From positions 2,710,001-2,774,000 of the forward strand of contig NZ_CP063231.1 in NCBI RefSeq assembly GCF_023612255.1: DNA of 64,000 nucleotides, given 5' to 3'. Positions within the stretch are counted from its first letter, which is position 1, and every line of letters starts with the position of its first letter. The notes under the pieces were generated by a model that searched no databases, was not told the origin of the DNA, and saw only the letters and a list, made by a program, of their open reading frames with translations. The stretch is from Luteibacter flocculans (GTDB taxonomy: Bacteria > Pseudomonadota > Gammaproteobacteria > Xanthomonadales > Rhodanobacteraceae). Below, piece by piece: positions 1 to 64,000 of this stretch. The translations under genes were made by a program, and so were the position numbers.

Positions 1-558
1 CGGTACGATACCGGCCTCCGCGGCAAGACGAAGTGCACGCATCAGGTCACTCCGGCGGAACATCTGCGGCGTAAACGCCCGCCAGCGACCTTCGCGCGGT
101 TCCGTGGCGACGCTGTGACACTCGGCGTCGGCACGCTTGAGCGTGTCCCGCAAAGGCGCACCCAGCAGACCGCCGCCAACGGGGCCAGCACGTTCGATCA
201 GGCGGGTGATGTCGTCGAGTCGCACGCACGGCCGCGCCGCGTCATGCACCAGCACGAAGTCGTTGTCGCCGACGGAAGCCGGCAAGGCCATCAGTCCGGC
301 GAGCACGGAGTCGCTGCGCTCGCCGCCGCCGATGGCGGTCTTGAGCGGCTTACCGCCGATCGAATCCATGGCACCAAAATGCCGGTCGTCCGCCGCGATC
401 ACCACCATGAAACCGGCGATGCGCGGATGCGCGGACAGCCGTTCAAGCGTGTGATCGAGCATCGGCCGGCCGTCGATCAGCTGGTATTGCTTCGGCCGAT
501 CGCCGCCCGCCCGGACGCCCTTGCCAGCCGCCGGCAACACGCACCACAGCGCATCCAT
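1..558 (-). CDS. ispD: IspD, 2-C-methyl-D-erythritol 4-phosphate cytidylyltransferase (3' end cut by window)
   Basis: This is the MEP-pathway enzyme that transfers CMP to methylerythritol phosphate for isoprenoid synthesis. Reading leftward from an ATG at 558, the protein begins with the nucleotide-binding signature LPAAGKGVRAG, followed by the KQY segment (residues about 8-30). VHDAARPCV and a late TPQMFR segment are also present. All are typical of IspD. The 186 visible codons leave roughly 45 residues of a normal 230-residue protein beyond the edge. Its ATG overlaps the ftsB stop (TGATG), so the two are translationally coupled, as in the usual ftsB-ispD pair. No frameshift is visible. Confidence 0.95.
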   Translation of the reverse strand, partial: MDALWCVLPAAGKGVRAGGDRPKQYQLIDGRPMLDHTLERLSAHPRIAGFMVVIAADDRHFGAMDSIGGKPLKTAIGGGERSDSVLAGLMALPASVGDNDFVLVHDAARPCVRLDDITRLIERAGPVGGGLLGAPLRDTLKRADAECHSVATEPREGRWRAFTPQMFRRSDLMRALRLAAEAGIVP

Positions 559-902
559 CACTGGCCGCCGGGAGCGACGGGCGGCGGAGGCGGCGGTACG
601 CTGGTCGCGGCCCCCGGCTCCACCACCTGGTAGAACGTCTCGCCCGGCTTGACGAGACCCAGTTCCTGGCGCGCACGCGCTTCCGTCGCCTGCTCGCCGT
701 GCTTCAGATCCTCGACGTCCGCCGCCAGGGCCTGGTTGCGCTTCTGCAGCAACTCGTTTTCATCGGCCTGTTTCTTGACCGACTCGCGCAGCGAATCGAC
801 CTCGGCCATGCCCCCACCGCCGACCCACAGCTTGAGCTGCAGCGCGATGAGGACGATGACGAGGATCAGGCCGATCCAGCGCAGGAGTGCCGCGTTGCTC
901 AA
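558..902 (-). CDS. ftsB: FtsB, cell-division protein of the FtsQBL complex
   Basis: This is a small bitopic septum protein of about 114 residues. It has one N-terminal membrane helix (about residues 6-25), then a coiled coil rich in E, K, Q and L (about 30-80) and the FtsB-like tail GLVKPGETFY. The C terminus is an unusual extension with six consecutive prolines followed by VAPGGQ. No ATG fits. The best start is a TTG at 902, eight bases after the eno stop, so translation is probably coupled to eno. It sits between eno and ispD, the standard gammaproteobacterial order. The family call is firm; the start codon is inferred. Confidence 0.88.
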   Translation of the reverse strand: MSNAALLRWIGLILVIVLIALQLKLWVGGGGMAEVDSLRESVKKQADENELLQKRNQALAADVEDLKHGEQATEARARQELGLVKPGETFYQVVEPGAATSVPPPPPPVAPGGQ

Positions 903-910
903 GGCACGAC

Positions 911-2603
<1,693 letters not shown>

Positions 2604-2697
2604 CCGGCCCGTCTCCCCGGGAGCCTCGCGGCTCCACTGTTGGGTGCCGGCGCGAAGGGCGCCGGATCCCGTCAATCATACCGTCCCGCGGGAGCGA

Positions 2698-5237
<2,540 letters not shown>

Positions 5238-5378
5238 CTAAGCGGCGCGCCGCTCGCGAGTGGCACCTGAACGATACCGCCAGCGGCGATGCGTCGCGGG
5301 GCGCTCGCCGGCTCGATCCGGTGCCCAGTCAGCCGCCCGCGCGCTTCCCACCGGCGTTTCTCTCGCTACCATGGGGCG

Positions 5379-7181
5379 ATGAACGCATCCCCGATCGCCT
5401 CCCGTCTCCAATCGCTTCGCGCCGCCATGGCCCGCGAAGGTGTCGCCGCCGTCGTCGTCCCCTCGGCCGACCCGCATCTTTCGGAGTACCTGCCGCCGCG
5501 CTGGAAGGCCCGCGAGCGCTATTCCGGTTTCACCGGGTCGGCCGGCACGCTGGTCGTCACCACGACCGGGGGTGGCCTATGGACCGATTCCCGCTATTTC
5601 TCCCAGGCCGAGGCCGAACTGGCGGGAAGCGGCCTGCCGCTGATGAAACTGAACGTGGCGCACACGCCGGAGCACGTGGCCTGGCTGGCCGACCAGCTGG
5701 AAACCGGCGACGTGGTGGCCGTGGCAGGCGACAGCCTCTCCGTGGCCGGCGCGGAGGGCTTGGCGAAAAGGCTGGAGGCCGTCGGCGCCACGCTGCGCAC
5801 CGACCTCGACCTGCCGAGCGTTGCCTGGGACGACCGCCCCTCCCGCCCGGCGGCGCCCGTGTTCGCGCATGGCGCGCCGTTCGCCACGGTCGAACGTGCC
5901 GACAAGCTGCGCCACGTGCGTACGGCGATGCGCAAGGCCGGCGCCACACATCACCTGTTGTCGAGCCTGGACGACATCGCCTGGCTGACCAACCTGCGCG
6001 GCGCCGACGTCGAGTACAACCCGGTGTTCCTGGCCCACCTGCTGATCGGCGATGCGGGCGCCACCTTGTTCGTCGACGCGGCCAAGGTGCCTGCCGACGT
6101 GAAAGCGGCGCTGGCCGCCGATGGGATCTCGCTGGCCGACTACGCCACCGCCGCGTCCGCGATTGCCGCTCTGCCGGACGAGGCCACGCTGCTGTACGAC
6201 CCGGCCCGCGTCGTCGTCGCGCTGCTGGAAGGCGTGCCGGCCAGCGTCAAGCATGTTCGGGCGGCGAATCCGTCCACGGCGCAGAAAGCGCGCAAGACCC
6301 CGGAAGAACTGGACCACATCCGCGATGCGATGCGGCGCGATGGCGCCGCGCTCGTGCGCGCCTTCCGCCGCATCGAGATCGGCCTCGCCGCTGGTGAGCC
6401 ACTGAGCGAACTGGACGTGGACACCATCGTCCGCGAGGCGCGTGCGGCACAGACCGGGTTCGTCGGCGAGAGCTTTTCGACCATCGCCGGCTACGAAGCA
6501 AACGGCGCGCTGCCCCACTACCGGGCCACCGAAGCGGGCTTCAGCGCGCTTGCCGCGAAGGGGCTGCTGCTGGTGGATTCGGGCGGCCAGTACCTGGGCG
6601 GCACCACCGACATCACGCGGATGCTGGCCCTGGGCCCGGTGACGGACGAACAGCGGCGTGACTCCACCCTCGTGCTGAAGGGCATGATCGCGCTGTCCCG
6701 CGCTCGCTTCCCCAAGGGTGCCAGCGGCCCGCAACTGGATGCCTTGGCACGGGCGCCGCTGTGGGCCGCCGGTATGGATTTCGGCCACGGCACCGGCCAC
6801 GGCGTGGGCTACTTCCTCAACGTGCATGAGGGCCCGCACGGCATCCGTCCGCCCGTCGCGGGCGGCGCACTGGTGCCGCTGGAAACCGGCATGATCACGT
6901 CGATCGAGCCGGGGCTGTACAAACCGGGCCGTTACGGCATCCGCCATGAGAACCTGGCCGTGGTGACCCAGGCCGACAGCACCGAGTTCGGCGAGTTCTA
7001 CGCGTTCGAGACCCTGACACTCTGCCCGTTCGACCGGCGCGCACTCGAACCGCGGCTGCTGGAACCGTCCGAGCGCGCGTGGTTGGACGACTACCACGCC
7101 ACGGTGCGGGCTGCCCTGTCGCCGCTGCTCGATGGCGCCGATCGCGAATGGCTCGAGTGGCACTGCGCGCCGCTGTGATCC
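5379..7181 (+). CDS. Aminopeptidase P family (M24B) Xaa-Pro aminopeptidase
   Basis: This cytosolic metallopeptidase removes an N-terminal residue preceding proline. About 600 residues place it in the long, three-domain aminopeptidase P type (two creatinase-like domains, then the M24 pita-bread domain). Metal ligands are recognisable: Asp in DSGGQYLGGTTDITR (both aspartates, about residues 400-411), His in GHGTGHGVG (about 470), Glu in SIEPG (about 507) and the later RHENL (about 524). The start is the ATG at 5379. It is a single gene divergent from pyrG. The region downstream is filled with interspersed repeats rather than a clear terminator. Confidence 0.93.
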
Positions 7182-7190
7182 CCCTTGCAA

Positions 7191-7452
7191 CGCGCCCCAG
7201 CGGTGGAAGCCACCATGCGGCGAGGGAAATTCCGGGTGGGGACTACTTGCCGGTGGGACCACTTGCCAGTGGGGACTACTTGCCGGTGGGAGCCAGCCTG
7301 CTGGCGATGGGAGCTTGCCTTGCCGCTACACCGCTTCGTTGGCTTATCGCCACCAGGGTGGCTCCCACCATGCTCTGACTTCGCCACCAGGGTGGCTCCT
7401 ACCCTCGCTTCGTAGGCTTCTCGCCGCCATGGCGGCTCCCACAATTTCGTGC
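7191..7452. repeat. Cluster of short palindromic interspersed repeats (REP-like)
   Basis: The 369-bp gap between the M24 peptidase and parE holds no gene. It is packed with copies of a short unit. Variants of GGTGGGAGCCAGCCTGCTGG, the CTTGCCGGTGGGA module (three times in 7240-7300), GCCACCAGGGTGGCTCC (twice) and CGCCGCCATGGCGGCTCCCA follow one another. The segment 7281-7345 recurs almost unchanged at 29692-29757, and the last palindrome recurs at 46938-46962. This is the behaviour of intergenic REP-type elements. It would produce strong hairpins after the peptidase stop and may double as a terminator. Confidence 0.75.
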
Positions 7453-7547
7453 CGGCCGATCTCACCGCGTGACATGGGATCCAGCCAAACTTGACCGTCT
7501 CTTGCCCTCGCCCCATCCTGCCCGGCTACGAACGAGCAACGCATCCG

Positions 7548-9434
7548 ATGAACACTCGCTACAACGCCTCAGACATCGAAGTCCTCAGCGGCCTTGACCC
7601 GGTCAAGCGCCGCCCCGGCATGTACACCGACACCTCGCGGCCGAACCATCTGGCCCAGGAAGTCATCGACAACTCCGTGGACGAGGCGCTGGCCGGTCAC
7701 GCCAAGACGATCGAGGTCACCGTCTTCAACGACGGCTCGGTGGAAGTGAGCGACGATGGCCGCGGCATGCCGGTGGACATCCATCCGGAAGAGAAGGTGC
7801 CCGGCGTCGAGCTGATCCTCACGCGCCTGCATGCGGGCGGCAAGTTCTCCAACAAGAACTACGCCTTCTCGGGCGGCTTGCACGGCGTGGGAGTGTCCGT
7901 GGTCAACGCGCTTTCCACGCGCGTCGACGTCACGATCCGCCGCGACGGCCAGGAATACCGCATGGCCTTCGCGCATGGCGATCGCGCCAGCGACCTGGAA
8001 GTCATCGGCAGCGTGCCGAAGAAGAAGACCGGCACCACGCTGCGCTTCTGGCCTGACCCGAAGTATTTCGATACGCCGAAGATCCTCGTCTCCAAGCTCA
8101 AGCACCTGCTGCGCGCGAAGGCCGTGCTCTGCGCGGGCCTGACCGTGCGCTTGACCGAGGAAGGCGGCGAGACCAGCGAGTGGTACTACGAGGACGGCCT
8201 GTCCGACTATCTCCGCGGCGAACTGCAGGGCGCGGAAGCATTGCCGTCGGATCTCTTCGTGAAGCATTTCGCGCGCGATACCGACGCGCTGGACGTCGCC
8301 CTGGCCTGGTTGCCCGAGGGTGAACTGGTCCAGGAAAGCTACGTCAACCTCATTCCGACGGCGCAGGGGGGCACGCACGTCAACGGCCTGCGTTCGGGCC
8401 TGACCAATGCCATCCGTGAATTCTGCGACCTGCGCAACCTGCTTCCGCGCGGCGTGAAGCTGGCGCCCGAAGATGTCTGGGAGCGCCTCGCCTTCGTACT
8501 CAGCGTCAAGTTGCAGGACGCGCAGTTCGCCGGGCAGACGAAGGAGCGCCTCTCGTCGCGCCAGGCCGCCGGCATCGTCGAAGGCGTGGTGCACGATGCT
8601 TTCAGCCTGTGGCTCAACCAGCACGTGGACCTGGGCGAGAAGATCGCCCAGCTCGCGATCGAGCGCGCAAGCGCGCGTTTGAAGGCCGCGAAGCAGGTCG
8701 TTCGCAAGAAGATCACCCAAGGCCCCGCCCTGCCCGGCAAGCTGGCCGACTGCGCCGCCACCGATCTGACGCGTACCGAGCTGTTCCTGGTCGAGGGCGA
8801 TTCCGCCGGTGGCTCGGCGAAGCAGGCACGCGACAAGGACTTCCAGGCGATCCTCCCGCTGCGCGGCAAGATCCTCAACACCTGGGAAGTCGAATCCGGC
8901 GCCGTGCTGGCATCGCAGGAAGTGCACGACCTCGCCGTCGCCATTGGCTGCGACCCCGGCAAGGACGACCTCTCCGGGCTGCGCTACGGCAAGGTCGTCA
9001 TTCTCGCCGACGCGGATTCGGACGGCCTGCACATCGCCACCCTGCTCTCCGCACTGTTCCTGCGTCATTTCCCGTCGCTCGTCCGCGAGGGCCACGTGTT
9101 CGTGGCGATGCCGCCGCTGTTCCGCGTCGACGTGGGCAAGCAGGTGTTCTACTGCCTCGACGAGGAAGAAAAGCGCCTCATGCTCGAAAAGGTGGAGCGC
9201 GAGAAGATGAAGGGCGCCGTCAGCGTCACCCGCTTCAAAGGCCTCGGCGAGATGAATCCCGCGCAGCTGCGCGAATCCACCATCCATCCCGACACGCGCC
9301 GCCTTGTGCAGCTCACGGTCGACACCGACGACGGCACGCAGAAGCTGATGGACATGCTCCTGGCGAAGAAGCGCGCGGGCGACCGCAAGCAGTGGCTGGA
9401 AGACAAGGGCGACCTGGCGACATTGGAAGTCTGA
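7548..9434 (+). CDS. parE: DNA topoisomerase IV subunit B
   Basis: ParE is the ATPase subunit of the decatenating type II topoisomerase. The 628 residues contain the GHKL ATP site (EVIDNSVDEALAG, residues 38-50, and the DDGRGMP and GGLHGVGVS loops). The TOPRIM domain follows, with LVEGDSAGGSA (about 411) and DADSDGLHI (about 488). The length (shorter than GyrB) and the C-terminal GDLATLEV ending fit ParE. The start is the ATG at 7548. The last 45 codons have a diverged second copy at 11591-11725 beyond two hvn genes (see findings), so the 3' end of this parE may be recombinant. Confidence 0.96.
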   Translation: MNTRYNASDIEVLSGLDPVKRRPGMYTDTSRPNHLAQEVIDNSVDEALAGHAKTIEVTVFNDGSVEVSDDGRGMPVDIHPEEKVPGVELILTRLHAGGKFSNKNYAFSGGLHGVGVSVVNALSTRVDVTIRRDGQEYRMAFAHGDRASDLEVIGSVPKKKTGTTLRFWPDPKYFDTPKILVSKLKHLLRAKAVLCAGLTVRLTEEGGETSEWYYEDGLSDYLRGELQGAEALPSDLFVKHFARDTDALDVALAWLPEGELVQESYVNLIPTAQGGTHVNGLRSGLTNAIREFCDLRNLLPRGVKLAPEDVWERLAFVLSVKLQDAQFAGQTKERLSSRQAAGIVEGVVHDAFSLWLNQHVDLGEKIAQLAIERASARLKAAKQVVRKKITQGPALPGKLADCAATDLTRTELFLVEGDSAGGSAKQARDKDFQAILPLRGKILNTWEVESGAVLASQEVHDLAVAIGCDPGKDDLSGLRYGKVVILADADSDGLHIATLLSALFLRHFPSLVREGHVFVAMPPLFRVDVGKQVFYCLDEEEKRLMLEKVEREKMKGAVSVTRFKGLGEMNPAQLRESTIHPDTRRLVQLTVDTDDGTQKLMDMLLAKKRAGDRKQWLEDKGDLATLEV

Positions 9435-9438
9435 GCGT

Positions 9439-10401
9439 TCACGGTTCCGGCGTATCAGGCGGCTCCGGGACCGCCTGATCTTCCTTGCGGTAGGTGAACT
9501 TCGCGGGTTTTGTGCTCTCGGTGGCGGGCGTCCAGAGGATGACCGGCACCCAGCGTCCCGTCTTTGTTAAAAAACGGCTCTGATCGTTCATTGCGGCTGC
9601 ACGACGATACGTTTCGGCTTTCTTGGGCGACATCTGCTCAGCGACCGGCAATTTGGCGCCGCAATCGTCGTCTGTATAAAAGCAGTTGGTTCGATAGAAG
9701 AACGCCTCGACCGGCATCTTTTCGCCTACGTCTTGCGGCCATGCGGCGATGATCACTTCGTTGCGCGCAAAGATATTCAAGTCTCGGCGAACGTCTACGA
9801 CCTGCATCCAGGCTTCGGCCGTATCTCGTTGTCTAGAATCCTCAACCCCAAACGCGCACTGATTCTTGTCGTCTTTGAAACCTTTCTTGACCCACTGCCC
9901 ATCCGAATAGATGCCCTGGTCCTGGCAAATCGTCTGATGTGTCTGACAGCGATCCGGCTTGTCGGTCCATGCATCGCGGGGATAAATGCAGCGCACCATC
10001 AGTTGGACGTATCCCTTGCCCTTCGGGTAGGCGAGCCACGGATAAACGACGAACCCGTTCCCCGACGGAAAGTTTTCTGGGAAGTTGGAATCCTGGCGCA
10101 GCCATGAGAACGACACGCCGGGTGGCGCGGTGGCGGGGTTTGGTAGCCACGAGTCGTACTCCGGCGAATAGTGGGTCGAACGCATCAGGATGCCCGAGCA
10201 GAGAAAGGCTGGACGCTTATGTCCATTCGCAGCCACCCCGCAATAATAGCTCTTATCTCTAAAACGCCTCTGCAGGTTTTCCGCGACCGCCTGGCCCGAG
10301 TAATCCTTCGATTGCGGGGACGGCATCGCATGCGATGCGGCGTCCCACGTCGTCAGCGTCAATGACGCGAGCAAAAGCAGCCATTTGAGCGGCGTAGCCA
10401 T
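9439..10401 (-). CDS. hvn1: exported halovibrin HvnA-like protein
   Basis: The protein has about 320 residues and is a member of a paralogous family with seven copies in this window. Family blocks seen here: AENLQRRF, FLCSGILMRST, YDSWLPNP, PGVSFSWLRQD, NGFVVYP, RNEVIIAAW, PVEAFFYRTN, GRWVPVI and the terminal KEDQAVPE. From memory these match proteins annotated as halovibrin HvnA in Pseudomonas (secreted NAD-consuming ADP-ribosyltransferase/glycohydrolase type). No alignment was run. The probable signal peptide starts at the ATG at 10401 (MATPLKWLLLLASL, ending near SHA). Unlike its neighbours it has no lipobox cysteine, so it may be released rather than lipid-anchored. It also carries an insertion around the FKDDKNQ region. 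The stop lies 4 bp beyond the parE stop, convergent. An upstream ATG at 10413 is also possible. Confidence 0.7.
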   Translation of the reverse strand: MATPLKWLLLLASLTLTTWDAASHAMPSPQSKDYSGQAVAENLQRRFRDKSYYCGVAANGHKRPAFLCSGILMRSTHYSPEYDSWLPNPATAPPGVSFSWLRQDSNFPENFPSGNGFVVYPWLAYPKGKGYVQLMVRCIYPRDAWTDKPDRCQTHQTICQDQGIYSDGQWVKKGFKDDKNQCAFGVEDSRQRDTAEAWMQVVDVRRDLNIFARNEVIIAAWPQDVGEKMPVEAFFYRTNCFYTDDDCGAKLPVAEQMSPKKAETYRRAAAMNDQSRFLTKTGRWVPVILWTPATESTKPAKFTYRKEDQAVPEPPDTPEP

Positions 10402-10604
10402 ACGCACCCCCATCCGTGGAGAAACGACCATCCTGACAGCCCATCCCAAGGCGCCCGTCACTATCTTGCGCCGACCGCATATGTGATGCGATAGCCCTGA
10501 AGACGTAAGCGCAAGCGGCGTATTTGCGGCACGCTTCGCATGCAGGAAGACTTGAGATATTCGCGCGCACCAGCGAACGTTCGAGTGCCGCCGCTATCAA
10601 CCGA

Positions 10605-11462
10605 TCACTGAAGGATGGCCTGATCCGCGTCCCGATAAGCGAACGTTGCGCGGCCCCCGATCGCCGTGGCCGGCGTCCACGCAATGACAGGTACCCATCG
10701 CCCGGCGGTGGCACGGAAGTCCTTCTGGTCCTTGCCTGCGTCCGCAAGTCCGGATGCACTTCCCGTTCTATAGAAGAACGCTTCCAACGGCATGTCCGTG
10801 TGGGTGTTCTGTGGCCACTCAGCCACCATGATCTCGTTCCAGGTGAAAATTTGGCGTGCCACGCGCACGTTCACTAGTTGCATCCATGCGAAGGTCGGAT
10901 CGGGCGCGGCATCACCAGGGGCGATCTTGAAGGCACAACCGTAGCCGCTGGGATACTTGCTCAGCCATTGCTCTGCGGTGATGACGCCTTGCCGATGGCA
11001 CGGCGTCCTGCATTTATCAGCCAGGCTTCCCGTAGACGCGTTCACCACATATCCACATTCGACGATGAGCTGGTAGAAGTAGGGATCATCGGAATAATAG
11101 TGCGGGTAAACGATGAACCCGTTGACAGTAGCCGCCGTGGCGAAGTTGCTGTCCTGACGCAGCCAGGAGAATGACACGCCACCTGCGGAGGTCCCTGGAT
11201 TGGGAATCCAGGAGTGATAACCCGTAGACCATCGCGTCCCTCGCATAAGAACACCCGAGCAAAGCACGGCGGGGGTATTCGACGGTGCGCAAGCCGTAAC
11301 GATTTTGTCGTAGCGAGATTGAAGGTGCTCCGCGACTTCTGGCCCCGATTCGGTCGGAGGAACGAGGCGGCGCGCATCCCCGGTGCCCTGATGCGATGGC
11401 AGGCAACCCGCCAGAAGTGAGAAGACCACGCTAAAAGCAAATGATCGGGCTATCCGTTGCAC
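10605..11462 (-). CDS. hvn2: halovibrin HvnA-like lipoprotein
   Basis: The protein has 285 residues if it starts at the GTG at 11462, which follows an AAGGAAGGGAG ribosome-binding site. A longer TTG-initiated frame to 11495 lacks one. The N terminus is a lipoprotein signal peptide with the lipobox LLAGC. Family blocks are all present: AEHLQSRYDK, VLCSGVLMRGT, YHSWIPNP, GVSFSWLRQD, NGFIVYP, C-x-KTP-like cysteine region, WNEIMVAEW, PLEAFFYRTG, GRWVPVIAW and DADQAILQ. Six cysteines besides the lipobox suggest disulfides and a periplasmic or surface location. It is probably co-transcribed with hvn1 (gap about 200 bp); the shared upstream element lies about 70 bp before the start. Confidence 0.72.
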   Translation of the reverse strand: MQRIARSFAFSVVFSLLAGCLPSHQGTGDARRLVPPTESGPEVAEHLQSRYDKIVTACAPSNTPAVLCSGVLMRGTRWSTGYHSWIPNPGTSAGGVSFSWLRQDSNFATAATVNGFIVYPHYYSDDPYFYQLIVECGYVVNASTGSLADKCRTPCHRQGVITAEQWLSKYPSGYGCAFKIAPGDAAPDPTFAWMQLVNVRVARQIFTWNEIMVAEWPQNTHTDMPLEAFFYRTGSASGLADAGKDQKDFRATAGRWVPVIAWTPATAIGGRATFAYRDADQAILQ

Positions 11463-11528
11463 GCACCTTCTCCCTTCCTTGGGATGTCGGTTCAAAGCGT
11501 GCGTCGCTTTGAGGGTGCCGGCAATATT

Positions 11529-11542
11529 TCATCGGTTGTAGG
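11529..11542 (-). promoter_or_regulatory. Conserved element upstream of hvn2-hvn1
   Basis: On the plus strand this reads TCATCGGTTGTAGG. The same 14-mer occurs at 13007-13020, before hvn4. An 11-base near match (TCGGTCGTAGG) occurs at 23845-23855, before hvn7. In each case it sits about 67-80 bp upstream of the first gene of an hvn transcription unit, so it may be a promoter or operator. It does not look like a standard sigma-70 promoter. Confidence 0.45.
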
Positions 11543-11554
11543 CGTCAAGCCCCC

Positions 11555-11585
11555 CGAAAAAAAGAACCCCGCCGTAGCGGGGTTC
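11555..11585 (-). terminator. Intrinsic terminator between the two hvn blocks
   Basis: A 9-bp perfect stem, GAACCCCGC / GCGGGGTTC with loop CGTA, is followed on the minus strand by seven T residues. It faces leftward and would stop transcripts coming from hvn3. It abuts the start of the displaced parE fragment. Confidence 0.75.
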
Positions 11586-11590
11586 GTCAC

Positions 11591-11725
11591 CGCCTGGTCC
11601 AGCTGACCGTCGACACCGACGACGGCACGCAGAAACTCATGGACATGCTGCTGGCGAAGAAGCACGCGAGCGATCGCAAGCAGTGGCTCGAGGAAAAGGG
11701 CGATCTCGCGACCCTCGAGGTCTGA
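11591..11725 (+). pseudogene. parE: Displaced parE 3' fragment (last 44 codons plus stop)
   Basis: The 135 bp are in frame with the end of parE (9300-9434), running from RLVQLTVDTDDGTQ to GDLATLEV and a stop. By eye there are about 19 base differences, nearly all at third codon positions. Only three amino-acid changes result (R to H, G to S, D to E). There is no start codon, no promoter and no upstream parE body, so it cannot be expressed as ParE. It lies between the hvn2 upstream terminator and the convergent hvn3 stop, exactly as the real parE end lies next to the hvn1 stop. It reads as the old end of parE displaced by recombination. Confidence 0.9.
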
Positions 11726-11731
11726 TCGCCA

Positions 11732-11751
11732 CCATCCTCAATTGAGGATGG
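11732..11751. repeat. Perfect 20-bp palindrome over the hvn3 stop codon
   Basis: The sequence CCATCCTCAATTGAGGATGG is its own reverse complement and includes the hvn3 stop codon and its last four codons. The other hvn genes do not have it. It may act as a hairpin at the end of hvn3; there is no T tract. Confidence 0.6.
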
Positions 11752-12613
11752 CCTGGTCGGCGACGTTATAGGTGAACGTCGCACGGGCCGCGCCAACGGT
11801 CGGCGTCCAGCGGATGATGGGCACCCAACGGCCGGCCGTAGCCCTAAAGTCCCTTTGATCGGACCGTGCGTCGTTCAATGCACTTCCCACCCCGTTCGTT
11901 CGATAGAAAAAGGCTTCGAGCGGCATCCTCGCATGGGTGTTCTGCGCCCATGCGGCGAGGATGATTTCGTTGCGGTCGAAACTGTTTTTCAATTGCCGCA
12001 CCGTGACCATCTGCGTCCACGCGAACGCCGTGTCCGGCGCACTGGGATTGACGTCGAATGCGCATTGATTGGAATTGTCGGTGTACTTCGCGATCCACTG
12101 AAACGCGTTCGTGACCCCGTGCTTCTGGCAAAGACCGGGATGACCGGACGTATTGCAACGATCGGGGGCACCGGTCCACGCATCGAACGGAAATGCGCAA
12201 CGGACGGTCAGCAGGTCGTAGTTGCCGTCGTCCGCATAGAAACGCGGATAGACGATGAAACCATTATCCGAGGGATAGTTTTCGTCGAAGTCCGAGTCCT
12301 GCCTGAGCCAGGAAAACGAGATGCCCCAGGGCGCGGTGTTCGGGTTGGGTATCCAGGAGTGATAGGTGGCCGAATACTCCGTCGATCGCATGAGAATGCC
12401 CGAACACAGAAATGCCGGCCGCGTGGCCGAACCGCAATCGTCCAGCTTTGCGTCGAAACGTCTCTGCAGGTGCTCGGCCACCTCAGCCCCAGTCTCCGTC
12501 GGTCGCGCCTTCGCCCGGACACCGTCGCCACGCCACGCATCGTGCACGCTACAGGCCGCGAGTAAACACGCCATCGCTACGACAGCGAACGAGCTGAATC
12601 TGAAGCCATCCAT
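11738..12613 (-). CDS. hvn3: halovibrin HvnA-like lipoprotein
   Basis: The protein has 291 residues from the ATG at 12613 (ribosome-binding site GGAG eight bases upstream). The signal peptide ends in the lipobox LLAAC. Family blocks are intact: AEHLQRRFD, FLCSGILMRST, YHSWIPNP, GISFSWLRQD, NGFIVYPRFY, CAFPFDAWTG, DRNEIILAAW, PLEAFFYRTN, GRWVPIIRW, TFTYNVADQAILN. It closely parallels hvn1 in the aromatic and cysteine spacing. It lies downstream of the decayed hvn4 in the same direction (about 70 bp), so it probably uses the hvn4 promoter. The family assignment rests on recall of HvnA-annotated proteins. Confidence 0.72.
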   Translation of the reverse strand: MDGFRFSSFAVVAMACLLAACSVHDAWRGDGVRAKARPTETGAEVAEHLQRRFDAKLDDCGSATRPAFLCSGILMRSTEYSATYHSWIPNPNTAPWGISFSWLRQDSDFDENYPSDNGFIVYPRFYADDGNYDLLTVRCAFPFDAWTGAPDRCNTSGHPGLCQKHGVTNAFQWIAKYTDNSNQCAFDVNPSAPDTAFAWTQMVTVRQLKNSFDRNEIILAAWAQNTHARMPLEAFFYRTNGVGSALNDARSDQRDFRATAGRWVPIIRWTPTVGAARATFTYNVADQAILN

Positions 12614-12682
12614 GGCGCAATCTCCGTTCATTGGTTCTCCGCGATTTAAAACCGGGCGCCTGGCCCGGACGCTCTTCGCTCG

Positions 12683-12939
12683 TCAGTTGGGGATGACCTG
12701 ATCGGCCACGCGTTGTACGTGAACGTCGACCTGGCGGTGCACAACACCGCCGGCGTTCCCCGGCAATCGTGCGTCGCATCGTCGTATCGAGATTGCAGAT
12801 GGGCCGCGAAGATCGGGCCACTTTCTGCGGGCGGCGTCGCACGGCCGCTGCCGTTCGGGTGCAGACGGCCGGTGGCGCATGACGCGAGCAGGCATGCCAG
12901 CGCGATGATGACGAGCCATCGGTGCAGGCGGCCATCCAT
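12683..12939 (-). pseudogene. hvn4: decayed hvn paralogue (internal deletion plus frameshift)
   Basis: The front end is intact: a ribosome-binding site (AAGGAGA), the ATG at 12939, a lipoprotein signal with lipobox LLASC, then AAHLQSRYDD and GTPAVLC. The sequence then jumps straight to RSTFTYN, the penultimate block of the family (compare RATFTYNVADQAILN in hvn3), so about 200 codons are missing. A +2 (or -1) shift right after TYN puts the expected ending VADQVIPN and its stop at 12683 out of frame. The open frame runs on to 12646. It is a remnant, though the promoter region may still serve hvn3. Confidence 0.85.
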
Positions 12940-13006
12940 GGCGCCGTCTCCTTGACGAGTAATCCCCGTATCCAGACTGCGCCCGAGTGACGGGAGCTGC
13001 CATAGG

Positions 13007-13020
13007 TCATCGGTTGTAGG
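13007..13020 (-). promoter_or_regulatory. Conserved element upstream of hvn4-hvn3
   Basis: This is an exact second copy of TCATCGGTTGTAGG (plus-strand reading), 68 bp before the hvn4 start. It is followed by an A-rich run and a terminator, as at 11529-11585. The preserved spacing relative to the start codon supports a regulatory role. Confidence 0.45.
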
Positions 13021-13030
13021 AATGCCGACG

Positions 13031-13060
13031 AAAAAAAGCCCGGCAAGCCGGGCTTTTTTT
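13031..13060. terminator. Bidirectional terminator after pgi
   Basis: The stem GCCCGGC / GCCGGGC with a two-base AA loop is flanked by seven A on the left and seven T on the right. It can therefore work in both directions. It lies 22 bp beyond the pgi stop and serves leftward pgi transcripts. Confidence 0.85.
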
Positions 13061-13081
13061 CAATGCCTCGACATCGAAGGA

Positions 13082-14716
13082 TCAACGACGGCCGCGAATC
13101 GCCTCGATCAGGCCGCGCGTGGCACCGTCGAACTGGCCGAGGTCGCCCGCGCTCTTGTCGTTGGCGAGTGAGGGGTAGATCTGCTTGGCGATGACCTTGC
13201 CCAGTTCCACGCCCCACTGGTCGAACGCGTTAATGCCCCACAGGTGGCCCAGCATGAACACCTTGTGCTCGTACAACGCGATCAATGCACCCAGCGAATG
13301 CGGCGTAAGCGCGTCGAGCATGAACACCGTGCTCGGGCGATCGCCCTTGAAGGTGCGCTGTGCTGCGAGGGTGCGGCGCTCGGCCTCCGTACCCGTCTTC
13401 GCCTCGGCGAGCGCCTCGTCGAAGGTCTTGCCCAGCGAGAGCGCGGCGGCTTGTGCAAGCAGGTTCGATAGCAGCACATCGTGGTTCTCGCGCAGCGGAT
13501 GCGCCGGCTTCACCAGGCCAATGAATTCGAGCGGCACAGTATCGGTGCCCTGATGCAGCGCCTGGAAATACGCGTGCTGGGCATTGGTGCCGATGCTGCC
13601 CCACACCACGGGAACCGTGGGCTGCTGCACCTCGCTGCCGTCGTCCGGATGCACGTGCTTGCCCAGGCTCTCCATCTCCAGTTGCTGGAGGTAGGAAGGA
13701 AGATCGGCCAGCGAATCGACATACGGCACGACCGCGCGGCTGTTGCGGCCCAGGATGTTGCGATTCCAGACTTCCGCGATGGCCAGGAGCACCGGGAGAT
13801 TGTCCTGCCACGCCGCGGTACGGAAATGATCGTCGGCCTCGGCGGCACCGGCGAGAAGCTCGCGGAAGCCCTGCATGCCGATGGAGAAGGCGATCGAGGC
13901 GCCCACGGCGGACCACAGCGAGAAGCGTCCGCCGACGTAATCCCACATCGGGAGCACCTGCGACGCGCCCCACTTCCGCACCGCCTCGACGTTGGAGCTG
14001 ACTGCGATGAAATGCCTGGCGGTCTTCTTTTCGTCGCCGTCGTTGGCCTTGAGGATCCAGTTACGGAAAACGCCACCGTTGAGCAGGGTTTCCTGCGTGT
14101 TGAAGCTCTTGGAGACGAGGATGACCAGCGTGTGCGCGGGATCGAGCTTCTTCATCAGGTCGGTCGCGGCCTGACCGTCGACGTTCGTGAGGAAGTGGCT
14201 GGTAATGCCCTTCACGTGGAACTGTTCCAGCGCATGGACGGCCAGGCGCGGGCCCAGGTCGGATCCGCCGATGCCGATGTTCACCACGTCGGTGACGCCG
14301 TCGATCAGGCCGACCGAATGGCCTTCGCCCTTGTGCACGGCATTGACGAGGGCTTCCATCTTGTCGAGCGCGTCCGCGACGTCCTTACGAACGTCGGCCG
14401 GCGCCGCAGGATGCCGCGATGCGCCACCGCGAAGTGCGGTATGCAGCACGGCGCGGTCTTCCGAGGTGTTGATGTGCTTGCCTTCGAACATCGCATCGCG
14501 CGCGGCTTTCCAGCCGGTGCTTTCGATGTACTCGCCGACCGCATCCAGCGCGGGCACGTCGAGCTTCTGGCGAGAGACGTCGAGAAGGATGGGGCCCATG
14601 CGGCGGCGCAGACGCTCTCCGCGGGCCTCGTCTTGAACGAGGTCACGGAGGTGCGTCTTGGCAAGGCGAGAGGCGTGTTCCTCGAACGAGGGCAACGGGA
14701 CGTGCTTTGATTCCAT
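13082..14716 (-). CDS. pgi: Glucose-6-phosphate isomerase
   Basis: Pgi interconverts glucose 6-phosphate and fructose 6-phosphate in glycolysis and gluconeogenesis. The protein has about 544 residues. The two PROSITE-type signatures are visible: IGGSDLGPRLAVHAL (about 155) and the later GGRFSLWSAVG. The active-site Lys region lies in KSFNTQET, and the C-terminal Lys in KVIAKQ. The start was taken as the ATG at 14716 (MESKHVPLP); an in-frame GTG lies three codons earlier. It is monocistronic, with its own terminator. Confidence 0.97.
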   Translation of the reverse strand: MESKHVPLPSFEEHASRLAKTHLRDLVQDEARGERLRRRMGPILLDVSRQKLDVPALDAVGEYIESTGWKAARDAMFEGKHINTSEDRAVLHTALRGGASRHPAAPADVRKDVADALDKMEALVNAVHKGEGHSVGLIDGVTDVVNIGIGGSDLGPRLAVHALEQFHVKGITSHFLTNVDGQAATDLMKKLDPAHTLVILVSKSFNTQETLLNGGVFRNWILKANDGDEKKTARHFIAVSSNVEAVRKWGASQVLPMWDYVGGRFSLWSAVGASIAFSIGMQGFRELLAGAAEADDHFRTAAWQDNLPVLLAIAEVWNRNILGRNSRAVVPYVDSLADLPSYLQQLEMESLGKHVHPDDGSEVQQPTVPVVWGSIGTNAQHAYFQALHQGTDTVPLEFIGLVKPAHPLRENHDVLLSNLLAQAAALSLGKTFDEALAEAKTGTEAERRTLAAQRTFKGDRPSTVFMLDALTPHSLGALIALYEHKVFMLGHLWGINAFDQWGVELGKVIAKQIYPSLANDKSAGDLGQFDGATRGLIEAIRGRR

Positions 14717-14810
14717 GGCTTCCACTTGGCTGCAACGGAGGGAAGACGGAATCTTACCGCAGTGCAGCGTAAGCGGATTGTATGTTCCGGGAGTCGGCGG
14801 CCACGGGCCG

Positions 14811-14930
14811 CCTGTAAGTCGGCCGCTGCGCGGCCTGTGAACCGTAAGTAAGAGCTGATCGTCGCGCGCTCTGCTTACTGTTCACTACACGTAGCGCGAC
14901 TTACAGGCAGGGCGCAGCCCGCCGACTTAC
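14811..14930. repeat. Long imperfect inverted repeat between pgi and panD
   Basis: The left arm, 14811-14855, begins CCTGTAAGTCG. The right arm, 14868-14907, is close to its reverse complement (CGACTTACAGG at its end). The arms share GTAAGTCG, TGTGAAC/GTGAACAGTAAG and AGAGC blocks. A further perfect 10-bp arm, GCCGACTTAC at 14921-14930, overlaps the panD stop and pairs with GTAAGTCGGC at 14814. It probably folds as one large hairpin downstream of panD. No ORF is in it. Confidence 0.65.
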
Positions 14931-15307
14931 GCCGCCTGCTTCGGAATCGCGTGATTCGTGTGCGTGATGATGTTGTTCGAATCGACGTACACGAGGTCGG
15001 GCTGGTACTTGGCCAGCTCCGCTTCGGACAGGCCGACGAAAGCGGCAATGATGATCAGGTCGCCGGTCGACACGCGGCGGGCCGCACTGCCGTTCACCGA
15101 GATGATGCCCGAGCCCTCTTCCGCACGCAGTGCGTAGGTCACAAAGCGCTCGCCATTGCTGATGTCCCAAGCGTGGATCTGCTCGTATTCGCGAATACCT
15201 GCGGCGTCCAGCAGGATGCCGTCGATGGCGATCGACCCTTCGTAGTTCAGCTCGGCGTGAGTCACCGTGGCGCGGTGGATCTTGCACTTGAGCATGTTGA
15301 GGTGCAT
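14927..15307 (-). CDS. panD: Aspartate 1-decarboxylase
   Basis: PanD is a pyruvoyl enzyme making beta-alanine for pantothenate. It is 126 residues, the normal size. The self-cleavage site is visible in YEGSIAID, where the Gly-Ser bond gives the pyruvoyl group. Other family features are the N terminus [16 protein letters not shown] and [16 protein letters not shown]. It is the last gene of the leftward pcnB-folK-panB-panC-panD set. A 136-bp gap containing a hairpin separates it from panC, so it may have its own promoter. Confidence 0.97.
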
Positions 15308-15406
15308 GGCGGTCTCTGGGGTGTTGTTGCAAAAAAACGCCCATTCTAACGGAGGGTGGCCCGTCCGTCGTGAGGGCTGCCTCTGTCGGTGCGCTTTATG
15401 GGGGAG

Positions 15407-15435
15407 ACGGCCCGGAAACGCAAGTCCCGGGCCGT
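15407..15435 (-). terminator. Hairpin after panC
   Basis: The 9-bp perfect stem ACGGCCCGG / CCGGGCCGT with an 11-base loop lies nine bases beyond the panC stop. There is no long T run on the minus strand, so it may be a weak terminator or an mRNA-stabilising hairpin that sets apart panD. Confidence 0.5.
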
Positions 15436-15443
15436 GAAGGGAT

Positions 15444-16289
15444 TCAGTCGAACGAGAGGTTGTCGATGAGCCGCGTGCTTCCCAGTCGTGCGGCCACCAG
15501 GGCGATCAGGCCCTCGCGATCTTCCTCGCCAGGTTCGGCCAGATCGTCGGCCCGGCGGATCGCCACGTAATCCGGCACGAAGCCAGCCCGCTCCAGGCGT
15601 GCCCGGGCGGCCTGCTCCAGAGCCTGCCAGGCATGCCCCTGACGGAACAGCTCGCGCATCTGGACCAGCGTGGCGTGGATCTGTGGCGCGCGGGCACGTT
15701 CGGCCGTCGACAGGTACTGGTTGCGGGAGCTCATCGCCAGACCGTCCTCATCGCGCAGGGTCGGTGCGGACATCACCTTCACCGGCAGCGACAGGTCACG
15801 GACCATCCGCTCGATCACCTTCAGCTGCTGGAAATCCTTCTGGCCGAACACCGCGAGATCGGGCTGGACGAGGCTGAAGAGCTTGGCGACCACAGTCGCC
15901 ACGCCATCGAAATGACCCGGTCGGTGGGCGCCTTCCAGTGTCTCGGTGATGACCGGCACGTGGATGCTTACGCTGGCCGCGGCACCGAACGGATACATGG
16001 TGCTGACGTCCGGAGCGAAGAGGATGTCGCAGCCCGCTTCGGCGAGCCCTGCCTGATCTTGGGCCAGCGTGCGCGGGTAACGCTCGAAATCCTCGCCCGG
16101 ACCGAACTGGGTAGGATTGACGAACACGCTCGCGACCACGCGATCGGCGCGCGCACGCGCCAGCTTCAGCAACGAATGATGGCCGGCGTGGAGATTGCCC
16201 ATGGTCGGCACGAAGCCGACGGTCTGCCCGGCGGTACGCCAGCCCCTGATGGCGGCGCGCAGCGCGGCGGCATCGGTCACGGTCTGCAT
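15444..16289 (-). CDS. panC: Pantothenate synthetase
   Basis: PanC ligates pantoate and beta-alanine using ATP. It is 281 residues from the ATG at 16289 ([10 protein letters not shown]); an in-frame upstream extension runs back over the panB stop and is not family-like. Visible motifs are [14 protein letters not shown] (HIGH-type nucleotide-binding), [16 protein letters not shown] and the KMSK-like SSRNQYL. It lies 10 bp after panB, so the two are co-translated. Confidence 0.97.
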
Positions 16290-16299
16290 TGGAATGTCC

Positions 16300-17127
16300 T
16301 CAGGTAAAGCTGTGCTCGACGCTGGGGAAGCGCTTTTCGCGCACGTCGGCAACGTAGGCGCCGATGGCGCCCTGGATGGAATCGCGTCCAGCGAGGAAAT
16401 CCTTGGAAAAACGGGGTCGCTTGCCCGGGGTAAGGCCCAGCAGGTCGTACACCACCAGCACCTGGCCGTCGCAATCGACGCCTGCGCCGATGCCGATGGT
16501 CGGAATGGACAATTCGGCCGTGATGCGCGCGGCCAGCGCGGCCGGCACGCATTCGAGCACGAGCAGATCCGCCCCGGCGGCCTCGACCGCCTTGGCGTCG
16601 GCCAGCAGCGCGGCAGCCGCTTGCTCGGTCTTGCCCTGCACCTTATAGCCGCCGAACTTGTTCACGGACTGCGGCGTGAGGCCCAGATGCGCGCAGACCG
16701 GAATGTCGCGCTCGGCCAGCGCAGCGATCACTTCGCAGATACGCCCGGCTCCTTCGATCTTCACCATCGCCGCGCCGCCCTCGGCGACGAGGCGGGTCGC
16801 GGCGTCCATGGCGGTCGGGACGTCGCGATCGCTCATGAACGGGAGATCGGCCACCAGCAGCGCGGACGACAGACCTCGCGCCACGGCGGCGGTGTGGTAG
16901 ACCATGGCATCGACCGTCACGGGCAAGGTGCTCGACCGGCCCTGCACCACCATGCCCAGCGAATCGCCCACCAGCGCCACGTCGACACCGGCGGCATCCA
17001 GTTGGGCGGCGAAACTCGCATCGTAGGCGGTGAGCATCACGATCTTCCGGCCTTCCGCTTTCATTGCTTTCAGGCCCGGCACGGTCACCGGCTTGCGCGC
17101 CGGCGCACTCGTTTTTTCGACGTACAC
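16300..17127 (-). CDS. panB: 3-methyl-2-oxobutanoate hydroxymethyltransferase
   Basis: PanB makes ketopantoate from 2-oxoisovalerate and methylene-tetrahydrofolate. It is 275 residues. Characteristic segments are [21 protein letters not shown], metal-binding DLPFM, VKIEGA and the [12 protein letters not shown] block. The start codon appears to be a GTG at 17127 with a GAGG about 10 bases upstream. It follows the glycosyltransferase gene by 55 bp and precedes panC. Confidence 0.96.
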
Positions 17128-17182
17128 GCTCTTGTCGCCTCATGGGTAGAAAGACGGATTGTCCGCCTACCCGGCCGCTATC

Positions 17183-18268
17183 TCAAGGAATCCACGGCGC
17201 GGCGCGCAGGCGCGCCTCCCAGGCCTCTTCGTCCAGCCCCTGGTCCGCGTCGCTCGGCGCGAGACGGGCAAGCGTTTCCGGGGTCGCTGCCCGCCGGGCG
17301 AAGCAGAGGCCGGCATACCGTTCGTACTGGGCGAGCGTGCGCCGGGTGCCCAGCCACGGCACGGTCACAGGCGGCTTGTTGCCCATGCCGAAGGCCGCTT
17401 CCACGGCGGCCATGGCGCGCACACCCAGTTGACCGCCGTCCAGGGCGGTTTCACCGCGAGCGCGCGCCAGCGACTGGTCCTCCCAGACTTTCGGCGCACC
17501 CTCGCGGCCGTAGTAGTGCCAGAGCACGTGACGGTGGGGATGAAACAGGTCGTAGCCGTGGGTATAGGCACGCACGGCGAGCGTGATCTCTTCGGTATTG
17601 AAGTAGTGATCGGGATCGGCCGGCACGTCGCGCACGATGCTGCCGTCGGCAAAGGCGAAACCGCCGCTGAAGAATCGCGCGCGCACAGGACGGGTCGCCG
17701 ACGGATGGATGGGCGTGGAACGGGTACGGACGACACACAGCCCACCGAAGGCGACGAAATCCATCTGATGGCTTTCCTCGCAGCGTTCCGGCATACGCTC
17801 GCCCGGCACATAGGCCGGCGGATGCCCGACCAGCACGGGGCGTGGATAGGCCGAACAACGCAGGTCTTCGAGCATCTCGATCAGGTCACGATCCCAGTGC
17901 CGTGCGAAGCGGTGATGAGAATCGATCTGCAGGGAATAATCCTCATCGCAGAAGCCTTGCTGGGCCATCGCCCGCGCCCAACCACAGCCACGCGATTCGT
18001 CCATGGCGTAGTCGAACAGCTGGATCGTGGCGCCCCGCCGGCGCAGCGTATGCCGCAGGCGCCCCTTGAAGACGTCGCGGGTCACGCTGAAGCCGCCATC
18101 CATGAAACGCGTGGGATCGTCGAAGGTATCGTGCTGCCAGCAAACGCTTACACGCAGTCGCTGCGGGCTGCTCGCCCGTTCGATCATATCGACCAGCGTG
18201 GGCAACAGTTCGGCATCCCGGTAGGCGGGAATCTGCACAAAAAGGGTCTTGCGATCCGCTGCGTCCAT
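17183..18268 (-). CDS. GT60-like (GlcNAc-transferase fold) glycosyltransferase
   Basis: The protein has 361 residues and starts LFVQIPAYRDAELLPTL. That start matches the bacterial relatives of the Skp1 hydroxyproline GlcNAc-transferase family (GT60). The likely metal/nucleotide-sugar site is DSHHRF (about residue 117), in the family position of a DSH triad. FFSGGFAFADG and YFNTEEITLAVRAYTHGYDLFHP follow. The acceptor is unknown. There is no signal peptide or membrane helix. The gene is inserted between folK and panB, which are usually adjacent, with 55-60 bp gaps on each side. It probably rides on the same transcript. Confidence 0.75.
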   Translation of the reverse strand: MDAADRKTLFVQIPAYRDAELLPTLVDMIERASSPQRLRVSVCWQHDTFDDPTRFMDGGFSVTRDVFKGRLRHTLRRRGATIQLFDYAMDESRGCGWARAMAQQGFCDEDYSLQIDSHHRFARHWDRDLIEMLEDLRCSAYPRPVLVGHPPAYVPGERMPERCEESHQMDFVAFGGLCVVRTRSTPIHPSATRPVRARFFSGGFAFADGSIVRDVPADPDHYFNTEEITLAVRAYTHGYDLFHPHRHVLWHYYGREGAPKVWEDQSLARARGETALDGGQLGVRAMAAVEAAFGMGNKPPVTVPWLGTRRTLAQYERYAGLCFARRAATPETLARLAPSDADQGLDEEAWEARLRAAPWIP

Positions 18269-18326
18269 GCGCTTCCTTGCACTCGCCTTCCTGGCGTCGG
18301 AGCGATGCTACGCCGGTGGCGGGAGC

Positions 18327-18812
18327 CTAAGGAAGCGGTTCGCAGCCCTGCGTACCAAGCGTTTCCAGCAACGCCGACACGGAGCCTTGTCCGGCAACGA
18401 CATATCCCTCGTCGATATCCGCCAGAGGCAACAGTACGAAGGCGCGCTCGGCCATGCGCGGATGAGGCACATGCAGACGGTCGTCGTGCAGCGTGACGTC
18501 GCCGTAGGAAAGCAGGTCGAGATCAAGCACACGGGGCCCCCAACGCTCGCCATCGCGCACGCGGCCGAAGGCACGTTCGGTATCCAGCAATACGTCGAGC
18601 AGACCATGCGGCGCGAGGTCGGTCTCGATCCGGATCGCCGCGTTGACGAAATCCGGTTGCGGCACCGGGCCCCAGGGCGGCGTGCGGTAGAACCGCGAGC
18701 GCCCCGTGATCCGGATACCCGAGTGCTCCCCGAGTCGAGCGATCGCTGCATCGAGGATCTGCCGGGTCTCGCCGAGATTGCCCCCCAGGCCGATGAAGGC
18801 GCGAACGCTCAC
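18327..18812 (-). CDS. folK: HPPK, folate pathway pyrophosphokinase
   Basis: FolK pyrophosphorylates 6-hydroxymethyl-dihydropterin in folate synthesis. It is 161 residues. It begins with FIGLGGNLG, then YRTPPWG, FVNAAI, the signature RWGPRVLDLDLL with the metal-binding aspartates, and HPRMAERAFVLLPL. Its ATG overlaps the pcnB stop by 4 bp. Confidence 0.97.
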   Translation of the reverse strand: MSVRAFIGLGGNLGETRQILDAAIARLGEHSGIRITGRSRFYRTPPWGPVPQPDFVNAAIRIETDLAPHGLLDVLLDTERAFGRVRDGERWGPRVLDLDLLSYGDVTLHDDRLHVPHPRMAERAFVLLPLADIDEGYVVAGQGSVSALLETLGTQGCEPLP

Positions 18813-20131
18813 GCGCCGCCCGAATCGCCCTTGCCGCGCCCGGCAGGCTTACGCCGACGCCGACGCTTGCGCACTGCGGCAGCCGGGGCGGTCGCTTCGT
18901 GCGCGGGAACCCCGCCGCCGCCAAGCGCGGCGGCGAGCATCTCGGGCGGCAACTGCTGGGCATGCGCCCACCACTCGCCCAGTTCGCGCATGCCCGGCGA
19001 TTCGTGCGCACGCAGCAGCAGGAAGTCGAACGCAGCGCGGAACCGGGGATGCGACATCAAGCGAAAAACGCGCTTGCGGTGGATCTGCTCGAAGCGCGGC
19101 TGCAGCGCCCAGATTTCTTCCATCGTGAAGGTGAAACGGCGCGGAATCGCGACTCGCTGGCACTGCTCGCCCACCACGTGGACCGCCGCCCGCTGCCAGG
19201 CCTCGTTGGCGTCGTAGCCCTGGGCGATCCAGCCCTGCGCCTGATCGCGGACCTCGCCCCACAGGAGCACCGCGTACAGGAAGGCCGGCGTGACGGACTT
19301 GCCTTCGGCGATGCGCGCATCGGTATTGGCGAGGCCCTGCTCCACGAGCGCACGCAAGGCGTTGTCGCCGCGTTCGAGCGCACGCGCCGTGGCGGGAAAG
19401 AGGAACTTGAGCAGACCGCAGGCCTCAAGCATCTTGAAGCTCTTGAGGCCATGACCGCCAAGGAACAGCTTCAGCGACTCGTCGAACAGGCGTGCCGGTG
19501 CCGCTTCGCCCAGCAGGTGCCCGAGGGTGGAGAAAGGCGCCGCCGTCGCGGGATCGATCGTGAAGCCCAGCTTGGCCGCCAGGCGAGCCGCGCGAAGCAT
19601 GCGTACCGGGTCTTCGCGGTAACGCTGCTCGGGATCGCCGATCAGGCGCATGCTGCGGTCTTCGAGGTCGCGCATGCCGCCGACGTAGTCGCGCACGCTG
19701 AAATCGGAGATGTCGTAGTAGAGGGCGTTGACGCGGAAGTCGCGGCGCACCGCATCCTCCTCGATCGTGCCCCATATGTTGTCCCTGACGATGCGCCCGT
19801 CGACGATGTGACGGTCGCCCTCGCCCCCTTCCTCCCCCGTGCCGCGGAAGGTGGCGACCTCGATGATTTCCGGGCCGAACACCACATGAGCCAGCCGGAA
19901 GCGCCGGCCGATCAGGCGGCAGTTGCGGAACAGCCCCTTTACCTCGTCGGGCGTGGCGTCGGTGGCGACGTCGAAGTCCTTCGGGTGCCCGCCCAGCAGC
20001 AGGTCGCGTACCGCCCCGCCGACGAGATACGCGGCAAAACCCGCGTCGTGCAGGCGATAAAGCACGCGCAGCGCGGCCTTGCTGATGTTCTTGCGGGAAA
20101 TGGAATGCTGTTCACGCGGGATAATGCGCAT
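18809..20131 (-). CDS. pcnB: Poly(A) polymerase I
   Basis: PcnB adds 3' poly(A) tails that promote RNA decay. The protein has about 440 residues. The class II nucleotidyltransferase core is visible: YLVGGAVRDLLLG, KDFDVATDATP with the catalytic aspartates, FRGTGEEG, RRDFRVNALYYD and RMLRAARLAAKLGF. The C terminus is basic (RKRRRRRKPAGRGK), an RNA-binding tail typical of PcnB rather than CCA transferase. I used the ATG at 20131 (MRIIPREQHS). An upstream in-frame start near 20206 exists and the choice is uncertain. It heads the pcnB-folK-GT-panBC(D) run. Confidence 0.94.
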   Translation of the reverse strand: MRIIPREQHSISRKNISKAALRVLYRLHDAGFAAYLVGGAVRDLLLGGHPKDFDVATDATPDEVKGLFRNCRLIGRRFRLAHVVFGPEIIEVATFRGTGEEGGEGDRHIVDGRIVRDNIWGTIEEDAVRRDFRVNALYYDISDFSVRDYVGGMRDLEDRSMRLIGDPEQRYREDPVRMLRAARLAAKLGFTIDPATAAPFSTLGHLLGEAAPARLFDESLKLFLGGHGLKSFKMLEACGLLKFLFPATARALERGDNALRALVEQGLANTDARIAEGKSVTPAFLYAVLLWGEVRDQAQGWIAQGYDANEAWQRAAVHVVGEQCQRVAIPRRFTFTMEEIWALQPRFEQIHRKRVFRLMSHPRFRAAFDFLLLRAHESPGMRELGEWWAHAQQLPPEMLAAALGGGGVPAHEATAPAAAVRKRRRRRKPAGRGKGDSGGA

Positions 20132-20294
20132 TACCGGCGGAACGTCACTCCTGGTATCGGGATTCAAGCGGTCGAAGTCCTGGCGGACGCTCCGGCGTCC
20201 GTTCAAGTGGCTGCCCCCACCGGCAAGCGGTGTCGGGATGAATGGGTCAAATGTAACGAATTAGACTCAATTCCACGAGCGGCCCGGAAAGCCA

Positions 20295-20322
20295 TTGCCG
20301 CCTGCGCGAATTTGGATATACT
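20295..20322 (+). promoter_or_regulatory. Promoter for tRNA-Glu (and perhaps fdxA)
   Basis: TTGCCG (20295-20300) and TATACT (20317-20322) are separated by 16 bases. This is a good sigma-70 arrangement. The -10 ends 28 bases before the mature tRNA. Confidence 0.7.
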
Positions 20323-20350
20323 AGCGCGCTTCGTACTCTCAGTACGACCC

Positions 20351-20426
20351 GCTCCCTTCGTCTAGTGGTCTAGGACACCGCCCTCTCAAGGCGGGAACAC
20401 GAGTTCGAACCTCGTAGGGAGCGCCA
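20351..20426 (+). tRNA. tRNA-Glu (anticodon CUC)
   Basis: The 76 bases fold as a cloverleaf. The acceptor arms are GCTCCCT and AGGGAGC, with discriminator G and an encoded CCA. The D arm is TCGTCTAGTGGTCTAGGA. The anticodon stem CCGCC/GGCGG carries the loop CTCTCAA (anticodon CTC, reading GAG). The T arm contains GTTCGAAC. It resembles the E. coli tRNA-Glu throughout. No duplicate of its 3' end was seen nearby, so nothing suggests use as an attachment site. Confidence 0.95.
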
Positions 20427-20451
20427 CTTTATCCGGCATCGAACCCTTCGC

Positions 20452-20775
20452 ATGACCTTTGTCGTCACCGATAACTGCATCAAGTGCAAGTACACGGACT
20501 GCGTCGAAGTCTGCCCGGTGGACGCCTTCCATGAAGGTCCGAACTTCCTGGTGATCAATCCGGACGAGTGCATCGACTGCACGCTTTGCGAGCCGGAATG
20601 CCCGATCAACGCCATCTACCCCGAGGACGACGTTCCCGCGGGTCAGGAGGCGTTCGTTGCGCTGAATGCCGATCTGTCGAAGGACTGGCCGGTGATTACC
20701 GAGCGCAAGGATGGCCTGCCCGACGCCAAGGAATGGGAAGGCAAACCGGACAAGCTCAAGCTGCTGCAGCGCTGA
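20452..20775 (+). CDS. fdxA: FdxA, seven-iron-type ferredoxin
   Basis: The protein has 107 residues. The N-terminal cluster motif is [18 protein letters not shown] and the second is [16 protein letters not shown]. The broken first motif is typical of [3Fe-4S]/[4Fe-4S] ferredoxins of the FdxA type. The C-terminal half, with no cysteines ([15 protein letters not shown]), is also family-like. It is a cytosolic electron carrier of unknown partner. It starts 25 bp after the tRNA, so it may be processed from a shared transcript. Confidence 0.95.
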
Positions 20776-20836
20776 GCCCAAACGCTCCGATACATCCAGA
20801 TCCAGCCAGCATCGCGGCTGCGAACGTATCAATCGA

Positions 20837-21766
20837 TCAAGGAATGGCCTGGTCTTCCGGCCGGTAGACGAACGTCGCCCGATCGCCAGGCGTTCGCGCC
20901 ATCATCAGGCGTATCACCGGCACCCAGCGCCCCGTCGTGACGTAGAAGTCGCGCTGATAGGCCATGGCACCGGTCGGCCCGTCGTGCCCCGCCACGTAGA
21001 AGAACGCTTCGATGGGCAGTTGCGCGCCCTCGCCAAAGCCCCATTCCTCGATGACCAATTCGTTCTGTTCGGCAAACGACTCATCCTTGATCGCGCGCAT
21101 GGCCGCGAGGACAGCCTCGAAGATCGCCGACGAACCGACGGTACCCGACACCATCGTAAAGCCGCACTGATGGTTGTGCCGCTCGAACTTGTCCGAGACG
21201 ACGTTGTAGTGAGCTACCCACGCCGCCGCACTGACAATGCCCTGCGCCTGGCAGGGCCCGCTCTGTGTCGGGTACGTTTCATGGGCACCGCATCCGCGAC
21301 GGTTGCGCTGATCGGTCGCAGCGTCGATGGGAAACGCGCATAGCACTTCCATGTTCCGAAATGGCCTGCCGCCATATTTCAGCACGGGTACCAGCACGAA
21401 CCCTTGCGCATAACGATGCGCAACCTTCTTGAACTGCGCGTCGCGGCGCATCCAGGAAAACGATATGCCTCCCGGCTTCGGGTTAGACGAGCCCTTGGGG
21501 TCCCAGACATGGCCGTCGAATGGATACGCCGTGCTGCGCAGGATCACCCCCGAACAGAGAAACGAAGGCGCCGTGTCGGAGCCTGCACACATCGTCGTCC
21601 GCTCGTCGTCGTAACGCGCCTGGATCGCCGCAGCCACCTCACTGCCCCTGGCGTCGCTCTTGTGCTCCACCTCGTGCGCATGGCCCACGTGGAAGCTGCC
21701 CAGCAACAGCGCAACGGTTATCCCTATGAGATGGCGCGCCCAGAGCTTCGAGCCTCTTACGACCAT
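20837..21766 (-). CDS. hvn5: exported halovibrin HvnA-like protein
   Basis: The protein has 309 residues from the ATG at 21766 (AGGAAGG seven bases upstream). It has a cleavable signal (VVRGSKLW, hydrophobic stretch, then HVGHAHE) without a lipobox. Among the seven paralogues it is the one most like the HvnA-annotated Pseudomonas proteins I recall. Its blocks are AAAIQARYDDERTTMC, SFLCSGVILRST, HVWDPKG, PGGISFSWMRRD, VLCAFPIDAATDQRNRRGCG, CQAQGIVSAAAWVAHYN, QCGFTM, EQNELVIEEW, PIEAFFYVAG, GRWVPVIRL and RPEDQAIP. It probably acts outside the cytoplasm on NAD or by ADP-ribosylation; this is inference from the name only. Confidence 0.75.
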   Translation of the reverse strand: MVVRGSKLWARHLIGITVALLLGSFHVGHAHEVEHKSDARGSEVAAAIQARYDDERTTMCAGSDTAPSFLCSGVILRSTAYPFDGHVWDPKGSSNPKPGGISFSWMRRDAQFKKVAHRYAQGFVLVPVLKYGGRPFRNMEVLCAFPIDAATDQRNRRGCGAHETYPTQSGPCQAQGIVSAAAWVAHYNVVSDKFERHNHQCGFTMVSGTVGSSAIFEAVLAAMRAIKDESFAEQNELVIEEWGFGEGAQLPIEAFFYVAGHDGPTGAMAYQRDFYVTTGRWVPVIRLMMARTPGDRATFVYRPEDQAIP

Positions 21767-21828
21767 GGTCATACCTTCCTGGTAATAAGTGTCTATGCCC
21801 GCCATGCGGCGCTTTAAGGTGCGCGTAA

Positions 21829-22764
21829 CTACGGCTGCGGCACCTGTTGATCCTGAGTATTGAACCGAAACGACGCGGCACCCCCGAGGGCCGAAGGCAA
21901 GGTCACCTGAATGATCGGCGCCCAGCGATTCGTAACCGACTTGAACTCCGACTGGTTCTGCCTTGCCTCACTCAATCCAGGCGCAGAGCCTGCGAGATAA
22001 AAGAACGCTTCGAGAGGGATCCGGGCATCGTCTTGCGCCCACGCACCGATCATGATTTCGTTCTGTAGGTCAAAGCGCTTATTTAGTTGCGACCGGATCT
22101 GCCCGATAGACTCAAACGCCTGGGTGGCATTGGGGGTGCCGGGGAGCAGTCCGAACCCGCACTGCTCCCCATAAAAGTTCCGGTGGCCGAACTGCGCTAT
22201 CCAGGCCGCCGAATTTTGAATACCCTGCGCCTCGCACGGCCCACTGTCAGCGATGCCGACATACGCACCGCACCCGTCCAACTTTCCGGTGGTTCTACCC
22301 ACCGTTGCGGCATCGTACGGATACGCACAAAGGGCGAAGAGCTGCGTATAGCCATCCGAAGGCGAGTCGGCGTAGTAACGCGGCAGGATGATGAAGCCGT
22401 TCGTGTAGCTGAAGGCCAGGCTACTGAAGCCCGCGTCACGCCGAAGCCAGGAGAACGATACGCCCTGTTTTACCGGCGAGCCAGGATTCGGATTCCAGAC
22501 ATAGTAACCGACCCCCCGCCTCGTCGCCCTCATCAGAACCCCGGAGCAAAGCAGCACGGGCTTCGGGTCAGGATCGCCTGGGTATTGCATGCAAGCGCGA
22601 AAGGTTTCGTCGTAGCGCTCCTGGAGGTGCCGCGCCACCTCCGCACCGGAAGCACGACCGTACGAGCCATGCGGACGATACCCCTGCCCCGCACACGCCG
22701 CGAGAAGAACGACCGCGACAGCGACGCCAAGGGAGCGCCACGCATACATGAGTCGAGCTTTCAT
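21829..22764 (-). CDS. hvn6: halovibrin HvnA-like lipoprotein
   Basis: The protein has 311 residues. GGGAGGTG precedes the ATG at 22764. The signal peptide ends in lipobox LLAAC. Family blocks present: ARHLQERYDE, VLLCSGVLMRATRRG, YYVWNPNPG, GVSFSWLRRD, NGFIILPRYY, CAYPYDAATV, DGCGAYVGIADSGPC, QCGFGL, LQNEIMIGAW, PLEAFFYLAG, RWAPIIQV and NTQDQQVPQP. The GRWVP block is altered to NRWAP. It lies between hvn7 and hvn5 with gaps of about 60-70 bp, a probable operon. Confidence 0.74.
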   Translation of the reverse strand: MKARLMYAWRSLGVAVAVVLLAACAGQGYRPHGSYGRASGAEVARHLQERYDETFRACMQYPGDPDPKPVLLCSGVLMRATRRGVGYYVWNPNPGSPVKQGVSFSWLRRDAGFSSLAFSYTNGFIILPRYYADSPSDGYTQLFALCAYPYDAATVGRTTGKLDGCGAYVGIADSGPCEAQGIQNSAAWIAQFGHRNFYGEQCGFGLLPGTPNATQAFESIGQIRSQLNKRFDLQNEIMIGAWAQDDARIPLEAFFYLAGSAPGLSEARQNQSEFKSVTNRWAPIIQVTLPSALGGAASFRFNTQDQQVPQP

Positions 22765-22835
22765 CCAACACCTCCCTGTGTCGGCCTGCCTATCGCTCTC
22801 TCTACTTCAGCACCGCATCACCAGCATGCACATGC

Positions 22836-23765
22836 TCAGTGCTTGGCGGAAGGTATAGAGGCGGTCCGCGTCGCGGGCACCGCCTGGTCCTCGGGTAAGT
22901 AGCGGAAGTACGCGTCGTTCCCTTCACTCTGCGGCAGAACGATCTGGACGACCGGCACCCAACGCCCTATCACCGCTTTGAAATCTCTCTGATTCGCCAT
23001 GGCCTCACCGCGCCCTTTCGCGCTTCCGCCGATATAGAAAAAGGATTCCAGCGGCAGGCCAGGATCATCCTTCCGCCACGCACGCAACATGACCTCGTTG
23101 TGTAGCTTGTGCAAGTCTGGCCGTTTGAGTTTGGACCTGACTTCCCATCCCTGATAAACGGGCCACACCAGATGGGCATCGAAACTGCACTGACTCCCGT
23201 ACATGCCACCAGCTCCGTAGCGGGCGATCCACTCATCGGCGTTGGTAATGTTCTGTGCCTGACAAGGTCCGCTGCCAGGGATACCCGGATACGCACCGCA
23301 TCCATCGTCGCTGCGATTCCATGTCGCTGCGTCATAGGGGAAAAGGCAGAGCGCACTGACCGGGTCGAGACCTGCTTGCCAGGCCTGGTCGGAGGGCAGG
23401 AGGGTGAACCCGTTGTCAGAGTCGAACGCGAGGCCACCGAAAGAGCCTCGCTTGTTCAGCCAGGAAAACGACACCGAGTTCTTATTTGGCGAGTCCGGAT
23501 TGGGATTCCAGACATGAAAGCCCTCTCCGCGCTTCGTGGCACGCATATACACGCCATTGCACGTCAGCCTGGGATTGGTGCCCCCTCCACACTGGATGTC
23601 TAGGTTGTTGAAACGCGCCAGCATGTTCGTCACCACCTCGCCCCCCGAAGGGGACGCCGTCACTCCGCCTGAATGGCGAGGCTCCTGGCCTGCACATGCC
23701 GCAAAGAAGGCGACCGCTGTCGCCATGGATACGATCCGAAACGCGCGAGCAATCATCGTGTCCAT
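22836..23765 (-). CDS. hvn7: halovibrin HvnA-like lipoprotein
   Basis: The protein has 309 residues. GGAGGT precedes the ATG at 23765. The lipobox is FFAAC. Blocks present: TNMLARFNN, LTCNGVYMRATKRG (the usual CSGV is CNGV here), FHVWNPNPD, SVSFSWLNKRG (the usual WLRxD is changed), NGFTLLPS, CLFPYDAATW, DDGCGAYPGIPGSGPCQAQNI, QCSFDA, LHNEVMLRAW, PLESFFYIGG, GRWVPVVQI and PEDQAVP. It is the first gene of the hvn7-hvn6-hvn5 unit and the most diverged in the arginine-containing blocks, so its activity may differ. Confidence 0.72.
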   Translation of the reverse strand: MDTMIARAFRIVSMATAVAFFAACAGQEPRHSGGVTASPSGGEVVTNMLARFNNLDIQCGGGTNPRLTCNGVYMRATKRGEGFHVWNPNPDSPNKNSVSFSWLNKRGSFGGLAFDSDNGFTLLPSDQAWQAGLDPVSALCLFPYDAATWNRSDDGCGAYPGIPGSGPCQAQNITNADEWIARYGAGGMYGSQCSFDAHLVWPVYQGWEVRSKLKRPDLHKLHNEVMLRAWRKDDPGLPLESFFYIGGSAKGRGEAMANQRDFKAVIGRWVPVVQIVLPQSEGNDAYFRYLPEDQAVPATRTASIPSAKH

Positions 23766-23844
23766 CGCTTACCTCCATGTAAGCCGCATGCAATCTCCGG
23801 TGAACCGCAGTCTGGCACCGGGCGAAGCGGCCCGATATCGACCC

Positions 23845-23855
23845 TCGGTCGTAGG
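23845..23855 (-). promoter_or_regulatory. Element upstream of hvn7-hvn6-hvn5
   Basis: TCGGTCGTAGG differs by one base from the TCGGTTGTAGG core found before hvn2 and hvn4. It sits 80 bp from the hvn7 start. The rest of the 328-bp gap 23766-24093 holds only this element and the bamC terminator; no gene is visible. Confidence 0.4.
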
Positions 23856-24001
23856 CGACCGCAGACGATATCCGGCACAAGCTGCCGAGGCATCCAATGC
23901 ACAAAGACTTTTTCTTGGATGCACCCCTCGGCGCGGTCTCGCCCCGGTCAGCTTGTAGTGCGACCAGAGCCGATCGCCTCGTCGCGCAGCTCAGCGCAAC
24001 G

Positions 24002-24037
24002 ACAAAAAAGGCGACCCTCTTTCGAGGGCCGCCTTTG
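24002..24037 (-). terminator. Terminator after the bamC-like gene
   Basis: On the minus strand the stem AAAGGCGGCCCTC / GAGGGTCGCCTTT has one internal mismatch and loop GAAA. It is followed by TTTTTT. It lies about 60 bp beyond the bamC-like stop. Confidence 0.75.
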
Positions 24038-24093
24038 TCGCATCTCGCCATCCCACGATCTACGTGGGCGTGATGCTCAGTTGATAGATCGCG

Positions 24094-24678
24094 TTACTTG
24101 CTGCCCATCCGCGACTTCAGCGCGTCCACGACACGACGGACGCCATCGGCATCGCCCTGCGCGCGAACTTCGCTGCCGGTGCCGCTCGGCATGACGGACA
24201 GCACGACACTGTGCGTGCCGCCCTGCGACGACGGAGCGTCCTTCGCATCCTGATCGGCGTTCTTGCCGCCACCGAACATGCGACGGAACAGGCCCGGACG
24301 GCCTTCCGGCTTACCGCGATTTACGGCGATCTGATAACTGTGTGCAGTGTCGTCGTGGCCGACGACCTTGCCCAGGTCGCCCACGCTCAGCAGCTCACCG
24401 ATGCGGCGGTAGGCGGCGTCGGGGGCATCGGTCAGCACGAAACCGTCGGAGACGGGCGCCGCCGAAGCGTTCCCGTTGGCGTCAGCGCCGGCGCCCACGT
24501 CCGGAATCACAAGGGCGGCGCTGGTCGAGGGCGTATCCAAGCCCGGCGGGATTTCCAGGGGAGCTTCCTGCTGGGCCTTCTGCCATTCCTTCGTGGAGCG
24601 GAACGCGCCGCAACCGGAAACGACCAGGACGGACAGGAGCAGTGCCGGGACGACCAGCGCGTACGAGGTTTTCTTCAT
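24094..24678 (-). CDS. BamC/NlpB-like outer-membrane lipoprotein
   Basis: The protein has 194 residues. The lipoprotein signal has lipobox VSGC, then the segment EAPLEIPPGLDTP, which is the conserved extended N-terminal motif of BamC (a PPgL segment that binds BamD). The C terminus is one compact domain (DAPDAAYRRIGELL to VRRVVDALKSRMG), so it appears to have fewer domains than E. coli BamC. It follows dapA by 30 bp, as in the E. coli dapA-bamC pair. This supports a role in beta-barrel assembly. Confidence 0.78.
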   Translation of the reverse strand: MKKTSYALVVPALLLSVLVVSGCGAFRSTKEWQKAQQEAPLEIPPGLDTPSTSAALVIPDVGAGADANGNASAAPVSDGFVLTDAPDAAYRRIGELLSVGDLGKVVGHDDTAHSYQIAVNRGKPEGRPGLFRRMFGGGKNADQDAKDAPSSQGGTHSVVLSVMPSGTGSEVRAQGDADGVRRVVDALKSRMGSK

Positions 24679-24708
24679 GAACTTTGGGTTCCGTTGGGAA
24701 GGTGAGCG

Positions 24709-25635
24709 TCAGGCGGCAGACGCCAATGGTGCCAGAGCCGCGAGGGTTTCGTGCAGCCTCGCCAGCGCCGGGCCAGATTCCAGCTCGACCAGGGGCAGCC
24801 GCGGAGCCGCGGAACCGAGCCCCAGGGCGGCCAGGCCAGCCTTGACCGGGATCGGATTCGGCGCGCAATTCAAGGCATCAATGAGCGGGGCCAGCCGTTC
24901 CGCAGCCTGCCGCGTGCGCTGCGCGTCGCCCGATCGGGCGGCGTCGCACAACTCGCGAAAAGCCTTGGGTACCAGGTTGGCCACAACCGAGATAGTCCCC
25001 GCGGCGCCGGCCAGCATGGCCTCGGGAGCCGAACCGTCGTCGCCGCTCAGGTAGACGAAATCCGGCCGGATAAGTTCCGCGACGGCGCGGATGCGCTCGG
25101 CGTCGCCACGGGCTTCCTTCACGCCGATGATGCCGGGGTGGTCGCGCAGCACAGCCAGGGTCTCCGGAGCGATGTCGCAGCCCGTGCGTGGAGGCACGTT
25201 GTACAGAATGACGGGCAGGCCACCCTGATCAGCCACGGCGAGAAAATGCCGGCGCAGGCCCTCCTGCGTGGGGCGCACGTAGAACGGCGCGACGACCAGC
25301 GCGGCATCTGCGCCCAGCGCAGCCGCGCGGCGCGTGGTGGCGATGGTTTTTGCGGTGCCCGCCTCGCCGGTGCCGGCGACGACCGGAACACGCCCGCCGA
25401 CGCGCTGCACCGCGAACGCCAGCAGGCGCTCGTATTCGTCGTGTTCCAGGAAGTGCGACTCGCCGGTCGAGCCAGCCACCACGACGGCCTGGGTCCCGCC
25501 TTCCAGTTGCTGGTCCAGCAACCGGCCGAACGCGTCCAGATCGAGGGAACCGTCGGCGGCGAAAGGCGTCGCCAGCGCGGTGATGCTGCCTGAGATATCC
25601 AAGGTGAAACCCGTTGTGCAATCAACGCTTCGCAT
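24709..25635 (-). CDS. dapA: 4-hydroxy-tetrahydrodipicolinate synthase
   Basis: DapA condenses pyruvate and aspartate semialdehyde in the lysine/diaminopimelate pathway. The protein has about 308 residues. Signatures are GSITALATPF at the start, VAGSTGESHFLEHDEY, the catalytic Tyr in YNVPPRTG and the Schiff-base Lys in GVKEARGD (about 175). The substrate GESHFL segment differs slightly from the usual GESATL. I used the ATG at 25635; the ribosome-binding site is weak, so the true start may be a few codons in. Confidence 0.92.
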   Translation of the reverse strand: MRSVDCTTGFTLDISGSITALATPFAADGSLDLDAFGRLLDQQLEGGTQAVVVAGSTGESHFLEHDEYERLLAFAVQRVGGRVPVVAGTGEAGTAKTIATTRRAAALGADAALVVAPFYVRPTQEGLRRHFLAVADQGGLPVILYNVPPRTGCDIAPETLAVLRDHPGIIGVKEARGDAERIRAVAELIRPDFVYLSGDDGSAPEAMLAGAAGTISVVANLVPKAFRELCDAARSGDAQRTRQAAERLAPLIDALNCAPNPIPVKAGLAALGLGSAAPRLPLVELESGPALARLHETLAALAPLASAA

Positions 25636-25766
25636 GTTACCGGGGCGTTTCGGGCTAGTCCATTCGGCCCTATCCCCTCCGGCGGGCGTGCCGTGTCTTG
25701 CTAGCGTGCGACGGGGCCAAGTAAGCTGCCCCCAAAGCGTTGGTCCCGCGCCCCGCGGGATGCGCC

Positions 25767-26342
25767 ATGGGTAGTCCCGCCTTGAATCGTTCTGCAGCAC
25801 GCAACGCCGCCACCGATAACCAACTTCTCATTTCGACGCTGTCGCCGGCGCATCGCGCGCCGATCCTCGCGCTGGCCAAGCGGATCGCCGACTCCGGCTG
25901 CAATCTCGCCGATGCCCGGGTTTCCACCATCGGCAACGACACCTCGGTGATGCTTTTGGCCGTCGGCGCATGGGATGCGGTGGCGAAGCTGGAGACGTCG
26001 CTCGGCAAGCTCGGTCGCGATGAAGAACTGCAGATCGTCCACTACCGCACGACACCGCGCGAACCCACCGCGCACCTGCTGCCTTATCTGGTGGAGGTGA
26101 TCGCTGCGGATCGCCCGGGGATCCTGGTGAAGATCATCGAGTTCTTCTCGCGGCGGGACATCAGCGTCGAACAACTGTCGTCGATGCGCTACCAGGCGAT
26201 GCAGACCGGTGCCGAGATGTTCCAGGCGCAGATCACGATCGGCATTCCCGCGGAAACGCACATCGCCGCGCTGCGCGACGATTTCCTCGAACTGTGCGAT
26301 GGCCTCAACCTCGACGCCATCATGGATCCCGTCAAGTTCTAA
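25767..26342 (+). CDS. gcvR: GcvR-like ACT-domain regulator
   Basis: The protein has 191 residues with two ACT-like domains: the first about 20-95 (NQLLISTLSPAHRAPILALAKRIAD), the second about 108-180 (YLVEVIAADRPGILVKIIEFFSRRDISVEQL). The same layout is found in the glycine-cleavage system repressor GcvR, which acts through GcvA. It is divergent from dapA and 27 bp upstream of bcp, the common gcvR-bcp order. No DNA-binding domain is present, as expected. Confidence 0.88.
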   Translation: MGSPALNRSAARNAATDNQLLISTLSPAHRAPILALAKRIADSGCNLADARVSTIGNDTSVMLLAVGAWDAVAKLETSLGKLGRDEELQIVHYRTTPREPTAHLLPYLVEVIAADRPGILVKIIEFFSRRDISVEQLSSMRYQAMQTGAEMFQAQITIGIPAETHIAALRDDFLELCDGLNLDAIMDPVKF

Positions 26343-26368
26343 AACCGCGAGGAGCAGCGGACGTACGC

Positions 26369-26830
26369 ATGACCGGCAAGAGCATGAAGCTACCGAAACT
26401 CGAAGGCACGCTTGGCGACGGCTCCACGCTGTCCCTGTCTTCGCTCCAGGGCCAGTGGGTCGTCGTCTTTTTCTACCCCAAGGACAACACGCCGGGTTGC
26501 ACTAACGAGGCCCGGGATTTCCGCGACCTCTACGCCGCGTTCAAGGCGCGTAACGCCGAAGTCGTCGGCGTGTCCCGCGACTCCGTCCGTTCGCACGCCA
26601 ACTTCGCGAAGAAGCACGAGTTGCCCTTTCCTCTGGTCTCCGACGCCGACGAAACCTGGTGCCGTGCGTTCGACGTCATCCACGAGAAGGTGCTCTACGG
26701 AAAGCGCTACCTGGGCGTCGTGCGCAGCACCTTCCTGATCGATCCCCGCGGCAAGCTCGCCGCGGAATGGCGCGGCATCAAGATCCCCGGCCACGCGCAG
26801 GCCGTATTAGAGAGTGTCCCCGCCGCGTGA
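26369..26830 (+). CDS. bcp: Bcp, thioredoxin-dependent thiol peroxidase
   Basis: This is a 153-residue peroxiredoxin of the Bcp/PrxQ type. The peroxidatic Cys44 is in NTPGCTNEARDF, and the supporting Arg is in GVVRSTFLID. The typical resolving Cys five residues after Cys44 is replaced by Arg. The only other cysteine is Cys98 in ETWCRAF. It therefore uses either a non-standard disulfide or a one-Cys cycle. It follows gcvR closely. An alternative start is the ATG five codons downstream. Confidence 0.93.
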   Translation: MTGKSMKLPKLEGTLGDGSTLSLSSLQGQWVVVFFYPKDNTPGCTNEARDFRDLYAAFKARNAEVVGVSRDSVRSHANFAKKHELPFPLVSDADETWCRAFDVIHEKVLYGKRYLGVVRSTFLIDPRGKLAAEWRGIKIPGHAQAVLESVPAA

Positions 26831-26913
26831 CGGCTACCGCGTCAAGCGGCACCCTCCCCCCGGTCGTCGCCGCGCGACCGGGTTCCGCAACCTCCGCATG
26901 AGGTCACTTCCGC

Positions 26914-28302
26914 ATGACCGGAAGCAAGCGCATCTACGCCCTCGACACCAACGTGCTGCTGCACGATCCGACGTCGTTGTTCCGCTTCGAGGAGCACGAC
27001 GTCTTCATACCGATGACGGTGCTGGAGGAACTGGACGAAAAGAAGAAAGGTGGCTCGGAAGTTTCGCGCAACGGCCGTCAGGTCAGCCGCTTCATCAACG
27101 AACTGATCGAGCGCGGCGGCGGCCAGGGCCTTCGCGACGGTCTGGAACTCAGCAACCCCCAAGGCGTCAAGCTCAAGCGTGGCGCGGTGGGCCGTCTGTT
27201 CTTCCAGCAGCGCGCAAGCCACGGTAACGGCAAGGCGGACAATCAGATCCTGGCATCGGTCATCGACCTGCGTGACCAGCATCCGGATCGCCCGGTGATC
27301 CTCGTCACCAAGGACATCAACCTCCGGATCAAGGCGTCCATCTACGGCATCACCGCCGAAGACTACGAGAACGACCGCGCGCTGGACGATTTCGCCCTGC
27401 TCTTCACGGGCTCGGACGCGCTGCCGGAAGACTTCTGGAGCCGGCATCCGGAGCTCCGTTCCTGGAACGAGCGAGGCCGGACGTTCTACGAGGTGAACGT
27501 CCACGAGGACGAGCAGTGGTACCCGAACCAGTGCCTGTACATGCCGGGCGAAAACGACGTGGAGCTGCGCGTGCTGCAAATCTCCGGCGACGAAGATGCA
27601 CGCAAGGCCCGGCTCGTTCTGCTCGACGACCACACGCATGCGGCCCACAGCGTGTGGGGCATCGCCGCGCGCAACCGCGAGCAGAATTTCGCCCTGAACC
27701 TGCTGATGGATCCGGACGTCGACTTCGTGACCCTGCTGGGCACCGCGGGCACGGGCAAGACGCTGCTCGCGCTCGCCGCCGGCCTGGCCCAGGTGATGGA
27801 CCAGCAGCGCTACCGCGAGATCATCATGACCCGCGCCACCGTGCCGGTCGGCGAAGACATCGGTTTCCTGCCGGGCACGGAAGAGGAAAAAATGACGCCT
27901 TGGATGGGCGCGCTGACCGATAACCTCGAAGTGCTCGCCAATCCCGAGGAAGGCGGCTCGTGGGGGCGTCAGGCCACTAACGATCTGCTGGCATCGCGGG
28001 TCAAGATCCGTTCGCTGAACTTCATGCGCGGGCGCACGTTCCTGAGTCGCTACCTCATCATCGACGAAGCGCAGAACCTCACGCCCAAGCAGATGAAGAC
28101 CCTGATCACCCGCGCCGGACCGGGCACGAAGATCATCTGTCTGGGCAACGTGGAACAAATCGACACGCCGTATCTCACGGAGACCACCTCGGGCCTCACC
28201 TATGCGGTGGACCGCTTCAAGATGTGGGCGCATTCGGGACACATCACGCTGAAGCGCGGCGAACGGTCGCGCCTGGCGGATTTCGCGTCGGAAGCGCTGT
28301 AA
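26914..28302 (+). CDS. PIN-PhoH family ATPase
   Basis: The protein has 462 residues. The N-terminal PIN ribonuclease domain begins YALDTNVLLHDP, with further acidic residues in ELDEKKKG, NDQILA-like ADNQILASV and VTKDINLRIKA (about 1-140). The C-terminal PhoH ATPase domain has Walker A GTAGTGKTLLALA (about 270) and Walker B LIIDEAQNLTP (about 380). Proteins of this PhoH2 type couple RNA unwinding and cleavage. The start is the ATG at 26914. A GC-rich hairpin (28317-28342) follows the stop but lacks a T run. Confidence 0.93.
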   Translation: MTGSKRIYALDTNVLLHDPTSLFRFEEHDVFIPMTVLEELDEKKKGGSEVSRNGRQVSRFINELIERGGGQGLRDGLELSNPQGVKLKRGAVGRLFFQQRASHGNGKADNQILASVIDLRDQHPDRPVILVTKDINLRIKASIYGITAEDYENDRALDDFALLFTGSDALPEDFWSRHPELRSWNERGRTFYEVNVHEDEQWYPNQCLYMPGENDVELRVLQISGDEDARKARLVLLDDHTHAAHSVWGIAARNREQNFALNLLMDPDVDFVTLLGTAGTGKTLLALAAGLAQVMDQQRYREIIMTRATVPVGEDIGFLPGTEEEKMTPWMGALTDNLEVLANPEEGGSWGRQATNDLLASRVKIRSLNFMRGRTFLSRYLIIDEAQNLTPKQMKTLITRAGPGTKIICLGNVEQIDTPYLTETTSGLTYAVDRFKMWAHSGHITLKRGERSRLADFASEAL

Positions 28303-28474
28303 CCGCTGTAAACAAAGGGGCGCGGGCGCCATGCCCGCCCCCTGGGACATCGTCGGCCGCTGGTCAGAGCAGCGGCTTCGGCTGTGCCGGCTCGGTGGGC
28401 CAGGAGTATCCTATGGCCGTTGATACGGCCGCGCTCGAGTGCGGCCATCGAAAGGTTCCCATCGAGTCCCTTCC

Positions 28475-29425
28475 ATGAATTTCCTCGGACCTCGCTTCAT
28501 CGTTCTGTATGTGCTGATCCTGTTCACGCTGTGCGTGTTGCTGGTGCACCTCCGCGGCCGCTCGCGCCTCCGCTTCGATCGCCAGTTGGTGGATCATTCG
28601 GCGATCTTCGCGCCGTACAACCTGTTGATGTACGCGTTTTCCGCTGTACCGGCGCGCCCCATTCTCGACCGCCGCGGGTTTCCGCAGCTCGACCTGCTGC
28701 AGAACAACTGGCAGAAAATCCGCGAAGAAGCCCTGCATCTTTTCGACGAGGGCTTTATCCGTTCGGCCGAGAAGCATAACGATGCCTCGTTCAACTCCTT
28801 CTTCAAGCAAGGCTGGAAGCGCTTCTATCTGAAGTGGTACGGCGAACCGCTGGCATCCGCGGAAGCGCTCTGCCCGGAGACAGTGAAGCTGCTGAATGCG
28901 ATCCCGAGCGTGAAGGCGGCGATGTTCGCGTTGCTGCCGCCGGGCAGCAAACTCAACCCGCATCGCGATCCGTTCGCGGGCTCGCTGCGTTATCACCTGG
29001 GCCTGATCACACCCAACTCCGACGACTGTCGCATCTTCGTCGACGGCGAGATGCATGCCTGGCGCGATGGCAAGGACGTCGTATTCGACGAGACCTATGT
29101 GCACTGGGCGGAGAATCGCACGGACCAGACGCGCGTCATCCTCTTCGCGGACGTGGAGCGCCCGCTGAAGAGCGGACTCATGACGGCGATCAACAAGCGC
29201 GTGGGCGCGTTCATGGGGTCGATCACGGCCTCGCCGAACAGCGACGACGGCAAGGAGCAGGTCGGTTTCGTCAATCGCATGTTCGCGCTCAACCAGCGTG
29301 GGCGCGAACGCACGCGGCGTTTCAAGAAGGCCAATCCGAAGCTGTTCCGGGTGCTGAAGTACGCAGGCATCGTGGTGATGATTTGGCTCATCTTCCTGGC
29401 GCCCTACCCGTTTTTTCGCGGATGA
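28475..29425 (+). CDS. lpxO: LpxO-like lipid A hydroxylase
   Basis: The protein has 316 residues of the aspartyl/asparaginyl beta-hydroxylase family. It has an N-terminal membrane anchor (residues about 8-27) and a C-terminal one (about 295-313) around the Fe(II)/2-oxoglutarate domain. Iron ligands are visible in HRDP (His-x-Asp, about 168) and VHWAENRT (distal His, about 209). An Arg for 2-oxoglutarate follows in TRVILFADVERP. LpxO 2-hydroxylates the secondary acyl chain of lipid A at the inner membrane. The start is the ATG at 28475. Confidence 0.88.
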   Translation: MNFLGPRFIVLYVLILFTLCVLLVHLRGRSRLRFDRQLVDHSAIFAPYNLLMYAFSAVPARPILDRRGFPQLDLLQNNWQKIREEALHLFDEGFIRSAEKHNDASFNSFFKQGWKRFYLKWYGEPLASAEALCPETVKLLNAIPSVKAAMFALLPPGSKLNPHRDPFAGSLRYHLGLITPNSDDCRIFVDGEMHAWRDGKDVVFDETYVHWAENRTDQTRVILFADVERPLKSGLMTAINKRVGAFMGSITASPNSDDGKEQVGFVNRMFALNQRGRERTRRFKKANPKLFRVLKYAGIVVMIWLIFLAPYPFFRG

Positions 29426-29639
29426 GATCGGGCTGGGGCTAAGTCGCTCGTCGCTCGGCTTCGCCATCGGTGTAGCGCTGGGAGCTTTGAGGGAACGCCA
29501 TCGGCCGCAGCCCTCGGCGCCTCGGCTTCACCGTCGCTCGGGTAAAGCGGCCACTGCGCGGCCGTGTGTGGCTTATGGCTGCGCCCCACGCGCCCGGATA
29601 CCGTGCACGCGCCCGGATACCGTGACAAAGCAGCCCCTT

Positions 29640-29785
29640 GCGGGAGCCGCCTCAGCGCCCTTGCAGGAGCCGCCATGGCGGCGAGGGAATCTTGCCGGTG
29701 GGAGCCAGCCTGCTGGCGATGGGAGCTTGCCTCGCTGCTACACCGCTTCGTTGGCGTCTCGCCGCTATAGCGGCTCCCACGGGAA
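29640..29785. repeat. REP-like interspersed repeat, second locus
   Basis: Within the 421-bp gene-free gap 29426-29846, this stretch repeats the 7281-7345 unit. It shares the GCCGGTGGGAGCCAGCCTGC start, the CTGGCGATGGGAGCTTGCCT middle and the CTACACCGCTTCGTTGGC end. It is flanked by the palindromes GCCGCCATGGCGGC and GCCGCTATAGCGGC. Nothing else but GC-rich spacer was seen between lpxO and this element, apart from a direct repeat of ACGCGCCCGGATACCGTG at about 29588-29622. Confidence 0.75.
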
Positions 29786-29787
29786 AC

Positions 29788-29820
29788 CAAAAAAAAACGG
29801 CATGCCGGAGCATGCCGTTT
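29788..29820 (-). terminator. Terminator of the NlpC/P60 gene
   Basis: The 10-bp stem AACGGCATGC / GCATGCCGTT with a four-base loop is followed on the minus strand by nine T residues. It lies 27 bp beyond the stop. Confidence 0.9.
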
Positions 29821-29846
29821 CGGAAATATACGTTGAAGGGTGCCCG

Positions 29847-30554
29847 TCAGATCTTGGCGATACCTTCGGGGCGCTTGGCACCCACGAAGTGCTTGGCCCA
29901 GTAGGCCTCGTTGAGGCTATCGACGCGTACGGTCTTGCCGGCCGACGGCGAATGGATGAACTGGCCGTTGTCGATGTAGATGCCGACGTGCGAGACGGCC
30001 TTGCCGCGGGTGCGGAAGAAGACCAGATCACCCGTCTTCATTTCGTTGCGCTTGACCTTGAGGCCGGCGAGGAACTGGCTGGCCGAGTTGGTCGGAAGGT
30101 CGAGGCCGATGCTGTGCATGAACACGTAGCGGACGAAGCCGCTGCAATCGAAACCGGTGGAAGGAGCCCGGCCACCGCGGTGATAACGGATGTCGCGGAG
30201 CTTCATGGCGAAGGCGAGAAGCGCCTCGCGGGCATGGCCATCAACGTGACCAGCGAGTTTGTCGGTGGCGGCGGCGACGAGGCTGTCGTCGTCATCCGCG
30301 TCGGTGTCGGTATCGGCCGTGGCCGCGAGCGGGGCGTTCGAAGCGGCCTTCGGAGCGGCGATCAGCGAGGTGGCGTCGGGAACCGCTGATTGGGCCAGCG
30401 CCGTGGCGGGCGCGAACACCGGAAGATCGGTGAGGAGAAGCGTGGCGGACTGGTCGAGACCTTGTGGAGCCTGGATCGTATCGGCAAAAGCGGGTGTTAC
30501 GGCGGCGGTACAGCAAGTGGCTAACGCGAGAGCGGTCAGTCGCTTTAAATACAT
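29847..30554 (-). CDS. NlpC/P60 family cell-wall hydrolase
   Basis: This is a 235-residue exported cysteine peptidase. It has a signal peptide to about AFA (residue 24), then a low-complexity linker rich in A, T and D (about 50-95), and the NlpC/P60 domain. The catalytic Cys is in FDCSGFV (about 135) and the His in VSHVGIYI (about 187), with a further His in FIHSPS. It most likely cleaves D-gamma-glutamyl-diaminopimelate bonds in peptidoglycan. It is monocistronic. The gap 30555-30800 upstream shows AT-rich spacer and no gene. Confidence 0.92.
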   Translation of the reverse strand: MYLKRLTALALATCCTAAVTPAFADTIQAPQGLDQSATLLLTDLPVFAPATALAQSAVPDATSLIAAPKAASNAPLAATADTDTDADDDDSLVAAATDKLAGHVDGHAREALLAFAMKLRDIRYHRGGRAPSTGFDCSGFVRYVFMHSIGLDLPTNSASQFLAGLKVKRNEMKTGDLVFFRTRGKAVSHVGIYIDNGQFIHSPSAGKTVRVDSLNEAYWAKHFVGAKRPEGIAKI

Positions 30555-30800
30555 GAGCGGAAAGGCCTATTCATCGTGGAGTTAAGCCGCCGTGAAGGTG
30601 AGACGACCGTGAACGAGGGGTGAAGTTACCAAACCGAGTCACCCTTGTTGTTGGCATAAAGTTAAAAACGGCCATTCCTAGGAAACATTCATAGAAGTCG
30701 CAGGAAACTGCGGGCTAGAGGCCGAAAACATGAACAAGCTTAGGTACTTGCCTTCACGAATGTGAGGGCCGATGACCTTGTTCGGAGCGAATGAAAGGCA

Positions 30801-31501
30801 TCACGCCTTGTACGAACGTGCCCCGAAGATCGCACTGCCAATGCGCACCTCGGTACTTCCCTCGGCAATCGCCAGTGCGAAGTCGCCACTCATGCCCATG
30901 GACAGGCGATCGGCCGAATGGCCAGCCTGACGGGCGGTGTCACGCAGGCGATACAGGCTCTGGAAACAGGCCCGTACGCGGCTTTCGTCCTCGGACGCCT
31001 CAGCCAGCGTCATCAGCCCGCGGAGGCGCAGCGAGGAGAACGCCTTCAGTTGATCCAGGAAAGAAAGCAGGTCGTCGGGCGCCAGTCCGTGCTTGGTTTC
31101 CTCGGGCGAGGTCTTGACCTGCACCAGCACGTCCAGGCTGCGGCCTTGCGTCTGCAAGGCCTTGTCCAGAGCGACGGCAAGGTCCAGGCGATCGAGCGAC
31201 TGAACCTCGCTGGCCAAGGCGGCGACCGCCTTGGCCTTGTTGGTCTGCAGGTGGCCGATGACGACCCACGACACGTTCTCGTCGGCGAGTGCCGCGGCTT
31301 TCGCCTGGATCTCCTGCACCTTGTTCTCACCGAAGCGTCGCCAGCCCAGGCCGATGGCTTCACGGACGGTGTCGGCACCGAAAGTCTTGCTTACCGGCAG
31401 CAGAGCAACCTCGGAAGGGTCGCGCCCCGCACGCACGCAAGCATCGGCGACCGACGCCTGCACGATGGCGAAGCGACCCGCTAGCGTGGCCGGGGCGTCG
31501 C

Positions 31502-31505
<4 letters not shown>
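30801..31505 (-). CDS. YggS/PLPBP family pyridoxal-phosphate homeostasis protein
   Basis: The protein has 234 residues. The PLP lysine is in LLPVSKTF (about residue 40). Other YggS hallmarks are RRFGENKVQE, WVVIGHLQTNKAK, VLVQVKTSPEETKHG, GLMTLAE, SMGMSGDFALAI and VRIGSAIFG. It is a PLP-binding protein without known catalysis that keeps vitamin B6 and amino-acid pools balanced. Its ATG overlaps the stop of the M20 peptidase by 4 bp, so the two are co-translated. Confidence 0.95.
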
Positions 31506-32944
<1,439 letters not shown>

Positions 32945-33137
32945 GAGGAAAAGGCTCGTCGGGTCAAAGGCCGATTGTAGCAGCGACGACAGCGACGCCC
33001 CTTTCGATGTGGTCCCCGCCGGTTGCGCCGTCACGGCCGTGCCGCACGTGCTTTCCCTCGGCGCGCCGGTTCGCGGACAACCCGCGGACCCGCAGAGTGA
33101 TCCGGCGTCATTCGACGCATCCTCAAAGGAGACGCTC

Positions 33138-33464
33138 TTGAAACGCTATCTCATTGCCCTGGCCGGGCTGCTGCTCTCGCCGCTCGCTCTCGCTTCGACG
33201 CCGGTGAACATCAATACGGCGGACGCCGCCACGCTCGCGGAGTCGCTCGACGGCGTGGGCCTCGTGAAGGCACAGGCGATCGTCGCGTGGCGCGAGGCGA
33301 ACGGCGCGTTCGAAAACGCCGACCAGCTTGCGCAGGTCAAAGGCATCGGCGCATCGCTGGTGGACCGCAACCGCGATGCGATCCAGGTCGACGGCGGCAA
33401 GACGGTGAAGAAGGCCAAGGCGCCCAAGACCCCGCGCGCCCGCGCCGGTGGCGACGAGGACTGA
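33138..33464 (+). CDS. ComEA-like helix-hairpin-helix protein (TTG start)
   Basis: The protein has 108 residues. A TTG at 33138 lies seven bases after AAAGGAG. No ATG is available in the right place. A signal peptide (KRYLIALAGLLLSPLALAS) is followed by VNINTADAATLAESLDGVGLVKAQAIVAWREANGAF-type helix-hairpin-helix repeats, and the tail is basic (KKAKAPKTPRARA). It is an exported DNA-binding protein of the ComEA type, possibly involved in DNA uptake. It is monocistronic. Confidence 0.88.
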   Translation: MKRYLIALAGLLLSPLALASTPVNINTADAATLAESLDGVGLVKAQAIVAWREANGAFENADQLAQVKGIGASLVDRNRDAIQVDGGKTVKKAKAPKTPRARAGGDED

Positions 33465-33600
33465 CCGCTCGTACCGTCACCGATCCCCTCAAGCGCGTTC
33501 GGCCCCGGCGATCCGCCACCGGCCGCCGAACGCGCTACACTCGCGCCCCATGTCGGGTCGGCACTCGCCCTCCCGTACGTCACAGGGGCTTGATGTCGCA

Positions 33601-34062
33601 ATGATCCTGCCGCGTTACCGCATCGCCGCTTCGGGCATTCCTGGGGCCGGCAAGGGCTTGTTCGTGGACGAGTTCGTGGCCGCCGGGCGCGTCGTAACGG
33701 CGCCCGACCAGATCGATCGCACGCATGGCTGGGACGAGATCCTGGCCACCCCCGCCCTCGCCGCCAACCTGTACTCAGCCGCCCGCTGGTTCGAGGACCG
33801 CTACACGGTCTCCCCGGAGTGGCCGGACGAGTGCTACGTGAACCACAGCTTCGAGCCCACCGGCCTTTGGCACCTCGGCTTCATCTTCGCCGCGAAAGAC
33901 CTCCCGCAAGGCACTGAAATTACGGTGGATTACCGTCATCTCCTCGCCCCTGGGCAGGACGAGAGCTTCCAAGACGCGGCGACTGGTGAGAAAATAACCG
34001 GCTTGTCCTGGCATGAGAGCCTCGCGCAAAGCACCCGCGCCCTGGCCCGCCTGCTCGGCTGA
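33601..34062 (+). CDS. SET domain protein
   Basis: The protein has 153 residues. The fold is visible as GAGKGLFVDEFVAAG at the N terminus and the C-terminal catalytic part YVNHSFEPTGLWH (the NH-S knot motif). FAAKDLPQGTEITVDYRHLL follows, with the Tyr of the methyltransferase site. A bacterial SET protein may methylate lysines; the substrate is unknown. The cysteine-rich post-SET region is absent. A GNAT gene follows 15 bp later. Confidence 0.82.
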   Translation: MILPRYRIAASGIPGAGKGLFVDEFVAAGRVVTAPDQIDRTHGWDEILATPALAANLYSAARWFEDRYTVSPEWPDECYVNHSFEPTGLWHLGFIFAAKDLPQGTEITVDYRHLLAPGQDESFQDAATGEKITGLSWHESLAQSTRALARLLG

Positions 34063-34077
34063 CACCTGGTCACTTCG

Positions 34078-34620
34078 ATGGCAATTGCAGACATTCCCGT
34101 CCTGGAAACGCCGCGCCTGCGGCTCACAGCCCTCACCGAACGCCACTTCGACGATTACGCGGCCATGCTCGCGGACGCCGAGAGCACGCGCTGGATCGGC
34201 GACGGCCAACCGCTCGACCGGATGAACGCGTGGCGTTCCATGGCGATGCTGCTGGGCCACTGGGCGCTGCGTGGCTGCGGCATGTGGGCCATCGAACTGA
34301 AGGACACCGGCGAATTCATCGGCCGCGCCGGCCTGATGAAACCCGAAGGCTGGCCCGACCTGGAACTCGGTTGGATGTTGAAGCCGGAACACCGCCACCA
34401 CGGGTATGCCACCGAAGCCGGCGAAGCGATCCTCGATTTCGCCTGGAACCAACTGCACGCGCAGCGCGTGATCAGCATGGTGCGCATTGGCAACGAAGCG
34501 TCCGACCACGTCGCGGAGCGGCTTGGCGGCGAGCACATCGACAACATCGATTTTCTCGGCGGCGCGACACACCTGTTCGCGTACTACCCGCCACACCGCG
34601 AAGTCCGCCGCGCCGGTTGA
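34078..34620 (+). CDS. GNAT family N-acetyltransferase (RimJ/RimL-like)
   Basis: The protein has 180 residues. It begins IPVLETPRLRLTALTERHFDDYAAM, the usual opening of RimJ-type acetyltransferases. The acetyl-CoA loop is in WMLKPEHRHHGYATEAGEAILDF (about 100-123). ISMVRIGNEASDHVAERLGGEH matches the C-terminal motif B. The substrate is unknown. It is closely spaced after the SET gene, so the two are possibly co-transcribed. Confidence 0.9.
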   Translation: MAIADIPVLETPRLRLTALTERHFDDYAAMLADAESTRWIGDGQPLDRMNAWRSMAMLLGHWALRGCGMWAIELKDTGEFIGRAGLMKPEGWPDLELGWMLKPEHRHHGYATEAGEAILDFAWNQLHAQRVISMVRIGNEASDHVAERLGGEHIDNIDFLGGATHLFAYYPPHREVRRAG

Positions 34621-34642
34621 CCGGCGCGCGTTCGCCCAGGCG

Positions 34643-35551
34643 CTAGAGCGCCGGGGCGAAGTCGGTGCGACGCCGACGCGGATTCACCGCCACCAGACCC
34701 GCCAGCGCCAACAGGCGCGCCGTGCGCATCCACGCCAGCACAACCACCCCTAGCTGTACGATCAGAAAGCCGGCCAGCCACCCGCTGCCCACGGCGGTCG
34801 TATGCCCGCGCCATGACGCAATCGCCACGGCCAGGACCATGCCCACCAGGGTGATCACGCCATAGACGAACAACGTGGCGAACGGTCGCCTCAGCGCAGC
34901 GACAGTACCGCGGCCGAGGGCGCGGAAGGCGGAACGAAGACTGCTGTCCGCCATGAATTGCGCACGCGCCGATTCGACGATCGCCTGGGCTATCACGAAG
35001 ATCAGCAAGGTTACGGCCAGCGCGGCATGCTGGTAGGTATCCGCACGTACGACACTCAAAGCGGCGTCGACCTTGTCATCCGCGAAGGACGACACGCCAT
35101 GCGCGAGCGCGATGAAGATGCCATAGGGAATCAGTGACAGGATCGAGAGCCGAAGCATCCGCCCGTACTCAGCGGCACCGCCTTGCAGCAGGCCGCCGAA
35201 ACCGAGGGCCCGCTGCGCCCGCCCGCTCGCGACCACCATGGCGGCCAGGAACGGTGCCGTCAGCAGGGTGACCAGCGCACCCGCCGCAAAGGCCATGCCT
35301 ATCCAGCCCTTCCCGCCGCGAAACGCTGCCATCACGTCGGCGAACATGAGCCCGTCGAAATGCGTCGCCCACGCGTCGGCATGCACGCTGTGCCCGAGCA
35401 GGTTGTCGAGCAGGCCCCACAGGGGCAAGGCGACGACGAGAGTCGGCAACAGCGTCACAACGATCCACAGGAGCATGAGTCGCCACTGGAGCGCTCCCAC
35501 GGCGGCCGTGCCGAGTGCAGCGAAAGGCGAGCGTCGTTGATGAGCGTTCAT
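34643..35551 (-). CDS. Multi-pass membrane protein of unknown function
   Basis: The protein has 302 residues with about six hydrophobic segments: roughly 25-48, 83-110, 138-155, 175-195, 226-246 and 255-285. The C terminus is basic. I do not recognise the family. Its ATG overlaps the stop of the M1 peptidase by 4 bp, so it is made together with that enzyme. Confidence 0.75.
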   Translation of the reverse strand: MNAHQRRSPFAALGTAAVGALQWRLMLLWIVVTLLPTLVVALPLWGLLDNLLGHSVHADAWATHFDGLMFADVMAAFRGGKGWIGMAFAAGALVTLLTAPFLAAMVVASGRAQRALGFGGLLQGGAAEYGRMLRLSILSLIPYGIFIALAHGVSSFADDKVDAALSVVRADTYQHAALAVTLLIFVIAQAIVESARAQFMADSSLRSAFRALGRGTVAALRRPFATLFVYGVITLVGMVLAVAIASWRGHTTAVGSGWLAGFLIVQLGVVVLAWMRTARLLALAGLVAVNPRRRRTDFAPAL

Positions 35552-37812
35552 AGCGTCCCCAGAACCGAAAAGAGACCTTGCAGCACGGCGGCCAAATCGG
35601 CGGTCCAGCGTTTCGAGGCAGCGTGGTTGGCTTCCACGGTACGGCTGTCGTCGAGCTTGTTGGCATCGAGGTAGATTTTGCGGTCGGGATCGAGCTCGGC
35701 GGAGGCGCCCTTCACCGGCTTGGTGAAGGCGAAGCGCGCCCAGCGACGATCATCGTTCCAGCGAACGGTTTCCACCGAGCCGTCCATGAAGGACACCTTG
35801 AGGGTCTGCGGGACCGACGCGCCATCACGCCAGACCGTGACCGTCGTTTTCCACGGGAATGGCCCTGTGCCGGGCGCCGCATCCGGATGGGCTTTCTTCC
35901 ACGCTTCGCGCTGCTTTTCCACGGCCTTGTCGTTGTCGTCGGACGACACCTCTGTCCGACGACCGTCTTTCATCGACACGCCCGCCAGCGGCAGCACTTC
36001 CTCGCTGACGATGTCGGTCACGCTGTCGTCGATGCGCGCGGTGCCATATACGTATTGATCGAATACCTGCGCCACGATCTCCGGCTTGCCCGAGGACTCG
36101 GCCACGGCTGCCTGAAGGTCGGCGATGGACGGATGGCGGAAATGCCACAGGTCGTAGTAATGACGGAAGGCCTTCTCCATCACCTCCTTGCCGAGGCGTT
36201 CTTCCAGATCGTGCATCGCCGTGGCCGTTCGCGAGTACACGGTGGCGTAGTCGGCACTCGACAGGCGATCCCAGGAGTTCTCGCCGAGCGGGTCCGACGG
36301 CTTGCGCAGGCGAGCGGTCATGCGTTCGAGCATGAAGGACGGCATCGGCGGCTCCACGCCGAAAAATTTCCAGAACGGCGTGGTCATATAGAGCACCTGC
36401 TTGCGCTCGCGCAGCATGCGATCGTCCCAGTACTCGTTCAGACCCTCATCGAGCATCGGTTCCTCGAATTCGTTCGAGGCCAGCAGGCCATAGAAGTAAC
36501 CGTGACCGAATTCGTGGATGGTGACGAAGTCCAGGAGATATTCGTTCGTCGTCTTCGGCTCAACCTCGCGGTAGCTGTCCGCGGTGAAGAAGGTCGGGTA
36601 CTCCATGCCGCCCGCTTCGGCCGCATTGAACGGCGGCACCACGGCCGTGAGCGTCTTGTACGGATAAGGACCAAGCGTCGAGGAGAAATATGCCAGCGAA
36701 TCGATCGACGCCTTCAACACCGGCTTGGCGCTTGCCGCGTACTCGGCGGGATAGAGTACGCGCACCTTGACCCGAGGGCTGCCGGGACCGGTGTACTCGC
36801 CGTCGATCGACTGGTATCCGGGTGCTGCCATCCACGCGAAGTCATGCACGTCGGCCTGCACGAAGTGCCAGGTCAGCTCGCTGCCTTCCGGCGCCGGCTC
36901 GCCCTGTTGCTCGCCGACCGCACCGATGACGTAGTCGCGCGGTGCGGTGATGCGGACGTCGAACTCGCCGAAGTCCGCGTAGAACTCGCTGTTGAAGTGG
37001 AACTCATGCACGTTCCAGCGCGGTTCCGTCGCCCCGCGCTCGCCCGGCAGTTCCAGCACGCCGATCTTCGGGAACCATTGCCCCACGAGGTGGAACGAGC
37101 CCACATAGCCCGTGCGCTCGATGACGCGCGGCAACTGGCTGTGAAAATTCATGTCCAGGGTGACGCTGCCACCTGCGGGTACCGGCTGCGCCAGGTCCAC
37201 GCGCACCACGGTGTGGTCGGTCGCGGGGCCGCCGTCGGGATGCACGTAGTGCCACTTCAACGCAGCGCCGTCCTGCTCGACGTTGCCCAGGTCGATGTAG
37301 CCCCACTCGCCCTTCTTCACTTCGGCGATGCCGCGCGAGCCGCCTTGCGATGCGAGCACGCGGCGCTCGCTGAAGAACGTACTGCCCTCGCTTTCGAACG
37401 CGTTGAGATAGAGATGGAGAAACACAGCCGACACCGGCCGGTCGCTGCGATTGCGCCAGGTCAGTTGTTGCTGGCCGTCCACCGTGTGCTTGGCCGGGTC
37501 AAGGCGCGCCTGGATCCGATAGGACACCACGCGGTCGGACAGCGTGGCTTCGCTGCCGCTACGCGGGCCGCCCCATGCCGTCGGCGCGCTGGGTGTGCGC
37601 ACGAAGCCCGCACGCGGCGAGGCGAAGGGAGTCTCGCCGGCTGCCGCGGGAGATGCGGCCGCGGGAGGTACTGCCGTGGAAGGGGCTGCCGTGGAGGACG
37701 CGGCTGGCGGTGCCGAGGGAGGCGGCGACGCTACCTGCGCCGAGCTGCCGTACGCAAAAAGCAGCGTGCTGGCCGCGACGAAACGAACGATTCTGGCTGC
37801 CTTGCGGCGCAT
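35548..37812 (-). CDS. M1 family zinc metallopeptidase, exported
   Basis: The protein has 754 residues from the ATG at 37812 (GGAGG eight bases upstream). A signal peptide ends near SSAQ and is followed by a low-complexity A/P-rich stretch to about residue 60. The gluzincin site is FVTIHEFGHGYFYGLL (HExxH at about 433), with the third ligand 18 residues later in EPMLDEGLNEYWDD. The exopeptidase GxMEN-type motif is present as GGMEYPT. It is probably a periplasmic aminopeptidase or peptidase. The downstream membrane protein is translationally coupled. Confidence 0.9.
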   Translation of the reverse strand: MRRKAARIVRFVAASTLLFAYGSSAQVASPPPSAPPAASSTAAPSTAVPPAAASPAAAGETPFASPRAGFVRTPSAPTAWGGPRSGSEATLSDRVVSYRIQARLDPAKHTVDGQQQLTWRNRSDRPVSAVFLHLYLNAFESEGSTFFSERRVLASQGGSRGIAEVKKGEWGYIDLGNVEQDGAALKWHYVHPDGGPATDHTVVRVDLAQPVPAGGSVTLDMNFHSQLPRVIERTGYVGSFHLVGQWFPKIGVLELPGERGATEPRWNVHEFHFNSEFYADFGEFDVRITAPRDYVIGAVGEQQGEPAPEGSELTWHFVQADVHDFAWMAAPGYQSIDGEYTGPGSPRVKVRVLYPAEYAASAKPVLKASIDSLAYFSSTLGPYPYKTLTAVVPPFNAAEAGGMEYPTFFTADSYREVEPKTTNEYLLDFVTIHEFGHGYFYGLLASNEFEEPMLDEGLNEYWDDRMLRERKQVLYMTTPFWKFFGVEPPMPSFMLERMTARLRKPSDPLGENSWDRLSSADYATVYSRTATAMHDLEERLGKEVMEKAFRHYYDLWHFRHPSIADLQAAVAESSGKPEIVAQVFDQYVYGTARIDDSVTDIVSEEVLPLAGVSMKDGRRTEVSSDDNDKAVEKQREAWKKAHPDAAPGTGPFPWKTTVTVWRDGASVPQTLKVSFMDGSVETVRWNDDRRWARFAFTKPVKGASAELDPDRKIYLDANKLDDSRTVEANHAASKRWTADLAAVLQGLFSVLGTL

Positions 37813-37915
37813 CGGTGCATCCTCCCCTTGATGCCGATGAGAGTGCGTTGACGTGGCGGCGCGCCGATATAGGCCAAAGGTCACGCTTCCCCGTCACGCC
37901 AGGGCGCGCATGCAT

Positions 37916-38791
37916 TCAGCCGGGGAACGGTCGCTCGCGCATCCACTTGGTGAGGATCCACTTCTCCCCCGAGAGCACGGGTGCCCCACCGTGCAGCGAG
38001 AGCAGATCGAGCGAACCGTCCGGCGCGTTGTATTCGAAATACAGCGCCTGCCCTTGCCGGGGTACGTAGCTGAAGTCGATCCGCGGAAAGATGGTCTCGC
38101 CGCCTGCTTCCACGTCGTTGAGATACATGATCAACGTGGAGACCCGCTGACCGCCGTTGCGAAGATGCGCCTGACTGCCGGGATCGTCCGGTGGGAAGTA
38201 GTCGAAATGCGGAAGGTATTCCGCGGCCGGGCCATAGCGCATGGCTTGCAGTCCTTCGCCGTGTTCCTGATCCAGGTTCATGATCGCCGCGGCACGTGCG
38301 TCGATCCGCGCAATCAGTGGCGTCTCGCCGCGGCCGAAGTTGGCGCCCTCGCTGGTGCGGATGTCCTGCACCACACCGACGCCCGTGCCCGGGTTGACCA
38401 CCTGGGACCGCGCCAGGCGGGTGGTGGCGAGCGCGCGCAAGGCCTCGCATTCGGACGGATCGAGCACGCCATCCAGCACGGCGATCGTGGGGCGTGCCAC
38501 GCGAACCAACACTCTGACCTGGCGATCTCCCGCATCGAGCACATGGCCGGCACGCAGGTGGCTGCGGAAGGTACTTGGTTCCGGTGCGTTCGACGGCGGC
38601 GCCGGGCTGCCGAACAGCGCGTCGGCGATAGCATCGCGCGAGGCGCGCTCGTCGAAGCCGTTCTCCTTCATCGTCGTCAGCAGATCGGGCGCGGCGTATC
38701 CCGCGGCGACGGCCTCGGCAAGCCAGCGATGCCAGTCCGGGGTAACCTTGGTGTGCAGGCGGGATCCCATGGCATGGCCTCTGTCGTTCAT
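37916..38791 (-). CDS. Prolyl 4-hydroxylase-type 2OG-Fe(II) oxygenase
   Basis: The protein has about 291 residues. The C-terminal P4Hc domain has iron ligands in YLPHFDYFPPD (His-x-Asp) and the distal His in LLSLHGGAPVLSGEKWILTKWM, where the Lys binds 2-oxoglutarate. GGQRVSTLIMYLNDVEAGGETIFP is the typical core. The N-terminal part (about 1-60) resembles the short tandem-helix region of bacterial P4H-like proteins. Starts at 38791 (AAGGGAG) or 38809 (GGAG) are both plausible. The gene is divergent from the DUF3224 gene. Confidence 0.87.
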   Translation of the reverse strand: MNDRGHAMGSRLHTKVTPDWHRWLAEAVAAGYAAPDLLTTMKENGFDERASRDAIADALFGSPAPPSNAPEPSTFRSHLRAGHVLDAGDRQVRVLVRVARPTIAVLDGVLDPSECEALRALATTRLARSQVVNPGTGVGVVQDIRTSEGANFGRGETPLIARIDARAAAIMNLDQEHGEGLQAMRYGPAAEYLPHFDYFPPDDPGSQAHLRNGGQRVSTLIMYLNDVEAGGETIFPRIDFSYVPRQGQALYFEYNAPDGSLDLLSLHGGAPVLSGEKWILTKWMRERPFPG

Positions 38792-38901
38792 CGAACTCCC
38801 TTTCGCCATGAGGCTCCGATCGGAAGGAATCCTGCATTCATGGCATCGGAGCGTGCGTGTCGCATTCATCCTAAGTCAGTCCAACGCATAGGGGTACCCC
38901 A

Positions 38902-39306
38902 ATGTCCGATCACCACGCGCACGGTACGTTCGACGTGTCCATCACACCTGCCGGGGCGCCCGACGAGGGCGAGGGTTCCGTGCTCGGTTCGATGGCGCTC
39001 GCCAAGGTGTTCCACGGTGAGTGGGAGGGCACCTCCAAGGGCACGATGCTCACCGCATCCAGCAGCGGCACGCCCGGCTCCGCCGCCTATGTCGCTGTGG
39101 AGCGCTTCTCCGGCACTCTCGGTGGCCGGATCGGCAGCTTCGCCCTGGTGCACCGAGGTGTGATGTCCTCCGCGGGCCGTGAGCTCACGATCAGCATCGT
39201 TCCCGATTCCGGCACAGGACAGTTGCAAGGCATCGCAGGCCGCCTGTCGATCGACATCGCCAAGGACGGCACGCACCATTACGAGCTCGACTACACCCTG
39301 CCTTAA
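38902..39306 (+). CDS. DUF3224 family protein
   Basis: The protein has 134 residues, with no signal peptide. It matches the DUF3224 pattern: GTFDVSITP near the start, KVFHGEWEGTSKGTML, VAVERFSGTLGGRIGSFALVHRG and GTGQLQGIAGRLSI, then HYELDYTLP at the end. This predicts a small beta-barrel of the allene-oxide-cyclase-like type. No function is established. Confidence 0.88.
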   Translation: MSDHHAHGTFDVSITPAGAPDEGEGSVLGSMALAKVFHGEWEGTSKGTMLTASSSGTPGSAAYVAVERFSGTLGGRIGSFALVHRGVMSSAGRELTISIVPDSGTGQLQGIAGRLSIDIAKDGTHHYELDYTLP

Positions 39307-39315
39307 GAACACGCC

Positions 39316-39567
39316 CTAGGCGTCGTCGCTAGAAAGCAGCCAGGCGAGTTTCCTGGCTTTCGGCAGGCGCTTTACCTCGTACTCCGCGCGCGAGGCGGCC
39401 GAACGGTCGGCGAAGGGGCGCGCACCGAGCAGCCTGACTGGCGGATTTGCACGCGTGTACCGAGCGCCCTTCCCCGCCACGTGCGCCGCGTAACGCGCGT
39501 CGAGGTCATTGGTGATCCCGGCGTACCAGGCACCATTGCGGCATTCGATGAGATAGACGCACCACAT
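39316..39567 (-). CDS. GIY-YIG nuclease family protein
   Basis: The protein has 83 residues. The N-terminal [26 protein letters not shown] carries the GIY-YIG-type tyrosines and the catalytic Arg. The rest ([34 protein letters not shown]) with the metal-binding Glu fits the small UPF0213/YhbQ type. It is convergent with the DUF3224 gene. Confidence 0.92.
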
Positions 39568-39619
39568 GCGCGAAGTCTAGGCCCTGGCAGCGGCCTCGTC
39601 GCCCTCCTACAGTGTCGGC

Positions 39620-40687
39620 ATGACGCCCACCTACGATCTGGCCGTGAATCTGCCGCTGCGAACCGACGTCGCCGCAGCGCTCGGACACGCCGTTGCCAAG
39701 ACGGCTATCGCCGTGGAAGACCTCGGCTACCCCGATCCGGCCGGCGCGTTGGCAGTGCGCCGATCCATCGCTGGCTGGCTGCGGCGCGTTGGCGGCCACG
39801 GCGCGGTCGACCCGTCACGCATCGCATTGACGCTCGGCGCCCGGCATGCGTTGCGCCTGGCGCTCCTGCAGGCGCGCGCGCCGAACGGCGTGCTGCTTGT
39901 GGAAGACCATACCTACCAGGGCGTGCGTGCGCTCGCCGACGCCATGGGGCTGCGCTGCGTGGATGTGGGCATGGACGGCCAGGGCATGCGCCCCGATGCG
40001 CTTGCCCTGGCAGCGGAGCGCAACGGTGCCACCGTCGTCTACGTCCAGCCCACGCTGCACAACCCCACGACCGCGACCATGCCGTTGTCCCGGCGCATGG
40101 ACATCGCTGCCGTGGCGGAGGCGCTCGGACTCACCCTGATCGAAGGCGACGTGTACGGTCCACTCGCCTGGCATGGCCGCGATGCCGTGCCGCCGTTTGC
40201 GGTGCTGGCGCCCGAGCGCACCCTGCACGCGGGCGGTGTGGGCAAGATCCTCGGGCCGGGGCTACGGGTCGGCTGGCTGCTGCATCCCGATGCACCGACC
40301 TGCGCGCTCACCGCCGTCACGATGCAGTGCGAACATGACGGCATACCTACGCTCTGGCCGTCCATCGTCGGCCGCTGGATGGATGACGGCACGGCAGAGG
40401 CGCTGTTGGAGACCCTGGCCCTGACGATGGCCGAGCGCAACGCGACGGCACGTCGCATCCTTGGCCCTGAGCTGGTGACCCACGGATCGAGCCTGCATGC
40501 CTGGCTACCTTGCGCCGATCCGGTCGCGACGGAGGAACGCCTGCTCGCGCACCGCGTACGCATCGCCGCATCGCGCGGATTCGTGTCTGCCGATCGCCAA
40601 CCCGCGGGCATTCGCCTTGCGCTAGGCGCCGAAGAGGATTCCGCACGGCTGGAAAAGGCGTTGCGGCTCGTGGCGCAGGTACTCTGA
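39620..40687 (+). CDS. PLP-dependent aminotransferase (class I/II, MocR-like core)
   Basis: The protein has 355 residues. It contains DLGYPDPAGALAVRRSIAGWL, TLGARHALRLALLQA, VYVQPTLHNPTTATM, IEGDVYGPLAW and the PLP Lys in VGKILGPGLRVGWLLHPD (about residue 213). The sequence looks like the aminotransferase half of MocR/PdxR regulators, but there is no winged-helix domain in front. The usual SFSK is replaced by GVGK. The substrate is unknown. Confidence 0.85.
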   Translation: MTPTYDLAVNLPLRTDVAAALGHAVAKTAIAVEDLGYPDPAGALAVRRSIAGWLRRVGGHGAVDPSRIALTLGARHALRLALLQARAPNGVLLVEDHTYQGVRALADAMGLRCVDVGMDGQGMRPDALALAAERNGATVVYVQPTLHNPTTATMPLSRRMDIAAVAEALGLTLIEGDVYGPLAWHGRDAVPPFAVLAPERTLHAGGVGKILGPGLRVGWLLHPDAPTCALTAVTMQCEHDGIPTLWPSIVGRWMDDGTAEALLETLALTMAERNATARRILGPELVTHGSSLHAWLPCADPVATEERLLAHRVRIAASRGFVSADRQPAGIRLALGAEEDSARLEKALRLVAQVL

Positions 40688-40688
40688 C

Positions 40689-41519
40689 TCAGCGCTTGGC
40701 GCCGGCTGCCGTCAGCTTTTCCAGCGCCTTGCCTACGGCAGCGAAAGCGAAGGCACCCGTGACGTGCGTAGCCGCGCCGAGACCGCCACCGCAATCGAGT
40801 TTCAAGGCATCGCTGCCCGGAGGCCGCACGCCGCAGACACTGCCGTCCGCCTGGGGGTAGCGCACGTTCTGCAGCGAGTACACCGCCGACACGCCGAAGA
40901 ACCGATCCGGATTCCGGGGAAAGCCGTGCTCCTGGCGGAGCTTCTTCCGGATCATGCTGAGCATGGCGTCGTGCTCGGTGCGCGACAGGTCGCGAACGCG
41001 GATCTGCGTGGGATCGGTGCGCCCGCCCGCCGCACCCACGGTCACCAGCGGCAGCTTGCGCCGCCGGCACCAGACGATGGTCTCGAGCTTCACCTTGAGC
41101 GCGTCGCAGGCGTCGATCACCACGTCGTAGTGGCGATCGAGCAGCTCATCGAGCGTGGAGGGCGTGAGGAACCGCTCCATGGCTTCGAGCCTCAAGCTGG
41201 GATTGATCGCATGGGCACGCTCAGCGATGACACCGACCTTGGGCTTGCCGTACTGGCCGTCCAGCGCGTGCAACTGGCGATTGGTGTTGGACAGGCAAAC
41301 ATCGTCCCCGTCGATCAGGGTCAGGCGGCCAATGCCGCTGCGAGCGAGGGCCTCGGCGGCCCACGAACCGACGCCACCGACCCCGATGACGCAGACATGG
41401 GCCTCGCCAAGGCGGTCCAGGCTGCCACGCCCATAGAGGCGTTCGATACCGGCGAAACGTTCGGCCTGTGCCGTGCTCACGGAATGCTCTGGAGGAAAAG
41501 GGTCCGCCGATTGTCTCAT
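40689..41519 (-). CDS. tcdA: TcdA, tRNA threonylcarbamoyladenosine dehydratase
   Basis: TcdA cyclises t6A37 to ct6A on tRNA. It is an E1-like enzyme of about 276 residues. The ATP-binding loop is VIGVGGVGSWAAEALARSGIG. DGDDVCLSNTNRQLHAL, VIDACDALKVKLETIVWC and VGAAGGRTDPTQIRVRDLSRTEHD are all as in CsdL/TcdA. The start was placed at the ATG at 41519; a GTG at about 41480 is also possible. It is divergent from the sensor-kinase gene (gap about 95 bp). Confidence 0.93.
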   Translation of the reverse strand: MRQSADPFPPEHSVSTAQAERFAGIERLYGRGSLDRLGEAHVCVIGVGGVGSWAAEALARSGIGRLTLIDGDDVCLSNTNRQLHALDGQYGKPKVGVIAERAHAINPSLRLEAMERFLTPSTLDELLDRHYDVVIDACDALKVKLETIVWCRRRKLPLVTVGAAGGRTDPTQIRVRDLSRTEHDAMLSMIRKKLRQEHGFPRNPDRFFGVSAVYSLQNVRYPQADGSVCGVRPPGSDALKLDCGGGLGAATHVTGAFAFAAVGKALEKLTAAGAKR

Positions 41520-41612
41520 ATCGACGGAACGCGACCGTGGGCTATGCTGGCGGCATCCGCACACCCGGGCCTCCGCGTGTCTTCCGACCTTTTCACGTCC
41601 ACGTTATCGCCC

Positions 41613-42986
41613 ATGTCCACCAGCCCGGACAAACCGGCTCGAACCAGCGCTGCCCTCCGCCTGCGGCTCTGGCTGCTGCGAGTGATGTCGCGCTTCGAAA
41701 ACACGATGTTCCTGCGCACGCGCTATTCGCAGCCGAAGATGGTCGCGATCGGAGTGGTGGGCAGCTTCTGCCTGGCCGTGTATTACCCGGTCTGGGCCTA
41801 CCTCTTCCCGCAGCCCTACGAAAACCTGCCGATGCGGCTGCTGTGCAGCGCCACCTTCATTCCGCTCGCCCTGCTGCCTTGGTGGCCGCGCAGCCTGCGC
41901 GCGCACCTGCCCACCTATTGGTATTTCGCCATGACGGTGGCGATGCCGTTCTTCGTCGGCTATATGACACTGCGCAACGCCACGCCGGCATGGCTGATGA
42001 CGCACCTCGCCTGCGTCATGCTGCTCATGATGCTTTTCGACATCGCGAGCTTCCTCGTGGTCTTCACCATCGGCAGCATGCTCGCAGGACTCGTGTTCGC
42101 CCTGTCCCCGGAAGCCCACCTGCAGACGCGGACGATGCTGGAATACATCCCGCTCCTGCTGTTCGCGATGGTCGGCGGGGCCACCTGCACGGTCTCGGCG
42201 AACATGGCGGAACAGTCGCGCATCGATGCCCTGACGGCTGCGTCGAACAACATCGCCCACGAGCTGCGCACCCCTCTGGGCTCGTTGCGTATTGCCGCGC
42301 GGGCGGTAGCGCGGTTCATGCCCGACCTCATTCGCAGTCATCGTCTGGCCGAGCGCGAGGGGCTTCCCGTGCCGGACATGCGAGCACAGAACCTGCATGC
42401 CCTGGAGCGCAGCATCGGCGTGATGGAACGCGAGGTGACCTATGCGAACACCATCATCGACATGCTCCTGCTTTCGGCACGACCGATCGGCGAGGTACCC
42501 CTGACGACGCTGGGGGCGCGCGAGTGCGTCGAGCAGGCGCTTCGACGTTTCCCCTACGGCTCCCGGGCCGAGCGCGACCGCATCACCCTCTCACCCACGG
42601 GCGACTTCACCCTGCTGGGCGAAGAGGCATTGGTCGTCCACGTGGTGTTCAATCTCCTGCGCAACGCTCTGTTCCATACCGACCGGGCCGGCAAGGGCGA
42701 GATCCAGATCTTCATCGAACCCGACGAAATCGCCAACCGCATCCGCATCTACGACACCGGCCCCGGCATCCCGCCCGACGTCGTCCCGCGCATCTTCAAC
42801 CGTTTCTATTCCTATGGAAGCGACAGCGCGGGGGCCGGTACGGTCACTGGCCTCGGCATAGGGCTCGCTTTTTGTCACGCGGCGATGGAGCATATGGGCG
42901 GTGGCATCGCATGCCGTACCAATCTGGGCGAATTCACCGAGTTCACCCTCTCCTTCCCGCATCCGGAGACCGGGGACCGGCAGTGA
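41613..42986 (+). CDS. Membrane sensor histidine kinase, CqsS/LqsS-like
   Basis: The protein has 457 residues. There are six hydrophobic segments in residues about 44-192 with short loops (WAYLFPQPYENLPMR between the first two, then PLALLPWWPRSLRAHLP, YWYFAMTVAMPFFVGYM). This resembles the ligand-sensing membrane domain of CqsS/LqsS alpha-hydroxyketone sensors. The H box is NNIAHELRTPLGSLR (His216), the N box FNLLRNALFH, and the G boxes are YDTGPGIP and TVTGLGIGLAF. There is no attached receiver domain, unlike Vibrio CqsS and like Legionella LqsS. Its stop overlaps the next ATG (TGATG). The ligand is inferred from the CqsA-like gene downstream. Confidence 0.85.
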   Translation: MSTSPDKPARTSAALRLRLWLLRVMSRFENTMFLRTRYSQPKMVAIGVVGSFCLAVYYPVWAYLFPQPYENLPMRLLCSATFIPLALLPWWPRSLRAHLPTYWYFAMTVAMPFFVGYMTLRNATPAWLMTHLACVMLLMMLFDIASFLVVFTIGSMLAGLVFALSPEAHLQTRTMLEYIPLLLFAMVGGATCTVSANMAEQSRIDALTAASNNIAHELRTPLGSLRIAARAVARFMPDLIRSHRLAEREGLPVPDMRAQNLHALERSIGVMEREVTYANTIIDMLLLSARPIGEVPLTTLGARECVEQALRRFPYGSRAERDRITLSPTGDFTLLGEEALVVHVVFNLLRNALFHTDRAGKGEIQIFIEPDEIANRIRIYDTGPGIPPDVVPRIFNRFYSYGSDSAGAGTVTGLGIGLAFCHAAMEHMGGGIACRTNLGEFTEFTLSFPHPETGDRQ

Positions 42987-44023
42987 TGACGTTGAACTCT
43001 CAGGGCGATATCCAGCCCTTCCATTTCCCGACCACGACCGTACTCGTCGACGACCACGAGGAGTACCTGGAGGTCGTGCCGCTGCTGCTCGACCCGATGA
43101 TGCGCGTGCGCACCTTCAGTTCGCCCCGCAGTGCGCTGGCCACGCTGGGCAACAACGGTAGCCGTCCCGTGCCGGGCGGCGGCTGGCTGTACCGCTGGAA
43201 GGACCGCCCCTCCGAAACCCAGGAACTGGTCGCGCTGGACATCGATTCCATCCACCGCGTCGTATACGACCCGGAGCGCTTCGCGGAGATCTCGGTGGTC
43301 GTGGTCGACCAGGCGATGCCCGAAATGGACGGCATCACCTTCTGCAAGCGCTTGCCGAATCCGCATATTGGCAAGATTCTTCTCACGGGCCGCGCCGATG
43401 ACGCGACGGCCATCGACGCCTTCAACTCCGGCGTGATCGATCGTTTCATACGAAAGAACGACCCTGCGGCGATCGAAAAGCTGCAGACCGCGATCGCCGA
43501 GCTGCAGCATCGCTACTTCGAGCGCGCCAGCGCCTTCGTGGCGGAAACCCTCGCCTTGGGCAACTTCCGTTTCCTTCGCGATCCTGCCTTCCGCGAGGTG
43601 CTGCAAGGGGTCACGGCTACCTTCCAGCCGGTGGAATGCTATGTGCACTGCAACCCGACCGGTCTTCTGCTGGTCGACGCCTGGGGCATCGGGCGGTTCC
43701 TGCTGGTCCAGACCGACGAGGACCTGCGCACGCACTATGAAATTGCGGCAGATCTCGGTGCGCCAACCGCCGTTCTTGAAGCGTTGAAGCGGGGTTCCGC
43801 GCTGCCCTGGTTCAATTCGCGCGACGGCTTCTATCACAAGGGCGTGATCGATCCGGAATCGCAATTGCATCCCGCTACGGCGGTGTCGGGCGAACAGTGG
43901 TACTACTACGCACTGATCGACGAGGTGCAGCGCTTCCGCCTGCAACACGTCAAGTCGTACCGTGCATGGCTGCGCGAACAGGACCTGAGCCTCGCCGCGG
44001 ACAGCCGTTCGCGGTTCCTCTAG
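42986..44023 (+). CDS. Response regulator with split receiver and unknown output domain, LqsR-like
   Basis: The protein has 345 residues. The receiver begins TTTVLVDDHEEYLEVVPLLL (acidic pair about 22-23). The phospho-acceptor Asp108 is in VVVVDQAMPEMDGITFCK, the Thr in ILLTGRADD and the Lys in FIRKND (about 157). About 45 residues (roughly 55-100) are inserted between the second and third strands, including GGGWLYRWKDRPSETQEL. The C-terminal half (about 165-345) has no helix-turn-helix, GGDEF, EAL or kinase motif that I can see. This layout and size fit the LqsR/JqsR type of regulator. It is translationally coupled to the kinase. Confidence 0.82.
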   Translation: MTLNSQGDIQPFHFPTTTVLVDDHEEYLEVVPLLLDPMMRVRTFSSPRSALATLGNNGSRPVPGGGWLYRWKDRPSETQELVALDIDSIHRVVYDPERFAEISVVVVDQAMPEMDGITFCKRLPNPHIGKILLTGRADDATAIDAFNSGVIDRFIRKNDPAAIEKLQTAIAELQHRYFERASAFVAETLALGNFRFLRDPAFREVLQGVTATFQPVECYVHCNPTGLLLVDAWGIGRFLLVQTDEDLRTHYEIAADLGAPTAVLEALKRGSALPWFNSRDGFYHKGVIDPESQLHPATAVSGEQWYYYALIDEVQRFRLQHVKSYRAWLREQDLSLAADSRSRFL

Positions 44024-44110
44024 ACGACCGGCGCCTCCCGCGCCAACGGCAGCAGCACCGTTCCGACCGTCGCCACGCAGCGCGGTCGGTCGTCTGGAAA
44101 TCGTCTCGTT

Positions 44111-44126
44111 CGGACCCTACGGTCCG
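44111..44126. promoter_or_regulatory. Inverted repeat before the autoinducer synthase gene
   Basis: CGGACC-CTAC-GGTCCG is a perfect 6-bp inverted repeat in the 270-bp gap between the response regulator and the synthase. It could be an operator or part of a terminator. No T run follows. Confidence 0.35.
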
Positions 44127-44293
44127 TCATACGTCTCTCTGGTAATGGCCTGAGGCGCGGCGCCCTTCACAGGGCTTCCGGTAAACGCCTCTTCCTGTGA
44201 TTTCGCGCCTGCCTGGGCGAGGCCGGCGCGTGCCTGTTCGCTTTCTGGTGGCAGGTATGGACTTCGCCCGCCCTCAACCAGAGAGAGAATCCC

Positions 44294-45559
44294 ATGGAAA
44301 ACGTTTCCATCCTCCACCCGATCGCCAAGGCGCCGGCACTTCCGGATTTCGTTGCACGCAGGGTCGATCGATTTCACAACGAACGCGTCGCCATCGATTG
44401 GGGTGGCCGTCACATTTTGCGCGGGCGGCAGCCGGGGCCCGACGCCCTCATGCTCCAAAGCAACGACTATCTCGCCATCGCGGGCCACCGGGAGATCGTG
44501 GAGGCCCAGCGTGACGCCCTCGCGGAAGGGGGCCTCGGCATGATGATGTCCGCTCTCTTCCAGCAAGACGACGGTCAGCCGTTGCACCGTGTGGAAGCGG
44601 AGCTGGCACGCGCGGTCGGCAGCGAGGACGGCATCCTCGCGCAATCGGGCTTCGCCGCCAACGTGGGCTTGATCCAATCCATCGCGGCCGAACGCGTGCC
44701 CGTGTACATCGACGTGCTGGCACACGCCTCGCTGTGGGAGGGCATCCGCAGCGCGGGCGCAAAGGCCGTGTCGGTGCTGCACAACGACCCGGCGCACCTC
44801 GAGCGCCAGGTACTGCGCAACGGCCCCGGAGTGATCGTCGTCGATGCCGTGTACAGCACCAACGGAAGTCTGGCCCCGCTGGTCGACATCGCGGACATCG
44901 CCCAGGCGCACGGCTGCGTGCTCGTGGTGGACGAGTCCCATTCGCTCGGTACGCACGGTTCGCGTGGGGAGGGGCTGGTGGCCAGTATGGGCCTCAACGA
45001 CCGCGTACATTTCATCACGGCCAGTCTGGCCAAGGCGTACTGCTCTCGGGCGGGCTTCATCGCGTGCACGACCCGCTTCAAGGACTACTTCGGTTGCGAA
45101 GCCTTGCCCGCGATCTTCAGTTCCTCGTTGCTGCCCCACGAGCTGGCCGGGTTGTCGGCGTCGCATCGGGTCATCCAGACCGAGGGTTGGCGGCGGCAGC
45201 GGCTGCGCCAGATCACCCGATACGTGCGCGAGGAACTCACGACGCTTGGTTACCCGATCGGCGACGGCACCGAACAGATCGTGGCGTTCGAGGCTGGCCA
45301 GGAAATCCTGACGGGGCACGTGCGCGACGTGATGGAACGGCACGGCGTGTTCGGGTCCGTATTCAGCGCACCCGCAACGACGGTCAATCGGTCACTCCTT
45401 CGCCTCACTCTTAACGCAGGCATGAGCGACGATGACGTCGAGCGCCTGATCAGTGTGTGCCGGACCGCACGAAGCGAGCTGCAATTGGACGCGTGGAGCG
45501 CCACGCGCCGTTCCAGGAGGGACGCGGAGCGCGCACTCGCAACGGCGGAAGTGGCGTGA
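44294..45559 (+). CDS. cqsA: CqsA/LqsA-type alpha-hydroxyketone autoinducer synthase
   Basis: The protein has 421 residues of the PLP alpha-oxoamine synthase fold. LMLQSNDYLAIAGH and the unusual GLGMMMSALFQQDD stretch are what I recall from CqsA/LqsA rather than from BioF, Kbl or HemA. Catalytic residues are visible in DESHSLGTHG (Asp213, His216) and the PLP lysine in TASLAKAYCSRAGFI (Lys247). CqsA enzymes make CAI-1-type amino/hydroxyketones from an acyl-CoA and S-adenosylmethionine (or an amino acid). GAGAGAGAAT precedes the ATG. Next to a CqsS/LqsS-like kinase and an LqsR-like regulator, this is a self-contained signalling unit. Confidence 0.88.
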   Translation: MENVSILHPIAKAPALPDFVARRVDRFHNERVAIDWGGRHILRGRQPGPDALMLQSNDYLAIAGHREIVEAQRDALAEGGLGMMMSALFQQDDGQPLHRVEAELARAVGSEDGILAQSGFAANVGLIQSIAAERVPVYIDVLAHASLWEGIRSAGAKAVSVLHNDPAHLERQVLRNGPGVIVVDAVYSTNGSLAPLVDIADIAQAHGCVLVVDESHSLGTHGSRGEGLVASMGLNDRVHFITASLAKAYCSRAGFIACTTRFKDYFGCEALPAIFSSSLLPHELAGLSASHRVIQTEGWRRQRLRQITRYVREELTTLGYPIGDGTEQIVAFEAGQEILTGHVRDVMERHGVFGSVFSAPATTVNRSLLRLTLNAGMSDDDVERLISVCRTARSELQLDAWSATRRSRRDAERALATAEVA

Positions 45560-45615
45560 GCCCGACGGCCGGCGACCCAGGGAGGCTCTGAACAAGTTCT
45601 CACAAGCGCCAATCC

Positions 45616-45921
45616 CTAGCGCAGCGACACCCGGCCACGCAGGATGTCGGCGAACATCACCCAATCGCCCATCAGGCTGTAAACGGGATAGCGAAAGGTC
45701 GCCGGCCGGTTCTTCTCGTATACGAAGTGACCGACCCAGGCAAAACCGTAGCCGCCCACCAGCGCAAGCACGAGCCACAGAAACTGACCGGTCGAGACGA
45801 GCATGGCGACCGCGAAGAGCACGACCCAACTGCCGACGAAATGCAATCGCCGGCAGCGCGGGTCGGCGTGCTCGCCAAGGTAGTACGGATAGAACTCGCG
45901 AAAGCTGGCGAAACGTTCCAC
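45616..45921 (-). CDS. DUF962/Mpo1-like membrane protein
   Basis: The protein has 101 residues. FYPYYLGEHADPRCRRLHFVGS (with the conserved H residues) is followed by a hydrophobic hairpin (about 30-62) and WVGHFVYEKNRPATFRYPVYSLMGDW. This is the standard bacterial DUF962 pattern. Yeast Mpo1 of this family is an Fe-dependent dioxygenase for 2-hydroxy fatty acids; the bacterial role is not shown. It lies 12 bp after the pirin gene, same strand. Confidence 0.9.
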   Translation of the reverse strand: MERFASFREFYPYYLGEHADPRCRRLHFVGSWVVLFAVAMLVSTGQFLWLVLALVGGYGFAWVGHFVYEKNRPATFRYPVYSLMGDWVMFADILRGRVSLR

Positions 45922-45933
45922 GTCGATCTCCGC

Positions 45934-46800
45934 TCACTCCGGCAAGGGAATCCGCTCGTATTCGTCGCCCGGAACGAGCGGGAACCGGCCCGCCGCCCAA
46001 TCCGCCTTTGCGGCGTCGATGAGCTCCTGGGAGCTGGCGACGAAATTCCACCACAGATGTCGCTCGCCATCGAGCGGCGCGCCACCGAACAGCATGATCA
46101 GCGAGGGTTCCTTCGCCTCGAGTTCCGGGGGTGCGCCGTCATGCGCCACCGCCATGTCCAGGGCGCCCAGCTCCACGTCGCCAAACCGCGCGGCACCCTT
46201 CACCACGTACGCGCCCCATTCGGCGTGCTGCTCGGGCATCTGGAGACGCGCGCCGGCTTCGAGACGTGCCTCGACGAAGAACATGGGGGCAAACACGCGA
46301 ACGGGCGACGTCGCACCGAACGCCTCACCTGCGATCACCACGAGCCGGGCACCGTCGCGCTCCACCTTTGGCAGCTCGGCCGCAGGATGGTGGTGAAACT
46401 CCGGCTCGATGCGCTCATGCGAGACAGGCAAAGCCACCCAGACCTGGATGCCGTGCAGGGTCTCGTGATCGTGCCGCGCTTCGGGCGGCGTGCGCTCGGA
46501 ATGGACGATGCCGCGCCCGGCAGTCATCCAGTTGACGTCGCCGGGGTGGATGTCCACGGCGCTGCCCAGACTGTCGCGGTGACGAATCACCCCGTCGAAC
46601 AGCCAGGTGACGGTCGCCAGGCCAATATGCGGATGCGGACGGACGTCGAGGCCGGCGTCGTCGTCGAAGGCCACGGGGCCCATCTGATCGAAGAAAACGA
46701 AGGGGCCGACGTGGCGGGCCTTCAGGTGCGGCAGCATGCGTCGAACGACGAAACCGCCGCCCAGGTCACGCGTCTTGCCGTCGATAGAAATGGCGGTCAT
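45934..46800 (-). CDS. Pirin family protein (cupin)
   Basis: The protein has 288 residues from the ATG at 46800 (GAGG six bases upstream). The N-terminal pirin cupin has metal-site motifs RPHPHIGLATVTWLF (two His), RGIVHSERTP (His and Glu) and HGIQVWVALP. The C-terminal half has ARLEAGARLQMP. Pirins are Fe-containing quercetinase-like or redox regulatory proteins. The frame extends upstream through repeat DNA but without family similarity. It is probably co-transcribed with the DUF962 gene. Confidence 0.93.
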   Translation of the reverse strand: MTAISIDGKTRDLGGGFVVRRMLPHLKARHVGPFVFFDQMGPVAFDDDAGLDVRPHPHIGLATVTWLFDGVIRHRDSLGSAVDIHPGDVNWMTAGRGIVHSERTPPEARHDHETLHGIQVWVALPVSHERIEPEFHHHPAAELPKVERDGARLVVIAGEAFGATSPVRVFAPMFFVEARLEAGARLQMPEQHAEWGAYVVKGAARFGDVELGALDMAVAHDGAPPELEAKEPSLIMLFGGAPLDGERHLWWNFVASSQELIDAAKADWAAGRFPLVPGDEYERIPLPE

Positions 46801-46935
46801 GGCGGGCCTCGATAGTGAAGCGCAAAGCCTACCCGACTGCCGGAGGTACGTCTTGACGGTTCGTCCGCTGGCGCGGGACTGCTCGGGGAGGAAGCGGGGC
46901 CGGCGTGCAGTGCCTGGATGAGGCAGCTGCGGATC

Positions 46936-46964
46936 CCCTCGCCGCCATGGCGGCTCCCACAAGG
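46936..46964. repeat. REP-like palindrome, third locus
   Basis: CTCGCCGCCATGGCGGCTCC followed by CACAAGG matches the end of the repeat patch near 7420-7445. The rest of the gap 46801-47101 is GC-rich spacer with no gene. Confidence 0.65.
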
Positions 46965-47022
46965 CCGACCGAGCGCGCGCCCACATACGAGACGACTTGC
47001 GCGCCTCGGGTCAGCCGCTCAT

Positions 47023-47054
47023 AAAAACTCCTCCGACGCGTAGCGCCAGAGGAG
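47023..47054 (-). terminator. Possible terminator of the first cold-shock gene
   Basis: The stem CTCCTC / GAGGAG (6 bp) with a 15-base loop is followed on the minus strand by five T. It lies about 50 bp beyond the stop. Moderate at best. Confidence 0.45.
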
Positions 47055-47101
47055 CCAGGTTTAATCGGGCCGGCCGCCCGCAGGCAGCCGACCTGAATAA
47101 A

Positions 47102-47305
47102 TCACTTCGGGACGACGTTGTCCGCCTGCGGACCCTTCTGTCCCTGGGTCACGGTGTATTCCACCTTCTGACCTTCGGCAAGCGACTTGAAGCCGTTGCC
47201 CTGGATCGAACGGAAATGCACGAACACGTCCGGACCGCCTTCATCCTGAGTGATGAAGCCAAAGCCCTTAGCGTCGTTGAACCACTTCACAGTACCAGTT
47301 GCCAT
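47102..47305 (-). CDS. Cold-shock protein (CspA family)
   Basis: The protein has 67 residues. The single CSD domain has RNP1 KGFGFITQ and RNP2 VFVHF, and begins [16 protein letters not shown]. The start is the ATG at 47305 after AGAGGTG. The track upstream includes a perfect 16-bp palindrome (47336-47351) about 30 bases before the start. It is an RNA chaperone. It is similar to the second csp gene 0.5 kb away; the two probably arose by duplication. Confidence 0.95.
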
Positions 47306-47335
47306 CACACACACCTCTATCCAACACACGAAAAC

Positions 47336-47351
47336 CCGGCTCGCGAGCCGG
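47336..47351 (-). promoter_or_regulatory. Hairpin in the cold-shock leader
   Basis: CCGGCTCGCGAGCCGG is a perfect palindrome about 30 bases upstream of the start codon, followed on the minus strand by GTTTTC. A stem here could affect leader folding or act as an attenuator. Confidence 0.5.
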
Positions 47352-47410
47352 CGACTTACTGAGCATGCAGGACCGGGGTGAGGCGATGGAGCGCTAAAAC
47401 TGCTCGCTTA

Positions 47411-47420
47411 CATCGGGTCA
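47411..47420 (-). promoter_or_regulatory. Shared csp leader motif, copy 1
   Basis: CATCGGGTCA (plus strand; TGACCCGATG on the coding strand) lies about 106 bases upstream of the first csp start. The identical 10-mer lies 117 bases before the second csp start at 47969-47978. The 337-bp gap 47306-47642 contains this leader and the terminator of csp2, with no other gene. Confidence 0.45.
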
Positions 47421-47588
47421 CTCGCGTGACCGCGCAGACACAGTAGGTCCGATGATAACCACATTTGCCCAAAGTTCTGTAGGGGAAATCTTACATAGGT
47501 CGATTTTTTGACGCGGATCACGCGAAATCATGCGCAGAAACGGCGATTTGCCGCAGCCGCGCCACGACTCGTCCAAAACGATGGGCAA

Positions 47589-47620
47589 AAAAAAGGCCGG
47601 GCGTCGCCGCCCGGCCTTCT
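47589..47620 (-). terminator. Terminator of the second cold-shock gene
   Basis: AAGGCCGGGCG / CGCCCGGCCTT (about 10-bp stem, short loop) lies 26 bp beyond the csp2 stop and is followed on the minus strand by eight T residues. Confidence 0.88.
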
Positions 47621-47642
47621 TCGACAAAGTCAGTTCGGCTGA

Positions 47643-47852
47643 TTAGACCGGCTGAACTTCCTCAGCCTGCAGACCCTTCTGGCCATTCACGACCTTGAAG
47701 GAGACCTTCTGGCCTTCCTGCAGGGACTTGAAGCCGTTGCCCTGGATGGCGCGGAAGTGAACGAACACGTCCGGGCCATTGTCACGGGAGATAAAGCCGA
47801 AGCCCTTGGCGTCATTGAACCACTTGACGGCGCCGATTTCACGATCCGACAT
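47643..47852 (-). CDS. Cold-shock protein (CspA family), second copy
   Basis: The protein has 69 residues: [25 protein letters not shown], then [19 protein letters not shown] and LQAEEVQPV at the end. The RNP1 and RNP2 motifs are intact. It shares most of its core with the first csp gene. The 323-bp stretch 47853-48175 upstream contains its leader and a candidate -10 (TATAGT on the minus strand, 48015-48020), and no further gene. Confidence 0.95.
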
Positions 47853-47968
47853 AGAAACACTCCAAAACTATTTACGAATGAAACCAGCAGCTTGGAATAA
47901 GCCGCTGCATTACTGGTGTGCAAGGAAACGCGAGGAGCGAAGCGATGTTGCGGATACGTGATCAGCTG

Positions 47969-47978
47969 CATCGGGTCA
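47969..47978 (-). promoter_or_regulatory. Shared csp leader motif, copy 2
   Basis: This is the identical CATCGGGTCA to 47411-47420, at a similar distance from the second csp start. Both are also followed by an ACACAGT block further upstream, which points to duplicated leader sequence. Confidence 0.45.
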
Positions 47979-48175
47979 ACGTAACTCTATGACCCCGGCA
48001 AACACAGTCCGGGAACTATACGCGTCAATTCATTAAATAGCGATGGCGGCCGAAACCGTGCCTGACCTCGCTGACATCGATTTCACCCCCGGTGGGCTCA
48101 TCCTTGCGCCGCGTCGCATCGCCGATGCGACTTTGGCTACCATCCGTTCCACGCTCGCCAAGGGGACCGACGTCC

Positions 48176-48649
48176 ATGAACCAAACCACCATCCGCCTCG
48201 TTCCGCTTCTTATCGGCGCGCTGACGCTCGCCGCCTGCTCGGACCATAAGACCAAGCCCGCCGCGGAGCCCACGCGCACCGTGAGCTCCAGCTCGACGAG
48301 CACGACGACGGGTTCGACCAAGCCGCGCACGGCGACGACGTCCACGACGACCACCAAGAGCACTCGCTCCGCTGCCGCTCAGGGGGCCTTGCCCGAGAGC
48401 ACCGGCATCGCCTCGTGCGACGAGTACCTCGCCAGCTACAAGAGCTGCCACCTCGCCGCCGGTATCTACGCCCGTGACCAGATCGACAGCCGCTACGACA
48501 TGATGCGCACGAGCCTGCTGCGCCAGTCGCAGGACCCGGACATGCGAGATCAGCTCGGCAACCGCTGCACCTCGCTGGCTACCCAGTTGAAGGAAGCGCT
48601 GCACGGCAAGTCCTGCGCCGACGTGCCGGCACCGGCTTCTACGCGCTGA
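48176..48649 (+). CDS. Small lipoprotein with Thr/Ser-rich linker
   Basis: The protein has 157 residues. AAGGGGA precedes the ATG at 48176. The lipobox is LTLAAC. It is followed by a long low-complexity stretch of T, S and K (about 35-75). The C-terminal domain is small and helical with four cysteines (IASCDEYLASYKSCHLAAG, GNRCTSLATQL, HGKSCADV) and may be disulfide-linked. I do not recognise a named family. It is convergent with the YcaQ-like gene. Confidence 0.75.
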   Translation: MNQTTIRLVPLLIGALTLAACSDHKTKPAAEPTRTVSSSSTSTTTGSTKPRTATTSTTTTKSTRSAAAQGALPESTGIASCDEYLASYKSCHLAAGIYARDQIDSRYDMMRTSLLRQSQDPDMRDQLGNRCTSLATQLKEALHGKSCADVPAPASTR

Positions 48650-49918
48650 TCAACGCGCCAGGTGCTTTGTGACGAGTGCGGCCAGCGACCTCGGCTGGCT
48701 TCGCTCGATCACTGCGCGCGGCGTGCCATGCCACGCCGCGCATTCGCCGATGGCTTCGGCGATCCCTTCGACCAGAGCCGTTGACGTGGCCACACCGGCC
48801 TCCAACCATAGTCCGAGCACCTGGAACAGGCCCCTTTGCCGATGCGCCTTCGCGTCCAGCCGCCCCACCAGACGGCCGCGATGCAGGATGGGCAATACGT
48901 AGTAGCCGTAGGTGCGCTTCGCTGCCGGCGTGTAGCACTCGATCGTGTACTCGAAACCGAACAGATCCAGCGCGCGGGCGCGATCCCACACGACCGGATC
49001 GAACGGCGAGAGCAGCGTGGTGCGGGTCGCGCGCAGGGCGTTTCGCTGCGCATCCCGCAGCAGGTCTGCATGGTCACGATGGACATACCCTGGCACCTCC
49101 CAACCTTCGACGGCCACACGGAGCAACCTGCCGTCGGCCACCATCGGCGCCAACTCGGCATCCGTGACCCTTGGCCGCAGCCGGAAGTAATCCGCTACCC
49201 AGCGGGCTTTCGCGATGCCCAGGGCACGCACGCTCTCCGCGATGAAATGCTGGCGTACGGCCGCCTCGTCGAGAATCTCGGCCGAAGGCTGCTCCGGCCA
49301 ACGCGCGATTACACGTTCCGCAAGGTCATACACACGCTGGAAGCGGTCCCGGCGCGCGACCATCAAGCGCCCGAGCGCGAACCACGCTTCGAGCCAGCGC
49401 TTCTCGGGTTTCCAGCCCCACCATCCCTTCGTGGCCGGTCCCTCGCGTTCGAAGTCGGCGGCACGGAGCGGCCCCTCGAGACGGATGCGCTCGAGCAGTG
49501 CGTCCATGTCGCTGCGGGCCTCGACATGCATGCGTTCGGCGCTTTTATGCGCCCAGTGACCGGCACGACCCGCCCGGTAATCACGGTGATAGCGGTATTC
49601 CGACGCAGGCACGAAGCAGGCCTCGTGCGCCCAGCATTCGGCAATGACGCCCTCGGCAAGCAGTTCGTCGAGCCATTCGTTGCGGTAGGTACCCAGGCGC
49701 GAGAACAGCGTCATGTAAGGGCTGCGCGCCACGACGTTGATTGTGTCGATCTGCAGCAGCCCCATGCGCGCGATCGTCGTGCCGACGTCCGGCTTGCGCG
49801 CCTTGCGGGTGCCGCGCTTCAAAAGGCCCTGCGCAGCGAGATGCAGCAGTTGCGCCGCCCGTGCGCCAAGACGAAGCACGTCGTCCGTGCAGGGCGTGTC
49901 GGATACGCGTGACGGCAC
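48650..49918 (-). CDS. YcaQ/AlkX-type winged-helix DNA glycosylase
   Basis: The protein has 422 residues. Its layout is that of YcaQ, the interstrand-crosslink DNA glycosylase. It has GLLQIDTINVVARSPYMTLFSRLGTY, then the hallmark ECWAHEACFVP (about 93), GPLRAADFEREGP, tandem winged-helix segments and LLSPFDPVVWDRARALDLFGFEYTIECYTPAAKRTYGYYVLPIL near the C terminus. Catalytic-type Gln and His-Glu residues lie in the LLQID and WAHEA stretches. It would repair crosslinked or alkylated bases. It is monocistronic. Confidence 0.88.
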   Translation of the reverse strand: MPSRVSDTPCTDDVLRLGARAAQLLHLAAQGLLKRGTRKARKPDVGTTIARMGLLQIDTINVVARSPYMTLFSRLGTYRNEWLDELLAEGVIAECWAHEACFVPASEYRYHRDYRAGRAGHWAHKSAERMHVEARSDMDALLERIRLEGPLRAADFEREGPATKGWWGWKPEKRWLEAWFALGRLMVARRDRFQRVYDLAERVIARWPEQPSAEILDEAAVRQHFIAESVRALGIAKARWVADYFRLRPRVTDAELAPMVADGRLLRVAVEGWEVPGYVHRDHADLLRDAQRNALRATRTTLLSPFDPVVWDRARALDLFGFEYTIECYTPAAKRTYGYYVLPILHRGRLVGRLDAKAHRQRGLFQVLGLWLEAGVATSTALVEGIAEAIGECAAWHGTPRAVIERSQPRSLAALVTKHLAR

Positions 49919-50033
49919 GGTGGAAGCCTTATGTCAGTTGGGGCGCCATTAAATCGCTACTTGGTAGCGTCGGCAACGATGTCGCCGCGATCGCGTGTGC
50001 GACGCCACCACCACCTTGAAAGGAGGCCTTTCG

Positions 50034-50576
50034 ATGAAGAAGAAAGTAAGCGCCATCGCCATGGGTGCATCGCTGCTGCTTGCCGGCGCGGCGTTCGCGC
50101 AAGATGTCCCCGCCTCGCGCCAGGTTCCGCCTCCGCCGCCGGGCGAAGCCACCCCGCCGCCGCCCCCGCCGCCCGGCGCGGTGCCGCCTCCGCCGCCGCC
50201 CCCGGCAGGCGCCATGCCGCCTCCGGCGGCCGACGCACCGCCTCCGCCGCCCCCGCCGGGTGAACCCGCGAGCATGGCACCGCCGCCGCCCCCGCCCCCG
50301 CCGCCGGCAGGGGAAGCAGGCTCATCCGGCGCCACCATGGCTACGCCGCAGGGTCAGGTCACGGTGAACAGCGGTCCTGCCCCGGCCAAACCGGCCGGTC
50401 CCGCGCCTGATTTCGCGACGCTCGCCGGTAAGAAGAGCTACATCACGGAGTCGGAGGCGTCTGCCTATCCGCTGCTCGCCAACGATTTCCAGTACGCGGA
50501 CGCAAACCGCGATGGAAAAATCTCCAAGAGCGAGTATCAGCGCTGGGTCGCCAAGTCCGGCGCTGCTGGACAGTAA
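50034..50576 (+). CDS. Exported polyproline protein with C-terminal EF-hand
   Basis: The protein has 180 residues from the ATG at 50034 (AAAGGAGG seven bases upstream). A signal peptide ends at AFA. Most of residues 28-98 is runs of proline (5, 7, 7, 3, 7 and 9 in a row) separated by G, A and E. The C-terminal region has a canonical EF-hand (YADANRDGKISKSEYQ; D-x-N-x-D-G-x-I-x-x-x-E). No named family. The proline runs would stall ribosomes without elongation factor P. A strong terminator follows. Confidence 0.82.
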   Translation: MKKKVSAIAMGASLLLAGAAFAQDVPASRQVPPPPPGEATPPPPPPPGAVPPPPPPPAGAMPPPAADAPPPPPPPGEPASMAPPPPPPPPPAGEAGSSGATMATPQGQVTVNSGPAPAKPAGPAPDFATLAGKKSYITESEASAYPLLANDFQYADANRDGKISKSEYQRWVAKSGAAGQ

Positions 50577-50602
50577 GCATCGCTAAGCGCAGCAGGTGCA
50601 CA

Positions 50603-50637
50603 CAGAGGGACGCCACCATGGCGTCCCTCTGCTTTTG
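50603..50637 (+). terminator. Terminator after the EF-hand gene
   Basis: The 13-bp perfect stem CAGAGGGACGCCA / TGGCGTCCCTCTG with a three-base loop is followed by CTTTTG. It lies about 25 bp beyond the stop. Confidence 0.9.
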
Positions 50638-50738
50638 TACCGCGTCCTTACCGCGCCGCTGCACGTTCTTCACACATGTGAGGCCGTTACACTCCCCGCC
50701 TTGCCGGAACAGCCCGGTCAGCAGGGAGTTACACGAGA

Positions 50739-51803
50739 ATGAAGTCCTACCGCGCCCCCAGCGTTGTCGCGCTGGCGTGCCTGCAAGCGGGCGCCGTCTA
50801 CGCGCAAAACCCCAGTCCGCTGGACATCCGCGCCTGCGCGGGTATCGAAACCGATTCGCAACGGCTGCTTTGCTACGACAAGGCGGTCGGACGCGATCGG
50901 CTACCGCAGGCATCGAAAAAGCAGGACCCGGACGCGAACTCGGTAAGCGTCGATCTGGCGACACGCGATTCTCGTGACGTGGCCCGTCCGCTCTCGCTGC
51001 TCGACAGCCGCTGGGAACTGTCGCCCGAGTCGAAGCTCGGCACCTTCAACCTGCGCGGCTACAAGCCCACGTACGCCTTGCCGGTGTTCGCGACGACCAA
51101 GCAGAACACCACGCCGCACAGTCCGGCTCCCGACCATACGGTCACCACGCCGCAGGAGCTGGACAACGTTGAAGCCAAGTTCCAGATCAGCCTGAAGACC
51201 AAGGTCGCGGAAAACCTCTTCGGCGACAACGGCGACGTCTGGGTGGGCTATACCCAGTCCTCGCGCTGGCAGGTCTACAACAAGGAAAACTCGCGCCCGT
51301 TCCGCGAGACCAACTACGAGCCCGAGGCCATGCTGGTGTTCAACACCCACTACGAGATTCTCGGGTGGACGGGACGACTGGCCGGGATCGGCATCAATCA
51401 TCAGTCCAATGGCCGCGCCGATCCGCTGTCACGCAGCTGGAATCGGGTGATCGCCGATGTCGGACTGGAGCGCGAAGGCTGGACCATCATGCTTCGTCCC
51501 TGGTGGCGCATCCCTGAAGGCGCCCGGGACGACGACAATCCGGACATCAAGGATTACATGGGCCGGGGCGAGATTCAGATCGTGCACGAAGTGGGGCGGC
51601 AGGAATTCGCCCTTACGGCGCGTCACTCATTCCGCGGCGGCGACCGCTCGCATGGCTCGCTGCGCGGCACCTGGAGCTTCCCGCTCGCAGGCAACCTGCG
51701 CGGTTACCTGGAAGTCTTCAACGGCTATGGCGAAAGCCTGATCGACTACAACCACCGGGCATCCTATCTGGGCCTCGGCGTCTCGCTGCTGGACTGGTAC
51801 TAA
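50739..51803 (+). CDS. pldA: Outer-membrane phospholipase A
   Basis: The protein has 354 residues. A signal peptide ends at VYAQ. A cysteine pair (RACAGIE, RLLCYD) occurs in an N-terminal extension, then the beta-barrel. The catalytic His-Ser dyad is in GIGINHQSNGRADPLSRSWNR, with the dyad Asn further along. The C-terminal aromatic-rich ending SLLDWY is an outer-membrane insertion signal. The enzyme removes acyl chains from outer-membrane phospholipids when asymmetry is lost. A bidirectional terminator separates it from the convergent slyD. Confidence 0.95.
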   Translation: MKSYRAPSVVALACLQAGAVYAQNPSPLDIRACAGIETDSQRLLCYDKAVGRDRLPQASKKQDPDANSVSVDLATRDSRDVARPLSLLDSRWELSPESKLGTFNLRGYKPTYALPVFATTKQNTTPHSPAPDHTVTTPQELDNVEAKFQISLKTKVAENLFGDNGDVWVGYTQSSRWQVYNKENSRPFRETNYEPEAMLVFNTHYEILGWTGRLAGIGINHQSNGRADPLSRSWNRVIADVGLEREGWTIMLRPWWRIPEGARDDDNPDIKDYMGRGEIQIVHEVGRQEFALTARHSFRGGDRSHGSLRGTWSFPLAGNLRGYLEVFNGYGESLIDYNHRASYLGLGVSLLDWY

Positions 51804-51806
51804 GAC

Positions 51807-51836
51807 GACGGGGAGCCGCAATGGCGACTCCCCGTC
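51807..51836. terminator. Shared terminator between pldA and slyD
   Basis: The stem GACGGGGAG / CTCCCCGTC (9 bp) sits between the pldA and slyD stop codons. There is no long T run, but the location suits both genes. Confidence 0.65.
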
Positions 51837-51845
51837 AAACCGCGA

Positions 51846-52328
51846 TCAGTGGTGGTGACCACCCTCGCCGTGCACGTGACCATGCGACAGTTCTTCGTCG
51901 GTGGCCTCGCGAACGCCGGTGATTTCGACGGCGAAATGCAGCGTCTGCCCGGCGAGCGGATGGTTGCCGTCGACCGTGACGTTGTCACCCTCGATCTTGC
52001 TGATCGTGACGTTGATGGCGCCCTGGTCGTTGCGGCCCTGGAACTGCATGCCTGGCTGGAGATCCTCCACGCCCTGGAACGCCGCGCGCGGCACGACCTG
52101 CACCAGTTCCGGATGACGGGGGCCGTAACCTTCCTCCGGCACGACGTCGACCTTGAACTGGTCGCCGACCGAGCGGCCTTCGAGCGCCTTTTCCAGACCC
52201 GGCACGATGTGGCCTTCGCCATGGATATAGGCAAGCGGTTCGCGGCCATCGGAGCTGTCGATGACGTTGCCCTGCCCGTCGGTGAGCGTGTAGTGGAAGG
52301 AAACGGCGTGGCGATTGGCGATCTGCAT
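51846..52328 (-). CDS. slyD: SlyD-like FKBP peptidyl-prolyl isomerase
   Basis: The protein has 160 residues. The FKBP core is MQIANRHAVSFHYTLTDGQGNVIDSS, then PLAYIHGEGHIVPGLEKALEGRSVGDQF and the VVPEEGYGPRHPELVQ-to-PLAGQTLHFAVEI insert and return strand. The C terminus is His-rich (SHGHVHGEGGHHH), a metal-binding tail. Cytosolic chaperone and isomerase. Confidence 0.92.
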   Translation of the reverse strand: MQIANRHAVSFHYTLTDGQGNVIDSSDGREPLAYIHGEGHIVPGLEKALEGRSVGDQFKVDVVPEEGYGPRHPELVQVVPRAAFQGVEDLQPGMQFQGRNDQGAINVTISKIEGDNVTVDGNHPLAGQTLHFAVEITGVREATDEELSHGHVHGEGGHHH

Positions 52329-52516
52329 GGGATTCTCGCTGTGGGAGGGGTGAAGGAAGACGATGGACGCCCTCCCGGACCCTCAAGGCTAGGCGACCCG
52401 TTCCCGTACTGCAAATCACAACGCCTTCGCGATGCTGCGGCGCAACCCGCCGCGCGCCCGCAATCTGCTAGTTTTCCCGCTTTTCCCCCTCCCTCATTCG
52501 ACCTCGCCGGAGCCGC

Positions 52517-54511
52517 ATGTTCGACTGCATTCTGATCGCCAACCGTGGCGAGATCGCCTGCCGCGTGATCCGGACCTGCCGCCGACTGGGCATCCGCACC
52601 GTCGCCGTCTATTCCACCGCCGACGCCGACGCGCAGCACGTCCGCCTTGCCGACGAGGCGTACCCGATCGGCGGCCCGCGCCCCGCGGAATCGTATCTGC
52701 GCGGCGACGCCATCATCGAGGTGGCGAAGCGCAGCGGTGCCCAGGCGATCCACCCGGGCTACGGCTTTCTTTCCGAGAACACGGACTTCGCCCGTGCCTG
52801 CGCGGCCGCTGGCATCGTCTTCATCGGGCCGCGGCCGGAAAGCATCGATGCGATGGGCTCCAAGGCCGCGGCCAAGGCGCTCATGTCGCAGCACGCCGTG
52901 CCACTGGTGCCGGGCTACCACGGCGAAGACCAGGATCCCACGCGGCTCGCCGACGAAGCCGGGCGCACCGGCTTCCCGCTCATGATCAAGGCCGCCGCGG
53001 GCGGTGGTGGCAAGGGCATGCGCATCGTGCGCGACGCCGCGGCCTTCGCCGACGCGCTCGCTTCGGCGCAGCGAGAAGCTGCCAACGCCTTCGGCGATAC
53101 CCGGGTGATCCTGGAGCGGTACGTCGAGCATCCTCGTCATATCGAGTTTCAGGTCTTCGGCGATACCCACGGCAACATCATTCACTTGAACGAACGCGAG
53201 TGCTCGGCGCAGCGCCGCTACCAGAAGGTGCTGGAAGAGACGCCCTCGCCGTTCCTCGACGACGAACGCCGCACACGCATGGGTGTCGCCGCCGTGGCCG
53301 CGGCGCGTGCCGTGGATTACGTGGGCGCCGGCACGGTCGAGTTCATCGTGGGTCAGGACGGCGAGTTCTTCTTCATGGAGATGAACACGCGACTGCAGGT
53401 CGAGCATCCGGTCACCGAGGAAACCTTGGGGCTGGACCTCGTCGAGTGGCAGCTCCGTGTCGCCTCGGGCGAACCGCTGCCGCTGACCCAGGACGCCATA
53501 CACGCCGTCGGCCATGCGATCGAGGTGCGGCTCTACGCCGAAGATCCCGAAGCGAATTTCCTTCCGGGCTCCGGACGCCTCAGCGCGCTCGCCCTGCCCC
53601 CCGTTTCCCGCCACGTGCGACTGGATGGCGGCGTCGTTGCTGGCGATACGGTCACCATCTTCTACGACCCCATGATCGCGAAGCTGATCGTGCACGATCG
53701 CGATCGCACGCAAGCGCTGGAGCGTCTGCGCGAAGCGCTGGCGCAGACCGAGATCGTCGGTCCGAAATCGAACGTGGCGTTTCTCGAGCGCCTGGTACGC
53801 CATCCGGTGGTGGTCGAAGGTCGCATCGATACGGGCTACCTCGACCGCCACCTCGAGGAATTCCTGGTCGGCGACGCCGAGCCTGGCGATGCCGACTACG
53901 CCGCTGCGGCCACCGCGCTGCTGCTGGCCGACGAGGCGTCGCCCCACGTCGTCGAGGCCGATCCGTATTCGCCCTGGGCGGCTGCCGACGCATGGCGCCT
54001 TGGGCATCACGGCAAGCGCGTGGTCGCGCTGACCGAGAACGGCCGTCGCCACGAAGTGGATGCACACGGTCACGCCGGCCACTACGTACTGCACCACGAA
54101 GGACGCGCATGCACCGTCACCGGGGCGCGCTTCGCCGATGGCGTGCTTTCCGCGCGCTTCGACGATCGGGCACGCCGCGTGCCGCTCGTGCTGCACGGAG
54201 ACCGGGTGCGCTTGCACGACGAGCAAGGCCGCCGCTGGACCTTCGAGCGCTCGCCCGCCTATGCCTGGGCCAGCGAAGAAGCCGGCGGCGCCCGACAGCT
54301 CGCTGCGCCCATGCCTGGGCGCATCGTTCTGGTGCGTGCCCAGCCCGGCGACGTGGTGGCGGAAGGGCAGGAACTGCTGGTCATGGAAGCCATGAAGATG
54401 GAACTGGCCTTGAAGGCGCCGCGTGCCGGCACTATCGAGTCGATATCCGCTACCCAAGGCGACTTCGTCGAGGCGGATGCCATCCTCGTCCGCTTCGCCG
54501 AAACGACCTGA
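52517..54511 (+). CDS. Biotin-dependent acyl-CoA carboxylase alpha subunit (probable methylcrotonyl-CoA)
   Basis: The protein has 664 residues. The biotin carboxylase domain has DCILIANRGEIACRVIRTCR, the ATP-grasp KAAAGGGGKGMRIV (about 158) and EMNTRLQVEHPVTEE (about 290). The C-terminal biotinyl domain has the attachment site LVMEAMKMELAL (about 624). Size and the following HMG-CoA lyase point to methylcrotonyl-CoA carboxylase (LiuD/MccA type) of leucine breakdown. The carboxyltransferase (beta) partner is not in this window, so geranyl- or propionyl-CoA specificity cannot be excluded. Upstream, 52329-52516 has no visible gene. Confidence 0.9.
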   Translation: MFDCILIANRGEIACRVIRTCRRLGIRTVAVYSTADADAQHVRLADEAYPIGGPRPAESYLRGDAIIEVAKRSGAQAIHPGYGFLSENTDFARACAAAGIVFIGPRPESIDAMGSKAAAKALMSQHAVPLVPGYHGEDQDPTRLADEAGRTGFPLMIKAAAGGGGKGMRIVRDAAAFADALASAQREAANAFGDTRVILERYVEHPRHIEFQVFGDTHGNIIHLNERECSAQRRYQKVLEETPSPFLDDERRTRMGVAAVAAARAVDYVGAGTVEFIVGQDGEFFFMEMNTRLQVEHPVTEETLGLDLVEWQLRVASGEPLPLTQDAIHAVGHAIEVRLYAEDPEANFLPGSGRLSALALPPVSRHVRLDGGVVAGDTVTIFYDPMIAKLIVHDRDRTQALERLREALAQTEIVGPKSNVAFLERLVRHPVVVEGRIDTGYLDRHLEEFLVGDAEPGDADYAAAATALLLADEASPHVVEADPYSPWAAADAWRLGHHGKRVVALTENGRRHEVDAHGHAGHYVLHHEGRACTVTGARFADGVLSARFDDRARRVPLVLHGDRVRLHDEQGRRWTFERSPAYAWASEEAGGARQLAAPMPGRIVLVRAQPGDVVAEGQELLVMEAMKMELALKAPRAGTIESISATQGDFVEADAILVRFAETT

Positions 54512-54524
54512 CCTGCGAGTTGCC

Positions 54525-55424
54525 ATGAACGCTTCCCATCACGTACGCATCGTCGAGGTCGGTCCTCGCGACGGACTGCAGAACGAGAAGACGCTGCTGC
54601 CCGCGTCGGTGAAGATCGAGCTGATCGATCGCCTCTCGGCGACCGGCCTTACCACCATCGAGGCCACCAGCTTCGTCAGCCCGAAGTGGGTGCCACAGCT
54701 TGCGGATGCCGCCGAGGTCTTTCGTGCAATCCACAAGGCGCCGGGCGTGAGCTACCCCGTGCTGGTGCCGAACCTGCAAGGCTACGAACGCGCGCGCGAG
54801 GTGGGCGCGTCCGAAGTAGCGGTGTTTACGGCGGCGTCGGAAGCGTTCAACCGCGCCAACATCAACGCCAGCATCGACGAGTCCATCGACCGCTTCCTGC
54901 CGGTGCTGGAACGGGCGCGCGCGGATGGCGTCGCGGTGCGCGGCTACGTATCCACCGTACTGGGATGCCCCTACCAGGGTGAGGTCGCCATCGCGGACGT
55001 CGTCCGCGTAGCGCGTCGGCTGCACGACCTCGGCTGCCATGAAATCTCGCTGGGTGACACGATCGGCGTCGGCACGCCCGCCAAGGCGCGCGCGATGCTG
55101 CGTGCCGTGGCCGACGAGGTGCCGATGGGCGCCCTGGCCGTGCATTTCCACGACACCTACGGGCAGGCGCTGGCGAACATCCTGGCGTGCCTTGAAGAAG
55201 GTGTACGTGTGATCGATAGCGCGGTATCCGGTACCGGCGGCTGCCCTTATGCCAAGGGCGCAACGGGCAACGTGGCAAGCGAGGACGTGGTGTACATGCT
55301 CCACGGCATGGGCATGAAGACCGGCGTGGATCTCGATCGCCTGGTGGAGACCGGCGCATGGCTCGCCGCGCGCCTGGGCACCCTCACGGCCAGTCGCGTG
55401 ACGCGCGCCCGCACGGCGGCCTGA
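54525..55424 (+). CDS. Hydroxymethylglutaryl-CoA lyase
   Basis: The protein has 299 residues, MvaB/LiuE-type. VRIVEVGPRDGLQNEK at the start carries the catalytic Arg and Asp. TTIEATSFVSPKWVPQLADA, GYVSTVLGCPYQGEV and VSGTGGCPYAKGATGNVASEDV follow, with the catalytic Cys in GGCPYA (about 239). It cleaves HMG-CoA to acetyl-CoA and acetoacetate, the last step of leucine degradation. It starts 14 bp after the carboxylase stop. Confidence 0.95.
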   Translation: MNASHHVRIVEVGPRDGLQNEKTLLPASVKIELIDRLSATGLTTIEATSFVSPKWVPQLADAAEVFRAIHKAPGVSYPVLVPNLQGYERAREVGASEVAVFTAASEAFNRANINASIDESIDRFLPVLERARADGVAVRGYVSTVLGCPYQGEVAIADVVRVARRLHDLGCHEISLGDTIGVGTPAKARAMLRAVADEVPMGALAVHFHDTYGQALANILACLEEGVRVIDSAVSGTGGCPYAKGATGNVASEDVVYMLHGMGMKTGVDLDRLVETGAWLAARLGTLTASRVTRARTAA

Positions 55425-55442
55425 CCGCCAGCTACGACACAC

Positions 55443-55482
55443 AGCCCGCGCAGCGCAGGCAACGCGCGGCGCGGGCTTCTTT
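55443..55482 (+). terminator. Terminator after HMG-CoA lyase
   Basis: AGCCCGCGC / GCGCGGGCT (9-bp stem, loop of about 17) is followed by TCTTT. It closes the carboxylase-lyase operon. Confidence 0.7.
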
Positions 55483-55511
55483 GCCGTTGATATACGTGGC
55501 AGCATCCGACC

Positions 55512-56483
55512 ATGCCTGCCGACTTTCTCATCCGCCCCATCGAACCGCGCGACGATGCCGACATCGCCGCGGTGATCCGCCAGGTCATGCCCGAGTTCGG
55601 TGCCGACGGGCCTGGCTTCGCCATTCACGACACCGAAGTCGCGACCATGTCGACCGCCTACACGCGTCCCCGCACCGCGTATTTCGTCGTCGAGATGAAT
55701 GGCCGCGCCGTCGGTGGCGGCGGTATCGCCCCGCTGGAAGGCGGCGACGACGACACCTGCGAACTGCGCAAGATGTATTTCCTGCCCGAGGCACGCGGTA
55801 CCGGCGCCGCCTCGCAGCTCATGCGTCGCTGCCTCGATGCCGCCCGCCGCGCGGGATTCTCGCGTTGCTACCTCGAGACACTCACCGGCATGGACGCGGC
55901 CCAGGCGCTCTACGTGCGTCATGGCTTCACCCGCATCGACGCGCCGATGGGCGGCACCGGCCACTTCGGTTGCAACCGCTTCTACGTGCGCAGCCTCAAC
56001 GACGGCGACCTGCTCGTCGCCCCCAAGCCGCCGTCGCTGGTGTTCGCCATCGACGATCCCGGTCGCGAGGACGTGCTGCCTCTGATCGAGCAGTTGCATG
56101 GATACCTGTCCGAACTCGACAGGCATCTCCCGCCGCCGTCGGTAGGTGTGGAAAGCCTGCGCCAGCCGCATACGACCTTCATGACCGCACGTGTAGATGG
56201 CCTGCCGCTGGCATGCGGCGCCAGCGTCGATCACGGCGACTACGTGGAACTGAAATACATGTACGTGTTGCCCGCCTGTCGAGGCATGGGCCTGGGCAAG
56301 CAGATGCTCGAAGCGCTCGAACAACAGGCGCGTTCGGCGGGCGGCACGATGGTGAAGCTGGAAACCGGTACGGCGCAGACGGAATCGATCGAGCTGTACG
56401 AACGCGCCGGTTACAGACGCTGCCGCGCCTTCGGCGAACATCGCCAGCAACCGGGCAGCATCTTCATGGAGAAGCCGCTGTGA
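55512..56483 (+). CDS. Tandem GNAT-domain acetyltransferase
   Basis: The protein has 323 residues: two GNAT halves. The first (about 1-160) has MYFLPEARGTGAASQLMRRCLD and ALYVRHGFTRID. The second (about 170-323) has MYVLPACRGMGLGKQMLEALE and IELYERAGYRRCRA. Both have the RGxG acetyl-CoA loop. No substrate is known. The next gene overlaps by 4 bases. Confidence 0.85.
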   Translation: MPADFLIRPIEPRDDADIAAVIRQVMPEFGADGPGFAIHDTEVATMSTAYTRPRTAYFVVEMNGRAVGGGGIAPLEGGDDDTCELRKMYFLPEARGTGAASQLMRRCLDAARRAGFSRCYLETLTGMDAAQALYVRHGFTRIDAPMGGTGHFGCNRFYVRSLNDGDLLVAPKPPSLVFAIDDPGREDVLPLIEQLHGYLSELDRHLPPPSVGVESLRQPHTTFMTARVDGLPLACGASVDHGDYVELKYMYVLPACRGMGLGKQMLEALEQQARSAGGTMVKLETGTAQTESIELYERAGYRRCRAFGEHRQQPGSIFMEKPL

Positions 56484-57049
56484 TCCGTGTCGCCACGGTG
56501 TCCGACGCCGCAGCTTGCCACGCTATCTACGCGCCAGTCGTCGGGACCAGCGCGATCACCTTCGAAACCGCGCCGCCGGGCGACGACGCCATGGCAGAAC
56601 GCATCCGGACCCGGCTGGCGAACCATCCGTGGCTGGTGTGGGAAGAACAAGGCATCGTGTTGGCCTACGCATATGCCGGCCGCTTCCGCGAACGGGCCGC
56701 GTACGACTGGGTCGCGGAGACCTCGATCTACGTGCATGAAGACGCGCGCCGCCGCGGCATCGCCCGCCGGCTGTATGGTGCCCTGCTCGACACGATGGCG
56801 ATGCAGGGCATCAACCAGGCCGTCGGCGTCATTACCCTGCCCGGCGACGCCAGTGTGGCGATGCACGAAGCCATGGGTTTCGCACCGGCCGGTGTGTGGC
56901 CGAAGGCGGGTTACAAACTAGGCCAGTGGTGGGACGTCGGCGTCTGGAGCCGGTTTCTTTCCGAGCCGGTCAACCCGCCGTCCCCGGTCGTCCCCTTCGC
57001 CCGGTTGATCGGCACGCCGAACCTGGACGCGCTGCTGGCGCGCGGCTGA
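56480..57049 (+). CDS. GNAT N-acetyltransferase (phosphinothricin-type)
   Basis: The protein has 189 residues from a GTG at 56480 overlapping the previous stop. It begins RVATVSDAAACHAIYAPVVGTSAITFETAPP, with WLVWEEQGIVLAYAYAGRFRERAAYDWVAETSIYVHEDARRRGIARRLYGAL. GINQAVGVITLPGDASVAMHEAMGF follows. This is the PAT-family pattern (methionine sulfoximine/phosphinothricin N-acetyltransferase). It is co-translated with the tandem GNAT. Confidence 0.88.
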   Translation: MIRVATVSDAAACHAIYAPVVGTSAITFETAPPGDDAMAERIRTRLANHPWLVWEEQGIVLAYAYAGRFRERAAYDWVAETSIYVHEDARRRGIARRLYGALLDTMAMQGINQAVGVITLPGDASVAMHEAMGFAPAGVWPKAGYKLGQWWDVGVWSRFLSEPVNPPSPVVPFARLIGTPNLDALLARG

Positions 57050-57142
57050 CACGAGCACGGTCATCGCGGCGCTGCGGAAAGCATCGCTACCCGCCCTCCG
57101 CTAAGATGCGCTTCTTTGCCATTCGCACACAGCGGAGTCTTC

Positions 57143-57910
57143 ATGCAGCTCGAAGAAGTCAGGGCCGTCGTCACCGGCGGTGCCTCCGGACTCGGTTATG
57201 CCGTCGCGCAACGCCTCGTCGCCGCGGGCGCCAAGGTGGCGCTGTTCGACGTGAACGAGGAGAAGGGCCAGGCCGCGGCAGCGACGCTCGGCGCGAACGC
57301 GTCGTTCCAGCGCACGGACGTCACATCCGAGAACGGCGTGGCCGCCAACGTCGCCGCCGCACGCGACGCGATGGGCGGTCTCAACGTGGTGGTGAACTGC
57401 GCCGGCATCCTCGGCGCCGGGCGCGTGCTCGGCAAGGAGGGCCCCATGCCGCTCTCGACATTCGCCACGACGGTGATGGTGAACCTCGTCGGCAGCTTCA
57501 ATGTCGCCAAGGCCGCAGCGCAACTCATGCAGGCCAACCCGGCCGGTGAAGACGGCGAGCGCGGCGCGATCGTGAACACGGCTTCCGTCGCCGCCTACGA
57601 AGGCCAGATCGGCCAGGCCGCGTATTCCGCATCGAAGGGTGGCGTGGTCGGCATGACCCTGCCGATGGCGCGCGAGCTGGCTCGCTTCGGTATTCGCGTC
57701 AACACGATCGCTCCGGGCATTTTCTGGACACCGATGGTCGATGGCATGCCCGCGCAGGTGCAGGAATCGCTGTCGGCGTCGATCCCGTTTCCGTCGCGCC
57801 TCGGCAAGCCCGAGGAATTCGCCGAAACCGTGGCTTTCATCCTCGCCAATCGTTACATCAACGGCGAAACAATCCGTCTCGATGGCGCCGTGCGCCTCGC
57901 CCCGAAGTAA
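57143..57910 (+). CDS. SDR family dehydrogenase (3-hydroxyacyl-CoA type)
   Basis: The protein has 255 residues from the ATG at 57143 (MQLEEVRAVV). The Rossmann motif is VTGGASGLGYAVA. NVVVNCAGILG is followed by the active-site Ser in NTASVAAYEG and Tyr-Lys in AAYSASKGGVVGMTLPMARELARFGIRVNTIAPG. The sequence has the flavour of type-2 3-hydroxyacyl-CoA dehydrogenase (HSD17B10-like), which would fit the branched-chain breakdown genes nearby. It lies 30 bp upstream of the EF-P-like gene. Confidence 0.88.
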   Translation: MQLEEVRAVVTGGASGLGYAVAQRLVAAGAKVALFDVNEEKGQAAAATLGANASFQRTDVTSENGVAANVAAARDAMGGLNVVVNCAGILGAGRVLGKEGPMPLSTFATTVMVNLVGSFNVAKAAAQLMQANPAGEDGERGAIVNTASVAAYEGQIGQAAYSASKGGVVGMTLPMARELARFGIRVNTIAPGIFWTPMVDGMPAQVQESLSASIPFPSRLGKPEEFAETVAFILANRYINGETIRLDGAVRLAPK

Positions 57911-57940
57911 TCCCCTCAACGACATCGAAGTCGAACCGAC

Positions 57941-58507
57941 ATGAAAGCATCCGACATCAAGAAAGGTAACGTCGTGGAACACGACGGTACCGTGTACCAG
58001 GTCCGCGACATCGAGCGCAGTGCTCCGACCGCGCGCGGCGGCAACGTGACCTTCCGCTTCACCCTCTATTCGATTCCCGGCAGCCGCAAGTACGACCTCA
58101 GCCTCCGTGCGGACGACGATCTGAAGGAAGTCGAGCTGACCCGTCGCCAGGCCAAGTTCTCGTACATGGATGGGGGCAACTTCGTCTTCATGGACGACGA
58201 GGATTACACCCAGTACACCCTCGGCCCCGAGGTGATCGGCGACAACGCGGGCTACATCGTGGAAGACATGGAAGGCTATTACGTGCAGGTGATCGACGAT
58301 GCGCCGGTGGGCTTGCAGGTGCCGACCTCCGTCGTGCTTACGGTGACCGATACGGCACCCGAACTGAAGGGCGCCAGCGCCACGAAGCGGACCAAGCCGG
58401 CGACCCTGCAGACCGGCATCGAAGTGCAAGTGCCCGAGTACATCACCACGGGCGAGAAGGTCACCGTGAACACGCTGACCGGCGAATTCGCGGGCCGCGC
58501 ATCGTGA
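57941..58507 (+). CDS. yeiP: EfpL/YeiP elongation factor P-like protein
   Basis: The protein has 188 residues with three beta domains. The tip loop at about residues 28-36 reads [10 protein letters not shown], the YeiP/EfpL arrangement with Arg at the tip rather than the modified Lys of [31 protein letters not shown] and [23 protein letters not shown] are typical. It would relieve ribosome stalling at proline-containing motifs. A hairpin (58514-58541) follows. Confidence 0.94.
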
Positions 58508-58513
58508 CCGTTC

Positions 58514-58541
58514 GGACGGAGGCGCTCTTGCGTCTCCGTCC
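58514..58541 (+). terminator. Hairpin after the EF-P-like gene
   Basis: GGACGGAG and its reverse complement CTCCGTCC enclose a small inner stem. There is no T run; it is a probable terminator. Confidence 0.6.
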
Positions 58542-58609
58542 CTCGCTTGCCGTCCAGTCAGCGAGACTGCGGCAGAATATGCGGCTCAGAGAATGAGCCC
58601 GCAGACACC

Positions 58610-60682
58610 ATGAACAACGGCTACTCGCTCCGCGCCAGCGTCATCCAGACGCTGCTCCGGACGAAACGACCGGACGTCCCCCTGCGGGTCGCCCTGCGCA
58701 ATACGGCAGCGGTGGTGCTGCCGCTCGCGCTGGGCATGCTGGCCGGTTACCCGCAGGTGGGCATCGGCATCGCGGCCGGCGCGCTGGATACGATGTTCTC
58801 GGATCAGCCCGGCCCTTACCTCCAACGTCTCAATCGACTCTTCCTCGCCGCCCTGGCAGCGGGAACGGCCTCGCTCGTGGGCTTTTTCATCGGCGACTGG
58901 GTGTTGCCGATGGCGATCGCCTGCGCGATCTGCGGATTCCTTGGCGGCATGCTCGTCGTCTTCGGCCCGGACATCGCTCGCGTCGGCATGACCAGCATGC
59001 TTCTACTGGTTATCACTGCGGCGACACCGAAGGATCTCGGCGGCTCGTTGGCCGGTGGCAGCCTGATCTTCGCGGGCGGCATGCTGCTGGCCGTGTTCTC
59101 GATCGCGGCGTGGCCCCTGCAACGCTACCGCCCGGAACGGCAGGCGCTCGCCATCGTGTACCGCGGGCTGGCCGACCTGGCGCGCAAGCCCCACAAGGAT
59201 GGCGAGGCACCTGGCCTGACCGACGCGATGAACGCGCTGCAGACCACCTTGCTCGGCCGACACCATGCGCGAGGGCGCGCCATGGAGGCTTTCCGCGTGC
59301 TGCTCGAACTGGCCGAGCGCATCCGCCTCGAACTCATTGCCATGACCGAGCTGGAGACCCGCCGCGACGGCATGGGCGAGATGTTCCGCAACGACACGGC
59401 TCGTGTGCTGGGCGCCGTGGCCGACGCGCTCGACGCCGCCGAGCCGCCCCAACGTGCGGAACGGGCACTGGCAACGTTGCAGGCCAGCGAGCGCGCCCTG
59501 CTGGCCGGTGGCGGCACGAGCATGGGCCTCGGCGCACATATCCAGGCGCTCTCCGGCCAGCTTGCCGCCGTGGTGCGCAATGCCAACTGGGCCGGCTCGC
59601 GCGGCGAAGAGCGCGCGCAGCGTGCGGAATCCGCGCTGCCGGAAACGCTGCGCAGTGCGTCCGCCCTTTCCACCTTGCGCGCCAACCTCACGCCCGATGC
59701 CGTGGCATTCCGCCATGCGGTTCGCTGCGCGGTGGTACTCACCCTTGCCTTCGTCGTCTCGCGGCATTACGCCCTGCCCCATGGCTATTGGCTGCCGATG
59801 ACCGCTGCCATCGTGCTCCGCCCGGACTTTGCGGCCACCTTCAATTTCGGTCTGCTCCGCGTGGTGGGCACCGTGCTCGGGCTCATGCTCACCACCTTCG
59901 TGTTGCGCCTCGCGCCGGACGACGTGTGGGCGCATATCGGCGTAATGGGCGCGCTCTGCGTCGCGTTCCGTTATCTCGCCGGAGCACACTACGGCATCGC
60001 CGTGGCGGCGCTGACCGGTACCGTGGTGGTGCTGCTTTCGTTCGAGGGCGTGGACCCGCATGCGGCCATGTCGGATCGCGTCGTCAACACCGCGCTGGGA
60101 AGCGGCCTGGCCTTGCTGGCCTACGTGCTGTGGCCGTCCTGGGAGCGCCACCGCGCGCGCACGGCGCTTTCCGAGATGCTGTGTGCGTACGCCGATTACC
60201 TCGATGCACTCGTCGCGCCGGCGGACAGCCACGCACGCTACGCGGTTCGGACGGGCACGCGCACGACGCGCACCAACGCGCAGGCCTCCCTGGATCGCAT
60301 GCGCGCCGAACCCGGTACGCCCGCCGTGCTTCAGGAGCTGGCGGAAACCCTGTACGCGAATGGCAACCGCCTCGCGCGTACTGCGATGGCACTGGAGGCC
60401 CTGATCGACGATGGCGAGGTACCGGAAGCCTGGCCCTCCGTCGGCGCCTTCATCCATGAAGCCTCGGTGACGCTGCGCCAGCAAGCGGACGCACTCAATC
60501 AGGGCGTTGGCATCGGCATGCCGCAAGGCCTGCGCGAGCACCAGCGCACCGTGGTCGAGGCGGTATCGCGCACCCGGGATCGCGAGCTGGCCGAGGCCGT
60601 GGCACGCCTGACGGACCGTCTCACCGACAACGTGGACACGATCGCTCACGTGGTGAATCGTCGCTCGACCGCGCCGGCCTGA
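58610..60682 (+). CDS. FUSC family inner-membrane transporter
   Basis: The protein has 690 residues. The N-terminal hydrophobic block is about 25-165 with several helices (LALGMLAGYPQVGIGIAAGAL). There is a cytosolic region of about 165-355 and a second hydrophobic block of about 365-500 (YWLPMTAAIVLRPDFAATF is the FUSC signature segment). A cytosolic tail follows. It resembles YccS/YhfK-type proteins and aromatic-acid efflux pumps. It is adjacent to the kynurenine-type genes, so it may export an aromatic acid; this is inference. Confidence 0.85.
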   Translation: MNNGYSLRASVIQTLLRTKRPDVPLRVALRNTAAVVLPLALGMLAGYPQVGIGIAAGALDTMFSDQPGPYLQRLNRLFLAALAAGTASLVGFFIGDWVLPMAIACAICGFLGGMLVVFGPDIARVGMTSMLLLVITAATPKDLGGSLAGGSLIFAGGMLLAVFSIAAWPLQRYRPERQALAIVYRGLADLARKPHKDGEAPGLTDAMNALQTTLLGRHHARGRAMEAFRVLLELAERIRLELIAMTELETRRDGMGEMFRNDTARVLGAVADALDAAEPPQRAERALATLQASERALLAGGGTSMGLGAHIQALSGQLAAVVRNANWAGSRGEERAQRAESALPETLRSASALSTLRANLTPDAVAFRHAVRCAVVLTLAFVVSRHYALPHGYWLPMTAAIVLRPDFAATFNFGLLRVVGTVLGLMLTTFVLRLAPDDVWAHIGVMGALCVAFRYLAGAHYGIAVAALTGTVVVLLSFEGVDPHAAMSDRVVNTALGSGLALLAYVLWPSWERHRARTALSEMLCAYADYLDALVAPADSHARYAVRTGTRTTRTNAQASLDRMRAEPGTPAVLQELAETLYANGNRLARTAMALEALIDDGEVPEAWPSVGAFIHEASVTLRQQADALNQGVGIGMPQGLREHQRTVVEAVSRTRDRELAEAVARLTDRLTDNVDTIAHVVNRRSTAPA

Positions 60683-60735
60683 GCTTGCTGCAGCGCGAGA
60701 GGCTCTGGGCGCGGGGCGGCGCTACACTCGGCCGC

Positions 60736-61761
60736 ATGCTCAAGATCGACACCCACGCGCACATCCTGCCCCGCGACTGGCCCGATCTGGCCACGCGGTA
60801 CGGCGACGATCGGTTCCCGGTCATGACCCATTCCAGCGGCCACCACCGGATCTACAAGGACGGCAAGTTCTTCCGCGAAGTCTGGGAGTCGGCCTTCGAT
60901 GCGGAGCACCGCATCGCCGACTACGCGCGCTTCGGTGTGGGCGTTCAGGTGATTTCCACGGTGCCCGTCATGTTCTCGTACTGGGCCAAGGGTCACCAGG
61001 CACTCGAACTGCATACGCATCTCAACGACGCCATGGCGGACATATGCCAGGCGCATCCGCGCCACTACGCCGGCATCGGCACGGTGCCGCTGCAAGCTCC
61101 CGCACTGGCGATCCGCGAGATGGAACGCTGCATCGATGAGCTGGGGCTGCAAGGCGTGCAGATCGGTTCGCATTGCAACGAGTGGAACCTGGATGCACCC
61201 GCGCTATTCCCGTTCTTCGAGGCAGCGGCAGACCTCGGCGCAGCCATCCTCGTGCATCCGTGGGACATGATGGGCGCGGACACGATGCCGAAATACTGGC
61301 TGCCATGGCTCGTGGGCATGCCGGCCGAGCAATCGCGCGCCGCCTGCGCGCTGATCTTCGGCGGCGTGCTGGAACGTCTGCCGTCGCTCAAGATCATGCT
61401 CGCGCACGGCGGCGGCAGCTTCCCGTATACCATCGGACGCATCGAACACGGGTTCCGCATGCGCCCCGACCTCGTCGCCACGGACAATGCGCGTAACCCG
61501 CGGGAATACCTGTCCCGGCTCTACTTCGACTCCTGCGTGCATGACGACGCCGCGCTGCGTTACCTGATCGCCGCGGCCGGCAGCGAGCGGATCATGCTCG
61601 GCACCGATTACCCCTTCCCGCTCGGCGAACAGGAGCCGGGCAGCGGCATCGATGCGCTCGGCCTCGACGACGTCTCCCGTGCACGGTTGTTCCATGGCAC
61701 CGCGCTGGAATGGCTCGGCGTGCCGCTGTCGCGCTTCCAGGCCGTGGCTGCCGTGGCGTGA
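60736..61761 (+). CDS. ACMSD-like amidohydrolase (aminocarboxymuconate-semialdehyde decarboxylase)
   Basis: The protein has 341 residues. Zinc-ligand pattern: KIDTHAHILPRDWP (His-x-His at about 7-9), HPWDMMG (His, about 176), LAHGGGSFPYTIGR (His, about 224) and GTDYPFPLGE (Asp, about 290). VQIGSHCNEWNLD and RLYFDSCVHDD match ACMSD. The enzyme decarboxylates 2-amino-3-carboxymuconate 6-semialdehyde. The start is the ATG at 60736. Confidence 0.92.
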   Translation: MLKIDTHAHILPRDWPDLATRYGDDRFPVMTHSSGHHRIYKDGKFFREVWESAFDAEHRIADYARFGVGVQVISTVPVMFSYWAKGHQALELHTHLNDAMADICQAHPRHYAGIGTVPLQAPALAIREMERCIDELGLQGVQIGSHCNEWNLDAPALFPFFEAAADLGAAILVHPWDMMGADTMPKYWLPWLVGMPAEQSRAACALIFGGVLERLPSLKIMLAHGGGSFPYTIGRIEHGFRMRPDLVATDNARNPREYLSRLYFDSCVHDDAALRYLIAAAGSERIMLGTDYPFPLGEQEPGSGIDALGLDDVSRARLFHGTALEWLGVPLSRFQAVAAVA

Positions 61762-61855
61762 TCTGGCGCACACCGCAAGCGCGATAACCGTTCGCGCCCT
61801 GTGCCAGAATGCCGCGGATTGCGCGCCGACGCGCTCCAACAGGGAATCCCACGCC

Positions 61856-62353
61856 GTGAACCGCCCTCTGCGAGTCCTCCTGACCGCCCTCGTGTTCGCC
61901 AGTCCCGCGCTCGGCGCGACAGACGTCTCGATGATGGGAGGCGCCATTCGTTTCCCGGTGCCGGATCAATGGGTGCCGATCATGCAGTCGGAAGGCGAGA
62001 CGGAAACCCAGGTGTTCCAGGTGCCCGGCTCCAGTGCGGCGGACGCCACCCTGGCCCGTGTTTCCATCACCGCGCAGAAGGTGCCCAACCTCAACGGATT
62101 CCAGCAGTTCGCGGGCAACCTTCGCAGCCACGCCACCGGCCTCACGGAATATACGCCGGGCAAGGCGGCAGCGCCGACCGAGAACGTCTACACGGCAAAG
62201 GAAGGCGCCGTGACGCTCGCCTATTTCGAACGCTATTTCTACAGCAACGGCTATGCGATCCAGTTGCGTTGCGTACGCCCCGCGAACGACGCGCGTTTCG
62301 GCGCCTCCTTCGACAAGGGCTGCGCCGAACTCGCTGCACGCATACCCTCCTGA
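61856..62353 (+). CDS. Small exported protein of unknown function (GTG start)
   Basis: The protein has 165 residues. The GTG at 61856 lies nine bases after AGGGAA and is the only good start. The signal peptide ends near LGA. The mature protein is mostly beta-rich with SMMGGAIRFPVPDQWVPIMQSEGETETQVFQVPG and two late cysteines (RCVRP, KGCAEL). I do not recognise the family. It sits between ACMSD and kynureninase, and stops 11 bp before kynU. Confidence 0.75.
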   Translation: MNRPLRVLLTALVFASPALGATDVSMMGGAIRFPVPDQWVPIMQSEGETETQVFQVPGSSAADATLARVSITAQKVPNLNGFQQFAGNLRSHATGLTEYTPGKAAAPTENVYTAKEGAVTLAYFERYFYSNGYAIQLRCVRPANDARFGASFDKGCAELAARIPS

Positions 62354-62364
62354 CGGTCGATTCC

Positions 62365-63645
62365 ATGAATGATTTCGAAGCGACGCGCGCCTGGGCCGAA
62401 GCCCAGGACGCCGCCGATCCTCTCCGCTCGTTCCGCGACGCCTTCCACATCCCGCCGCACGACGGCGGCGACGCGCTGTATTTCTGCGGCAACTCGCTCG
62501 GGCTGCAACCGAAAACCGTGCGCGCCGCGATCGAGGCCGAGTTGGCCGACTGGTCGGAACTGGCGGTGGAAGCGCACTTCCGCGGTCGTTCGCCGTGGAT
62601 GCATTACCACGAGTACGTGCGCGACGCGATGGCCGAGGTGGTGGGAGCGCAGCCGCACGAAGTCGTGGCGATGAACTCGCTTGGCGTGAATCTGCACCTC
62701 ATGATGGTCAGCTTCTATCGCCCGACGGCGGAGCGTCCGGCCATCCTCATGGAGGCTGGCGCATTTCCCACCGACCGCTATGCGCTGGAATCGCAGGTCC
62801 GCTTCCATGGCTTCGATCCATCGCGCGACCTCGTCGAGATCGCGCCGGACGGCCCTGGCGGCATCTTGTCCTTAGAGGCGATCGAACGCGCCATCGCCGA
62901 GCACGGACACCGGGTGGCCTTGATCCTGCTGCCGGGCGTGCAATACCGCACCGGCCAGGTATTCGACCTCGCGCGCATCGTCCAGCTCGGCCACGCGCAG
63001 GGTTGCGTGGTCGGTTTCGATCTCGCCCATGCGGTCGGCAATCTCGCTCTCGCGCTGCATGACAGCGGCGCCGACTTCGCCGTGTGGTGTACGTACAAGT
63101 ACCTCAACGCCGGTCCGGGCGCTGTGGCAGGCGCCTTCGTCCACGAACGACACGCGCGCGCCGAGCTTCCGCGCTTCGCCGGATGGTGGGGCCACGACAA
63201 GGCCACGCGCTTCCAAATGGGGCCGCAGTTCGTGCCCACGCCGGGTGCGGACGGTTGGCAGTTGTCGAACCCGCCCATCCTCGCGCTCGCGCCGCTGCGG
63301 GCATCGCTGGAGCTGTTCACGCAAGCGGGCATGGCGCGGCTCGCCGCGAAGAGCCGTCGTCTTACCGGCTACCTCGACTGGCTTATCCGCACGCGTCTCG
63401 CCGAGACCCTCGACATCGTTACGCCCAACGATCCTGCACAACGCGGCGCGCAGTTGTCCGTCCGCGTACGCGCCGGGCGCGACGCCGGCCGTGCCTTGTT
63501 CGCGCATCTCGAACGACATGGCGTGATCGGCGACTGGCGCGAGCCCGACGTGATCCGGTTGTCGCCGACGCCGCTCTACAACCGCTATCTCGATTGCCTC
63601 GGTGCCGTGGAAACCATCGCATCCTGGCAGGCGACGTCGGCATGA
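62365..63645 (+). CDS. kynU: Kynureninase
   Basis: KynU cleaves kynurenine to anthranilate (or 3-hydroxykynurenine to 3-hydroxyanthranilate) and alanine. It is 426 residues. Motifs are LYFCGNSLGLQPK, AMNSLGVNLHLMMVSFY, PPGVQY-like LLPGVQYRTGQ, VGFDLAHAVGN (PLP Asp) and the PLP Lys in WCTYKYLNAGPGAVAG (about 235). FAGWWGHDKATRF follows. It overlaps the downstream gene by 4 bp (ATGA). Confidence 0.96.
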   Translation: MNDFEATRAWAEAQDAADPLRSFRDAFHIPPHDGGDALYFCGNSLGLQPKTVRAAIEAELADWSELAVEAHFRGRSPWMHYHEYVRDAMAEVVGAQPHEVVAMNSLGVNLHLMMVSFYRPTAERPAILMEAGAFPTDRYALESQVRFHGFDPSRDLVEIAPDGPGGILSLEAIERAIAEHGHRVALILLPGVQYRTGQVFDLARIVQLGHAQGCVVGFDLAHAVGNLALALHDSGADFAVWCTYKYLNAGPGAVAGAFVHERHARAELPRFAGWWGHDKATRFQMGPQFVPTPGADGWQLSNPPILALAPLRASLELFTQAGMARLAAKSRRLTGYLDWLIRTRLAETLDIVTPNDPAQRGAQLSVRVRAGRDAGRALFAHLERHGVIGDWREPDVIRLSPTPLYNRYLDCLGAVETIASWQATSA

Positions 63646-64000
63646 GCGAGCAGGAACTCTACCCTCTGCCGTACAGCGAGCGCGGCGATGGATTCGCGGT
63701 GCAGGCCGTGACGCATTGGCTGCGCATCGCACCCGGACGGGTCCTGCTGGGTCTCAAGGCGGGCGGCCTGCCGGTCGCTCTGCCCGACCGCCCTGCGACG
63801 GTCTCGCACGGCGGCATCGTGGCGAAGGTCGATGGTCACCTCACCGCGGTGGACGACGTCAGTAGCGTCTGGCTACGCGACCGCCCCAAGGTGATCGACC
63901 AGTACGTCGCCGCACTGCGCACGGTGCTCAAGCACCCACGGTTGCGCCTCGACGGCTACGCCACGCACATCATCTTTACCGGCTCGGTCGAACTTTTCGT
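63642..64000 (+). CDS. Unknown protein, 3' end beyond window
   Basis: There are at least 119 residues from the ATG at 63642, overlapping the kynU stop, so it is coupled to kynU. It starts MSEQELYPLPYSERGDGF. There is no signal peptide or motif that I recognise. The frame stays open to the end of the window. Its position suggests a kynurenine/NAD pathway role, but nothing in the sequence shows this. Confidence 0.7.
   Translation, partial: MSEQELYPLPYSERGDGFAVQAVTHWLRIAPGRVLLGLKAGGLPVALPDRPATVSHGGIVAKVDGHLTAVDDVSSVWLRDRPKVIDQYVAALRTVLKHPRLRLDGYATHIIFTGSVELF

Follow-up and report, generated by a model that had tools for sequence, protein, structure and literature searches.

The three adjoining genes described here lie in the same direction on the + strand of a 64,000-nt stretch of a Luteibacter chromosome (hereafter the window), where a preliminary description of this DNA had placed them. 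By homology they form an Lqs/Jqs-type alpha-hydroxyketone quorum-sensing system, in which the synthase gene is preceded by a leader predicted to act in cis and to switch signal production at the level of translation. We assign a probability of roughly 0.72 to this reading as a whole, that is, to an Lqs/Jqs system whose synthase message carries a cis-acting RNA leader. The Lqs/Jqs assignment is made because the synthase passes a curated family model, the regulator is a homologue of LqsR, and the membrane part of the kinase resembles that of LqsS.

The synthase (44294–45559, 421 aa) scores 547.7 bits (E 1.2e-164) against NCBIfam NF005526, whose curated profile covers alpha-hydroxyketone autoinducer synthases and has a cut-off of 428, compared with 231.9 bits for BioF, 192.6 for Kbl and 181.5 for a HemA-type model, and its best PDB matches are CqsA structures. 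A quick tree was built from 78 of 114 synthases (36 near-duplicates omitted; L034 and L053 excluded for an in-frame stop within the match) together with E. coli BioF and Kbl and two own paralogues. In it, a branch with support 100 separates the synthase from BioF and Kbl, while HemA, outside the tree, is distinguished by model score only. An identity as BioF, Kbl or HemA is thus ruled out by the scores for all three and by the tree for the first two; the preliminary description had named such a grouping as fatal to its CqsA/LqsA-type claim, which stands. The signature stretch GMMMSALFQQDD, beginning at residue 82, and Lys247, which aligns with the PLP lysine of CqsA, are both present as it had reported. 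Six of the nine CqsA acyl-pocket residues, as named in PMC3285556, are identical; the differences, from CqsA to the Luteibacter enzyme, are V32 to L42, F257 to C268 and C346 to S358. On these similarities the synthase belongs to the CqsA/LqsA/JqsA family, and its product is presumably an alpha-hydroxyketone. The donor used by CqsA is S-adenosylmethionine or aminobutyrate; by homology, this PLP enzyme would condense an acyl-CoA with an amino-acid-like donor to give a hydrophobic alpha-amino or alpha-hydroxyketone.

The kinase, a sensor histidine kinase resembling LqsS (457 aa, from the ATG at 41613 to the TGA at 42986), carries His216 within AHELR and lacks a fused receiver, and a simple hydropathy scan places six hydrophobic stretches within residues 43–196, all in agreement with the preliminary description. 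Over 161 residues of its membrane part it is 33% identical to the kinase of a Legionella-like locus (L128) whose own regulator is close to PDB 6SY9, and the two kinase cores are 40% identical; with the hybrid kinase of L130 the identity of the membrane part is 27%. When 19 of 76 kinases were aligned (L115 and L122 were excluded for an in-frame stop within the match), 17 positions up to residue 215 were common to at least 17 of the 19. The six-helix membrane domain is, by these identities, related to LqsS/CqsS, the opposite of the unrelated domain that would have counted against the earlier proposal, and is predicted to bind the signal. The regulator (42986–44023, 345 aa) consists of a receiver with Asp108 and an LqsR-type output domain. 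It matches 6SY9 (LqsR) over its full length (residues 9–334, E 1e-48), with a TM score of 0.73 for the predicted model, and is on both counts a full-length LqsR homologue, as the suggested comparison with LqsR had anticipated. Its ATG and the kinase TGA share one base (TGATG), an overlap already noted, which is conserved in 9/9 Luteibacter loci read but was not retained in Pinirhizobacter L055 in the locus comparison. Through these overlapping codons the kinase would be produced in step with the regulator. By homology the membrane part would sense the signal and phosphate would pass from His216 to Asp108, and from there the output domain may govern a regulon.

The synthase, kinase and regulator genes are clustered, as is characteristic of an Lqs-type locus, and the survey of neighbouring genomes that had been envisaged showed that in 67 of the 80 named loci the synthase has both a related kinase and a regulator resembling LqsR next to it. 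The claim that the kinase-regulator-synthase order is a distinct arrangement was over-stated. This order, with all genes in one direction, occurs in 16 of the 80 loci (the synthase is convergent in 49), is typical of the Luteibacter group and is found too in Salinisphaera (L125) and in L132, a genome from another family; it is a group-level variant. The host does belong to the Xanthomonadales, an order known for its DSF signals. Over-stated too was how special the locus is: it is present throughout the genus, and PMC10653808 reports lqs clusters to be widespread in Alpha-, Beta- and Gammaproteobacteria. The locus is at most putatively self-contained.

The synthase is present in all 23 Luteibacter genomes and in 34 of 233 genomes of the family, and the regulator and at least the end of the kinase lie beside it in the 19 Luteibacter loci looked at. 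Alpha-hydroxyketone signalling has been studied in few species, including Vibrio and Legionella pathogens, and because of this consistency Luteibacter, a genus of soil and plants, could serve as a clean model for it. As to other signals, no LuxS was found in this genome (the control was detected in 5 of 14 genomes), and a LuxI search gave no match here and likewise none for its control. RpfF, the DSF synthase, was not found in this genome at E up to 1e-60 with NF006452, which we take to represent RpfF; the neighbours of the best NF006452 match (L149), read from translations as an acyl-CoA ligase and a hybrid kinase, back that identity. RpfF occurs in 37/233 and the synthase in 34/233 family genomes, with an overlap of 0 against 5.4 expected. 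At genus level each occurs in 5/26 and zero overlap has P = 0.31, and we therefore claim no displacement; with no genome among the 233 holding both, the question of signal replacement becomes testable.

Between the regulator and the synthase lies a structured gap (44024–44293) that went unmentioned in the preliminary description and in which no intrinsic terminator was found. The leader core (44185–44296, + strand) matches covariance model R1, built from 18 genomes including this one, with 81.4 bits, and is predicted to hold two hairpins and a possible pseudoknot. Hairpin H1 (44204–44230) has the loop GGGCGA (44215–44220), for which UCGCCC (44264–44269) is a possible pseudoknot partner, and is adjoined by hairpin H2 (44230–44258). 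The ribosome site of the synthase, the Shine-Dalgarno sequence AGAGAGAGA, occupies 44280–44288. Two anti-Shine-Dalgarno stretches are seen upstream: the distal one, UCUCUCUGGU (44134–44143), is complementary to 44277–44286 at 10/10 positions, and the proximal one (44188–44195) is weak in this genome, with five pairs, and stronger in several relatives. A further, putative hairpin read by eye, H0 (44152–44191; GAGGC ... GCCUC with an inner hairpin inside), overlaps the proximal stretch with its 3' strand.

The leader appears in 23/23 Luteibacter genomes by R1, five of which were held out of the model, and a related leader is present in nine other genomes (Tahibacter-type). R1 fails to match the latter, and model R2 matches a Luteibacter leader weakly (L036, E 0.017). 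Both models match essentially only leaders of alpha-hydroxyketone synthase, with one off-site R1 match (G120, E 1.7e-4) outscoring the weakest true one (G118, 4.6e-4). The pseudoknot cells are paired in 138/138 cases, and in held-out rows pairing is kept at 37/40 for H1, 39/45 for H2 and 30/30 for the pseudoknot. Cells altered on both sides number 13 against 4.6 in shuffles, although a control slid by +2 gave 12 double changes against 13 for the structure, and 26 pair types against 24. The proximal anti-Shine-Dalgarno helix taken alone performs poorly in Luteibacter: 126/161 cells are paired, and its misfits comprise 20 A-C and 15 others, compared with 11 G-U.

The ribosome site is predicted to be hidden with mean probabilities of 0.90 and 0.93, compared with 0.37 and 0.43 in shuffles; of the control leaders, which were not G+C-matched, 32 of 36 chosen had a usable ribosome site. 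Complementarity to the Shine-Dalgarno amounts to 504 against 340 ± 11.6 shuffled, while only 11/19 leaders match their own Shine-Dalgarno better than that of other loci (16.84 vs 15.74), and Pinirhizobacter L025 shows no excess. In this genome the predicted hiding occurs only via the distal stretch: without it, the lowest-energy fold of 44150–44296 exposes most of the Shine-Dalgarno and H1 is not intact (z −2.39). From this anatomy, synthase translation would be held off by default because the Shine-Dalgarno pairs with an upstream anti-Shine-Dalgarno, and the factor that opens the leader may be a metabolite, a small RNA, a protein or temperature.

We found no Rfam family at the leader in the window, where the only match was a tRNA at 20351; the gap alone, at E up to 10, gave four matches, all below the gathering score, and five related loci gave two, neither located at the leader. 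A viral frameshift element (E 0.38, below gathering) was rejected as a chance match, covering only the H1 hairpin. The leader RNA is thus apparently undescribed, as no report of it appeared among the listings of our literature searches either. Should it work as predicted, an autoinducer synthase would itself be switched at the RNA level, a form of control for which those listings likewise held no report. A more speculative reading, to which we would give well under even odds, is that the leader belongs to a new regulatory RNA class, conceivably a riboswitch responding to a substrate or side product of signal synthesis, and gates quorum-signal production at translation, in a family where RpfF and the alpha-hydroxyketone synthase were never seen together in a surveyed genome.

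Several other explanations merit consideration. The system could be a plain Lqs system whose gap is a G+C-rich spacer with a site for a DNA-binding protein, its palindromes being operator DNA and not RNA. The leaders are indeed G+C-rich (0.60–0.74) and readily folded, hairpin arms are palindromes, and the antisense strand folds nearly as well, the sense being better in only 15/23. Yet G-U outnumbers A-C by 55 to 2 among H1 and H2 cells, which indicates a sense RNA even though these cells are not independent and G-U was allowed when the structure was chosen, and DNA has no use for a pseudoknot or for Shine-Dalgarno complementarity; we consider operator DNA unlikely.

Less likely again is that the leader is a CsrA/RsmA target, its fold offering GGA loops to the protein in the manner of Legionella lqsR mRNA, whose ribosome-site region is bound by CsrA according to PMC5338858. 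The A(N)GGA motif is found in 9/9 Tahibacter-type leaders but in only 5/23 from Luteibacter, where GGA lies close to the Shine-Dalgarno in only 2/23, and CsrA as a common reader of the leader is unsupported in that genus. Most improbable of all, in our view, is that the synthase homologue yields a different alpha-oxoamine and no alpha-hydroxyketone signal, so that the locus is not quorum sensing. The three pocket residues unlike CqsA and a signal whose structure we infer leave some room for this, but the enzyme satisfies a curated equivalog model and its gene so regularly adjoins those for a related kinase and regulator.

An Lqs/Jqs system with a cis-acting leader, the reading we prefer, can be set beside several known systems. 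With its anti-Shine-Dalgarno, hairpins and possible pseudoknot ahead of one gene, the leader resembles translational riboswitches and RNA thermometers in which the Shine-Dalgarno is sequestered, but differs in its lack of an Rfam family and in being essentially confined to one kind of synthase. In Legionella pneumophila the Lqs system (LqsA, LqsS, LqsR) comprises the same three protein families, and shares a kinase without fused receiver and a regulator that corresponds to 6SY9 throughout, with its receiver Asp108. At L128, a Legionella-like locus, the synthase faces the regulator and kinase in convergent orientation, and in the Pseudoduganella and Massilia loci (L123, L124), presumably of the same family as Janthinobacterium, it is divergent from them, unlike the unidirectional Luteibacter genes. 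The adjacency of synthase, kinase and LqsR-like regulator is nevertheless shared with JqsA, JqsS and JqsR of Janthinobacterium sp. HH01, as described in PMC3566124. According to PMC3376566, hdeD is interposed between lqsR and lqsS in Legionella, whereas the Luteibacter genes all share one orientation and a structured leader precedes the synthase. The same source describes Vibrio CqsS as having a fused receiver and feeding LuxU and LuxO; CqsA/CqsS shares the synthase family, most of the pocket and a six-helix sensor with Luteibacter, which has instead a separate LqsR-type regulator. Finally, Ralstonia PhcX is also an LqsR-family regulator but, according to PMC10653808, is uncoupled from lqsA and lqsS, whereas in Luteibacter the trio is intact.

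Judged from sequence and folding models, the three genes of this locus are of a known kind, and its novelty is their collinear order combined with a structured leader on the synthase gene that is predicted to hide the ribosome site; the interest of the locus comes chiefly from this leader. The genes encode a kinase (41613-42986, 457 aa, His216), a regulator (42986-44023, 345 aa, Asp108) and a synthase (44294-45559, 421 aa, Lys247), all on the + strand and at the place and in the shared direction that the preliminary description had given, and 270 bases separate regulator and synthase. The TGATG overlap behind the translational coupling proposed there was also confirmed: the kinase TGA and the regulator ATG have one base in common. 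The same TGATG was found in all nine Luteibacter loci read, and is missing from the Pinirhizobacter locus L055. In L046-L049, L051, L055 and L057 the kinase is immediately preceded by a small gene with CxxCH at its end, whose L047 copy matches cytochrome c' (PF01322); this gene is absent at the same place in the window (41565-41612).

Under the NCBIfam model of alpha-hydroxyketone-type autoinducer synthases, whose cut-off is 428, the synthase scores 547.7 bits, and its best match among solved structures is CqsA. As a BioF, Kbl, serine palmitoyltransferase or 5-aminolevulinate synthase it reaches at most 231.9, each time below the model's own cut-off. A quick tree built from 78 rows has a branch (length 5.4, support 100) that divides all 74 synthases from the Escherichia coli enzymes BioF and Kbl and from two paralogues encoded in the window's genome, so that its earlier placement with CqsA and LqsA holds against BioF and Kbl by the tree and against 5-aminolevulinate synthase by model score. 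PMC3285556 names nine residues of the CqsA acyl pocket, and six of them are retained here, with positions mapped on the CqsA alignment; the changes (V32 to L42, F257 to C268 and C346 to S358) are common to all aligned Luteibacter rows of the trio locus, and the second copies L126 and L127 differ. These diverged copies, found in two Luteibacter genomes (L126 6762-8042, L127 6995-8209), have no kinase match, LqsR-type regulator match or R1 leader match (R1 being the covariance model of 18 Luteibacter leaders) within 15 kb. A Legionella-like genome, G273, likewise carries a second, distant homologue away from its lqs locus (L129 6955-8163; 371 bits, below cut-off). In-frame stops lie within the synthase matches of L034 and L053 and the kinase matches of L115 and L122, for which sequencing error and decay are both possible.

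The kinase has six hydrophobic segments within residues 43-196. With the kinase of L128, a locus whose regulator is nearly identical to that of PDB 6SY9, it shares 33% of residues in the membrane part and 40% in the core; the corresponding values are 27% and 37% for the hybrid kinase of L130, whose gene is divergent to its synthase. Seven positions (W61, P66, Q67, R75, N122, G154 and F184) are invariant in 19/19 aligned kinases. The suggested kinship of the membrane domain with LqsS is thus borne out, both by the similarity to L128 and by invariant positions that include the membrane part. Residues 9-334 of the regulator match 6SY9 at E 1e-48, and its predicted fold agrees with that structure as well (TM 0.73).

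The kinase-regulator-synthase order in one direction occurs in 16 of 80 named loci: L046-L058 (nine Luteibacter, one Pinirhizobacter, two Tahibacter and one Lysobacteraceae), L069, L088 and L125 (Salinisphaera). The synthase is convergent to regulator and kinase in 49 and divergent in two; four have a kinase without a nearby regulator match (Cupriavidus, Ralstonia), two end within the regulator, and in seven neither partner was seen, among which only L119 and L121 are flanked by 8 kb at either end, the rest being cut or short. The order had been proposed as distinct, which is overstated: it is a variant shared across this group that also occurs in Salinisphaera (L125) and in L132, an additional collinear locus from a genome of another family. 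Two Pseudomonas loci (L119, L121) carry a lone synthase with no kinase or regulator match within 8 kb, and L069 (Lysobacteraceae) has a second LqsR-like regulator at 4345-5307, 5' of the kinase. A tcdA neighbour is retained in 14 of the 17 compared loci from the order (L046-L058, L069, L088, L135 and L136), and this speaks for one old insertion, inherited and often lost.

In a ranking that may omit records of the window's own genome, the closest named loci are from Luteibacter (81-88% identity), followed by Pinirhizobacter, Tahibacter and Lysobacteraceae, and then by Betaproteobacteria such as Paraburkholderia. The synthase is above cut-off in 34/233 genomes of the window's family: 23/23 Luteibacter, 7/8 Tahibacter (the eighth, G230, has a fragment), and 2/2, 1/5 and 1/1 of genera g18, g19 and g20. 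An order-wide sample yielded 19/299 genomes, all within the window's family, and a class-wide sample 8/369. Regulator and at least the kinase end adjoin the synthase in all 19 Luteibacter loci inspected, from 19 of the 23 genomes. The DSF synthase RpfF (NF006452, E up to 1e-60) was found in 37/233 family genomes and in none of the 34 bearing the synthase, an exclusion that is not significant at genus level because both cluster by genus. Elsewhere in the window's genome (G000:C1, about 1462920-1477734) lie open reading frames longer than 4400 aa that contain enoyl-CoA hydratase domains; we have taken these frames for large polyketide synthases.

Alignment of the final 113 bases before the synthase from 18 Luteibacter genomes revealed a degree of order beyond the needs of a spacer. 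A first hairpin, H1 (44204-44230, + strand), carries the loop GGGCGA, which can pair with UCGCCC at 44264-44269 (+) as a candidate pseudoknot, and a second, H2, follows 3' of it on the same strand. Both partners change in leader L036 and held-out leader L169 (AGGCGA and UCGCCU), and the pairing in L020 requires a one-base bulge. The Shine-Dalgarno of the synthase, AGAGAGAGA, is complementary to a proximal (44188-44195) or distal (44134-44143) upstream stretch, the distal one at 10/10 positions in the window. Summed over 30 family leaders this complementarity is 504; 200 dinucleotide shuffles gave 340 ± 11.6 and never more than 378. Only in 11/19 is the own Shine-Dalgarno a better fit than the sites from other Luteibacter. 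Nine leaders from Tahibacter and g18 show the same succession of anti-Shine-Dalgarno, two hairpins and Shine-Dalgarno. Their alifold score is -74.2, the covariation term contributing -39.4, and base pairs of H1 are exchanged, for instance from A-U to G-C and from G-C to C-G. The model made from them lies at the synthase in its nine source genomes by construction, with one weak off-site match (G145); searched against 18 loci, it reached Luteibacter L036 at E 0.017 and missed the remaining Luteibacter leaders of that set: L015 (the window's leader), L027, L021 and L171.

Across 30 pairs and 18 rows, 88.5% of cells pair, and 13 cells are changed on both sides against 4.6 ± 1.7 in shuffles, none of 500 reaching 13. 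Slid controls were 32-59% paired; the +2 control had 12 both-side changed cells and 26 pair types, compared with 24 for the structure. R1 located the leader at the synthase in 23/23 Luteibacter genomes (E 4.6e-4 to 2.7e-24), five of them outside the model (G103, G110, G113, G118 and G124), and family-wide matches at E up to 0.001 came only from these 23 genomes. Off-site, 17 further and weaker hits were listed with E no higher than 1, the best (1.7e-4, G120) ahead of the true match of G118. In the 23 aligned rows, which are related and fitted to the model so that cell counts are not independent trials, the pseudoknot is paired in 138/138 cells, and H1 and H2 together hold 55 G-U and 2 A-C cells, the pattern expected of a sense RNA. 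The proximal anti-Shine-Dalgarno helix is paired in only 126/161 cells, with 20 A-C to 11 G-U, which fits genomes relying on the distal stretch or on neither. The held-out rows gave 37/40 cells for H1, 39/45 for H2, 30/30 for the pseudoknot and 29/35 for the proximal helix.

By predicted folding alone, the ribosome site is hidden with a mean probability of 0.90 in 19 Luteibacter leaders (18 over 0.5) and 0.93 in 11 other family leaders (10 over 0.5), dropping to 0.37 and 0.43, respectively, when the upstream part is shuffled; the mean for 32 leaders of Betaproteobacteria and others is 0.30, with nine over 0.5. The window's leader reaches 1.00 when the distal stretch is included, and without it the lowest-energy fold of 44150-44296 exposes most of the site. 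The fold z of that segment is -2.39, compared with -0.86 for the first half of the gap; relatives range through -4.96 (L009), -3.67 (L012), -3.16 (L017), -3.68 (L027) and -5.07 (L036), and the controls L059 and L071 give -2.48 and 0.03. No Rfam family describes the leader: the gathering score is reached in the window only by a tRNA at 20351, the gap holds four sub-threshold matches, and of two in five related loci neither is at the leader.

We propose that the trio would, by homology, make, sense and answer an alpha-hydroxyketone-like signal, and that the leader, by its anatomy, probably holds the synthase off until it is opened by some factor. Among the matches listed in open-licence PMC full text, none shows a report of the leader, and those for lqsA, cqsA, jqsA or hydroxyketone include none with Luteibacter. 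The broad spread of the lqs cluster is already published (PMC10653808), and Luteibacter may already figure among the genera of that survey. The same paper also describes the LqsR output domain as a PleD cyclase-like fold with no activity detected. The LqsR receiver is described in PMC3376566 with D108, the identical number that the receiver Asp carries in the window's regulator. A CsrA motif is not conserved among the Luteibacter leaders. In Legionella, CsrA binds the ribosome-site region of lqsR (PMC5338858), which provides a precedent for control of an Lqs system at the RNA level.
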